43,359 bases of DNA, taken from the NCBI GenBank assembly GCA_003249095.1, contig QBMS01000021.1:1-43359 (forward strand), given 5' to 3'. Shown piece by piece: positions 1-43,359 of this stretch (within the stretch, counting starts at the first letter, position 1; each line of letters starts with the position of its first letter). The position numbers and the translations under genes are program-made. The DNA comes from Snowella sp. GTDB taxonomy: Bacteria; Cyanobacteriota; Cyanobacteriia; Cyanobacteriales; Microcystaceae. A model generated the notes under the pieces. It made no database searches. It was not told the DNA's origin and worked only from the letters and a program-made list of their open reading frames with translations.

Positions 1-209
1 GTATTATACGTTTCTGAATATAGTGACTCACATTTTTGACAGATAAATATTTTTCTCTCTCCATTATTTTTCGTTTTGTAATGAGAATGAATTTTCACTT
101 CCTCGCTGTGACAATGAGGACAGTCTCGTTTAAATAATTCTTTTTCTTTCCCATTGCAAAATATAGAATCATTAAACTCTTGGATTGGCTTTATCTTTTG
201 GATTGACAT
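1..209 (-). CDS. Transposase, N-terminal fragment (runs off left edge)
   Basis: I translated this by hand from the minus strand. An ATG at 209-207 opens a frame of 69 codons that is still open at the window edge. The start is well supported: AGGAGAGAGAG sits just upstream on the minus strand. The visible protein has a zinc-ribbon pattern, CPHC at about residues 30-33 and CQKC at about 57-60, separated by a basic, polar stretch (HYKTKNNGERK). That layout is typical of the N-terminal DNA-binding part of IS1-like transposases (InsA-type ribbon). The catalytic domain would lie outside the window, so the family and intactness cannot be judged. The terminal inverted repeat should fall between 210 and about 300, but I cannot define it from one end. 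Confidence 0.6.
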   Translation of the reverse strand, partial: MSIQKIKPIQEFNDSIFCNGKEKELFKRDCPHCHSEEVKIHSHYKTKNNGERKIFICQKCESLYSETYN

Positions 210-435
210 ACTCTCTCTCCTTTTTTTACCGATTTATTTATAGTATTATTACCCTTAACACCCCTGTAAAGTTATAACCATTACTTCCAAGCTTATATTT
301 GCTTCTTTGTTTCTCTAATCCTTTGCCCAGTAATCCTTTCTGCCTTTAATCAGGCTGAACCATTGCCAAATTTCTACCAACTCAATCAATTCTTCGGAAT
401 GATCAAAAATCTAGCAGGATAAAAAGAGGAATTTC

Positions 436-1446
436 ATGACACTTATTTTCGAGGTCAATTTAGATGAGCGATTACAAATTGACAATTTTCTCCAGACCCA
501 TCCTCTCAGTTATACCAATCATGGTAGTGATGTTATTGCTGGATTAAGACAAGTCCAAAAATCCCTTCCTCCCCACTATTTTTATGATGATTTAGGATCG
601 GATTTATTTGAAAAAATTTGCACTTTACCTGAATATTATCCCACTCGAACAGAAGCAGCGATTTTAAAGGATAATTCCCCAGAAATTGCGACTATTACAG
701 GAGCCTGTGACTTAATTGAATTGGGAAGTGGTAGCTCCACTAAAACCCGTTTTTTATTAGATGCCTATCAGCAATTAAATTATCCTATTCATTATATTCC
801 CATTGATGTGAGTACAGGAATTTTAGAAACAACGGCTCAGGAATTGTTAAAGGATTATGCAAGATTGACCATTCATGGATTAGTCAGCACCTATCAGTTA
901 GCCCTAGAAGATTTACCTCCTGCCCAATTTGCCAGTCGATTGGTCGCTTTTCTGGGGAGTACTCTCGGTAATTTTAGTCCCCAGGAATGCGATCATTTTT
1001 TTGAGCAAGTTACTGCCGCCTTAAATCAAGGAGATTATTTTTTATTGGGAATTGATTTACAAAAAGATAATCAAATTCTGGAAGCGGCCTATAATGATAA
1101 TCAAGGGATTACGGCTCAATTTAATCTCAATATTTTAGAGCATTTAAACTGGCGATTTGACGGAAATTTTAATCTATCCGAATTTCAGCACAGGTCTTTT
1201 TATAATCAGGAAAAATCCCAAATTGAAATGCACCTGGTTAGCCAAAAAGAGCAGGTAGTCAGTCTTAAAACGTTGAATTTAAAAATAAATTTTGCCAAAG
1301 GAGAAACTCTGTTAACTGAAATTTCTCGTAAATTTAACTTGAAACAAATGGAAGAATATTTAGCAAATCAAGGATTAAAAACGGTACAAAGTTGGACAGA
1401 TTCCCAAGGGTGGTTTGGTCTAATTTTATGTCAATATCAAGCTTAA
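436..1446 (+). CDS. egtD: L-histidine N-alpha-methyltransferase (EgtD family)
   Basis: EgtD uses three S-adenosylmethionine molecules to make hercynine (trimethyl-histidine), the first step of ergothioneine synthesis in the cytosol. The 336-aa length fits the family. Family hallmarks are visible: PPHYFYDDLGSDLFEKI near residues 45-61, the LPEYYPTRTE segment near 64-73, and the SAM-binding loop LIELGSGSSTKT at 93-104, followed by FLGSTLGNF near 172-180. The start is supported by AGAGGA about 6 nt before the ATG. The acyltransferase gene follows after 36 nt on the same strand, so the two may be co-transcribed. No EgtB-type sulfoxide synthase, the usual partner, is present in the window. The family call is secure; the ergothioneine role is inferred from it. 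Confidence 0.88.
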   Translation: MTLIFEVNLDERLQIDNFLQTHPLSYTNHGSDVIAGLRQVQKSLPPHYFYDDLGSDLFEKICTLPEYYPTRTEAAILKDNSPEIATITGACDLIELGSGSSTKTRFLLDAYQQLNYPIHYIPIDVSTGILETTAQELLKDYARLTIHGLVSTYQLALEDLPPAQFASRLVAFLGSTLGNFSPQECDHFFEQVTAALNQGDYFLLGIDLQKDNQILEAAYNDNQGITAQFNLNILEHLNWRFDGNFNLSEFQHRSFYNQEKSQIEMHLVSQKEQVVSLKTLNLKINFAKGETLLTEISRKFNLKQMEEYLANQGLKTVQSWTDSQGWFGLILCQYQA

Positions 1447-1482
1447 AATGAATAAATTTTTAGCGATTAATTATCAAATATC

Positions 1483-2895
1483 ATGAATAATGATTCAATT
1501 CGCGCCCAGCCCCCCCTCGATTTTATTCCTCCTGTTTACAATGCTTTCGTGCTGAAGGGATGTCAGTTCATTTTACCGCTCTGGTTGCGATCGCAGACTC
1601 CCCTGGCGAAAATAGAAGCAGAAAATTTATCTATTTTGGCAGAATATTACCAAAAATTTCAACAAAAAAAAGTGAGATTTTTATTAGCTTTTCGTCATCC
1701 TAGTGTCAATGATCCCTACTGTATGGGTTATCTACTGTGGCAATTATTGCCTAAATTTATCAAACAAGAAAATATTCAACTCCAGCAACCGATTCATGCC
1801 CATTTTATGTATGACCGAGGCATTCCTCTATGGGCAGGAAAAGCCGTGAGTTGGCTCTATTCCCATTTGGGGGGAACGTCAATTCAACGGGGAAAACTCG
1901 ATCTTCCTGGACTGCGATCGGCACGGGAATTATTCACTAATGCGTCTTTTCCGATCGCCGCCGCGCCTGAAGGGGCAACGAATGGCCATAACGAAATTAT
2001 TAGTCCCTTGGAACCTGGGATTGCTCAATTGAGTTTTTGGTGTGCGGAAGATTTACAAAAAAGCGATCGCACGGAAGAAGTGTTTATTATTCCTGTTGGG
2101 ATTCAATATTTTTATATCACACCCCCCTGGGCAAAAATTGCCGATTTATTAACGCAATTAGAAAAAGATTGTGGGATTGAAACTCAATTTTCTACTGAGA
2201 ATAATCAATTAGAGGAACAAAAATTGTATGAGCGTTTATTTAATTTAGGCGAAGAAATTTTAGGAATTATGGAGAATTTCTATCGGGAATCCTATTACCA
2301 AAATTTGCCTGATTTAGATACCCTAAAAGCCACTTTTGATGATAACTCAGATACCCTTCAACAATTACCCAATGCACTCTTTTCCTTACGATTACAAAAT
2401 TTACTCAATGTCGCCCTAGAAGTGGCAGAACAATATTTTCATATTCCTAATAAGGGAACCGTTGTCGATCGCTGTCGTCGGGTGGAACAAGCGGGTTGGG
2501 ATTGCATCTATCGGGAAGAATTCAAGCCTGATAAGAATCTGAGTCCCCTGAAGCGGGCTTTGGCCGATCGCGTGGCGGAAGAAGCGGATTTGCGGATGTG
2601 GCACATGAGAATGGTAGAAAGCTTTGTGGCGGTGACGGGGTATTATGTCCGAGAAAAGCCGACGGTAGAACGTTTTGCCGACACCATACTTCTGATGTGG
2701 GATTTGGTGGCTCGCATTAAGGGGGGAACGTCCTTTTCTCGCCCCCGATTAGGTCAACAACGCGCCCAAATGACCATTGGAGAACCGATTTCTGTCACGG
2801 CGCGATCGCCTGAATATAAAGCAAATCGTCGTCAAGCGGTGGCCAATCTGACCCAAGAATTACAACATAGTCTGGAAAAAATGATTATTCATTAG
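1483..2895 (+). CDS. 1-acyl-sn-glycerol-3-phosphate acyltransferase family protein (PlsC domain)
   Basis: A probable membrane-associated acyltransferase that would move a fatty acyl group onto a lysophospholipid or related acceptor. Its catalytic motif is HPSVND at residues 72-77, which fits the HX4D signature. GGTSIQRGK (130-138) and APEGATNGHNE (161-171) match the glycerol-binding and PEG motifs of PlsC-like enzymes. At 470 aa it is about twice the size of a minimal PlsC. The C-terminal half (about 215-470) is helical and charged and carries no domain I recognise; similar long forms occur in cyanobacteria. It lies 36 nt after egtD. The real acceptor, whether phospholipid, glycolipid or other, cannot be told from the sequence. 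Confidence 0.8.
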   Translation: MNNDSIRAQPPLDFIPPVYNAFVLKGCQFILPLWLRSQTPLAKIEAENLSILAEYYQKFQQKKVRFLLAFRHPSVNDPYCMGYLLWQLLPKFIKQENIQLQQPIHAHFMYDRGIPLWAGKAVSWLYSHLGGTSIQRGKLDLPGLRSARELFTNASFPIAAAPEGATNGHNEIISPLEPGIAQLSFWCAEDLQKSDRTEEVFIIPVGIQYFYITPPWAKIADLLTQLEKDCGIETQFSTENNQLEEQKLYERLFNLGEEILGIMENFYRESYYQNLPDLDTLKATFDDNSDTLQQLPNALFSLRLQNLLNVALEVAEQYFHIPNKGTVVDRCRRVEQAGWDCIYREEFKPDKNLSPLKRALADRVAEEADLRMWHMRMVESFVAVTGYYVREKPTVERFADTILLMWDLVARIKGGTSFSRPRLGQQRAQMTIGEPISVTARSPEYKANRRQAVANLTQELQHSLEKMIIH

Positions 2896-3023
2896 GAATT
2901 TCTCAGAATTTTTCAAAAAAACATAAAGACAAGAATTTACAAAATACACATCAGCATCAGAAATTCTTATTAAGTTGTGAAATAATAGATGCCCTAGAGC
3001 TGACCCTCTCACCATTCTGTCTG

Positions 3024-4190
3024 TTAACCAATTGCAGAAAATTGATCAATGACCTGATCGTTTCCTTGAGTTGCCCAGGTTGCAAAATGTCGAGCTAGGG
3101 GCGGGGCGTAGGCGAGGGGGCTAGTAAATCCCGAAAAGAGGTGAATACCTCCAAGATTTTCGATTTTACCGACTAAAGGGCGACTAGGATCACTAAAAGC
3201 CACTAGGCAATGATGGCAAGTTCCAGGCACATTAGCCAATTGAGGTAATATTTTGGCAATTTGGGAACGAATTTCGGTTTCACTTTGGGTTAAGTCAGGA
3301 ATCATACTTGCATCGGTGATAATCTGGCTGACTTGCCCAAGATAAAAATTACCATCTAAAAACTGAATCGCGCCTGGTTCGGTGATTGCCGCCATGACGT
3401 TAGAGTTGGGGAGCGTCCCATCGGATTCTTTTTCGGGTTGTCTGGCCTGGGCTTCGATTTCTAAGCGTTGCAACACGGCGGGCATTACCAGCGATCGCAG
3501 ACGAATATTGAGGGGCGGTGTCTTGATGACCTGGGCATGACTGAAATACAAAGGAATCGAAATATTGTTAGTCTCTAGGAAAGAACGGCTGAACGCGCCT
3601 GCACAAATCACCGTATTTTCCGATTGATAAGTATTTTTAGCCGTAATAACCCCAATAATTCGCTCATTTTGACGCAATAAATTGAGAACAGGTTCAATGG
3701 CGATCGTTCCCCCCAATCGTAAAAATGCCTGTAGATAGGCCCTGGTCGTTTTTTGGGCATGAATATGACCGTGAGCCACCGTTAAAACCCCTGCAATTTC
3801 ATTACAGTTGAGTAGCGGTTCTAGTTCAATAGCCTTTTCAACGGTTAAATAATCGGGGGGATTAAGGCAATTAGCATAATTTTGACGGATAGTTTCAGGA
3901 TCACGATCCTGGGGAATCGTTAAGACTAAATTCAGTTCTCGATATTCCGTTTCTCCGTCCAATTCCTGGGAAAGATTACCAAGAATGTGTTTAGACTCCT
4001 GACAAAGTTGGCGAGTTAAGGGCGTACTACCTGACCAATAGGCAACCCCACCGTAGCTATAGTAAGTTGCACTGTGCGGATTTTTTTCCTTTTCTAATAA
4101 GAGAACGTGTAATCCCTGTTTTGCTAATTCATAGGCCAGGGCTGCCCCCGTAATGCCGGCCCCGACCACAATCCAATCATAGGTTTTCAT
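3024..4190 (-). CDS. FAD-dependent amino-acid oxidase/dehydrogenase-like protein (DAO family)
   Basis: A soluble flavoprotein of 388 aa. The N-terminus has the Rossmann dinucleotide motif GAGITG at residues 11-16, within a strand-turn-helix that ends in LLLEKE. The rest fits the DAO fold (glycine oxidase, sarcosine oxidase and D-amino-acid dehydrogenase relatives), including the second FAD-contacting strand (NTVICAGAFSRSFL) and the C-terminal LVAFSDPSRPLVGKIENLGGI segment. These enzymes oxidise a primary or secondary amine to an imine and reduce FAD. The substrate cannot be read from the sequence. The gene converges on the acyltransferase gene and lies about 65 nt 3' of topA on the same strand. 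Confidence 0.75.
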   Translation of the reverse strand: MKTYDWIVVGAGITGAALAYELAKQGLHVLLLEKEKNPHSATYYSYGGVAYWSGSTPLTRQLCQESKHILGNLSQELDGETEYRELNLVLTIPQDRDPETIRQNYANCLNPPDYLTVEKAIELEPLLNCNEIAGVLTVAHGHIHAQKTTRAYLQAFLRLGGTIAIEPVLNLLRQNERIIGVITAKNTYQSENTVICAGAFSRSFLETNNISIPLYFSHAQVIKTPPLNIRLRSLVMPAVLQRLEIEAQARQPEKESDGTLPNSNVMAAITEPGAIQFLDGNFYLGQVSQIITDASMIPDLTQSETEIRSQIAKILPQLANVPGTCHHCLVAFSDPSRPLVGKIENLGGIHLFSGFTSPLAYAPPLARHFATWATQGNDQVIDQFSAIG

Positions 4191-4255
4191 GGTGATTAAC
4201 TGGATGAATAGGTTTGAAAAGATAAAATTCTACCCATAAAATAACAACGTGTTGA

Positions 4256-6958
4256 TTAACTTTCAGGGGTTTTAGTTGATGCTTTTCGTGTAGTCGTTGT
4301 CTTTTTAGCAGTTGTTGATTTGGTGGCTGTTTTTTTTGCCGCCGTTGATTTTGTCGCCGTCGTTTTCTTGGCTGCCGTTTTGGTTTCGGTTGCCACTTTT
4401 TTACGGGTTGTTTTTTTGGTTCCCTCTTTATCCGCCAACAACGCGATCGCCTTTTCCAGGGTTAAAGTCTCCACCGTTTCCCCTTCAGGAAGACTGGCAT
4501 TAATTTTGCCATGCTTGACGTAGGGGCCATAGGGGCCATCCAGAATATGAACAGGCTCTTGATCCGTCGGATGCGCTCCCAATTCCTTTAAGGGAGCCTT
4601 CTTGCCCCTGCCTTTGCCCCGCTTGGGTTCTGCTAAAAGTTCTAAGGCCCGTTCTAGAGAAATCGTTAGCACATTATCCTCTGCCTTGAGAGAGCGATAA
4701 TCCTTACCCTCCTTACCCTGGTCATGGACGACATAGGGGCCAAAACGTCCCAAATTCGTCTGAATCCGCGCTCCTGTTTCTGGATGGTTTCCTAAAGTGC
4801 GAGGAAGAGACAGCAGCCCTACGGCAATATCGAGAGTAAGATCCTCTGGCTTCATCCCCTTGGGCAAAGAAGACCGTTTGGGTTTTTTATTGTCATCACT
4901 GACTTCCCCTAACTGGACATAGGGGCCATAGGTTCCCACTAGCACATAAATCGGCTCTCCTGTGTCAGGATGAATTCCCACCTTTTCAGGGCCTTCTATT
5001 TTTTGCTTCAGGAGCATTAAAACCTGATCAGGACTGAGATCAGAGGGAGTAAGATCGGCGGGAATAGAAGCCGTCACCACCTCTTCACCTTGAGGAATTT
5101 CGATATAGGGGCCAAACTTGCCAATTTTTACCTTGGCGGCTAAATTTTCGAGAATAATTGCCTTCGCTGAACTGGGATCAATCTGGCTCTCTCGAACTTT
5201 AACCTGATTTTCTAAACCCGTTTCCCCTAAGAAAAAACTCCGTAAATACGGAAGCCATTGGGTTTCTCCCGTCGCAATTTCATCGAGGGTTTGTTCCATC
5301 CGCGAGGTAAAGCCCGTATCGACTAAATCGGGAAAATGTTCTTCCAACAGACTCACAACGGCAAAGGCAGTAAACGTAGGAACCAAGGCCTTAGCTCGCA
5401 TTTGGGCATAACCCCGATCCATAATCGTGCCGATGATACTGGCGTAGGTACTAGGGCGGCCCACTCCTTCACTTTCCAAGGTTTTCACTAAAGACGCTTC
5501 AGTATAACGGGCGGGAGGTTGGGTTTCATGGCCCAGGACATCGAGTTGTTGACAGGTGGGTTTGTCGCCAATTTTGAGGGGCGGTAAGATTATTTCCTGA
5601 TTGTCGATCGCCGCGTCGGGATCATCGGAACCTTCCACATAGGCCCGAAAGAACCCAGGAAAATCAATGCGTTTACCCGCCGCTCGAAATTCCGCATCTT
5701 CCACTTTGACGATGACCGCCAGTTGGGTTAGTCGAGCATCGGCCATTTGGCAAGCAACGGTTCGCTTCCAGATGAGGTCATAGAGGGCTAATTCCTGCCC
5801 CGATAGGCCTGTTTGATTGGGGATACGAAATTCACTCCCCGCAGGGCGAATGGCTTCGTGGGCTTCCTGGGCTCCTTTACTTTTGGTGGTAAATTGTCGC
5901 TCCTGGGGACTCAAATATTCCGCACCATACATCTGTTGGACGCAACTGCGGGCCGCCGTAATGGCCTGTTCGGAAAGATGTACCGAATCCGTCCGCATAT
6001 AGGTGATATAGCCCTCTTCGTAGAGTTTTTGGGCAGTTCGCATCGTATCCCGCGCCGAAGTTCCTAATTTACGGTTAGCTTCCTGTTGGAGAGTCGAAGT
6101 CGTAAAGGGAGGAGACGGTTTACGAGTCGTTGGTTTTTCTTCGGTATTACTAACTTGCCAAGGTTTTCCCGATAAACGCTCTTTTAAGGCGATCGCATCG
6201 GCTTCATTCAAAAGAACAACATTTTTTCCCTGAATCAGTTTTCCCGTACTCGGATCAAAATCACTACCATTGGCGATCTTTTTACCGCCCAGACTGATTA
6301 ACTTCACTTCAAAGGGACTTTTTTCTGCCAGGAGCAACGCCTTGAGATCCCAATAACCTGCTTCCTTAAAGGCTCGCCGCTCCCGTTCCCGCTTAACCAG
6401 AAGACGAACCGCCACCGATTGCACCCGCCCCGCCGACAATCCAAACGCAATCTTTTTCCAGAGTAAGGGAGAAAGGGTATAACCCACCAATCGGTCTAAA
6501 ATGCGCCGAGTTTCCTGAGCATGGACTAAATTTTCATCAATCACACGGCAATTGGTCAGGGCTTTTTGGATCGCTTCCTGGGTAATTTCATGGAAAACCA
6601 TCCGTTTAATCGGCACCTTGGGCTTCAGTAGCTGGGACAAATGCCAACTAATACTTTCTCCTTCTCGGTCTTCGTCCGTTGCCAGAATCACTTCATCGGC
6701 ATCCTTGAGCGCGGCTTGTAATTCCTTAACGACTTTCTTTTTCGTCTTGGGAATAACGTAAAGGGGGTCAAAATCATTTTCAACATCAACACCCAGATTC
6801 GCCCATTTTTTGTCTTTATGACTCGCTGGAACCTCCTCCGCCGTTGCGGGCAAATCCCGTACATGGCCCATAGAAGCTTCTACCCGATAACTACTTGGCA
6901 AATAATTACGGATGGTGCGAGCTTTGGTGGGAGATTCAACAATGACAAGAATGGACAT
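4256..6958 (-). CDS. topA: DNA topoisomerase I (type IA)
   Basis: TopA relaxes negative supercoils by nicking one strand through a 5'-phosphotyrosine. I start it at the ATG at 6958, which gives [13 protein letters not shown], the normal TopA beginning, and 900 aa; the open frame extends 38 codons further upstream but without TopA-like sequence. The Toprim domain has VESPTKA near residue 8 and DEDREGE near 95-101 (acidic triad). The catalytic tyrosine is in YITYMRTDS at about residue 320. The C-terminal third contains four copies of a GPYV-type repeat ([36 protein letters not shown]) and no CxxC zinc fingers, as expected for cyanobacteria. It ends in a Lys/Thr/Ala-rich tail of about 55 residues that probably adds non-specific DNA binding. 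Confidence 0.95.
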
Positions 6959-6988
6959 AGGGATTATAACGATGAGCAATGCTGTGAG

Positions 6989-7016
6989 TCTATAACAGGA
7001 TCTACTTAAATCACAA
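6989..7016 (-). promoter_or_regulatory. Candidate sigma70-type promoter of topA
   Basis: On the minus strand, TTGTGA (7016-7011) is followed after 16 nt by TATAGA (6994-6989), about 30 nt before the chosen topA start. Its position inside the frame's upstream extension supports the 6958 start over the longer one. Pattern match only. Confidence 0.38.
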
Positions 7017-7488
7017 CTAATGTTCCTTAAGCATGGTTTCCGACAGAGGTGCGTTGGGGAAAACGCAATCAACTACTATTTACGATGATAAGGATATAAG
7101 TCATGCTTTTGGCAAGTTTTTTGAGAAGACAGAGGGAAACCATACCTTCTGTAAAAATGCAAGCATTTAAAAAGTAAGGACAATCGCGAACCTCAAAAAT
7201 CCTTAATGAATTGTGATTTTTGCTAATATTTAAGATAATAGGGCGATATTGATAGAAGAAAGGGCTTCTCGATGTTTATCAGCAACGGCTTTAAACGCCT
7301 GACCTTGATCTCATTCAGTGGAATTCGCCATATTTGAGGGGTAAAAATGACAACTACCAAGGTTTAAGCTGATTGAAGTAAGATAAGGGCTGACTCAAGA
7401 TCGTGGCATGATTCAAGGGTAAACCGCGATCGCATTTTTAAATTTTTGACTGATAGCTAAGCTGTTCATTATCTAAAATACATACAGG

Positions 7489-7508
7489 CAAGGGGCTTAA
7501 GCCCCTTG
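7489..7508. repeat. Dispersed palindrome, family A, copy 1
   Basis: Perfect 20-bp palindrome CAAGGGGCTTAAGCCCCTTG. The flanks match copy 3 near 40210: ATACAGG on the left, and TGTTA followed a few bases later by ACTTTCAA on the right. The repeated unit is therefore about 45-60 bp, larger than the palindrome. Confidence 0.85.
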
Positions 7509-7606
7509 TTAAAAGACTTTCAAGAAAACCATAAAGTGTAATAATTAATTGCAACCCAATCGAAATAATTAATAAAAGTAGTAAACAGTAAGAAAAGGAT
7601 ACTTCT

Positions 7607-8503
7607 ATGTCATTAATCGTTAGTGCGATCGCGGCGTTAGTTAGCTGGTTAGTCTTTTTTACCAGTAAATTCCAGGATAACAGTACCAACAATAAACTCA
7701 TTCGTCCCATTGCCCTATTGATTGGTCTCATTAGCACTGCATTGGTCGCAATCCAAGCGTTGGGTCGTTTTGCCGTAGTCATTCCTACGGGGGAAGTTGG
7801 TGTCATTGAAACCCTCGGCAAAGTTTCAGCAACAACCCTGAATCCTGGCATTCATTTCTTAAATCCTTTCACCGAAGTTGTTACCTTTTCTACCCGTATT
7901 CAAGATTTAAAAGAAACCGTTGATTCTACCTCCAAGGAAGGCTTAAATTTTAAAATTGATGTGAGTTTACAATATCGACTCGATCCTCTCAAAGCAGGAG
8001 AGGTTTTTCAAAAAATTGGCGATCCTTCCCAGGAAAAAGAAATCATTACCTCTCGTTTTCGTTCCTTTATTCGACAAATTACAGCCAACTATACCCTTAC
8101 CGAAATTTATGGAGAAAAGCGGTCTCTGATTTCCCAGAGTCTCCAGCAAGCCATGATCACCCAACTAAAACCCCTGGGCTTTATTGTCGAAGAAACGCTG
8201 TTAAGAAATATTGTTTTACCTGAAAATATTCAAGCAGCGATTCAGGAAAAAGTTGCGATGGAACAGGAGACCCAGAAAATTGCGTTAGAAGTCATTAAGG
8301 CTAAAAAAGAATCGGAGCGTAAAATTGTAGAAGCCAGAGGAACGGCGGATGCTCAAAAAATTCTCTCCGAGGGGTTAACCGATAAAATTATTCAACTAAA
8401 GGCGATCGAAGCTACCCAGGAATTAGCAAAATCTCCTAATAGTAAGGTAATTATTTTTGGTGGAGGAAAGGATAAATTGCCCCTGATTCTTTCTGATAAA
8501 TAA
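7607..8503 (+). CDS. Prohibitin-like SPFH/Band 7 membrane protein
   Basis: A 298-aa SPFH-domain protein of the prohibitin type. Hydrophobic segments near residues 2-18 and 33-52 would anchor it. The SPFH core follows from about residue 58 (PTGEVGVIETLGKVS, LNPGIHFLNPF, STRIQDLKETVDSTSKEGL, VSLQYRLDP). A charged alpha-helical region runs from about 210 to 270 (QEKVAMEQETQKIALEV, KKESERKIVEARGTADAQ) and would drive ring or scaffold assembly. In bacteria such proteins form membrane microdomains and often modulate membrane proteases. AAGGA about 8 nt before the ATG supports the start. It is divergent from topA and converges on priA. Confidence 0.85.
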   Translation: MSLIVSAIAALVSWLVFFTSKFQDNSTNNKLIRPIALLIGLISTALVAIQALGRFAVVIPTGEVGVIETLGKVSATTLNPGIHFLNPFTEVVTFSTRIQDLKETVDSTSKEGLNFKIDVSLQYRLDPLKAGEVFQKIGDPSQEKEIITSRFRSFIRQITANYTLTEIYGEKRSLISQSLQQAMITQLKPLGFIVEETLLRNIVLPENIQAAIQEKVAMEQETQKIALEVIKAKKESERKIVEARGTADAQKILSEGLTDKIIQLKAIEATQELAKSPNSKVIIFGGGKDKLPLILSDK

Positions 8504-8533
8504 AGATAAGAGCGATCGCATCCCACGAGAATT

Positions 8534-11041
8534 TCATTCAATATAAAGCGGATCGACATCAATACTTAGGCTGACAGACGCAGGACAGATTGCCCGTAAC
8601 GTTTTTACATCGAGGTTCTGAATTAAATTATCCGAAAATTTCAACAAGATATGCCAACGAAATCGTTGCGCGACTCGCATCACACTGGCAGGGGCAGGGC
8701 CTAAAATTTCCACTTGCTCCCCTAAAATCCCCTGACACTTTTCCGCGATCGCCACTGCTACATTTTCCACTCCTTCCGAGTCCAAACCACTGAGACGAAT
8801 CAAAATCAAATGACCGTAGGGGGGATAATTCAGAATTTGACGTTGGGGCAATTCCTGATCCACAAAAGCTTGATAATCATGGTTTTTCACCGCCTCAATC
8901 ACAGGATGGGTAGGAGCATAGGTCTGAATAATCACCCGTCCCGCGTCATCGCCCCGACCTGCTCGACCTGCAACTTGAGTCAGGGTTTGAAAGGCCCTTT
9001 CTGCGGAACGATAATCAGAAAAATTTAATAAACTATCCGCCGCGATCGCTCCCACCAGGGTCACCTGCGAGACATCTAAGCCCTTGGTCAGCATTTGGGT
9101 TCCGACCAACAGATCCGCCTTTCCTTGACTAAAATCATCCAAAATTCGCCGATGCGCTCCCTTAGTGCGAGTGGTATCACTATCAAAACGGAGCCAACTC
9201 AACTCAGGAAATTGCTCTGTTAAGGCTTCTGTCACTTTTTGCGTCCCACTGCCAAAAAATTTCAGATAGGGTGACTCACAACTGGGACAATGGCGCGGTT
9301 GGGTCTGGGTAAAATTGCAATAATGACAGCGCAACAGTTCCGTCGCTCCTGCATGGGTATAGTGATAGGAAAGAGAGACATCACAATGGGGACATTCTAA
9401 AACAAACCCGCAACTGCGACAGGAAACAAAGGTACTATGACCGCGACGATTGACAAAAATAATGCCCTGTTTCCCCTGTTCTTTGAGATTTTTTAAGGCA
9501 TTTTGTAGGGAATAACTAAAAATTGAGCGATTACCATTTTTTAATTCCTGGCGCATATCCACAATTTCAACGGGCGGCAGGGGACGGGCGGCGACTCGTT
9601 CGGGTAGGGAAAGGTAATGGACAGGACTTTTTGGGAAGCCTTGGGCTATTTGGACTTCGGTTTGCACTTTCACCGTGAGCCAACTTTCGAGGGAAGGAGT
9701 CGCTGATCCCAAAATAAGGGGACAATTTTCTAATTCGGCTCGCCATTGGGCAACGGTGCGGGCATGGTAGGCGGGAATAAGTTGACTTTGTTTAAAACTA
9801 CTGTCGTGTTCTTCATCTAAAATAATTAATCCCAAGTTGGGCAGGGGCGCGAAAATTGCTGAGCGGGTTCCAATGACGACCTGGGAAGTTCCCGTTAACA
9901 TTTGTCGCCAGGTATCGTACCGTTCCCCATCGGACAAGGCACTATGATAAACACAAATTTTATTGCCAAATCGGGCTTTAAAACGATCGGTTAATTGGGG
10001 AGTTAAACCAATTTCAGGGACTAAGATTAAGACCGATTTTCCTTCAGCTAAAATAGGCGCGATCGCCTGAAGATAGACTTCGGTTTTTCCCGATCCTGTT
10101 ACACCATGTAAGAGAACTTGATTAAACCCTTTTAACTTTTTTAAAGTATCTACGGCCTTGGATTGGGCGATCGTTAGGGTTTTGGCTTGATCCCTTGCCA
10201 TTTCTACCGTTGACAAAAGCCGTAATCGTTCTCTTTTTTCAATGGTCACATATCCGTTATCGGCTAGTCTTTTAATAACAGGGCTAGTACAATTGGCTAA
10301 TTTTATTAACTCACTGACCCAAAGTTCGCCCCCTTGGCGACGCAAAATTTCTAAGACTTCCTGTTGTCTGGGGGTTAATTTGATCTCTGAATTTTGGGTC
10401 AATAATGTGACGACTTCTTGCTGTTTAGCACGAATATTTTTAGGATCTTCTAAATAGCTTTCGATCCAACCCCGCTTGGTTAATTCACGGATACCCCGTT
10501 GGCAACCCCGCACTTGCCGTTGGAGATGGACATAACTGTAATGATGGTCGGTCTGTTTTTGTAAAAGTTGTAAGATTTCCCGCGCAGGTAAACTGAGAAA
10601 CCATTCGGCCCCCGATGGTAATTCATCTATTTTCAGACGAATTCTCCGTTGCGATCGCCCCAATAGACCGGGGGGTAAGGCCATGCGAATGACACTCATT
10701 AGTTCCGTTCGATAGTAGTCCGCCACGCGATCGAGTAATTGCCAATAGGAAGGGGAAAAAAATCCCTGGGTAATCACGTCTTCGATGGGCTTAATTTGGG
10801 CGGGTGTTAAATCTGTCGGTAATTCTGCCATAAACCCAATCGCAATTCCCCCAATCACCTGGGAACCAAAGGGAACACTTAGAATATCTCCGACTTGAAC
10901 CACCATTTCCGTCGGCACAGCATAGGTATATAAACCCTGAATTCCTGGACAATCGACCAAAACCTGTACCCATTTAGGTAATTCTGTGGAATAGGGCAGT
11001 ATAGGTTCCATCAGCGCAAGATTAGCAGGAAATTCGGTCAT
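8534..11041 (-). CDS. priA: Primosomal protein N' (PriA), replication restart helicase
   Basis: PriA recognises stalled forks and reloads the replicative helicase. The 835-aa protein has the expected order: an N-terminal 3'-end-binding domain (about 20-130), a winged-helix region, then the superfamily 2 helicase core with Walker A GVTGSGKT at 313-320 and Walker B DEEH at 409-412. The paired zinc-binding cysteine clusters follow (CRSCGF, CPHCDV, CHYCNF, CPSCES, roughly 550-600) and then the second RecA lobe with QVAGRAGRG. An alternative ATG 10 codons downstream would give MEPILPYSTE; I see no ribosome-binding site that decides. It is convergent with the prohibitin-like gene (30 nt between stops). 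Confidence 0.94.
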   Translation of the reverse strand: MTEFPANLALMEPILPYSTELPKWVQVLVDCPGIQGLYTYAVPTEMVVQVGDILSVPFGSQVIGGIAIGFMAELPTDLTPAQIKPIEDVITQGFFSPSYWQLLDRVADYYRTELMSVIRMALPPGLLGRSQRRIRLKIDELPSGAEWFLSLPAREILQLLQKQTDHHYSYVHLQRQVRGCQRGIRELTKRGWIESYLEDPKNIRAKQQEVVTLLTQNSEIKLTPRQQEVLEILRRQGGELWVSELIKLANCTSPVIKRLADNGYVTIEKRERLRLLSTVEMARDQAKTLTIAQSKAVDTLKKLKGFNQVLLHGVTGSGKTEVYLQAIAPILAEGKSVLILVPEIGLTPQLTDRFKARFGNKICVYHSALSDGERYDTWRQMLTGTSQVVIGTRSAIFAPLPNLGLIILDEEHDSSFKQSQLIPAYHARTVAQWRAELENCPLILGSATPSLESWLTVKVQTEVQIAQGFPKSPVHYLSLPERVAARPLPPVEIVDMRQELKNGNRSIFSYSLQNALKNLKEQGKQGIIFVNRRGHSTFVSCRSCGFVLECPHCDVSLSYHYTHAGATELLRCHYCNFTQTQPRHCPSCESPYLKFFGSGTQKVTEALTEQFPELSWLRFDSDTTRTKGAHRRILDDFSQGKADLLVGTQMLTKGLDVSQVTLVGAIAADSLLNFSDYRSAERAFQTLTQVAGRAGRGDDAGRVIIQTYAPTHPVIEAVKNHDYQAFVDQELPQRQILNYPPYGHLILIRLSGLDSEGVENVAVAIAEKCQGILGEQVEILGPAPASVMRVAQRFRWHILLKFSDNLIQNLDVKTLRAICPASVSLSIDVDPLYIE

Positions 11042-11561
11042 TGAGGGTCACTAAACACAAATTTGTTCGCTAGGACAGTATAACCTTAAACCCCGTTGCG
11101 ATCGAGTTGTTTTCTGTAATTTCAAACCAGAAAATCGCGATCGCCTATGATGACCGTTTTTACCTAAGAATGAGTCACCATTAGTTACACAAAAAATTTT
11201 TTTTTCCACTAGGCAATCATCCCCAAAATCGTTATATTGTATTCAAATTGTCCTGCTCAATCTCTAGATAATCAAAAAACTCTTTGTTATCTTCAATGTT
11301 AGATTGCTGACATTTCCGAGGCTAGTGATAGTCTCTTCTGGGAAAATAGTTTATTTTGTGACGAAATAGACAAAACTTATTTTTCCTTTTGTTAATCTGG
11401 AATCATCTTTTTGATCATCAATTCTATTGCTGATAACTTAGAATGACCAGTAACGATGCTCCAGTCTTTTTAGTAAATCTAGGAGTCTATTTTAACTTTC
11501 TTGTTTGGTATATTTTGATGCCTAGTGGATGGATTCTTGGCTGTGACAGAGCGGATTTCCC

Positions 11562-11590
11562 TTGACTTAAATAAAACATCAATCTAAAAT
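11562..11590 (+). promoter_or_regulatory. Candidate promoter of the sigma factor gene
   Basis: TTGACT at 11562-11567 and TAAAAT at 11585-11590 are separated by 17 nt, close to the sigma70 consensus. Transcription would begin near 11597, leaving a leader of about 209 nt before the sigma ATG. Confidence 0.5.
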
Positions 11591-11699
11591 CTTGATTAAT
11601 TTAGGTATCCAAAGATTGTTAGAAATGAAGCATCGACAGACTGTTGAGTCAATTACTCTGAGGAAACCCGCTTAAGAAAACTTTAGAATCCATCGACGT

Positions 11700-11720
11700 T
11701 GGGAGGATTTAATGCCATAA
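11700..11720 (+). promoter_or_regulatory. Start-stop mini-ORF with strong Shine-Dalgarno in the sigma leader
   Basis: GGGAGGATTTA precedes ATG CCA TAA (11712-11720). This ribosome site is far better than anything before the sigma ATG at 11806, yet it serves only a two-codon frame. It may be a translational control element or the remnant of an older gene start. Confidence 0.4.
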
Positions 11721-11805
11721 TCAGCCTAATCTATATTATTTGCGAATTAGACCGTCCATTTTTAATAATCATTTCTTTTTTTTGATACAGCCCTTAAAAA
11801 TAACC

Positions 11806-12915
11806 ATGACTAAAACGAATTTTGTCCCCAATGTTACAACGGAAGCATTCAATGCGTTGGATGCCCAACCCCAAGATTTTGAACTAAACAGTGTTGAAAT
11901 TGATTTCTCGGATCTTGCTGATGACATGGGGAATTCCGTCTCATCCCACTATAAAAAATCCCTGTCTGATGATACTATTGGTTCGTTTTTTAAGGAAATG
12001 GCTCGTTATCCCCTCCTGAAACCCGAAGAAGAGGTTGAATTAGCGAATAATGTTCAACTTTTAGTGAAAGCAGAAGAAAATCGACTTAAACTTACAGAAG
12101 AGTTGAAACGGCCCCCCACTAAGTTGGAATGGGCGGAAACCCTCGGTTTTACCAATGAACGACAATTTGATGCCTGGCTCCATCGGGGGCGTACCGCTAA
12201 ACGAAAGATGATTCGTTCTAATTTGCGTCTTGTGGTTTCTATCGCTAAACGCTATCTCAATCGCGGGGTTCCTTTTCTAGACTTAATCCAGGAAGGCGCG
12301 ATCGGCTTAAATCGGGCTTCGGAGAAGTTTGATCCTAACAAGGGCTATAAGTTTTCGACCTATGCCTATTGGTGGATTCGTCAAGCCATTACCCGCACGA
12401 TCGCCAATGATGCCCGCACAATTCGGTTACCGATTCATGTCGTTGAAAAGCTCAATAAACTCAAAAAAATTCAACGCTCCCTCAAGCAAGAACTCCAACG
12501 CAATCCGACTGAAACCGAGTTGGCAGAAAGTCTAGAAATGTCTGCCTATCAACTCCGTCAATTATTACAGTTGCGCCGCCAATCTCTTTCCCTTAATCAT
12601 CGGGTCGGTAAGGGGGAAGACACGGAATTAGTGGATCTTTTGGAAGATCAGGACTTGCAATTGCCCGAAGACCACATGAACGAAAAGATGCTCCGTCAAG
12701 AAATTTCCGAAGTTTTAAGTGATGTTTTAACGGAACGGGAACAAGAGGTGATTTCTCTCCGCTATGGGTTATCCAGTAGTCAGAGTTATACGCTAGAGGA
12801 GGTCGGTCTCATGTTTGACCTCTCGCGAGAACGGGTACGCCAAATCCAAAGCAAAGCTATGCGCAAACTCCGTCGTCCCCAGGTGGCTCGTCGTCTAAAA
12901 GGTTGGTTATTTTAA
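11806..12915 (+). CDS. Group 2 RNA polymerase sigma factor (sigma70 family)
   Basis: A non-essential primary-like sigma factor that redirects RNA polymerase under stress or changed nutrition. I start at the ATG at 11806 (MTKTNFVPNV, 369 aa); the frame extends 22 codons upstream with unlikely sequence. Region 1.2 is at KSLSDDTIGSFFKEMARYPL; region 2 includes NLRLVVSIAKRY, DLIQEGAIGLNRASEKFDP and the promoter-melting segment KFSTYAYWWIRQAITR. Region 3 includes TIRLPIHVVEKLNKL, and region 4.2 has the helix-turn-helix YTLEEVGLMFDLSRERVRQIQ. An acidic N-terminal extension of about 50 residues replaces region 1.1. It resembles SigB/SigC/SigD-class cyanobacterial factors; I lean to SigC-like but cannot prove it. 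Confidence 0.9.
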   Translation: MTKTNFVPNVTTEAFNALDAQPQDFELNSVEIDFSDLADDMGNSVSSHYKKSLSDDTIGSFFKEMARYPLLKPEEEVELANNVQLLVKAEENRLKLTEELKRPPTKLEWAETLGFTNERQFDAWLHRGRTAKRKMIRSNLRLVVSIAKRYLNRGVPFLDLIQEGAIGLNRASEKFDPNKGYKFSTYAYWWIRQAITRTIANDARTIRLPIHVVEKLNKLKKIQRSLKQELQRNPTETELAESLEMSAYQLRQLLQLRRQSLSLNHRVGKGEDTELVDLLEDQDLQLPEDHMNEKMLRQEISEVLSDVLTEREQEVISLRYGLSSSQSYTLEEVGLMFDLSRERVRQIQSKAMRKLRRPQVARRLKGWLF

Positions 12916-12973
12916 ACTGATAATGGTTTGTTGCCAGAGTTTTTGACTATACCACTGACCAAAACGGTGATTT

Positions 12974-14245
12974 TCAAGATTGGCCGCGATATTGCTCAAC
13001 AACATTAGCAGGGCCCACCAAAGATAAATAGGGTTCCTGCAAATATTTTTGGGCAATTCTTTGAATATCTTCTGCGGTGACTTGGGCCACTTTTTCTTGA
13101 AAATCACTATCAAAGGCGATTCCCAATCCCAGGGTTTCATACCAACCGAATAATTGGGCAATTTCTCCATTGGTTTGTTTCCCTAAGGCGTATTGACCTA
13201 ATAATTTATTTTTAGCCGCTTCTACTTCATCGGCTTCTAAAATTTGATTTCTCAGGCGGTCGGCTTCCGTTGTCAATCCCTCTAGGGCGATCGCGGTATT
13301 ATCGGGAGCCGTTCCCATATACATGACAAACTGAGAGAATCCTAAACGAGTAGGATAAAACGCAGAAACATCGTAGGCCAAACCCCGTTTTTCTCGTAAT
13401 TCCACAAATAAACGACTGGAAAGCCCATTCCCTAAATAGGTACTCAATAATTTTAAAATTGCATAATCATCACTATTAACCCCTGCGCCGAGGTAGCCCA
13501 ACATAATGATCGATTGTTGCGTTTCCTTGGCTGTAATACTTTGAGTGGGTTGAGAGGTTAAGGTGGGTAAGGTGGGGGTAAACAGCGATCGCGGAGGAAT
13601 TTGCCAATCCCCAAAGGTTTGCTTAATTAGATGAACTGCCTCATCGAGAACAATCCGCCCTGATAAACTAATCACAATATTATCGGGTCGAAAATAGGCG
13701 TGATGATAGGCCAGTAAATCCTCCCTTGTCAGGCTGGCGACGGTTTCCTCCGTTCCCAAAATCGAAAACCCGTAGGGATGCTCCTGATACATGGCTTCTC
13801 TCAGTTGACTGTAGGCAACATTAAAAGGCTGTTCTTTTTGGGAACGAATGCTTTGTAACGTTAAACGCTTTTCTAATTCAACTTCAGCTTCAGGAAAGAT
13901 CGGATGTTGTAAAATCTCAGCAACCAAGGATAAAATGGCTGAAAAATCCGAAGAAACGGTTTTGAGGCTAATCATCCAATAATCGCTGGTGGCATCCGCT
14001 CCCAAACCTGCCCCAATGGACTCGACGGTTTCTGCAATTTCCAAGGAGGACAAGCTTTTGGTTCCCTTGGTAATCACAGTGGCTAGTAGGTGGGATAAAC
14101 CTGCTTTTTGCGGTGAATCCCAACAAGCCCCTGCTTTTTTAAGAAAAATTCGCCCTGCGATCAAATCGGCTGCTGGATTTTCTGCAAAAAGAATCGTAAT
14201 ACCATTGTCTAAAAGCAAGCGATGAACCGATTGATGATGCCGCAT
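12974..14245 (-). CDS. M16 family peptidase homologue lacking the zinc motif
   Basis: A 423-aa protein with the M16 (insulinase/processing-peptidase) fold in two halves; the typical second-half segment YLGNGLSSRLFVELREKRGLAYDVSAF is present in pieces around residues 270-300. Active M16 enzymes carry HxxEH in the first half. Here the matching place reads HLLAT at residues 52-56, so the catalytic Glu and second His are Ala and Thr. It is therefore probably the non-catalytic partner of a two-subunit M16 peptidase, as in the PqqF/MPP-type pairs where one subunit lost the motif. No active partner is present in this window. It is convergent with the sigma gene. Confidence 0.85.
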   Translation of the reverse strand: MRHHQSVHRLLLDNGITILFAENPAADLIAGRIFLKKAGACWDSPQKAGLSHLLATVITKGTKSLSSLEIAETVESIGAGLGADATSDYWMISLKTVSSDFSAILSLVAEILQHPIFPEAEVELEKRLTLQSIRSQKEQPFNVAYSQLREAMYQEHPYGFSILGTEETVASLTREDLLAYHHAYFRPDNIVISLSGRIVLDEAVHLIKQTFGDWQIPPRSLFTPTLPTLTSQPTQSITAKETQQSIIMLGYLGAGVNSDDYAILKLLSTYLGNGLSSRLFVELREKRGLAYDVSAFYPTRLGFSQFVMYMGTAPDNTAIALEGLTTEADRLRNQILEADEVEAAKNKLLGQYALGKQTNGEIAQLFGWYETLGLGIAFDSDFQEKVAQVTAEDIQRIAQKYLQEPYLSLVGPANVVEQYRGQS

Positions 14246-14353
14246 AGGAAAGGTTATACCAATTTAAACTGAAGACGGTGCAAACATTCCCAAGAAAAGC
14301 CTGTGGGGACAAAACCCCTGAGAGATAAGGACTTCTGTGAAAACACAACTTCC

Positions 14354-14677
14354 TTAAATTCGGGTCACGGAAACGGGAACTCTGCCTTTTTTGAGGTTGC
14401 CAATTTGTCGGAAAGCGGCTCGACTTAAATCCAAAGAGCAGGAACAACGGTCAGTGACAGTCACGACAACGGATCGCTTGGTCTTACGGTTAGTGACCCT
14501 AAGTCGAGTGCCGATGGGATAGCTCGGATGGGCGGCGACCATGTGATTAGGGTTATAGCGTTTGCCATTGGCCATTTTTTTCCCATGAAAAGAACTGCCA
14601 TAGTAAGTCGCGCTACCAGCAAGGGCGGGATAGCTGAGGGTTAAGCTGATCAATGCAGCAATGATGGGTATTCTCAA
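14354..14677 (-). CDS. Small secreted RlpA-like double-psi beta-barrel protein
   Basis: An exported protein with one RlpA-type domain: SATYYGSSFHGKKMANGKR, then the segment ending HPSYPIGTRLRV, then VTDRCSCSLDLSRAAF. RlpA proteins bind or cleave denuded peptidoglycan glycans. I start at TTG (14677-14675) because AGGAGA lies 9 nt upstream (14692-14687) and the resulting N-terminus, MRIPIIAALISLTLSYPALA, is a textbook signal peptide cut after ALA. Longer frames begin at ATG 14713 or 14743 but add residues that would disrupt the signal peptide. The mature protein is about 87 aa, only the barrel domain, with two adjacent cysteines (CSC) in the position of the family's DRGP-like loop. Enzymatic activity is uncertain. 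Confidence 0.75.
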   Translation of the reverse strand: MRIPIIAALISLTLSYPALAGSATYYGSSFHGKKMANGKRYNPNHMVAAHPSYPIGTRLRVTNRKTKRSVVVTVTDRCSCSLDLSRAAFRQIGNLKKGRVPVSVTRI

Positions 14678-14861
14678 ACTTTCTTGTCTCCTAAAACACA
14701 CACTATAAGTCATTATACCTAGTGTTTTGGATGTTGCGAACATATCGAAATACTCTGATTTCGTTTGATTTTCCGATTAATTTCGGTTTTAGTTCAAGTT
14801 TGCTAAAATTATTGCGTTTTACTAGACAGGGCAAGAAATGCGATCGCCTCCCCCCCAACAA

Positions 14862-15173
14862 CTACCATTTCAACAAATTAAACTGTTCCATATCAATGGT
14901 GTCTCGATTACGATAAATCGCTAGAATAATCGCCAATCCCACCGCCGCTTCCGCCGCCGCGACCGTAATCACAAAAACGGCAAAGACTTGACCTTTAATG
15001 CCAACGGGGTCAAGAAAATTGGAAAATCCCATCAGATTGAGATTTACTGCGTTCAATAATAATTCAATGGACATCAAAACTCGTACTGCATTGCGACTGG
15101 TAATCAACCCATAAATGCCAATACAAAATAACGCGGCGGCTAGGATTAAGCAATATTCCAGTTGTAGGTGCAT
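14862..15173 (-). CDS. ndhE: NAD(P)H-quinone oxidoreductase subunit 4L (NdhE)
   Basis: Small hydrophobic subunit of the cyanobacterial NDH-1 complex in the thylakoid membrane, homologous to NuoK. Three membrane helices are visible ([38 protein letters not shown] with the conserved membrane Glu; [20 protein letters not shown] with a second Glu). I choose the ATG at 15173 (MHLQLEYC, 103 aa), the family's usual length, supported by AGAGG 7 nt upstream; the frame extends 18 codons further with no NdhE character. It is the last gene of the ndhA-I-G-E cluster, 202 nt after ndhG, a gap occupied by a G/C-rich inverted repeat. Confidence 0.93.
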
Positions 15174-15266
15174 AAAAAACCTCTTTAATGTGTTTTTAGT
15201 AGGGATTAGGGATATATTTAACCTCATCTAAATTGAAACCCGTAGTGTTGAAGACCGCCCCCTAAA

Positions 15267-15328
15267 TCCCCCAATTCTGGGGGACTTTGAACTCAGAAAG
15301 GTTTTGGACTCCCCCCAAAGTTGGGGGG
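15267..15328. repeat. G/C-run inverted repeat inside the ndh cluster
   Basis: Two hairpins in tandem. TCCCCC/GGGGGA pair around AATTCT (15267-15284), and CCCCCCAA/TTGGGGGG pair around AG (15311-15328). The flanks of the two are themselves roughly inverted (CCCCCTAAATC on one side, GCTGGGGGGG on the other, to about 15338), so the whole can fold as one large structure. Similar elements are common in cyanobacterial intergenic DNA. Confidence 0.75.
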
Positions 15329-15375
15329 CTGGGGGGGCAAAAACTTTAGTTCTCAAACTAGACGAGGATTAATGA

Positions 15376-15975
15376 TTATTTTTCACTCTTAATTAATTCA
15401 CGGGGACGCTCAGGTAAGGTCAACGCCGTTGCGATCGGTTCTTCAACGGGCAGTTCAGGAATGAAATCCCGACGCGCCAGAATAATCGCTCCGACCATCG
15501 CCATCAAGAGCAACACCGAGGCTATTTCAAAGGGCAACAAAAAGTCACTAAATAAATGTTTGCCGATGGTCACAATAGTACTGGCTAAGGGAATTTCGGG
15601 TTGGGGCGCGATCGCCCAGGGCGTAATCAAAACCATCGTGGATAGAAGGGCAAATAACCCCACACAAACTAATGCGGTGGCAGCTTTGCGTATCCAACGT
15701 CTCGGTAACTCAGAAAAATCCTCTTTTTTATTGACCAGCATAATCGCAAAGAGAATTAAGACATTCACCGCCCCGACATAGACCAAAATCTGGGCCGCCG
15801 CGACGAAATCTGCATTCAAAAGAATATAAATCCCTGAAATACTGATAAAAACTCCGCCCAACAGAAAAGCCGAATAAACGATGTTGGATAGCAACACAAC
15901 CCCTAACGCTGTCCCCAGCACCATCAAGGCCAGAACCCCGAAAGATACAACCTGTACACCTTCTGCTAAATTCAC
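15376..15975 (-). CDS. ndhG: NAD(P)H-quinone oxidoreductase subunit 6 (NdhG)
   Basis: Membrane subunit of NDH-1, homologous to NuoJ, 199 aa. Five membrane helices are evident, including SNIVYSAFLLGGVFISISGIYILL and the signature VAAAQILVYVGAVNVLILFAIML, which contains the pi-bulge helix characteristic of this subunit. The start codon is GTG (15975-15973), chosen because GAGGAG lies 9 nt upstream and the sequence MNLAEGVQVV matches the family start. The C-terminal soluble tail ends LTLPERPRELIKSEK. It lies 53 nt after ndhI in the same direction. Confidence 0.93.
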   Translation of the reverse strand: MNLAEGVQVVSFGVLALMVLGTALGVVLLSNIVYSAFLLGGVFISISGIYILLNADFVAAAQILVYVGAVNVLILFAIMLVNKKEDFSELPRRWIRKAATALVCVGLFALLSTMVLITPWAIAPQPEIPLASTIVTIGKHLFSDFLLPFEIASVLLLMAMVGAIILARRDFIPELPVEEPIATALTLPERPRELIKSEK

Positions 15976-16028
15976 GCTCGTTATCTCCTCAAGAAATTTG
16001 AATTTTAAGATTTATGATTCACTAGGAT

Positions 16029-16604
16029 TTATTCGGGGATCAGTTCTTCGGGTCTTTTTCCCGATCGCTGGCTACCCGCAGGCAGATCATGGGGTTCAAT
16101 TACGCCTTTGGGCAAGTAGCCCAATTCTCGTAGAGGAGTGACCATCGGATCTTGCGTAACCTTATAGGGTAAACGACCGAGGGCGACATTATCATAATTC
16201 AACTCATGGCGATCGTAAGTCGCGAGTTCATATTCTTCCGTCATGGACAGGCAATTTGTCGGGCAATATTCCACACAATTACCGCAAAAAATACAAACCC
16301 CGAAATCAATACTGTAATGTTTGAGTTCTTTTTTCTTGATTTGTTTATTAAATTCCCAATCGACGACGGGTAAATTGATGGGGCAAACCCGAACACAGAC
16401 TTCACAGGCGATACATTTATCAAACTCAAAATGAATTCGTCCCCGAAACCGCTCCGAGGGAATCAACTTTTCGTAGGGATACTGGACTGTGACAGGACGA
16501 CGACCCATGTGATCAAAAGTAACCGCCAGACCTTCCCCGATATATTTAGCCGCTTGGAAGGTGTCTTTCGCGTAATCGCTGACTTGTTTGAGAATTTTAA
16601 ACAT
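16029..16604 (-). CDS. ndhI: NAD(P)H-quinone oxidoreductase subunit I (NdhI), 2x[4Fe-4S]
   Basis: Peripheral-arm iron-sulfur subunit of NDH-1, homologous to NuoI, that passes electrons from ferredoxin toward plastoquinone. Two cluster motifs are visible, [12 protein letters not shown] (about residues 64-75) and [12 protein letters not shown] (about 103-114). The N-terminal amphipathic segment ([16 protein letters not shown]) packs against the membrane. The 191-aa length includes the cyanobacteria/plastid-type C-terminal extension ([20 protein letters not shown]). It is 33 nt from ndhA upstream and 53 nt from ndhG downstream. Confidence 0.95.
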
Positions 16605-16637
16605 AGGATTTGTCTTGAATTAGATGAAATTTAACAA

Positions 16638-17756
16638 TTAACCACCAAAGGCGACGGGAAAGGCAAGTTTCAAAGCAGCCGTAATCAATAAATTAGCTAA
16701 AGAAACGGGCAACAGAAATTTCCAGCCCAAATTTAACAATTGGTCAATCCGTACACGGGGGACTGTCCAGCGCAAAAGAATGGCAATAAAGATTAAAAAG
16801 TAGGCTTTGAGAATGGTCATGGTGACTCCCAAAGCGGCAGTTACGATTTGTAGCCAAGCTTCGGTTTCACTGATGCCGAGCCAACTGGCTAACTTATCCA
16901 AAGGAATGGGAAATTCCCAACCGCCTAAATAAAGAATCGCAAACACTAGAGCCGATAAAACCAAATTGACGTAGGAACCGACATAAAATAAACCAAATTT
17001 CATGCCTGCATATTCGGTTTGATAGCCCGCGACGAGTTCTTCTTCTGCTTCAGGTAAATCAAAGGGTAAACGTTCACATTCGGCTAAGGCGGAGATCCAA
17101 AAAATAATAAACCCAACGGGTTGTCGCCAAACATTCCAGCCGAGAATGCCATAGCCCGATTGTTGGTGAACAATGTCAATGGTACTCATGCTATTGGACA
17201 TCATCACGATCGCGAGAACAGCCAGAGCGAGGGGAATTTCGTAACTGATGGATTGAGCCGCCGCCCTGAGTCCGCCTAAAAGGGAGTATTTATTATTGGA
17301 GGAATAACCCGACATCAATAAACCAATGGGCGCGATGCTAGAAAGAGAAATCCACAGAAAAATCCCAACATTCAGGTCGGTAATGACTAAATTTTGTCCA
17401 AAGGGAATGATGAGGTAGGACAAAAACACGGGCATGACGACTAAAACGGGGCCAAGGGTAAATAACCAGGGATCGGCTTTAGCGGGGACGACATCTTCTT
17501 TGAAGACTAATTTCATCCCATCGGCAACGGGTTGTAAAACACCTAAAGGGCCTGCAAATTCTGGGCCAATGCGCTGTTGAGCCGCCGCAGAAATTTTTCT
17601 CTCTAACCAAACTACCACCAGTACGCCGACGGTTGCCCCAATAATCATCAAAATAGAGGGGAGGGGAATCCAAAAAGCTTGGGAAACGCCCAAGGGCAGT
17701 CCCAAACTGGTGAGGGTTTCAATAAAACTACTTCTAAGGTCAATTCCTGCGTTCAT
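16638..17756 (-). CDS. ndhA: NAD(P)H-quinone oxidoreductase subunit 1 (NdhA)
   Basis: Membrane subunit of NDH-1, homologous to NuoH, which forms the quinone-binding chamber. The 372-aa protein has eight or so membrane helices. The family motifs [33 protein letters not shown] and the acidic loop [19 protein letters not shown] are all present. The following [16 protein letters not shown] matches the quinone-site helix. It heads the ndhA-I-G-E cluster; a candidate promoter lies about 90 nt upstream. Confidence 0.95.
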
Positions 17757-17845
17757 ATTACCGATGGGATGAATTTACGACGAGCAATTTTTTGTTATGG
17801 TCTGTATTGGCGACCACTAAAGATTCTAAACAAATTTTTAAGCTT

Positions 17846-17874
17846 AGTATAGCCTGGTATGGGATTCTACTAAA
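17846..17874 (-). promoter_or_regulatory. Candidate promoter of the ndhAIGE cluster
   Basis: On the minus strand, TTTAGT (17874-17869) and TATACT (17851-17846) are separated by 17 nt. The -10 is good and the -35 weak. It lies 90 nt before ndhA. Confidence 0.35.
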
Positions 17875-17997
17875 TTATTCCTGACATTTGACTGATTGTT
17901 AATTTGATGAAATGGGATAGAAATTCTTTATGAATGATTGTTTTGAACTCCATCCCAAAGGGCGATCGCCGTTCTCCTTACCATTGAGTTAAACAAT

Positions 17998-19362
17998 TTA
18001 CAAAATTTTCTGTCCCGTTAATAAACCACGCACTTCTAACATAGCCGAATAGGTCGGGATGATATGTAGCGTTTCATCGATAGGGCTTTCTTTTAGGGCT
18101 ATTTGAATCGCTTTTTCTAAATTTTCCTCTAGAATTAACTTAAACGGATGCTCATTCTCGTCTAGGGCTTCACGGCTATACTGCAATCGCAGGGCCATGT
18201 CATAGATGCGATCGCCACTCACGACAAAGGTTCCGCCCAATTTGACCAGTTGCTCCGTATCCACATCCCAAATCCAGGAAACATCGGTGCCATCGGGAAT
18301 GCGGTCATTTAGGACTAGGAGAGTGACAGAAGATTTTCCTTGCTCCTTAATTTCATTGACTGCCCGAATGGTTTCGTTCATACCCACAGGATTTTTGGAG
18401 AGCAAAATGCGGACGTGCTTCCCCTCAATGGTTAACTCTTCGGCACGGCCAAAGGCGGCTTTGAAGGTTTTAATATTATTAAAAATGTCTTCGTTGGTAA
18501 CCCCCAATTCCTTGGCAACCAATCCCGCCGCCAGGGTATTGTATTTGTTATAAACCCCGATGAGGATTTGGGGCCATTCACTACTATGAAAAGCGGGTTG
18601 GCTTTTACTAAATCCACAACTAGGACAAGTAAAATCTCCCAAATGGGAAAGATAAACTCCGCGATAATCCAGAGGATGACCGCAATTAGGGCAATAAATA
18701 GAATCTACTGCGTGGGGAATTTCTTCTAAATATAATTTCGGCTCACTTAGTCCAAAATAACGGACAGTTTGGGTTAATTGTTGTCCAAAGTGGGAAAGAG
18801 TCGGATCATCGGCATTGACGACAATTAGGGTTTCCTGGGGTAGGGGCGCGATCGCAGTTTGCCAACGACGACTGATGGTATCCACTTCACCATAACGGTC
18901 TAATTGGTCACGGAAGAGATTTAAGGCCAAAATAGCGCGGGGCTGACATTCTTTTAACAGCAGAGGCAAAATATTTTCATCGACTTCTAAAATGGCGAAA
19001 TCGGTGTTGAGTTGACCAATTAAATTGGTATCCGCCAATAAGGCCGTAATTAGCCCATTGATTAAATTTGCCCCCGTAATATTGTGAGTAACTTTAAAGC
19101 CTTGATTGTCTAAAATCGTTCGTAATAAGAGAGAAGTCGTTGTTTTACCATTGGTTCCCACGACTAAAATCACGCCCTGTTTGACCTGTTGCGAGAGTAA
19201 CGTCAATAAACGGGGATGGAGACGACGGGCAATTTCGCCTGGTAACACACTGGCCGCTCCCAAATTCAGCGATCGCACGATCGCCGTGACCGTTTTCGCC
19301 ACCGCAACCGCGATACCCAAACGAATTCTATCAATAACCGAAATTTTACCCATTTTTTCCAT
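17998..19362 (-). CDS. murT: MurT-type Mur ligase (lipid II isoglutaminyl synthase subunit family)
   Basis: MurT is the ATP-using half of MurT-GatD, which amidates D-glutamate in lipid II. The 454-aa protein shows the Mur ligase P-loop GTNGKTTT at 69-76, the central ligase region (NLFRDQLDRYGEVD), an inserted four-cysteine zinc ribbon (CPNC at 224-227, CPSC at 246-249) that is diagnostic of MurT, and the C-terminal DUF1727 domain with DGTDVSWIWDVD. The start may be either of two in-frame ATGs (residue 1 or 4). The glutaminase partner GatD is usually adjacent but is not in this window. The call is firm by domain layout; amidation of cyanobacterial peptidoglycan is an inference. Confidence 0.87.
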   Translation of the reverse strand: MEKMGKISVIDRIRLGIAVAVAKTVTAIVRSLNLGAASVLPGEIARRLHPRLLTLLSQQVKQGVILVVGTNGKTTTSLLLRTILDNQGFKVTHNITGANLINGLITALLADTNLIGQLNTDFAILEVDENILPLLLKECQPRAILALNLFRDQLDRYGEVDTISRRWQTAIAPLPQETLIVVNADDPTLSHFGQQLTQTVRYFGLSEPKLYLEEIPHAVDSIYCPNCGHPLDYRGVYLSHLGDFTCPSCGFSKSQPAFHSSEWPQILIGVYNKYNTLAAGLVAKELGVTNEDIFNNIKTFKAAFGRAEELTIEGKHVRILLSKNPVGMNETIRAVNEIKEQGKSSVTLLVLNDRIPDGTDVSWIWDVDTEQLVKLGGTFVVSGDRIYDMALRLQYSREALDENEHPFKLILEENLEKAIQIALKESPIDETLHIIPTYSAMLEVRGLLTGQKIL

Positions 19363-19731
19363 CAGTTTTAGTTAATGCTCACCCCACAATTTAGCTAGAG
19401 TTTACACCATTTTCCTATCACTATCGGTAAAACTCAACTTTTTAGATGATTTTCAGATCCCAAAGAATAGGAATCAAGGGTTAGCAAAATTAGTTCTACA
19501 CATAATATACTCTCAGGAGTGAATCCGTTAATTAACGTGATACCTGAAAATTACACCTAAAAATCTAACTTTAACGCTGAATCAAGCAATTTACGGGTTT
19601 ATAAAGCGTTATTTTGACTTTTTAGGGGAAGGAGACAAAAAGATAAACGCTAGACGAATCAGCTTCTTCTGTAATATATTGACTCTTGGCTCAAAAAAGT
19701 CTTATTCGTAACAAGAACTGTAATTTTCTTC
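19363..19731. other. Intergenic region between divergent murT and the glycosyltransferase island
   Basis: About 370 nt, AT-rich, with no coding frame I would accept. A possible weak promoter for the first glycosyltransferase is TTGACT at about 19680 followed by TTATTC after 17 nt. No hairpin or repeat stood out. Confidence 0.4.
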
Positions 19732-20619
19732 ATGCTTGTTCCTACTATTGAACAATATCGAGAGCAAATTCAAGGATACTCACCGCAACGCCAAGGAGGA
19801 AAGTCTCCCATCACAATTTTAGAGAATCTTCCCATCGAGACTCCTTTGATTACCGTGATTACGGTTGTATTCAACGCTGAAGCATCCCTAGAGGAAACTC
19901 TGCAAAGTGTTTTCACTCAAAATTATCCCTATCTTGAATATATTGTTATTGACGGTGGTAGTACTGATAAAACCTTAGAAATTATCGAACAATATGATTC
20001 TAAATTGAGTCATTGGCGGAGTGAAGCTGATTTAGGATTATATGATGCCATGAATAAAGGAATCGCCCTCAGTCATGGCCATCTGATTTGTCTGCTCAAT
20101 GCGGGCGATCGCCATGAACCCCATACCCTAGAAATGCTGTCTAAGGCTTGGCAATCTACCTCGAAACCCTCTATCTTTGTGGGGCATTGTCAAACCCTGA
20201 AGAAAAATTCATCAGAAGGCTATATTGAATTTGTTCGTCCCCAACAGTTACCCAGTAAAATGCTTCCCCACGCTTCCGTCTTTGTCAGTCGTGGTATTTA
20301 TGAACAGTGGGGACTATTTGATTTAAAATTTCGGATTGCTAGTGACTTTGATTTCCTTTGTCGCTGTTATAGCAATCAGGTCTCTTTTGAATTAATTGAT
20401 AATGTTCTGACCACTGTTGAACCCAGGGGTGTTTCGGGTAATTACTACGCAAATGAGCTAGAAAGTACCCAGATTCGCCTACGTTATCGATTGATTTCTC
20501 CTCTCAAAAGTTTAAGATTAGGGTTTTATTCCCTGATCACTATCACAATCCATTATGTTTTAGAATTTTTGGGATTATGGCAATGGGTCGAGGAACGAAA
20601 GTATGCAAGCTCCCGTTAG
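19732..20619 (+). CDS. Family 2 glycosyltransferase
   Basis: A GT-A fold sugar transferase of 295 aa, probably acting at the cytosolic face of the membrane in exopolysaccharide or surface-glycan assembly. The nucleotide-sugar domain begins at about residue 38 (ITVITVVFNAEASLEETL), with DGGSTD at 74-79 and the acidic metal site replaced by the LLNAGD motif at 121-126, as in many WcaA/WcaE-like enzymes. A hydrophobic C-terminal stretch (LGFYSLITITIHYVLEFLGL) may contact the membrane. The next glycosyltransferase overlaps its 3' end by 17 nt, which suggests translational coupling. Donor and acceptor are unknown. Confidence 0.82.
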   Translation: MLVPTIEQYREQIQGYSPQRQGGKSPITILENLPIETPLITVITVVFNAEASLEETLQSVFTQNYPYLEYIVIDGGSTDKTLEIIEQYDSKLSHWRSEADLGLYDAMNKGIALSHGHLICLLNAGDRHEPHTLEMLSKAWQSTSKPSIFVGHCQTLKKNSSEGYIEFVRPQQLPSKMLPHASVFVSRGIYEQWGLFDLKFRIASDFDFLCRCYSNQVSFELIDNVLTTVEPRGVSGNYYANELESTQIRLRYRLISPLKSLRLGFYSLITITIHYVLEFLGLWQWVEERKYASSR

Positions 20620-21418
20620 TGTGATCATTCCTTGTTATTGTTGTACTAAAACCATTGGGCGAGCCGTCCAGTCCGTTTTTCAGCAAAGTCTTCCACCGGT
20701 CGAAGTAATTTTAGTGAATGATGCGAGTCCAGACGATACCTTAGAGGAATTATTCGCCTTACAAAAACAATACGGAAAAGACTTTATCAAAGTAGTGAAC
20801 TTGACCCAAAATAGGGGGCCAGGAGAATCTCGTAACCAAGGCAGAGCGATCGCGTCTCAACCCTATATCGCGTTTTTAGATGCAGATGATGGTTGGCATC
20901 CTGACAAACTTAAAATTCAATATTCTTGGATGGAAGCTCATCCTGACGTTAGCCTTTCGGGACATCTTATTGTGGTAACAAAGCCAGAATCCGTTCCCCC
21001 CTATGATTCTATTCCCAATTCAGTTCAGTCCCATTTCGTTTCTCGGAATGAACTACTCATTTCTTGTAAAGTTCTGACTTCAAGTTGGCTATTTAAAGCT
21101 TCTGATGTTCAAAATTATACTGAAATTACCCGACATTCAGAAGACTATTTGCTAATTCTTAAAACTTTATTTAATGATCGTAAAATTGTCTTTCTAGACG
21201 CACCCCTTGCCTATTTTTTTAAACCTGAATTTGCAAAAGAAGGAATGTCTGGTGACCTCTGGGCGATGGAAAAAGCTCAACTAAAAGCCTATCAGATTAT
21301 TTGGCGTTCTCGTTATATTTCTACGCTAGAACTTTATTTTTATTGGGTATGGTCAATGATCAAATATTTTCGTCGAGTCGTTATTTTCTGGTTAAGAACA
21401 AGCACGTTAATTCACTAA
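20603..21418 (+). CDS. Family 2 glycosyltransferase
   Basis: A second GT2 enzyme, 271 aa, beginning inside the end of the previous gene (17-nt overlap, GAGGAACGA before the ATG). Motifs are VSVIIPCY at 5-12, VNDASPDDT at 38-46 and the DXD-type metal site FLDADDGW at 91-98. The C-terminus is aromatic and basic (LELYFYWVWSMIKYFRRVV), suggesting membrane association. Together with its neighbour it likely adds two sugars of one surface glycan. It converges on a GT4 gene with 7 nt between the stops. Confidence 0.83.
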   Translation: MQAPVSVIIPCYCCTKTIGRAVQSVFQQSLPPVEVILVNDASPDDTLEELFALQKQYGKDFIKVVNLTQNRGPGESRNQGRAIASQPYIAFLDADDGWHPDKLKIQYSWMEAHPDVSLSGHLIVVTKPESVPPYDSIPNSVQSHFVSRNELLISCKVLTSSWLFKASDVQNYTEITRHSEDYLLILKTLFNDRKIVFLDAPLAYFFKPEFAKEGMSGDLWAMEKAQLKAYQIIWRSRYISTLELYFYWVWSMIKYFRRVVIFWLRTSTLIH

Positions 21419-21425
21419 ATGATTA

Positions 21426-22658
21426 CTAATTCTTTTGGGATAAAATTTCTCTATAAAAATCAAAAATTCGACGAGTGACGTTAATAGAACTAAAGTCGTC
21501 ACTCCTATGAAGACCCGCTATCGATAGGCGATCGCGCAAATGGGGTTCTGATAGCAAACGATTGGCTGCATCGGAAAAAGCCAGGGGATTGTTAGGAACA
21601 ACAGTCAAAGCCTCTTTCTCATGACGGCTGACCCAGGGAACGCCACTAGAAGCAATGTTCGTATTAATCACTGGACAACCACAGGCCATTGCTTCAACCT
21701 GTACTAAACCGAATGCTTCACTGCGGGCATTAGAGGGAAACCAAAGAGCCGTTGCTGCATAATAGGCCCCAATCAGTTCATCTTCCGTTAAATTCCCTAA
21801 CCAAACAACCCTATTCTCTAAGCCTAGATTTTTGACTAGGGTTTTTAATTCTTTTTCTAACGGCCCAATCCCAATGATAATCAAAGTTCCTCGCACTTTT
21901 TGCAAAGCTTGAATCGCTATATTAAGTCCCTTATAATAAACCAGTCTACCAACAGATAACCAAATCGTATCTCCATATTTTTCTTTTAAAGATTGACCAA
22001 ATTCGATAGCATTTTTGTGAGGTTTTTTATATTTGTTAATATCTGAAACGAGGGGGGCATAATTTAATTTTTTACGAAAAGCTCTCAGGAATTTTGATCC
22101 TTCAATATAGTTAGATGAAGTTGCAAGAGTCAGGGAACTTTTTTGATAAATATAATATTCCAAAGGACGCACTGCAAATTTTAAAATTTTTTGTTTGATA
22201 ATGTCACTATGATGAGTAATAACGAGGGGAATATCTTTCTTCACGCTCAATAAAATAGACAAAGCCAAAAGCATGGTTGGATTAGGAGTATGAAGATGAA
22301 GTATTGTGTTGGGTTCTTGGATTAAATTCTGTATTTCATGAATTAATCCTCGACAAAAATCAAAGCGCATCAATGAAAAAAGACGACCAACCCTAGTAAC
22401 TTTTACTCCCATATCCAATTCATGGGTCGTATGAGTTCTCACGGTTAAAGGTTCTTTATTATTCCCAAAGGTATTCACACAGAGGACGTGGACATCGGCT
22501 CCGAGACAGGATTGAGTTCTCGCTAGGGTTTGAATATAACTTTCGATACCTCCCCTATCGGGTGGATAGTATTTAGATAGATGAACAATTCGATAATGCT
22601 TAAATTCCGACGAAGAAGCCTGATTTAATATACTATTTTTGATTTGAGGGGTAATCAT
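21426..22658 (-). CDS. Family 4 (GT-B) glycosyltransferase
   Basis: A retaining GT-B glycosyltransferase of 410 aa. The N-terminal acceptor domain has YYPPDRGGIESY near residues 30-41. The C-terminal donor domain has LSVGRLVYYKGLNIAIQAL and the EX7E signature in SEAFGLVQVEAMACGCPVI. Relatives transfer mannose, glucose or galactose during exopolysaccharide or glycolipid synthesis. It is on the opposite strand to the two GT2 genes and ends 7 nt from the second, so it is expressed separately while belonging to the same functional island. Confidence 0.84.
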   Translation of the reverse strand: MITPQIKNSILNQASSSEFKHYRIVHLSKYYPPDRGGIESYIQTLARTQSCLGADVHVLCVNTFGNNKEPLTVRTHTTHELDMGVKVTRVGRLFSLMRFDFCRGLIHEIQNLIQEPNTILHLHTPNPTMLLALSILLSVKKDIPLVITHHSDIIKQKILKFAVRPLEYYIYQKSSLTLATSSNYIEGSKFLRAFRKKLNYAPLVSDINKYKKPHKNAIEFGQSLKEKYGDTIWLSVGRLVYYKGLNIAIQALQKVRGTLIIIGIGPLEKELKTLVKNLGLENRVVWLGNLTEDELIGAYYAATALWFPSNARSEAFGLVQVEAMACGCPVINTNIASSGVPWVSRHEKEALTVVPNNPLAFSDAANRLLSEPHLRDRLSIAGLHRSDDFSSINVTRRIFDFYREILSQKN

Positions 22659-22832
22659 CTAATCTCCACCGATGAATGTTTCAATTAAAAATACATCCAA
22701 TAAAAAATTTCGTTTCCATTACTTGTTTCTATTATTAGATGGACAATGACTTGGGGAAAAGCTAAAAAATTTGCAAATACAAACGGATTTTATTCTGTTG
22801 ACTACAGATTGTGACAACTTTAGGGAGATTCG

Positions 22833-24185
22833 TCAAGATTGGCAAATCTTTTTGAGGGTTTCAACAAAAGTCGGATAGGAAATAGCCGCTGCTTCTGCTC
22901 GATGGATCGTGCTTTCTCCTTTGGCTTGGAGGGCCGCGATCGACAGACTCATGGCAATGCGATGATCGGTATCACTATCCACTTCGGCTCCTGTTAAGGA
23001 AAATCCGCCTTGAATTTCGAGTCCATCGGCAAATTCGGTAATCTTTGCTCCCATTTTACCCAATTCCTTGGCCATGACCGCTAGGCGATCACTTTCCTTA
23101 ACCCTGAGTTCTGCTGCATCTTGAATACGGGTCGTTCCCTCAGCAAAGGCCGCCGCCACCGCCAGAACGGGAATCTCATCAATCAGTCGCGGAATAATAT
23201 CCCCCTTGAGCGTGCAGGCTTTGAGTTTACTGGATTTGACCCGTAAATCGGCGACAGGTTCCCCCGTCACCAAGCGAGAATTTTCTAGGGCAATATCGGC
23301 TCCCATTTGCGCTAATGCTTCTAAAATGCCCGTCCGAGTGGGATTAACGCCCACATTTTCAATGAGCAAATTTGAATCTGGTACAATGGAGGCGGCTACT
23401 AGCCAAAAAGCGGCGGAACTGATATCTCCAGGAACAATCACGGTCTGTCCTTCTAATTTCGCTCCCCCGAAAATCGTGACACTGTGAGTCTCTGGATCAA
23501 TGGTTAATTTGGCTCCAAAGGCTTGCAACATTCGTTCACTATGGTCACGAGAAAGAGCGGGTTCCGTTACCGTTGTTTGGCCGTCCGTCATTAAGCCCGC
23601 GAGTAAAATACAGGATTTAACCTGGGCAGAGGCGATCGGAGACTGATAATGAATAGGTTGGAGGGATTGCCCCTGAATGGCTAAGGGAGCGAGAGTGTTT
23701 TGTTGTCTTCCCCAGATTTGCGCCCCCATTTGTTGCAAGGGTTTGATCACGCGGGGCATAGGCCGCGATCGCAGGGAATGGTCTCCTGTTACGGTGAAAA
23801 ATTTTCCTGACTGGGAGGCCAAAAGTCCCAACATCAACCGCATGGTCGTCCCTGAATTACCCGCATTGAGAACATCCGTCGGTTCCTGAAGTTTACCGAG
23901 GGCAATCCCCTGAATAATGACTCTTTCACTATTTAACGCCGAAATGTTAGCCCCCATCGCCTGAAAGCAACTAGCCGTGCTACGGGGATCTTCACCGAGT
24001 AATAACCCCTCAACCACCGTCTCTCCTTCCGCGATCGCGCCCAACATTAAGGCACGGTGAGAAATGGATTTATCCCCTGGAATACGAATGGTTCCCCGTA
24101 GAGATAATCCCGTTGGAGGAGGAGCGATCGTCAAAATATGGTGAGCAGATTCTTGATTCAGCGCGACAATCGGAGCAGATACCAT
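22833..24185 (-). CDS. aroA: 3-phosphoshikimate 1-carboxyvinyltransferase (EPSP synthase)
   Basis: Joins shikimate-3-phosphate and PEP in the shikimate pathway. The 450-aa protein shows [81 protein letters not shown] and [14 protein letters not shown]. The RDHSERML and SSKL-type segments resemble class II (CP4-like) enzymes more than the E. coli class I form, but the PEP-site loop has glycine (GNSGT) where CP4 has alanine. A candidate promoter is 37-65 nt upstream. It is followed, on the same strand, by the GT4 gene after a 174-nt gap. Confidence 0.94.
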
Positions 24186-24221
24186 AAAATTTTTAATCTT
24201 TTTAATATAACTTCATAAAAT

Positions 24222-24250
24222 ACCATAAAAACTAGCTTATTTTTGATCAA
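24222..24250 (-). promoter_or_regulatory. Candidate promoter of aroA
   Basis: On the minus strand, TTGATC (24250-24245) and TATGGT (24227-24222) are 17 nt apart. They lie 37 nt before the aroA start codon. Confidence 0.33.
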
Positions 24251-24418
24251 ATTCATCTAAATACCATCTAGAGGTCGTGCTTTTTCTGAAATTTATTTAA
24301 AAAATAATGAACAATAACATTTGATAACAATTCAAAATTTTTCAGCAAATTTGTTACAATTGACCTATAGTCAAACTACTTTATTTTCCCTTATTTAGAA
24401 TTTTTTTACAAAATAATC

Positions 24419-25111
24419 ATGAAAAATCAACTTAAATACTATTTGGGTACTGGACTATTTTTTCTCTTGCTCTTCACGCTGTTTCCTTCACTGCTGGGAC
24501 AAATGACTACGTTACAGGCCCAGCCCCCTAAACCCCAGCCATCCCCTAATTATCCTGGTGTTGGCCGCATGGGCATGATGGATGATCAGCACTTTATTGT
24601 CATGATGATTCCCCACCATGAAGACGCGATCGCAATGGCAAATATGGCCCTCACCCGCGCCCAACATCCTGAAATCAAACAGCTTTCTGAAAATATTAAA
24701 ATCAGTCAAAGTCGAGAAATTGAACAAATGCGGACATGGTATAAAAAATGGTACGGAACCGATGTCCCAACAATCGATGCTGACGACAGAAGAGTGGGGG
24801 GACGTAGAAGTGGCTATGGTTACGGCGGAATGATGCACTCCCGTTCTGGCTATTACGGTTATGGAGGCATGATGTCGGGCATGAGAACCGATCTGACCGC
24901 CTTAAGTAATGCGAAAAATTTTGATCAAGCCTTTATTCAAGAAATGATTCCCCATCACCAAATGGCTGTCATGATGTCCCAACACCTGCTTTTTAATGCT
25001 GTCCATCCTGAAATGAAGCAACTAGCCCAGGCGATTATTCAAGCTCAAACAAAAGAAATCAATGATATGGAAAGCTGGTATCAAAAATGGTATGTTGCTA
25101 AACCCCAATAA
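24419..25111 (+). CDS. Periplasmic DUF305 protein (CopM-like, possible copper binder)
   Basis: A 230-aa exported protein. Residues 1-34 form a signal peptide (KYYLGTGLFFLLLFTLF, cut near LQAQ). Two DUF305 halves follow, each starting with a MIPHH motif: MIPHHEDAIAMANMA near 62-76 and MIPHHQMAVMMSQH near 178-191. They are separated by a Gly/Tyr/Met/Arg-rich linker (RSGYGYGGMM, YYGYGGMMSGM). Each half ends with the similar helix KEINDMESWYQKWY or REIEQMRTWYKKWY, so the protein is an internal duplication. Histidine- and methionine-rich DUF305 proteins such as CopM bind copper in the periplasm. No copper regulator or transporter lies beside it. Confidence 0.78.
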   Translation: MKNQLKYYLGTGLFFLLLFTLFPSLLGQMTTLQAQPPKPQPSPNYPGVGRMGMMDDQHFIVMMIPHHEDAIAMANMALTRAQHPEIKQLSENIKISQSREIEQMRTWYKKWYGTDVPTIDADDRRVGGRRSGYGYGGMMHSRSGYYGYGGMMSGMRTDLTALSNAKNFDQAFIQEMIPHHQMAVMMSQHLLFNAVHPEMKQLAQAIIQAQTKEINDMESWYQKWYVAKPQ

Positions 25112-25156
25112 GTTGGTTTTAAGTTGAGGTGATTGCGATCGATTGAATTATGTTAA

Positions 25157-25924
25157 TTACAAATCTCTTAATTTTTGATATGCAGTAAACACCAATTCTA
25201 ATTTTTCCCAATTTACCTTTTTCAACCGTTCATCTAGTGAGGTGAATACCCAGTCTGGTGACATTACAGATAAAACTGACCCCAACCATGCTTTTTGTCT
25301 GAGACGATTTTTAAACAAATACGGTTGATCGGGAATATTATTAATGAATTTATTAATGAATTTTTCCGCTTCTTCAACTAAAAAACGATCATTTTCTGAA
25401 TTTTCTTTTAGTGCATCAAGCAAAAATACTTCTAGATTTCCTTTGCCTTCAGATGGCAAAATAATTGATAGTAATTCAATGGGATATTTTTGTTGATTTC
25501 CCAATAATTCAACTTCTGCACTTGACCATTCTTGTAATTGAATACTATTTAGTAAATAAATCTTACTTTTTTCGATCCATTTTTCTATATCAAAAATATG
25601 TTTTTTAGAATCTCCTGTATCATTATCAACAAAAAAGACTATTTTATTAAATCTATCTTTAGGGTTTCTTTGCGATTGTATAATTTCAACGACATTTTTT
25701 AGTTTAGGTTGAATATTATCGTATCCTCCCACACCCCAAATTGCTAATTCTTGATCTGCTTTATCGGAATTTTTATACCAATTTAGTAGTTCATTCTTTT
25801 CATCGTATGTAATTTTTATCGGTATCTCTTTTTTTGATTTTAAATGTTGCCAGTTAAATTTTTCTAAAAAATAACTGATTAAGATTGCATCAGTTTTGCC
25901 TTCACATAAAATAATTTTTTTCAT
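25157..25924 (-). CDS. Small Toprim-domain protein (DUF3226-like), partner of the upstream ATPase
   Basis: A 255-aa protein with a minimal Toprim fold: the first strand and glutamate in IILCEGKTDAILISYFL (E8) and the acidic pair in IVFFVDNDTGD (D100, D102). The rest is charged and lacks another recognised domain; it resembles DUF3226/OLD-type Toprim proteins. Toprim proteins of this size act as nucleases in OLD-like and PARIS-like immune systems, where the ATPase holds them inactive until a trigger. The start codon overlaps the ATPase stop (TAATG), so translation is coupled. The gene is clearly more AT-rich than its neighbours, consistent with acquisition. Nuclease activity is inferred, not shown. 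Confidence 0.7.
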   Translation of the reverse strand: MKKIILCEGKTDAILISYFLEKFNWQHLKSKKEIPIKITYDEKNELLNWYKNSDKADQELAIWGVGGYDNIQPKLKNVVEIIQSQRNPKDRFNKIVFFVDNDTGDSKKHIFDIEKWIEKSKIYLLNSIQLQEWSSAEVELLGNQQKYPIELLSIILPSEGKGNLEVFLLDALKENSENDRFLVEEAEKFINKFINNIPDQPYLFKNRLRQKAWLGSVLSVMSPDWVFTSLDERLKKVNWEKLELVFTAYQKLRDL

Positions 25925-27153
25925 TAGCGCAATTCTAAATCATAAAGTTTACGACCTCGATAGGCCTGACGACCTGTTAAATTCCAAACAGTGTTCACTT
26001 CTGGATCATCGGGCGATTTGTCAATTGTAATCACTCGAACGGGATCATCTTGATCTTCTGGAATACTTCCTTCTTCTCCATAAAGCGATTCTAAAAATTT
26101 ATCCGCAAATTCTAGGTTATGGGAAGTCATAAAGAGTTGATTATTAAATTTATCAGCATATTCTACTAAAAGATGACCAAATTTTTCTTGAGCATTAGGA
26201 TGAAAAGTTGCATCAACTTCCTCAATTAAATGAACTGAATTGGGATAAATCATTAAATTTCCCAGTAAATGAAACCAGCGACGCATTCCATCTCCGAAGT
26301 TATAAATAGGTAATAATTCATCATTAGAATTAATGATATAAATAGGTGAAAAACTACCATCGGGATAAGGAATAGTATCAATTTGTTTAATAATAGGAAA
26401 GATCATACTCATTTCCTGAGTAAAATTTCCCAAAAGTCTATAACGCTTTAAATGACTAAAAATTGCAACGGTTGCTTGAGGTTCTCGATGAGCTAGAATA
26501 TCATGAAAAATACCATGATTTTGTGTGAGATTTTGAGGATTTTGTGGTATTAAATCCGCATATTTTATTTTAACGCTTACTTTATTAACTTCATTAGTGT
26601 CAAAAAATACATCATTAGACTTATCAACACCGTTATTCGTCGAACGCCAGTTTCCTAATAGATCTCGGTTACTAGACTTTAATTTAGTAGATGAATCCAA
26701 GACTTGATAAGTTGAGTTTAAATTACGTGGATCTAATTGACTTAATCTTTTAGATGGCTTAAAAACAATTGTCATTCGATCATGATTAGGTAGATCGTCT
26801 ATGTTACTTTTATTGATTGTGAAATGGTAGGGAAGATGATTTTTTTTATTAAATAAACTAATGACTTGCTCACCAATCTCCAAAAAACCTGAAATGCTTT
26901 TAGTCTGACTAATTCGAGACAATAATAAATTCTCAAAAATTAATCTTATGTCTCCATGACAAGCATGAATATAAATTGCTTCTAAGATGCTGGTTTTTCC
27001 TGCATTATTTGGCCCTAAAATGAGATTTATTTTTCCTAAATTAGTCAATTCTAATTTTTTAAATTGACGAAATCCCTCAATGGTTATACCTGAATAAAAC
27101 CCTGAATCATTGGAAGAATCTGTTTTTTTCGTCTCGGATTGAGCTATCGTCAT
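25924..27153 (-). CDS. AAA/OLD-like ABC-type ATPase paired with a Toprim protein
   Basis: A 409-aa ATPase of the AAA_15/AAA_21 (RecF/SMC/OLD-like) group. It begins with the ITIEGFRQFKKLEL strand typical of this family. Walker A is GPNNAGKT at 47-54; the late part has the signature-like NFGDGMRRWFHLLGNLM, Walker B LIEEVDATFHP and the switch histidine in FMTSHNLEF. There is no long coiled coil, and no Toprim domain is fused; that function is supplied by the next gene, which starts on the last base of this stop codon. This is the split form of an OLD-like module. Context and composition (AT-rich, compact pair) suggest a defence role. The start has a weak ribosome site and lies 21 nt after the pentapeptide gene. 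Confidence 0.78.
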   Translation of the reverse strand: MTIAQSETKKTDSSNDSGFYSGITIEGFRQFKKLELTNLGKINLILGPNNAGKTSILEAIYIHACHGDIRLIFENLLLSRISQTKSISGFLEIGEQVISLFNKKNHLPYHFTINKSNIDDLPNHDRMTIVFKPSKRLSQLDPRNLNSTYQVLDSSTKLKSSNRDLLGNWRSTNNGVDKSNDVFFDTNEVNKVSVKIKYADLIPQNPQNLTQNHGIFHDILAHREPQATVAIFSHLKRYRLLGNFTQEMSMIFPIIKQIDTIPYPDGSFSPIYIINSNDELLPIYNFGDGMRRWFHLLGNLMIYPNSVHLIEEVDATFHPNAQEKFGHLLVEYADKFNNQLFMTSHNLEFADKFLESLYGEEGSIPEDQDDPVRVITIDKSPDDPEVNTVWNLTGRQAYRGRKLYDLELR

Positions 27154-27174
27154 AATTAACTAAGTAATAAAGAC

Positions 27175-27690
27175 TTATTTACAAAAAAGCGTATCACGGG
27201 TATTTCTTCCTGTGACGGGGTTTGTGCCACTAGCAATTTCACATAAATAGGCTTCCGTATCGGGACGCATAATCACATCGGTAAAATCAGCCCCTTCCAC
27301 GATCGCGCCTTGAAACTTACTATTGGTGGCAAAAGCCCCTTCCAAGACTGCATTGGTAAAATTTGCACGGGTCAAACGAGCCGATTCTAGATCCGCCGCC
27401 CGCAGATCTGCCCCTGAAAAATTAGCCGATTCTAAATTAGCCGAAAAAAAGCGGACTCCTTGGAGATTGGCATTACTAAAATCACTACCCCGTAGATTAG
27501 CGTGATCAAAACTATCACCGCGCATATCTTGACCAGAGAAATCATTATCTAATAAACTGCGGTTATTGTAGCTCACGGCCAAAACAGGGTTAGTTAGACT
27601 ATTTAGAACGCAAAAAATAGTGACTAAACTGATAATAATTCTACGAAAAAATAAAATAAAATTGTTGTGTTTTTCAGAGTTGTTCGTCAT
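27175..27690 (-). CDS. Exported pentapeptide-repeat protein (thylakoid-lumen type)
   Basis: A 171-aa protein with a signal sequence ([23 protein letters not shown], residues about 16-38) and about 13-15 A(D/N)LXX-type pentapeptides ([30 protein letters not shown]) that form a right-handed quadrilateral beta-helix. The C-terminal cap ([20 protein letters not shown] ... FCK) contains two cysteines and resembles the conserved end of cyanobacterial and plant lumenal pentapeptide proteins. The precise role of that group is unknown. The ATPase-Toprim pair follows only 21 nt after its stop, so read-through transcription is likely. It diverges from yraN. Confidence 0.82.
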
Positions 27691-27814
27691 ATTTTATCCG
27701 TTGTTTAAAGATTGATTGAAAATAGTTTTTTTTGTCGCTACGAATGAAAAACTCATTTGAGACACTGTTTAGTGGTGATAAAATTTTAGCAAAGTATAGG
27801 GCGGTCTGGAATTT

Positions 27815-28252
27815 ATGACAGAAATTGGTCATCTGGGGGAACAGTTCGTTGCTCAATGGTTAAAAAGTCAGGGTTGGCTCATTCTTCAGGAAAGATGGCG
27901 ATCGCGTTGGGGAGAGATTGATTTGATTGCTCGTTCCAGTCGGATAGAAATGTTGGCTTTTGTGGAAGTTAAAACCCGTAGTGGGGGGAATTGGGACGAA
28001 AGAGGAAAATTAGCAGTAAATTTCACCAAACAACGCAAAATTTGTCTGACTGCCAATTTATTTTTAGCTCAATATCCTCGTTTAGCGGAACTTCCCTGTC
28101 GCTTTGATGTGGCCTTAGTGAGTTATCAGCGATCGCGTTCTAGCTCAGAAAAAGATTCATCATTAATCAATCTAAAAATGGGTCAACCCTTTTGGAAAGA
28201 CGGTTATCAGTTTATGCTTCAGGATTATTTAGAATCGGCCTTTGAAGGATAA
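27815..28252 (+). CDS. YraN family protein (UPF0102), putative endonuclease fold
   Basis: A 145-aa protein with the conserved UPF0102 core: GHLGEQFVAQWLKSQGW, then WRSRWGEIDLIARS and FVEVKTRS. The E-x(n)-D-x-(E)VK pattern is that of a PD-(D/E)XK (Holliday-junction-resolvase-like) nuclease fold. The biological substrate of YraN proteins is not established. The 76-nt gap to pgi holds nothing obvious. Confidence 0.85.
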   Translation: MTEIGHLGEQFVAQWLKSQGWLILQERWRSRWGEIDLIARSSRIEMLAFVEVKTRSGGNWDERGKLAVNFTKQRKICLTANLFLAQYPRLAELPCRFDVALVSYQRSRSSSEKDSSLINLKMGQPFWKDGYQFMLQDYLESAFEG

Positions 28253-28328
28253 ATCAAATCGTTTAGCGACGGTTGATACGGGCCAAAGTTTGCGATACTT
28301 CTTATAATGCAGATGGTTTTTTCAGCTT

Positions 28329-29927
28329 ATGAGTCTTTTTATGAACAATCAACAACTGTGGCAACGTTACCAAGACTGGCTCTATTATCACTCTGGGCTG
28401 GAGTTATATCTGGATATCAGTCGGATGCGCTTTGATGATGCTCTGGTTGAAAGTCTGATTCCCAAATTTGATAAAGCGTTTCAGGATGTAGCCGCTCTCG
28501 AAAAGGGTGCGATCGCCAACCCCGACGAACAGCGTATGGTCGGCCACTACTGGTTACGGAATCCCGATTTGGCTCCTAATGAAGCGTTAAAAAAAGAAAT
28601 CACCGAACCGTTGGCACAGATTGCCGATTTTGTTGAAAAAGTTCACTCTGGAACGATTAAACCCCCTAGCGCAGTAAAATTTACCGATATTATTTCCATT
28701 GGCATTGGTGGCTCGGCCCTCGGCCCAGAATTTGTCGCTGAAGCCCTAGCCCCTGATTTTCCTACTCTTGATATTCACTTTATCGATAACGTTGATCCTG
28801 CGGGAATCGATCGCGTTCTCAACCGTCTCAAAGATAAGCTCAAAAGTACCCTGGTGATTGTGACCAGTAAATCGGGCGGCACTCCCGAACCCCGCAATGG
28901 AATGCTCGAAACCAAGCTGGCCTACGAAGCCCAGGGTTTAGATTTTGCTCAATACGCGATCGCGGTCACCATGCCAGGCAGTAAATTATCGGCAGTCGCC
29001 CAGGCAGAAAACTGGCTAACAACCTTTCCCATGCAAGATTGGGTGGGAGGAAGAACCTCCGAAATGTCGGCTGTGGGACTGTTACCCGCCGCCCTCCAGG
29101 GCATTGATATCCAGGCAATGTTGGCAGGGGCTAAGGAAATGGACGAAGCCACTCGCATTGCCTCCCTAAAAGGCAATCCCGCCGCCTTACTGGCTCTCGC
29201 TTGGTATTACGGAACAAATGGCCAAGGACAAAAGGATATGGTGGTTCTGCCCTACAAAGACAGCCTGCTCCTCTTTAGCCGCTATCTCCAACAATTAATT
29301 ATGGAATCCCTGGGTAAAGAAACCGATTTAGACGGTCGGGTTGTCCATCAAGGCATCGCCGTTTATGGTAACAAAGGCTCCACCGATCAACACGCCTATG
29401 TCCAACAATTGCGAGAAGGTGTTGCGAATTTCTTTGCGACTTTTATTGAAGTTTTAGAAGATCGGACGGGTTCCTCGGCTGAATTCGAGCCAGGCGTAAC
29501 TTCTGGGGATTATCTTTCGGGCTTTTTACAAGGAACTCGCCAAGCACTTTACGAAAACAAACGAGATTCCGTCACGATTACCATTAAACAGGTGAATCCT
29601 CGGACTGTTGGGGCTTTAATCGCTCTCTATGAACGAGCCGTTAGTCTCTATGCTTCTTTGGTGAATATCAATGCCTATCATCAACCTGGAGTAGAAGCGG
29701 GTAAAAAAGCTGCCGCTTCCCTGTTGGCCTTACAAGAATCTGTTCTCAATAGCCTGAAAAATACCCCGCAGTCCTTAGATTTAGCCACTCTAGCGGCCCA
29801 AGCAGGAGCAGAGGATCAAATAGAGGCCGTTTATAAGATTGTGCGCCATCTTGCGGCCAATAATCGGGGAATTGTTTTGGAAGGAAATCTCGCCGTACCG
29901 AGTAGTTTAAAAGTGGGCAAAAAATAA
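28329..29927 (+). CDS. pgi: Glucose-6-phosphate isomerase
   Basis: Interconverts glucose-6-phosphate and fructose-6-phosphate, linking glycogen breakdown, the oxidative pentose phosphate path and glycolysis. The 532-aa enzyme shows [19 protein letters not shown], the phosphate-binding [16 protein letters not shown] segment, [30 protein letters not shown] and [14 protein letters not shown], all active-site elements of the family. A second in-frame ATG four codons in (28341) is an equally good start. The stop lies about 20 nt before the palindrome at 29950, which separates it from a convergent gene and may help end transcription. Confidence 0.95.
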
Positions 29928-29949
29928 GTCTTTTTGGCGACTTTATAGG

Positions 29950-29969
29950 CAAGGGGCTTAAGCTCCTTG
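29950..29969. repeat. Dispersed palindrome, family A, copy 2
   Basis: CAAGGGGCTTAAGCTCCTTG, one mismatch from a perfect palindrome and from copies 1 and 3. It lies between the convergent pgi and zinc-ribbon genes, where it could act as a two-way terminator. Confidence 0.8.
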
Positions 29970-29997
29970 TTCATAAATCTTTGACCATCCCTCAGTA

Positions 29998-30477
29998 TCA
30001 ATGATTATTATCGTCCCTGAAATTAACTAAATGAAAACGCTCCTGGAATAATCGGAAATAACTTGCGAAAGGAAATTGAAAATAAAGAGAAGCTAACCAG
30101 CTTAAAAAAATAAGATGAAAAATGAGAGTCAACACCACCCAAAGCTTAGGCAGCCAAGATAAAGGACTATTGGGCAAAGGTGGAAAACAATAGGCTCCCA
30201 ACGCAACGATCGCCGTCGGTAAAATAATTAAAATCAAACCAAATAAACCGTAACCCCAAAAGGTTTCTTGATCCTTTGTAATCCACTGATTCCCCTTTCT
30301 ATACCAACGTCGAGGCACTTGTCCGTCTGCCAAATCCAGCACTTGTTCCTCCAGATTAGCACTAAAAATGTGGCGACAAAAATCGCACCCAAAGGCATCC
30401 ATCAGGGGAAAAGCGCGAATTTCTCCCCGCAAACAAAGCGGACAGGAATAGGTCTGGGAATAATCTAATGTTGGCAT
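29998..30477 (-). CDS. Zinc-ribbon membrane protein of unknown function
   Basis: A 159-aa protein with an N-terminal treble-clef or ribbon-like pair of cysteine motifs (CPLC at 12-15, CDFC at 31-34) and then two hydrophobic helices (about 75-97 YGLFGLILIILPTAIVALG, and 110-131 LWVVLTLIFHLIFLSWL). The intervening stretch has RRWYRKGNQWITKDQETFWG. I recognise this as the kind of conserved hypothetical often found in cyanobacteria but know no function. It converges on pgi across the family A palindrome. Confidence 0.7.
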   Translation of the reverse strand: MPTLDYSQTYSCPLCLRGEIRAFPLMDAFGCDFCRHIFSANLEEQVLDLADGQVPRRWYRKGNQWITKDQETFWGYGLFGLILIILPTAIVALGAYCFPPLPNSPLSWLPKLWVVLTLIFHLIFLSWLASLYFQFPFASYFRLFQERFHLVNFRDDNNH

Positions 30478-30612
30478 AGGAAAATTGAGCGAGGGCAGGA
30501 GTATTCCGAATGACTTAATTATAGAGACAAATAAAGCCGAGGATATGGAAATTTTAAGAAATAAGTTGTTAATCCAGCAAGTTGCCTTTTAATGACGGAC
30601 AAATCTTTGTAG

Positions 30613-30632
30613 GGACATAATATATTATGTCC
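30613..30632. repeat. Solo REP-like palindrome, family B
   Basis: Perfect 20-bp palindrome GGACATAATATATTATGTCC, flanked by TAGG on the left and TTAC on the right. It has the same arms as the hairpins around the RAYT gene 5-6 kb away, so it looks like a mobilised copy. It lies 41 nt 3' of cobL. Confidence 0.8.
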
Positions 30633-30672
30633 TTACCCTGTACGAAATTTAACCACAAAGTGCTGTAAGTTG

Positions 30673-31977
30673 TTATTCGTGATTCATGCCATCTTCATTA
30701 AGATCGGAATTAATCACTCCGAAAAAGGGTGTTGCTTCAATTAACATCACAGGATTGAGAGGATGGAGACGGGTTAATTCAGCGATGGGTAGCGATCGCG
30801 AAATATGAATTTCTTGAAAAGAATAATTCCATTGATGCTCCTTGAACCAATTTAAACAGAGAGCAATATGTTCTAGGGTTGCTAAGGCTAAAACGACTTT
30901 TCCTTGTTTACCGATCTTCGCTTGACAAAAATTCAAAACCTGGGTTAACTTTCCGCCACTTCCACCAATAAAAATGCGATCGGGTGTGGGTAAATCGGCT
31001 AGAATTTCGGGAGCTTTTCCTTGGATAGCATAAACATTATCGACTCGAAAGCGTTGGGCATTGCGTTCAATTAGGACAATTCCCATTGCAGTTTTTTCGA
31101 TTGCATAAATTTTAGAATTAGGACATAAACGAGCAATTTCAATTGAGACTGAACCTGTTCCTGCTCCAATATCCCAAATAATTTGCTTGGGTTGTAAAGC
31201 CAGTTCGCCTAAAACCATCATGCGGACTTCCCGTTTCGTCATCAATCCAGGACGATCTTCAAAACTATAAAAACTAGAATCGGGTAATCCAAATAGGGGT
31301 AATTTTTCCGAATCAAGTTCAACTAAATCTAATACATTTTTACGAACTAAAATAACAATATTTAAGGGAGAAAAATCTTGATCGGTTAATAGGCTAATTT
31401 CTTGAGGAGAAGCAGAATAAACTTTTTCATCGATCGCGCCCAATCTTTCACAAATCCAAAATTCATAAGCGGCGGGTAAATCTAATTGTTGATAAAATCG
31501 GGCGATTGCGGCGGGATTATTTTCCTGATCGGTCAGAATGGCAATTTTTTTAACGCCTTTTTGCAGTAAGGGAATCAGTAGATTTAAAGAACGGCCATGA
31601 ATACTAACAATCTTGGCATCATGCCAGGGCAATTGTAAGCGATTAAAGGCTAATTGTACCGAACTAAGATGGGGATGAAAATTTAATTGTTCAGATGGAA
31701 AATTTTCGACTAATAGTCTGCCTAATCCAAAAAAGAGCGGATCACCACTAACTAAAACGACAATATTTTCCTCCTGTTTTAGCCGTCTTCTCATGGTTTC
31801 AAAGATGACTAAAAAATCTCCTAAAACCAATTTTTCGGCAGGATGATTCACAAAAAATTGTAAATGGCGATCGCTACCGACTAAAACCGTTGCTTTTTCA
31901 ATGAGAACACGATTTTCTTCTGTTAGCCCAGGGATTCCCTCCAAACCAATACCGATTACCTCTATTTTATTTTTCAT
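30673..31977 (-). CDS. cobL: Precorrin-6Y C5,15-methyltransferase (decarboxylating), CbiE-CbiT fusion
   Basis: Methylates C5 and C15 of precorrin-6/cobalt-precorrin and removes the acetate at C12 during corrin ring synthesis. The 434-aa protein has an N-terminal CbiE tetrapyrrole methylase domain (IGIGLEGIPGLTEENR near 4-19, VVLVSGDPLFFGLGRLL near 73-89) and a C-terminal CbiT SAM-dependent domain from about residue 230 (GLMTKREVRMMVL, IIWDIGAGTGSVSIEIARL, DRIFIGGSGGKL). The fused form is usual in cyanobacteria. No cobalamin riboswitch is visible in the short 5' gap, and no other cobalamin gene is in the window. Confidence 0.92.
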   Translation of the reverse strand: MKNKIEVIGIGLEGIPGLTEENRVLIEKATVLVGSDRHLQFFVNHPAEKLVLGDFLVIFETMRRRLKQEENIVVLVSGDPLFFGLGRLLVENFPSEQLNFHPHLSSVQLAFNRLQLPWHDAKIVSIHGRSLNLLIPLLQKGVKKIAILTDQENNPAAIARFYQQLDLPAAYEFWICERLGAIDEKVYSASPQEISLLTDQDFSPLNIVILVRKNVLDLVELDSEKLPLFGLPDSSFYSFEDRPGLMTKREVRMMVLGELALQPKQIIWDIGAGTGSVSIEIARLCPNSKIYAIEKTAMGIVLIERNAQRFRVDNVYAIQGKAPEILADLPTPDRIFIGGSGGKLTQVLNFCQAKIGKQGKVVLALATLEHIALCLNWFKEHQWNYSFQEIHISRSLPIAELTRLHPLNPVMLIEATPFFGVINSDLNEDGMNHE

Positions 31978-32080
31978 TATTCAATTGATAATGGATCAGG
32001 ATTTATGAAAAGTTGATAGGATTCAAAAAGAGGTTCGGATTTAAAAATTTGTGAACAATTACAGGCATTTAGAAAAAATT

Positions 32081-32449
32081 TTAACGCAGTTCTCGACCAA
32101 AGGGAAATAAAGCTAAAGGAATCAATTTGATGTGTTGTAGGGCAAAGGGAATACCAATAATCGTGACGGCAAGAACGGCCGCAGAGGTTAAATGGGTGAC
32201 AGCAATGCCCCAACCAATCACTAAAATCCAGACAATATTGAGGATCATGTTGAGGGTACTGCCCGCTTCGGGAGTCGGGACAATTTCACGGCCAAAGGGG
32301 GTCATGGTGGCAACGCCTAATTTAATGGCTTGTTGACCAAAGGGAATACCAATAATCGTGAGACAGGCCAGGATTCCGCCAAAAATATAGCCGATTCCTG
32401 CTAAGAAACCACCAAAGATCAACCAAATAATATTTCCTAATAGGCTCAT
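32081..32449 (-). CDS. YccF family small membrane protein
   Basis: A 122-aa membrane protein made of two similar halves (YccF/DUF307 repeats). Each half pairs a hydrophobic helix with the motif TIIGIPFGQQAIKLG or TIIGIPFALQHIKLI and ends in PFGRE. The duplication and the GIPF motif are diagnostic of YccF. Function in the inner membrane is unknown. It precedes cobL on the same strand with a gap of about 100 nt. Confidence 0.85.
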   Translation of the reverse strand: MSLLGNIIWLIFGGFLAGIGYIFGGILACLTIIGIPFGQQAIKLGVATMTPFGREIVPTPEAGSTLNMILNIVWILVIGWGIAVTHLTSAAVLAVTIIGIPFALQHIKLIPLALFPFGRELR

Positions 32450-32564
32450 AATTAATTTTTTTGCTTTTTCAGCGATTTTAGGGATTATTTTTCCTCAATG
32501 ATATTATATCATTTGCTTAATTTTGGAAAGAATCCGCGATCGCCTTTCCATAGGGTTTTCTCGA

Positions 32565-33923
32565 TTAGGTCAGCAATTGATAGGCTAAACGGTTATGTTT
32601 TTCTACCAAGGTTTCTAGTTCAATCGGCGTTAATCTGCCTTGATCTACCACTTTTCGACCATTGATAAAACTATAATCCACGAACTTAATTTGGCAAAAA
32701 ATAATAGCCGCGATCGCATCGTGATGCGCCCCTGCTAACTCTGGGCGATCCAGATTAATGGCAATAAAATCTGCGGCCATTCCAGGAGAAAGAGAACCAA
32801 TATCATCCCTTCCCAAAACCTTTGCCCCTCCCAATGTTGCAAGCTCCAAAGCCTCCCGTGCTGTCATAGCCGCCGCATCCAGTTCCCGAACCCGTGCCAT
32901 TAAAAAAGCCATTCGCGCTTCATTTAATAAATTGGAACCGTCATTGGAGGCCGAACCATCTACCCCTAAACCGACAGGAACGTGATGATTAAGCATTTTG
33001 CGAATGGGGGCCATGCCACTGGCCAGGCGCATATTACTACAGGGACAATGGGCAACACCCGTTCCCGTCTCTCCAAACCGTTGAATGGCCCGATCATCTA
33101 ATTGGACACAATGGGCGTGCCAGACATCCTTGCCTAACCAACCAACGGATTCAGCATAATCCCCTGGATTCATGCCAAAATTTGCCAGACTATACTCAAT
33201 ATCCGATTTATTTTCCGCTAAATGGGTATGGAGTCTGATGCCAGGATGCGATCGCGCAAGGGCCGCCGATTCTCGCATTAAATCAGGAGATACGGAAAAA
33301 GGGGAACAGGGAGCTAGAGTAATCCTGAGCATGGCATGACGACCATTATCGTGATATTGCTCAATCAATCGTTGACTATCTTTGATAATATCCGCTTCCT
33401 TTTCCACCACCGAATCAGGCGGCAATCCCCCTAAACTTTCCCCGACACTCATACTCCCCCGACTAGCATGGAACCTTAGCCCCATAACCTCTATGGCTTC
33501 AATTTCATCGTCTAGAGTACTGCCGTTGGGATAAATATAGAGATGATCGCTGGCAGTGGTACAGCCCGATAACATCAACTCGGCGGCGGCCATTTGGGAA
33601 CTAATATAAACTGATTCTGGGGTGAGATTTTGCCAAATTGGATAGAGAGTTTGGAGCCAATGAAACAGATCGCAATTTTGGGCGGCGGGGACGACACGGG
33701 TGAGGGTTTGAAAAAAGTGATGATGGGTATTAATAAGACCTGGAAGGACAATATGACGACCCTGTAAATCCAGTACTTCGTCGGCAGTTTGGGGCAACTC
33801 TAGGGTTTTTCCCACCTGCTCAATGATGTTATCTCTTATAAATAAAGACGCATCACGAATTTCCCGTCGTGTCTCATCCATCGTGACTAAGGTGTGGATA
33901 TTTTTAACTAGCAAGGTGGCCAT
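32565..33923 (-). CDS. 8-oxoguanine deaminase-like amidohydrolase
   Basis: A metal-dependent amidohydrolase of 452 aa. Metal and catalytic motifs are in order: GLINTHHHFFQTL (about 63-75, HxH), LHTHLAENKSDIEY (about 232-245), HAHCVQLDD (about 269-277) and GLGVDGSASNDGSNLL (about 317-332). The overall layout and SN(D)GSNLL ending match 8-oxoguanine deaminase/TrzN-AtzB-type enzymes. It would deaminate an oxidised or substituted purine, a useful clean-up role in an oxygen-producing cell. Related alternatives are guanine or isoxanthopterin deaminases. A near-consensus promoter lies about 40 nt upstream, back to back with the kinase gene's promoter. Confidence 0.78.
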   Translation of the reverse strand: MATLLVKNIHTLVTMDETRREIRDASLFIRDNIIEQVGKTLELPQTADEVLDLQGRHIVLPGLINTHHHFFQTLTRVVPAAQNCDLFHWLQTLYPIWQNLTPESVYISSQMAAAELMLSGCTTASDHLYIYPNGSTLDDEIEAIEVMGLRFHASRGSMSVGESLGGLPPDSVVEKEADIIKDSQRLIEQYHDNGRHAMLRITLAPCSPFSVSPDLMRESAALARSHPGIRLHTHLAENKSDIEYSLANFGMNPGDYAESVGWLGKDVWHAHCVQLDDRAIQRFGETGTGVAHCPCSNMRLASGMAPIRKMLNHHVPVGLGVDGSASNDGSNLLNEARMAFLMARVRELDAAAMTAREALELATLGGAKVLGRDDIGSLSPGMAADFIAINLDRPELAGAHHDAIAAIIFCQIKFVDYSFINGRKVVDQGRLTPIELETLVEKHNRLAYQLLT

Positions 33924-33963
33924 AGAAACTTAAAAATAGATGATCGAGTCGGCAATCTTTTTA

Positions 33964-33992
33964 TCTATAGACTATCTTGACCATGTTTTCAA
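33964..33992 (-). promoter_or_regulatory. Candidate promoter of the amidohydrolase gene
   Basis: On the minus strand, TTGAAA (33992-33987) and TATAGA (33969-33964) are separated by exactly 17 nt, 41 nt before the start codon. Confidence 0.48.
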
Positions 33993-34043
33993 AAATAGAC
34001 CAGTTTTTTATTCAAAAAATGCTTCAGTTGCCTGACGGGTAAA

Positions 34044-34073
34044 TTGCGTAATGATTAACAAATTGACTATAAT
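34044..34073 (+). promoter_or_regulatory. Candidate promoter of the kinase-FGE gene
   Basis: TTGCGT (34044-34049) and a perfect TATAAT (34068-34073) are separated by 18 nt. The start codon follows 24 nt after the -10, so the leader would be short (about 15-18 nt). Confidence 0.5.
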
Positions 34074-34097
34074 CAGCTTGTTAATATCCGTAGTTCT

Positions 34098-35762
34098 ATG
34101 AATCAATGTCTTAATCCCGATTGTTTAGCGGTCAATCTCGAAACTCATCGTTTTTGTCAGCAATGCGGTCAAAAGCTCTGGTTAAAAGACCGTTACCAAG
34201 CCCTGAAACTCATTGGTCAAGGTGGTTTTGGGAAAACTTTCTTGGCGATCGACCACGATAAGCCCTCTAAACCCCAGTGTGTGATCAAGCAATTTTTTCC
34301 CCAAGGTCAGGGAACGAGCGGCTTGCAAAAAGCGGCAGAACTCTTTGCCGAAGAAGCCAAGCGTTTGGATGAATTGGGTAAGCATCCCCAAATTCCTGAG
34401 TTATTAGCCTATTTTATCCATGAGGATAAGCGTCAATATTTGGTACAGGAATATATTGAAGGGCAAAATTTAGAGCAGGAGTTAAAAAGTCAGGGAAATT
34501 TTAATCAGGACAAAATTCGCGCTCTATTGCTTGATTTATTGCCCGTTCTCGATTTTATCCATCAGCGTCAAGTGATTCATCGAGATATTAAGCCCGAAAA
34601 CATTATTCGCAGAGCGCAAGATAATAAACTGGTTTTAGTGGATTTTGGAGCGGCAAAGGCAGTAACGCCTGTTAATCGGTCAGTCACGGGAACGATGATT
34701 GGTTCGGCGGAGTATGTGGCTCCTGAGCAGATGAATGGAAAGGCGGTTAATGCCAGCGATTTGTATAGTTTGGGGGTGACTTGTCTTTATTTGTTGACAG
34801 GAATTTCACCCTTTGATTTGTTTGATGTGGGGGAACACGAATGGATTTGGCGAGATTATTTGGTGAATAATTCGGTCAGTGATGATCTGGGAAATATTCT
34901 CGATAAATTGGTTATTTTTGGAACTAAAAGACGTTATCAGGACGTTAAAGACGTTTTAGGCGATTTAGAGTTAAAAACAATCACTCAAATCCAGGTTCCA
35001 TCTCCAATCCTTACTATTCCTGCCTCTCCTCGTCCCTCAGTTTCCTCTTCTCAAGCTCTGATTGAAACTCTTCCTGGTGGTATCAAATTAGAAATGGTCA
35101 TGTTACCCGCAGGTAGTTTTATGATGGGGTCGGATGATTATGATGATGAAAAACCTAGACATCAAGTAACCCTTAAGGAATTTGCGATCGGAAAATATCC
35201 TGTTACCCAAGAACAATATCAAGCAATTATGGGTAATAATACATCACATTTTAAGAATAATCCTACAAATCCTGTTGAGGAGGTAAGTTGGAATGATTCT
35301 CAAGCTTTTTGTCAAAAAATAAACCAAAAAACGGGAAAAAAATACAGATTACCCAGTGAAGCGGAATGGGAATATGCTTGTCGAGCAGGAACTCAAACCC
35401 GTTATTATTTTGGAGACAATGAAAAGCAGTTGGGGGAATATGCTTGGTACAGCGAAAATTCAGGCTCAAAAACCCATCCAGTCGGGCAAAAAAAGCCAAA
35501 TGACTGGGGATTGTATGACATGAGTGGAAATGTGCGGGAATGGTGCGGCGATAGTTGGCATGATAACTACAAAAAAGCCCCAACGGATGGAAGTAGTTGG
35601 AATGATAATCATTCTGAATCTAGTCCTAGAACGCTGCGGGGTGGTTCTTGGTACGACAATTCGAGGTACTGTCGCTCGGCGAATCGCATTAGGTGCCTTG
35701 CTGATGTTCGTTACTACGATATCGGTTTTCGGGTTGTCTGTGCCGTCCGAGGGTCTGTTTAG
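34098..35762 (+). CDS. Zinc-ribbon Ser/Thr kinase fused to an FGE-sulfatase domain; possible DGR target
   Basis: A 554-aa fusion. Residues 1-27 form a ribbon (C4, C9, C20, C23). The kinase spans about 32-290: glycine loop IGQGGFGKTFLA, lysine K64, HRDIKPEN with D163, DFG at 182-184 and APE at 208-210, so it should be active. A Ser/Pro linker leads to an FGE-sulfatase/C-type-lectin-like domain (about 328-554; MVMLPAGSFMMGS, YPVTQEQYQAIMG, YRLPSEAEWEYACRAGT, DMSGNVREW). The end (LRGGSW ... GFRVVC) looks like a variable region of a diversity-generating retroelement: residues 519-541 are rich in NNY codons. Only one of the two FGE catalytic cysteines is matched (C525; D520 at the other), so formylglycine formation is unlikely. 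Confidence 0.85.
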   Translation: MNQCLNPDCLAVNLETHRFCQQCGQKLWLKDRYQALKLIGQGGFGKTFLAIDHDKPSKPQCVIKQFFPQGQGTSGLQKAAELFAEEAKRLDELGKHPQIPELLAYFIHEDKRQYLVQEYIEGQNLEQELKSQGNFNQDKIRALLLDLLPVLDFIHQRQVIHRDIKPENIIRRAQDNKLVLVDFGAAKAVTPVNRSVTGTMIGSAEYVAPEQMNGKAVNASDLYSLGVTCLYLLTGISPFDLFDVGEHEWIWRDYLVNNSVSDDLGNILDKLVIFGTKRRYQDVKDVLGDLELKTITQIQVPSPILTIPASPRPSVSSSQALIETLPGGIKLEMVMLPAGSFMMGSDDYDDEKPRHQVTLKEFAIGKYPVTQEQYQAIMGNNTSHFKNNPTNPVEEVSWNDSQAFCQKINQKTGKKYRLPSEAEWEYACRAGTQTRYYFGDNEKQLGEYAWYSENSGSKTHPVGQKKPNDWGLYDMSGNVREWCGDSWHDNYKKAPTDGSSWNDNHSESSPRTLRGGSWYDNSRYCRSANRIRCLADVRYYDIGFRVVCAVRGSV

Positions 35763-35976
35763 CAGCAATTCTGATTATGGAATTTTGGGATGAATTTATT
35801 GAGAATGGTCGCAATAACGATCTCCAAAAGCCTCATTTTTTCGTTATGAGATTATTTCATAGGGGGTGTCTCGTGGTCAAAATGAGAATTGCTGTCTGTT
35901 TAGCCCTTTGCTCTTTTGCCCTCTTGCCCTTTGCCAACCCAACGCCGCCGTAGGTTGGATCGATTTTTTTCCGTAG

Positions 35977-35997
35977 GGACATAATACTGTTATGTCC
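35977..35997. repeat. REP-like hairpin, family B
   Basis: Arms GGACATAA (35977-35984) and TTATGTCC (35990-35997) around loop TACTG, preceded by CCGTAG. First hairpin of the cluster around the RAYT gene. Confidence 0.8.
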
Positions 35998-36026
35998 TTA
36001 ACCCCTCAATCACCAACAGAAAACCC

Positions 36027-36180
36027 AATAAAAACCCAAACCGATCATATAAATTAGGACACAATATTCAGGACATAATGGTATTATGTCCCTACAGGAA
36101 ACATGATTTACTTTAATTCCTAATCGCCAATAAAAAAATCAATAAAAACCCAAACCGATCATATAAATCAGGACATAATA
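36027..36180 (+). repeat. 40-bp direct duplication with a 114-bp period
   Basis: 36027-36066 and 36141-36180 match at 38 of 40 positions by eye (beginning AATAAAAACCCAAACCGATC). The second copy ends in a REP half-site (GGACATAATA) without its right arm. The hairpin at 36071-36091 lies between them, so a composite unit was duplicated in tandem and one copy then lost half its palindrome. Confidence 0.75.
36071..36091. repeat. REP-like hairpin, family B
   Basis: Nine-base arms GGACATAAT (36071-36079) and ATTATGTCC (36083-36091) around loop GGT, followed by CTAC. Identical to the copy at 37038-37058. Confidence 0.85.
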
Positions 36181-36273
36181 ATAGGGTGGGTAAAAACATG
36201 ATTTAACAGTTCTGAATCTTTTATCACTCAAGAGAATTAGGGAATGATTGGCTTAAAGGAAACGTTAAGATTA

Positions 36274-36294
36274 GGACATAACAGTGTTATGTCC
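36274..36294. repeat. REP-like hairpin, family B, just upstream of the RAYT gene
   Basis: Arms GGACATAAC (36274-36282) and GTTATGTCC (36286-36294) around loop AGT. The last arm base differs from the other copies on both sides (C:G instead of T:A), keeping the pair. It lies 43 nt before the RAYT start. Confidence 0.85.
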
Positions 36295-36336
36295 CTACGA
36301 GAAATGTGAAGATTATAGAAAAACCATGATTTAACC

Positions 36337-36903
36337 ATGTCGTATAATCCAGAGATACATCATCGCCAAGCTATTCGTTTAAAAAATTATGATTACAGCC
36401 AAGCAGGAGCATATTTTATTACAATTTGTACCAAACAAAAACAATGTATATTTGGGGACATCAAAAACGGAAAAATGCGATTCAATGCCTTGGGTTCTAT
36501 AGCGGATAAATATTGGCAAGAAATTCCTGAACATTTTCCGAATGTAGCCCTAGATGTTTATACAATCATGCCCAACCATCTACACGGGATATTGTTGATT
36601 ATTGAATCTTCCCAAAATAATAATAAAAATAGAAAATTTGGTGATATTGTTATAGGTTCAATTTCTAGCATCGTTCGTTCCTATAAAGCGATTGTCACAA
36701 AAAAAATCAATAAGATCTGTAATACAAAAGGCTTATCTGTAGTTTGGCAAAGTCGATATTATGAGCAAATTGTTCGAGATGAACAAGCCTTAATCAATAT
36801 TAAAAGTTATATTATTAATAATCCGTTGAATTGGGATATAGATGAAGAAAATCCTAAAATTGATCAATATCAACACGATGTTTTATTAGATTTACCTTTT
36901 TGA
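36337..36903 (+). CDS. REP-associated tyrosine transposase (RAYT, Y1/HUH family)
   Basis: A 188-aa single-strand DNA transposase. It starts with the family's RLKNYDYSQAGAYFITICTK, has the metal-binding HUH motif in TIMPNHLHGILLI (about 78-90) and the probable catalytic tyrosine in VVWQSRYYEQIVRDEQALINI (about 145-165), followed by the usual YIINNPLNW. The frame is intact and full length. RAYTs nick REP hairpins and are thought to spread them. This one is flanked on both sides by hairpins of a single sequence family, the expected arrangement for a transposase still beside its substrate. The composition is AT-rich relative to the metabolic genes nearby. Confidence 0.92.
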   Translation: MSYNPEIHHRQAIRLKNYDYSQAGAYFITICTKQKQCIFGDIKNGKMRFNALGSIADKYWQEIPEHFPNVALDVYTIMPNHLHGILLIIESSQNNNKNRKFGDIVIGSISSIVRSYKAIVTKKINKICNTKGLSVVWQSRYYEQIVRDEQALINIKSYIINNPLNWDIDEENPKIDQYQHDVLLDLPF

Positions 36904-36915
36904 CAACTTCCGTAG

Positions 36916-36936
36916 GGATATAGCACTGTTATATCC
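36916..36936. repeat. REP-like hairpin with compensatory stem change, family B
   Basis: Arms GGATATA (36916-36922) and TATATCC (36930-36936) around GCACTGT. Compared with the copy at 35977-35997, C became T in the left arm and the paired G became A in the right arm, so the stem is preserved. Confidence 0.8.
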
Positions 36937-36968
36937 TTAATTTCCAACGAAAACAAGACATAATATCA

Positions 36969-36987
36969 GGGCATAATAGTATTGTGG
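36969..36987. repeat. Degenerate REP-like hairpin, family B
   Basis: GGGCATAATAGTATTGTGG: recognisable centre (ATAATAGTATT) but damaged arms. The 46 nt that follow (to about 37039) match 36196-36241, so the repeated unit is longer than the hairpin. Confidence 0.55.
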
Positions 36988-37037
36988 ATAAAAAGATGAT
37001 TCAACTATTCTGAATTTTTTATTACCCATAAAAATTA

Positions 37038-37058
37038 GGACATAATGGTATTATGTCC
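37038..37058. repeat. REP-like hairpin, family B
   Basis: Arms GGACATAAT (37038-37046) and ATTATGTCC (37050-37058) around GGT, the same as 36071-36091. It lies 20 nt beyond the stop of the 74-aa gene on the opposite strand. Confidence 0.85.
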
Positions 37059-37077
37059 CTACGGAAAAACATAATAT

Positions 37078-37302
37078 TCAGGACAATATTTCATAGCTTT
37101 CTATTGCTAAAACTGGGCCAATCATCGCCAGAGTCATAACCCCTTCTTGGATAGTGCCTTCAATCTTGACCTTGGCGTGGGATTGACATAATTCTGGCGG
37201 AGGATTTTGCAATTCGTAGGTCTTGCCATCCTCGGAGATTAAAGCCCAAACCCCAAAACCAAAGCCTTTTTTTTCTATTTTTCCGATCGCAGTAATCGTC
37301 AT
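37078..37302 (-). CDS. Small conserved-looking protein coupled to the subtilase
   Basis: A 74-aa protein that I do not recognise by name. Predicted as mostly beta-strands (TAIGKIEKKGFGFGVWALI, KTYELQNPPPEL, AKVKIEGTIQEG, MTLAMIGPVLAIESYEIL), a pattern like a small OB or beta-barrel fold. No signal peptide and one cysteine. Its ATG overlaps the subtilase stop by ATGA (37302-37299), a strong sign of translational coupling, so it may act with or on the protease. Its stop codon lies within a fragment of the REP-like repeat array (TTCAGGACAATATT), so its C-terminus may have been trimmed or altered by repeat insertion. Confidence 0.7.
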   Translation of the reverse strand: MTITAIGKIEKKGFGFGVWALISEDGKTYELQNPPPELCQSHAKVKIEGTIQEGVMTLAMIGPVLAIESYEILS

Positions 37303-39161
37303 ACTAACCGTTGATCTCCCTTAGTGGCTAACCAAGCTAGAAAAATACAAAGTAGGGCATTGACTCCTAAAAAAATCTGGGAAACTGTACCCGCGCCTAA
37401 TAACCAAAGATGGGGATTGAAAACGGCAGAAACGGTGAGATAGGATGCGACTCCTAACGTGATCCCGACAGCAAAGGTTTTGGCTGAACGATGACCCAGA
37501 AGAAGCAAGAGAAAACCGAGGGGGATCAATACACTCGCAAAAAAGGGATTTAACAAATGACTACCCTGGACAGAATTTCCCAACTCAGGAAACGAACTCC
37601 CCATGACTCGAAAAGGCCATTGGGGTAAATCGAAGAGATAAAAACCTTGAAGGAAAAATAAGCCTGAACTGCCGAAAATCAATCCCCAATTCAAGGGTGC
37701 GCCCCATTGGAGGGGAACATAGACCCGTAACAGGAATGCCAACAGATAGGAGCCGACGATCATTAAAATTTTCGGCAATACCGCGATCGCGCCTCCATCG
37801 AACCAGAAAATTGGGTTTAAGTAACCATTGTCCCGTAACCAACGGAAGAAATCCTTAAAGCTGAGTTTTCCTTGGACGGCTAAGGTAACGGCTTCCCCTG
37901 CATTTAACTGGCCCGCTCCATAATAATTAAAGCTGTCATCCTGCACTTTTCGGGAAGATTGCTTGAGAATCTCTAAAACTTCGGCGGGACTGGATACATC
38001 CGTTGCTTTGAGTTCTTCGGCTTTGGTTTTCGTCTTAGGATTTTTGGCCATTTCCTGTTTAGCCACCTGGAGTTGGGAAGATTGAATCAAGGCAACCGTT
38101 CCTGCTACGTGAGGAGCCGCCATGCTGGTTCCTTGAAAACCGACTAACATAGGTTTTTTCGTAGTGGGATCTAGGGTTTCTTGGAGAATTTTTCCCTCTT
38201 TGCCTTGCTCACTTCCTCCTGGGGCAGAAATATCAACTCCTGCTCCAAAATTGGAATAGGGAGCTTTATTTCCCGTTGCATCTAAAGCCGCCACACTAAT
38301 TACTTTGGGATAACGCCCTGGATAGGAAGCTGAATTTTGATTTTCGTTCCCTGCCGCCGCCACGATCGCGACTCCTTTGCTGTAGGCATAGTCGATCGCC
38401 TCTTTAAGAACGGTACTTTCTCCCCCGCCACCCAAACTAAGGTTCACCACACTGGCCCCGTGATCCGCCGCAAAACGAATGGCTTCAGCAATATCAGAAA
38501 CCGTTCCGCCACCGCCCGCCGATAAAACCTTTAAGGGCATAATTTTGGCCCGATAGGCAATACCCGCCACGCCGTAATTATTATTGGTCGATTGGGCGAT
38601 CGTCCCTGCTACATGGGTTCCATGCCCATTATCATCGCTGGTATCAAGGCGATCGTTGACAAAATCGTACCCTTCCACAAAATCCGTATCCCGTAAATCA
38701 GGAACTCGTGAAACCCCTGTGTCGATAACGGCAACGGTTATGCCTTCACCGTGATTATTGTCCCAGGCTTTTTCGACATTAATACTCCGAAAATTCCACT
38801 GTTTGCTGTAATCAGGATCATTGGCCGTTTCTAAAGTCTTATAAATATAATTTGGTTCAATGTATTCGGTATATTTTTTAATCGAGGAAGTGCGGAGTTT
38901 ATGTAAGAGAGATTTATCTCCTTTTACGGTATAGAGATGTTGATCAATGGAAAAAATGCTATTTAAGCTGGGATTTTGTTTCGTCGATTGGGAAATGATC
39001 GCCAATTCTTGACTAATATTTTCAGTGGGTAAGTCGTTATCAAAATTAATAATAATGGAATCAAATTTTCCTTTATTTGCTAATCCTTTGGTCTCTATAA
39101 AATAGCCAACAGTCAGCCAGATTCCAACAATAAATAAAATAATGAATAGGAGTTTTTTCAT
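37299..39161 (-). CDS. Membrane-anchored subtilisin-like serine protease (S8)
   Basis: I start at the ATG at 39161 (MKKLLFIILFIVGIWLTVGY), which gives a signal or anchor sequence and 620 aa; the frame extends 17 codons further but with unlikely residues. A propeptide-like region (about 35-110) precedes the peptidase domain. The triad is Asp in VAVIDTGVSRVPDL, His in DDNGHGTHVAGTIA and Ser in GFQGTSMAAPHVAGT, with the oxyanion Asn in VAAAGNENQ. After the catalytic domain come four to five hydrophobic segments (about 455-615), so the enzyme sits in a membrane with its active site probably outside the cytosol. Such C-terminal membrane domains are unusual for subtilases. It is coupled to the 74-aa gene. 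Confidence 0.9.
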   Translation of the reverse strand: MKKLLFIILFIVGIWLTVGYFIETKGLANKGKFDSIIINFDNDLPTENISQELAIISQSTKQNPSLNSIFSIDQHLYTVKGDKSLLHKLRTSSIKKYTEYIEPNYIYKTLETANDPDYSKQWNFRSINVEKAWDNNHGEGITVAVIDTGVSRVPDLRDTDFVEGYDFVNDRLDTSDDNGHGTHVAGTIAQSTNNNYGVAGIAYRAKIMPLKVLSAGGGGTVSDIAEAIRFAADHGASVVNLSLGGGGESTVLKEAIDYAYSKGVAIVAAAGNENQNSASYPGRYPKVISVAALDATGNKAPYSNFGAGVDISAPGGSEQGKEGKILQETLDPTTKKPMLVGFQGTSMAAPHVAGTVALIQSSQLQVAKQEMAKNPKTKTKAEELKATDVSSPAEVLEILKQSSRKVQDDSFNYYGAGQLNAGEAVTLAVQGKLSFKDFFRWLRDNGYLNPIFWFDGGAIAVLPKILMIVGSYLLAFLLRVYVPLQWGAPLNWGLIFGSSGLFFLQGFYLFDLPQWPFRVMGSSFPELGNSVQGSHLLNPFFASVLIPLGFLLLLLGHRSAKTFAVGITLGVASYLTVSAVFNPHLWLLGAGTVSQIFLGVNALLCIFLAWLATKGDQRLV

Positions 39162-39372
39162 AAAATATAAGTGGCGATCGCGGGTGTGTGAGTCAAAAAT
39201 CGGGAGTGCCATCCCCCATTCTAGCTAATTACCTGAAGATAGCAAAACAGGTAAAGTTGTTCCTGTTCTGTTAAAAATCTAGCAAATTGTTGTCTTTATC
39301 TACTCAGGAACTACTTTTGGGAAAAACAATAGATATCTCCAGAAATCAAGAGTGCATTGATTGAAAGCCTTG

Positions 39373-39400
39373 GTAAGGGCAATTCATGAATTGCCCTTAC
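39373..39400. repeat. Perfect 28-bp palindrome, family C
   Basis: GTAAGGGCAATTCA followed by its exact reverse complement. It lies 31 nt after the oxidoreductase stop (minus strand) and could fold into a 14-bp stem in RNA, so termination or processing is possible. I have seen closely similar GGGCAATTCATGAATTGCCC units as common cyanobacterial repeats. Confidence 0.85.
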
Positions 39401-39430
39401 TTAATTCTTGGAGATGTCTAATCCTCAAAA

Positions 39431-40153
39431 TTAAATTCCTCCAAACCATTCGTAGCCCTGATCTTCCCAATAACCGAGGGTTTTCGGTTTTTTACTCAAA
39501 AAAGTAATCTGGGTGACCCATTTACTCAGTTTATAGCCCAATTTAATCGGTGAAGCCAGACGTAACGGTGCGCCATTATCAACGGGCAGAGTTTCCCCAT
39601 TTTTTTGGTAGGCCATCAGGGTTTGGGGATGGAGAGCAGACGCAATATCCCAGCTTTCGTAGTACCCATCAGCAGATTTAAAATAAACGTAACGCGCCTT
39701 ACTAGACGGTTGAGCCAGAACTGCCAATTCCCTTAACTTAACCCCTCCCCATTGGGCGATCGCGGCCCAACCTTCCACACAAACATGACGAATAGTCATC
39801 GTGGTTAGGGGCATTTTTTCCAAATCCGTCATACTCAAACTCAGAGGACGGGCTACCTCTCCATTAATTTTCAAGCGAAATTCCTGGGGATCAATTTGAG
39901 GCGTAAAATCAAAAGTATTGACTAATAATTTATCAAGTTCAATGGCACTGGCGGGAAATTCAGGGACTAACTTTTCGGGATTTAATAACCACTCTTCTAG
40001 ACTTTGATTAAGGGGTTCGGTGATACGAAAAACCTGCTCATCAAATAGACTCATACTACAACCATTTAAGAGTAAGCCTAAACTAGAAAATCCTGATAAT
40101 TGCAGAAAGCGACGACGGGGAAAATAGAGATTTGTTTTTTCAGAGGATGACAT
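39431..40153 (-). CDS. Tat-exported molybdopterin-dependent oxidoreductase (sulfite oxidase family)
   Basis: A 240-aa protein of the sulfite oxidase/YedY(MsrP) fold. The molybdenum-ligating cysteine is C125 in IRHVCVEGWAAIAQWGGVKL. The N-terminus has a twin-arginine signal (FPRRRFLQLSGFSSLGLLL) ending at LNGC (C32), which looks like a lipobox, so it may be a Tat-exported lipoprotein. The family includes MsrP, which repairs oxidised periplasmic methionine, and sulfite dehydrogenases. A cytochrome b561-like gene 138 nt upstream is the likely electron partner. The exact substrate is not readable. Confidence 0.85.
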   Translation of the reverse strand: MSSSEKTNLYFPRRRFLQLSGFSSLGLLLNGCSMSLFDEQVFRITEPLNQSLEEWLLNPEKLVPEFPASAIELDKLLVNTFDFTPQIDPQEFRLKINGEVARPLSLSMTDLEKMPLTTMTIRHVCVEGWAAIAQWGGVKLRELAVLAQPSSKARYVYFKSADGYYESWDIASALHPQTLMAYQKNGETLPVDNGAPLRLASPIKLGYKLSKWVTQITFLSKKPKTLGYWEDQGYEWFGGI

Positions 40154-40209
40154 GATTGTTTTGAATTAATAATGATAATAAACTGTTAATTATTTAAAAC
40201 GCATACAGG

Positions 40210-40229
40210 CAAGGGGCTTAAGCCCCTTG
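40210..40229. repeat. Dispersed palindrome, family A, copy 3
   Basis: CAAGGGGCTTAAGCCCCTTG, identical to copy 1, with matching flanks on both sides. It lies between the cytochrome b and molybdopterin genes, within what would otherwise be one transcription unit. Confidence 0.85.
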
Positions 40230-40291
40230 TTACAAAACTTTCAACACAATCATTATGCAATCTAAATTCGTGACAGCTTAGTTCAGTTAGC

Positions 40292-40924
40292 TCAGATTAT
40301 TTTTGGTGATGAAGGCTTGAAAAACATCGATTCAACTAAACGTGAACCACCGACTTTTAAGGCTAATAAGGAATGAAAAATTGAGAAAATAACAAAAATA
40401 GGAACAGCAATAAAATGAACAATTCGTAATGCTTGCCAATCTCCAAAAAAATCAACAATCCAATATAATTGGGCGGGCTTATACATTCCTAATCCTGTAA
40501 AAATAGACAACAACAGGACAGGAATAATAACCGTATAAGCTAACCGATGCCAAGCATAATTTTTGCGCTTAATATTGCTACTTTTTTGCAATGCGGTTAA
40601 ATCATTCTTCTGTAAAAAACGATGTTTCCAGCGTCGTGTGGCGATAATATAAATCCCGTAAAATAAGAGATTTAAAGAAAATATCCCCATAGCCCCAAAG
40701 TGCCAATGTCGTCCCCCTGCTAACCAACCGCCGAGGGTAAATAAAGGAGGAATTCGCAACCCGCCTCTGCCCCCGAAAACGGGATTGGCGTTATAAATTT
40801 GCAATCCACTGGTGAGCATTAAGGTCAAACTAATTAAATTAACCCAATGAAATATCTTGGCCGCGATCGCCTGTTTAGGTTGGGGAGGAATTCTGACTTT
40901 AATGGAAGGAATTTCGCTGGTCAT
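40292..40924 (-). CDS. Cytochrome b561-like membrane protein
   Basis: A 210-aa protein with four membrane helices and paired histidines for two b hemes: KIFHWVNLISLTLMLTSGLQ, GRHWHFGAMGIFSLNLLFYG, WHRLAYTVIIPVLLLSIFTG and IVHFIAVPIFVIFSIFHSLLAL. I begin at ATG 40924 (MTSEIPSIKV); the frame also reaches an ATG at 40957 that overlaps the NACHT gene's stop by ATGA, so translational coupling with that gene is formally possible. The gene order suggests it passes electrons between the quinone pool and the molybdopterin oxidoreductase downstream, as in MsrPQ-like pairs, although the proteins are not obviously MsrQ. Confidence 0.82.
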   Translation of the reverse strand: MTSEIPSIKVRIPPQPKQAIAAKIFHWVNLISLTLMLTSGLQIYNANPVFGGRGGLRIPPLFTLGGWLAGGRHWHFGAMGIFSLNLLFYGIYIIATRRWKHRFLQKNDLTALQKSSNIKRKNYAWHRLAYTVIIPVLLLSIFTGLGMYKPAQLYWIVDFFGDWQALRIVHFIAVPIFVIFSIFHSLLALKVGGSRLVESMFFKPSSPKII

Positions 40925-40953
40925 GGTATTGGAAGTTGAACATCTCATCCCAA

Positions 40954-42855
40954 TCATAACAACTCTTTTTCAATTTCTTCCCGTACAGTACTGGTGATTT
41001 CACTATTAGAATTTAAACAATCGCGGAGTAACTGATTAATTTCATGATAATTTTCCAAAACTTCCTGTTGTTTTGGCGTAAAATTCCAGTCAGTTAATTG
41101 AGATAAAGTTTTTAATAAAGACTGATGAGACAATATTAAAAATTCCTGTAAATGGTGATCGTCCATCATCAGTTCATCAACCTTTTTTTTCATTAATAAA
41201 ACTAGAAGATCGGCTTTTCTTAGCATTACGGCAGTTAGGAGAAAAATTTCTCGCCAACGGGGTTCTAAAACATGATTAATTAATTCTTCTAAAGCTTCTT
41301 CTAGGGATTTTAGATAGGAATTCATAATGATATTACGAGCCGTAAAATATTCATGAAAAGCTAAATGGGAAAAGGAAAATATGCCTCGACTTCGTTCCGT
41401 TAATAGTCCATGCTGTAAGGCGATCGCTTTGAGAATCTCTTCACTAGCCAACTGTAATTCTTCCGAGTCTATGGGAACATCCGATAACTCACATAAATAA
41501 TCACTGATATATTGCTCAATGGTGCGTTTTTCAAAAAAATATTCTCCCCGCTCAAAGGTTTTTATGGCAATTTCACTCAAAAGTTTTAGTTTTTGAGGGA
41601 GCGTAAATACTGGTCTAATACTATCTCGTTCAACACCTCGAATTTCATCCCATTTACCTAATAATAGGTCTAAACATTGCTTATAAAATTCACTTTCTGA
41701 GCCAGGAAATTGGCCTTGATGAACAAAGATCCAACACGCCAGATGGAGAAATAACGGTGTAGTGGCTAACTGACGAAGTCGCAAATTTTCGGGCAACTCT
41801 AACAATTGAATAAACTCAACTGCCTGCTGATGGGCATCCTCGGTCGGATTTTTAATTAAGGTAGCAAACCACTTTTGGGAAAATTCGGTAATTTGTTCCG
41901 AGGTAAAAGGAGCAGTTTCAACATCAATAAATCCATTGAGATTATGAATTTTTCCTGCCGTTCGACAAGTAATAATGAATAAATTTTTATGATACTTTTC
42001 TGTAAATCGATTAATTTCTTGATAAACAGCATTAGCATCAAGAGTTAAAACTTCATCTAGCCCATCTAATAATAAAAAAATGCGGCCTTCACAAAGTAAA
42101 TTTTCAACCGTAGAGGGATTGGTGATACTAGAAGCCAAAAATTCAGAACGAATATAATTTAAAAAACTAACTTCCCCTGTTTCTTTAGATTCTTCTACAA
42201 AACTTTTGAGGGTAATAAAAATAGGGACTCGATTCTCCATAAAAATTCCCCGATTGCACTGGAGCGCGAGATGTTGTAAGAAAGTTGTTTTTCCTGTGCC
42301 TGGATTGCCTAAAATCCTGATTTTGTTATAATTTTCTACCAGTTTTCTCCCTGTGATCCATCGTTGAAATAGTTCACTTAAACCGATAGACTGAAATTCC
42401 TGGGGAGTCAGATTTTGCAGTTGTGCTAACTCTAACCATTGTTGGGAAGGGATTTCTTCTAATAGATTTATGTCGATATAAATTTTGTCTAGGTTTATGG
42501 GACGGTTAATATCTAATAATTTTAACGTTCCACATTGGTCTTCAATTTTATCCTGACGCTGCGATCGCACCTGTTGAACCAGACACTCAATATCAGGTAG
42601 CCCATGTTCGTCGTATTCTGGAATGTCATCAGGGGGATTTTCGGCAATTTCCCGCCAATTTAATTCCAAAATAGAGCAAATTTCCACAAAAATATAACGT
42701 TCAATCGGTCTTCCCGTAAAAAATCTCCAAATTGGTTGCCGAGTTTTGAGATTAACTTCAAAAGCGAGGTTTTCTTGAGTCCAACCCTTACGACTAAAGG
42801 CCGTTTTCGCTTTTCTAATCCCAGAGGAAGATGCGTAAAGCGATCGTTTTGCCAT
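40954..42855 (-). CDS. NACHT-domain STAND NTPase with N-terminal helix-turn-helix
   Basis: A 633-aa signal-transduction ATPase. The N-terminal 75 residues resemble a DNA-binding or adaptor helix-turn-helix common in cyanobacterial NACHT proteins (KAFSRKGWTQENLAFEVNL-like segment, residues about 17-36). The NACHT core has Walker A GNPGTGKT (183-190), Walker B LLLDGLDEV (261-269), and FIITCRTAG plus the winged-helix segment FSFSHLAFHEYFTARNI. The C-terminal 130 residues are helical with no obvious repeats and would be the sensor or output domain. Bacterial NACHT proteins of this size act in phage defence. No effector such as a nuclease or TIR is attached or adjacent. Confidence 0.85.
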   Translation of the reverse strand: MAKRSLYASSSGIRKAKTAFSRKGWTQENLAFEVNLKTRQPIWRFFTGRPIERYIFVEICSILELNWREIAENPPDDIPEYDEHGLPDIECLVQQVRSQRQDKIEDQCGTLKLLDINRPINLDKIYIDINLLEEIPSQQWLELAQLQNLTPQEFQSIGLSELFQRWITGRKLVENYNKIRILGNPGTGKTTFLQHLALQCNRGIFMENRVPIFITLKSFVEESKETGEVSFLNYIRSEFLASSITNPSTVENLLCEGRIFLLLDGLDEVLTLDANAVYQEINRFTEKYHKNLFIITCRTAGKIHNLNGFIDVETAPFTSEQITEFSQKWFATLIKNPTEDAHQQAVEFIQLLELPENLRLRQLATTPLFLHLACWIFVHQGQFPGSESEFYKQCLDLLLGKWDEIRGVERDSIRPVFTLPQKLKLLSEIAIKTFERGEYFFEKRTIEQYISDYLCELSDVPIDSEELQLASEEILKAIALQHGLLTERSRGIFSFSHLAFHEYFTARNIIMNSYLKSLEEALEELINHVLEPRWREIFLLTAVMLRKADLLVLLMKKKVDELMMDDHHLQEFLILSHQSLLKTLSQLTDWNFTPKQQEVLENYHEINQLLRDCLNSNSEITSTVREEIEKELL

Positions 42856-43359
42856 AGAAAAACAATGTATGATATTTTTTTAAAATCAAGCGGTTTTTTT
42901 ATTAATATCTCCAATCTTATCTCAACTTTTTAATTATGTTTCTAAAATATATGACAAAAGAAACATAAGCAATAAATTTTCTTGTTTTGTATTAAAAGTT
43001 GGCTTGAACTAGCGTTACCATCAATATTTTCGCCATATTTGTCTTATTTAAGCTTGATTTTGCTAGGATGTTTTTGACAAAATATCTGATTAAATCGATT
43101 TTTGGCAAACTAATCTACCTAAAAAGCTTTTTTTTTAGAAAAATACTCTCCAGATTATTTCGTAATGATTTAAAGCCAATTTCAAGCAATTCAAGCAAAT
43201 CAAACGTTTTAAGTCATTTTTTGCACACGAAGGTAAAATAAAAAATTCTTTTTTGTAAAGATTAATGCTGGTTTGTAAAGATTAAAATTGAAAAAAAAGA
43301 AAACGGCACTGGTTCAGTCTAATTATTAGAATGAAATCCTTACAAGACAAGGACTTAAC
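42856..43359. other. AT-rich 5' region at the right edge
   Basis: About 500 nt without a gene I would accept; a lysine/phenylalanine-rich frame of about 60 codons near 43068-43259 has no ribosome site and looks like chance. The region contains the direct repeat at 43253-43286, so the true content may be the control region of a gene beyond the window. Confidence 0.5.
43253..43286. promoter_or_regulatory. 14-bp direct repeat spaced 20 bp, HLR1-like on the minus strand
   Basis: TTTGTAAAGATTAA occurs at 43253-43266 and 43273-43286, a period of exactly 20 bp. The minus-strand core TTTACAAA fits the half-site of the cyanobacterial HLR1 element bound by RpaB, though HLR1 normally has a shorter spacing. 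Confidence 0.4.

Follow-up and report, generated by a model that had tools for sequence, protein, structure and literature searches.

Does the 3′ end of a kinase gene in this cyanobacterial genome derive from a diversity-generating retroelement (DGR), and is it still being rewritten by one? The question is raised by the window analysed here, a stretch of DNA of 43,359 nt on contig C133 of the source genome, G000, which is a draft assembly of 4.607 Mb in 237 contigs with a completeness of 99.98%. An earlier note on this DNA had described a kinase fused to a domain of the formylglycine-generating enzyme (FGE) type, with a DGR-like variable region (VR) frame at the C-terminus. On re-reading the sequence, its coordinates, frame and residue numbers for this open reading frame (ORF) proved correct, and the fusion was borne out by the two Pfam domains listed below. 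The features of the gene are as follows.

34098..35762, + strand: ORF of 554 aa, 4-Cys-prefix Ser/Thr kinase with a C-terminal FGE-type C-type lectin (CLec) domain
34194..34817, + strand: protein kinase domain, residues 33-240 (Pfam PF00069, E 1.5e-38)
35091..35738, + strand: FGE-sulfatase / CLec domain, residues 332-547 (PF03781, E 4.7e-55)
35637..35741, + strand: candidate DGR-type VR, residues 514-548, at the 3′ end of the gene (match to the template repeat of genome G204; codon pattern)
35652..35720, + strand: stretch with 13 NNY codons, residues 519-541 (13/13 NNY also in the closest homologue)

The RGGSW motif starts at residue 514 (35637), and the last ~35 codons of the ORF share their frame with the variable regions of cyanobacterial DGRs. 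Targets of such DGRs carry the VR at the 3′ terminus of a gene with a CLec domain, and this arrangement is present in 34098-35762. PADLOC matched the kinase part to PD-T4-6 with 434 bits; the kinase was not assigned to that system, and 35 models match it.

Around the gene, an inverted repeat at 35763-35779/35878-35894 (17 nt, 88% complementary, 98 nt apart) lies directly after the stop codon and is perhaps a small inserted element. It was rejected as a homing hairpin on account of its 98-nt spacing, unlike that of a hairpin beside a VR. Three related palindromic repeats (GGACATAA...TTATGTCC) at 35967-36304 lie upstream of an ORF resembling a REP-associated tyrosine transposase (36337-36903, + strand; NF047646 at 61 bits, below the 80-bit cut-off), and a NACHT-domain protein (PF05729, NCH2) is encoded on the opposite strand at 40954-42855 (−), ~5 kb from the kinase. 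A promoter and terminator scan gave no excess over shuffles.

Codon pattern and closest homologue

The case for a VR had been made from codons of the form NNY. At residues 519-521, 524, 529, 531, 533, 534, 536, 537 and 539-541 the gene reads TAC GAC AAT TAC AAT ATT TGC CTT GAT GTT TAC TAC GAT, and all 13 of the named sites are indeed NNY codons. The naive chance of this outcome is P = 3e-4, whereas the chance given the residues is P = 0.149 (calculated for the I, L and V codons from the codon use in 16 window ORFs). The count thus overstates the case, because codons for Y, D, N and C, which account for 10 of the 13 residues, always end in C or T, and only those for I, L and V are informative. 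Rows of aligned FGE sequences were compared at the same sites, with duplicates and rows with <12 aligned sites left out and no row being like a template repeat (TR) by the cut used. All sites were NNY in 0 of 11 non-cyanobacterial rows, 1 of 6 paralogues from the source genome, 4 of 15 cyanobacterial rows retrieved at the protein level, 7 of 11 rows located beside matches to DGR reverse transcriptases (RTs), and 37 of 56 rows found by DNA similarity to the kinase-FGE VR, the last being a biased set. In view of the conditional P value and the protein-found cyanobacterial rows, the NNY count was rejected as sufficient proof of a DGR origin. The same two figures favour an alternative explanation, namely that no DGR ever rewrote the tip in this lineage and that its sequence reflects normal divergence of a surface that binds ligands, in an FGE-fold family that hosts DGRs elsewhere. 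We regard this explanation as unlikely; the complete lack of all-NNY rows among the 11 non-cyanobacterial sequences speaks against it.

The closest homologue is located in a sister genome, G049 (7.87 Mb in a single contig), at L152:2700-4463, and has the same Pfam architecture (Pkinase and FGE). From the kinase identity it is a putative orthologue of the kinase-FGE gene; the ORFs flanking the two homologues are unlike by eye. Amino acid identity between them is 0.87 for the kinase, 0.70 for the FGE domain and 0.73 for the VR frame. At the 13 sites it is 0.31; there, 4 of the 13 residues are common to both, and the codons of the homologue are again NNY in 13 of 13 cases. Residues differ at 9 of the 13 sites, a higher proportion than in the FGE domain (55 of 183, p = 0.006) or the VR frame (6 of 22, p = 0.019). 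The ratio of changes at codon positions 1+2 to those at position 3 is 11:4 at the sites and 70:84 in the FGE domain (p = 0.036), so that the sites show the bias towards positions 1 and 2 that characterises AAY-derived codons of DGR targets. That 9 of 13 sites are changed, yet 26 of the 26 codons of the two homologues are NNY, argues against ordinary divergence. On the other side, further stretches of the FGE domain are equally divergent, which fits a tip that was never rewritten: 11 of 161 FGE windows of 23 residues are as divergent as the VR, and its excess of position-1+2 changes is reached by 3 of the 161.

Foreign templates for the variable region

A search with the VR covered 388 genomes of the order and gave matches in 61, and 16 distinct A-rich, TR-like sequences were present among the loci retrieved. 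The TR of genome G204 lies just downstream of a kinase-FGE gene (L148). This target is a kinase-FGE fusion like the gene described here, and its TR, RGGSWNNNPRNCRSANRNRNNPGNRNNNIGFRVA, shares the VR frame; TR, RT and Avd occur in the same genome in G204, whereas none of them was found in G000. The TR and the kinase-FGE target of G204 are on one contig (C5, L148), and its DGR RT and Avd are on another (C54).

Two genomes provided positive controls. In G204, the VR and TR differ at 16 positions, 15 of which are TR adenines and the other the last base compared, and in G333, which has a TIR-FGE target with RT and TR, 14 of 14 VR-TR differences are at adenines. When searched against the source genome, the G204 TR matched the kinase-FGE VR with 78% identity along 104 bp (E 1.4e-17), whereas its second-best match had E 0.95. 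Relative to this template, the VR is changed at 13 of 27 A sites and at 10 of 45 other sites (p = 0.022), and it retains the third bases of AAY codons in 11 of 12 cases, a degree of retention that argues against a tip never rewritten. The other five foreign TRs gave p values of 0.10-0.26, with third bases retained in 6-8 of 11 cases, so that five of the six foreign-TR tests were non-significant, as would be expected if no rewriting had occurred here. This A-site comparison used six of seven TR-like segments (L138, which is gapped, was left out), and the paralogues C1 and C204 gave no segment. For the best foreign TR, that of G204, 13 of 23 mismatches are at TR adenines, compared with a published criterion of >80%, in a comparison for which only foreign TRs are available. 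Within-genome TR/VR identity, the criterion used in the accessible part of PMC7517822, has no counterpart here, since no DGR was found in the source genome.

One of the source genome's own paralogues, C162, matches the performance of the VR on the A-site measure (p 0.007-0.063), although no more than 4-7 of its third bases, out of 11-12, are retained; for L048 and L055, two VRs of G049, the number retained relative to foreign TRs is 8-11. Because the templates were found with the kinase-FGE VR as query, the foreign-template comparison supports descent from such a template and does not prove it. Third-position divergence is lower in the VR than in the domain when the gene is compared with the targets of G204 (0.24 vs 0.58, p = 2e-4) and G333 (0.26 vs 0.57, p = 9e-4), both of which had been chosen by VR similarity. 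Over 102 alignments of mixed origin, with short alignments left out, mean divergence at the three codon positions was 0.32/0.29/0.56 in the domain and 0.50/0.37/0.51 in the VR. The DGR type of other genomes of the family was rejected as donor, as their six TR-like sequences have a non-A identity of 0.71-0.77, compared with 0.83 for G204; as a caveat on this comparison, the outside-family TR-like sequences L126 and L164 fit no better (0.76 and 0.73), and G204 and similar genomes were themselves chosen by VR similarity.

Retroelement machinery in the source and sister genomes

As had been noted before, the window contains neither a DGR RT nor a template that could be found by profile, VR DNA and TR searches. 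The accompanying proposal, that the target would be served in trans, is not supported for the present day, as a search of the whole of G000 also found neither a DGR RT nor a template repeat. An RT query from G027, where the TR lies just downstream of that RT, gave 0 matches in the source genome at E <= 1e-5 and identified full-length DGR RTs (at least 66% identity) in 7 of 50 family genomes; a G333 RT query likewise gave 0 matches in the source genome at E <= 1e-3. The single RVT_1 match in G000 (C235:285-776, L001; AbiA-like, 109.9 bits, below the 250-bit cut-off) was rejected as a DGR RT, being AbiA-like by both NCBIfam and PADLOC. Avd gave 0 matches in the source genome with NF033474, a model that scored above its cut-off in 5 of 5 DGR-bearing genomes (7 genomes searched). 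Searches with VR DNA, a foreign TR and a TR pattern revealed no template repeat in G000 (the pattern gave 0 matches in both G000 and G049), nor was a same-genome TR with >50% identity found there, the criterion for remote variable proteins. No avd or RT remnant was detected in the window or at the loci of the own paralogues, and a gene with no cassette remnant nearby is what a never rewritten tip would predict. VR-like DNA was present in 14 family genomes, with a full-length DGR RT in 5 and none in 9, including G000; since such DNA need not belong to a VR, this count shows just that RT-less carriers are common. In G033, another genome of the family, a DGR RT lies on a second contig at almost the coordinates that it has on a plasmid of Microcystis aeruginosa FD4, which suggests that the family is the one to which Microcystis belongs.

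Because DGR cassettes occur on cyanobacterial plasmids and the assembly is a draft, a target that is still live is conceivable, with RT, Avd and TR residing on a plasmid or an unbinned contig and rewriting the VR in trans. Of 31 matched plasmid records, 6 carry DGR RTs with at least 67% identity; they come from Fischerella, Microcystis (2 records), Nostoc, Anabaena and Acaryochloris. The division of TR plus target and RT plus Avd between contigs in G204, together with the intact ORF and NNY codons of the kinase-FGE gene, also fits a live target. VR DNA itself had one match in plasmids (Acaryochloris, E 2e-5), and DGR-like RTs were present in 72 phage records, all with <60% identity. Set against a live target are the 0 matches to DGR RT, Avd and TR in a 99.98%-complete genome, and the VRs of the four own paralogues tested, which show no homogenisation with the kinase-FGE VR. 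We judge a live target to be quite unlikely, and on the best reading the retroelement is likelier to have been lost than to be located on an unassembled plasmid.

The sister genome retains more of such a system. A truncated avd start (34 aa, 71% identity to the G204 avd) is present in G049 C1 at L150:3432-3533 (−), just downstream of a KAP-FGE VR near 3713. The 8 kb read beside it gave no RT match, and among the G049 RT matches that were read, all were group II-like with at most 30% identity to a DGR RT. This truncated avd without an RT is a decayed DGR cassette. Two G049 VRs, one in the KAP NTPase-FGE gene that this avd follows and the other in a second FGE gene, differ at 16 positions, of which 0 are third positions in 36 codons, as against 29/95 upstream (P = 2e-6). 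The pair looks retrohoming-like, showing the pattern that would be expected from rewriting by one template. The own KAP-FGE paralogue C111 has a third-position divergence from G049a/b/c of 0.21-0.24 in the VR and 0.51-0.53 in the domain (homogenisation p 6e-4 to 1.2e-3, 55 pairs tested). On the strength of the VR homogenisation and truncated avd in G049 and the third-position drop in C111, a DGR of this kind was probably at work in ancestors of G000, and the retrohoming-like signature in G049 and C111 is a further point against a tip never rewritten. For the kinase-FGE VR itself, no homogenisation was detected with the own paralogues C162, C1, C111 and C184 (p 0.14-0.88), a test that covered four of the six own FGE paralogues and not C204 and C153, and that with four G049 genes was not significant (p 0.07-0.57).

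We consider it probable that the 3′ end of the kinase-FGE gene is a former DGR variable region whose retroelement was later lost. Three observations support the DGR origin that had been proposed for the tip, namely the foreign template, the clustering at the 13 sites of differences from the closest homologue, and a fold resembling that of TvpA (see below). In the history envisaged, an ancestral DGR would have copied an AAY-rich template repeat, the copy would have been mutated at adenines and pasted into the kinase-FGE 3′ end as a remote target, and RT, Avd and TR would have been lost afterwards, leaving the last variant fixed.

The source genome encodes further FGE-tipped proteins, comprising KAP NTPase-FGE fusions on C162 (L154), C1 (L156) and C111 (L157) and, on C184 (L155), a TIR ORF that adjoins an FGE ORF. 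As a set these proteins are conflict-system-like, and the genome that encodes them yielded no DGR. A more speculative proposal, which we hold to be improbable, is that the FGE-tipped effectors (the kinase, the three KAP NTPases and the TIR/FGE pair) form a frozen repertoire that is diversified when a DGR plasmid visits. If this were true, diversification would be a transferable and intermittent service, not a resident function.

Fold, inferred function and known systems

The best PDB match of the domain, both by sequence (E 1.6e-45) and by fold, was 2y3c, the DGR target TvpA of Treponema denticola. The domain model (mean pLDDT 78.7, and ~60 over VR residues 521-530) matched TvpA with a TM score of 0.86 by query length, with PvdO and FGE enzymes ranking after it. 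The Pfam FGE-sulfatase match, and fold matches that include human and bacterial FGE, are consistent with another reading, that of a catalytically active formylglycine-generating enzyme or related oxidase whose active site would account for the C-terminal pattern. In an alignment to 2aft (the C336S mutant), Asp520 aligns with Cys336 of human FGE and Cys525 with Cys341, Cys336 and Cys341 being the active-site pair of the human enzyme, and the earlier placement of D520 at one FGE cysteine position is thereby confirmed. The closest homologue has Val at the Cys336 position, and TvpA ranks first among the structural matches. With Asp520 in place of the first FGE cysteine, we regard the enzyme reading as very improbable. 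Without the FGE cysteine pair, the FGE-fold domain would be a putative ligand- or protein-binding sensor, which may control the attached Ser/Thr kinase. Control of a kinase by a CLec domain is a hypothesis put forward in the accessible part of PMC7517822.

Descriptions of remnant and remote DGR targets exist in the literature, and little was found there on how or when the retroelement is lost; our literature search yielded no paper on orphan remote variable regions. The kinase gene, its G049 homologue and the G049 truncated avd allow a target, homogenised sister VRs and a decayed cassette to be read side by side. The case thus makes it possible to ask whether a diversified sensor tip is still under selection after diversification ends. 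If the cassette is on a plasmid, the idea of chromosomal sensors served by a mobile diversifier would become testable.

Several known systems resemble the one described here. TvpA, like the kinase-FGE protein, has an FGE-subtype CLec fold with a C-terminal variable region; it is a single-domain protein without a kinase, whereas the protein here is a kinase fusion. In the solved DGR variable proteins described in the accessible text of the source on TvpA (PMC6328139), the diversified residues lie at the surface and make up the binding site. Low-level adenine mutation has been reported in cyanobacterial culture, according to the accessible text of PMC12691664. The DGR-diversified STAND, KAP and TIR targets treated in the available sections of Dore et al. 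2024 (PMC10907252) are putative antigen sensors, and the KAP NTPase and TIR proteins among them carry FGE/CLec tips as the G000 paralogues do; those sensors have DGR loci, whereas none was found in G000.

The nearest parallels are cyanobacterial. In the available sections of PMC7517822, kinases are the commonest CLec partner among cyanobacterial DGR targets, 76 remote targets are reported, and a kinase with a diversified sensing end is already described. The variable proteins presented there carry, as here, a C-terminal CLec domain and VR on a Ser/Thr kinase, with targets dispersed in the genome. The same text describes a remnant VR, all3226, with no RT nearby (Vallota-Eastman et al. 2020, PMC7517822), and suggests that the machinery is removed once a variant is good. 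Like the tip described here, all3226 is a remnant VR without a nearby RT, but its genome has two DGRs, whereas none was found in G000. Targets of the kinase-CLec type, remote ones and a remnant without RT have therefore already been published, and the present case adds to a known kind.
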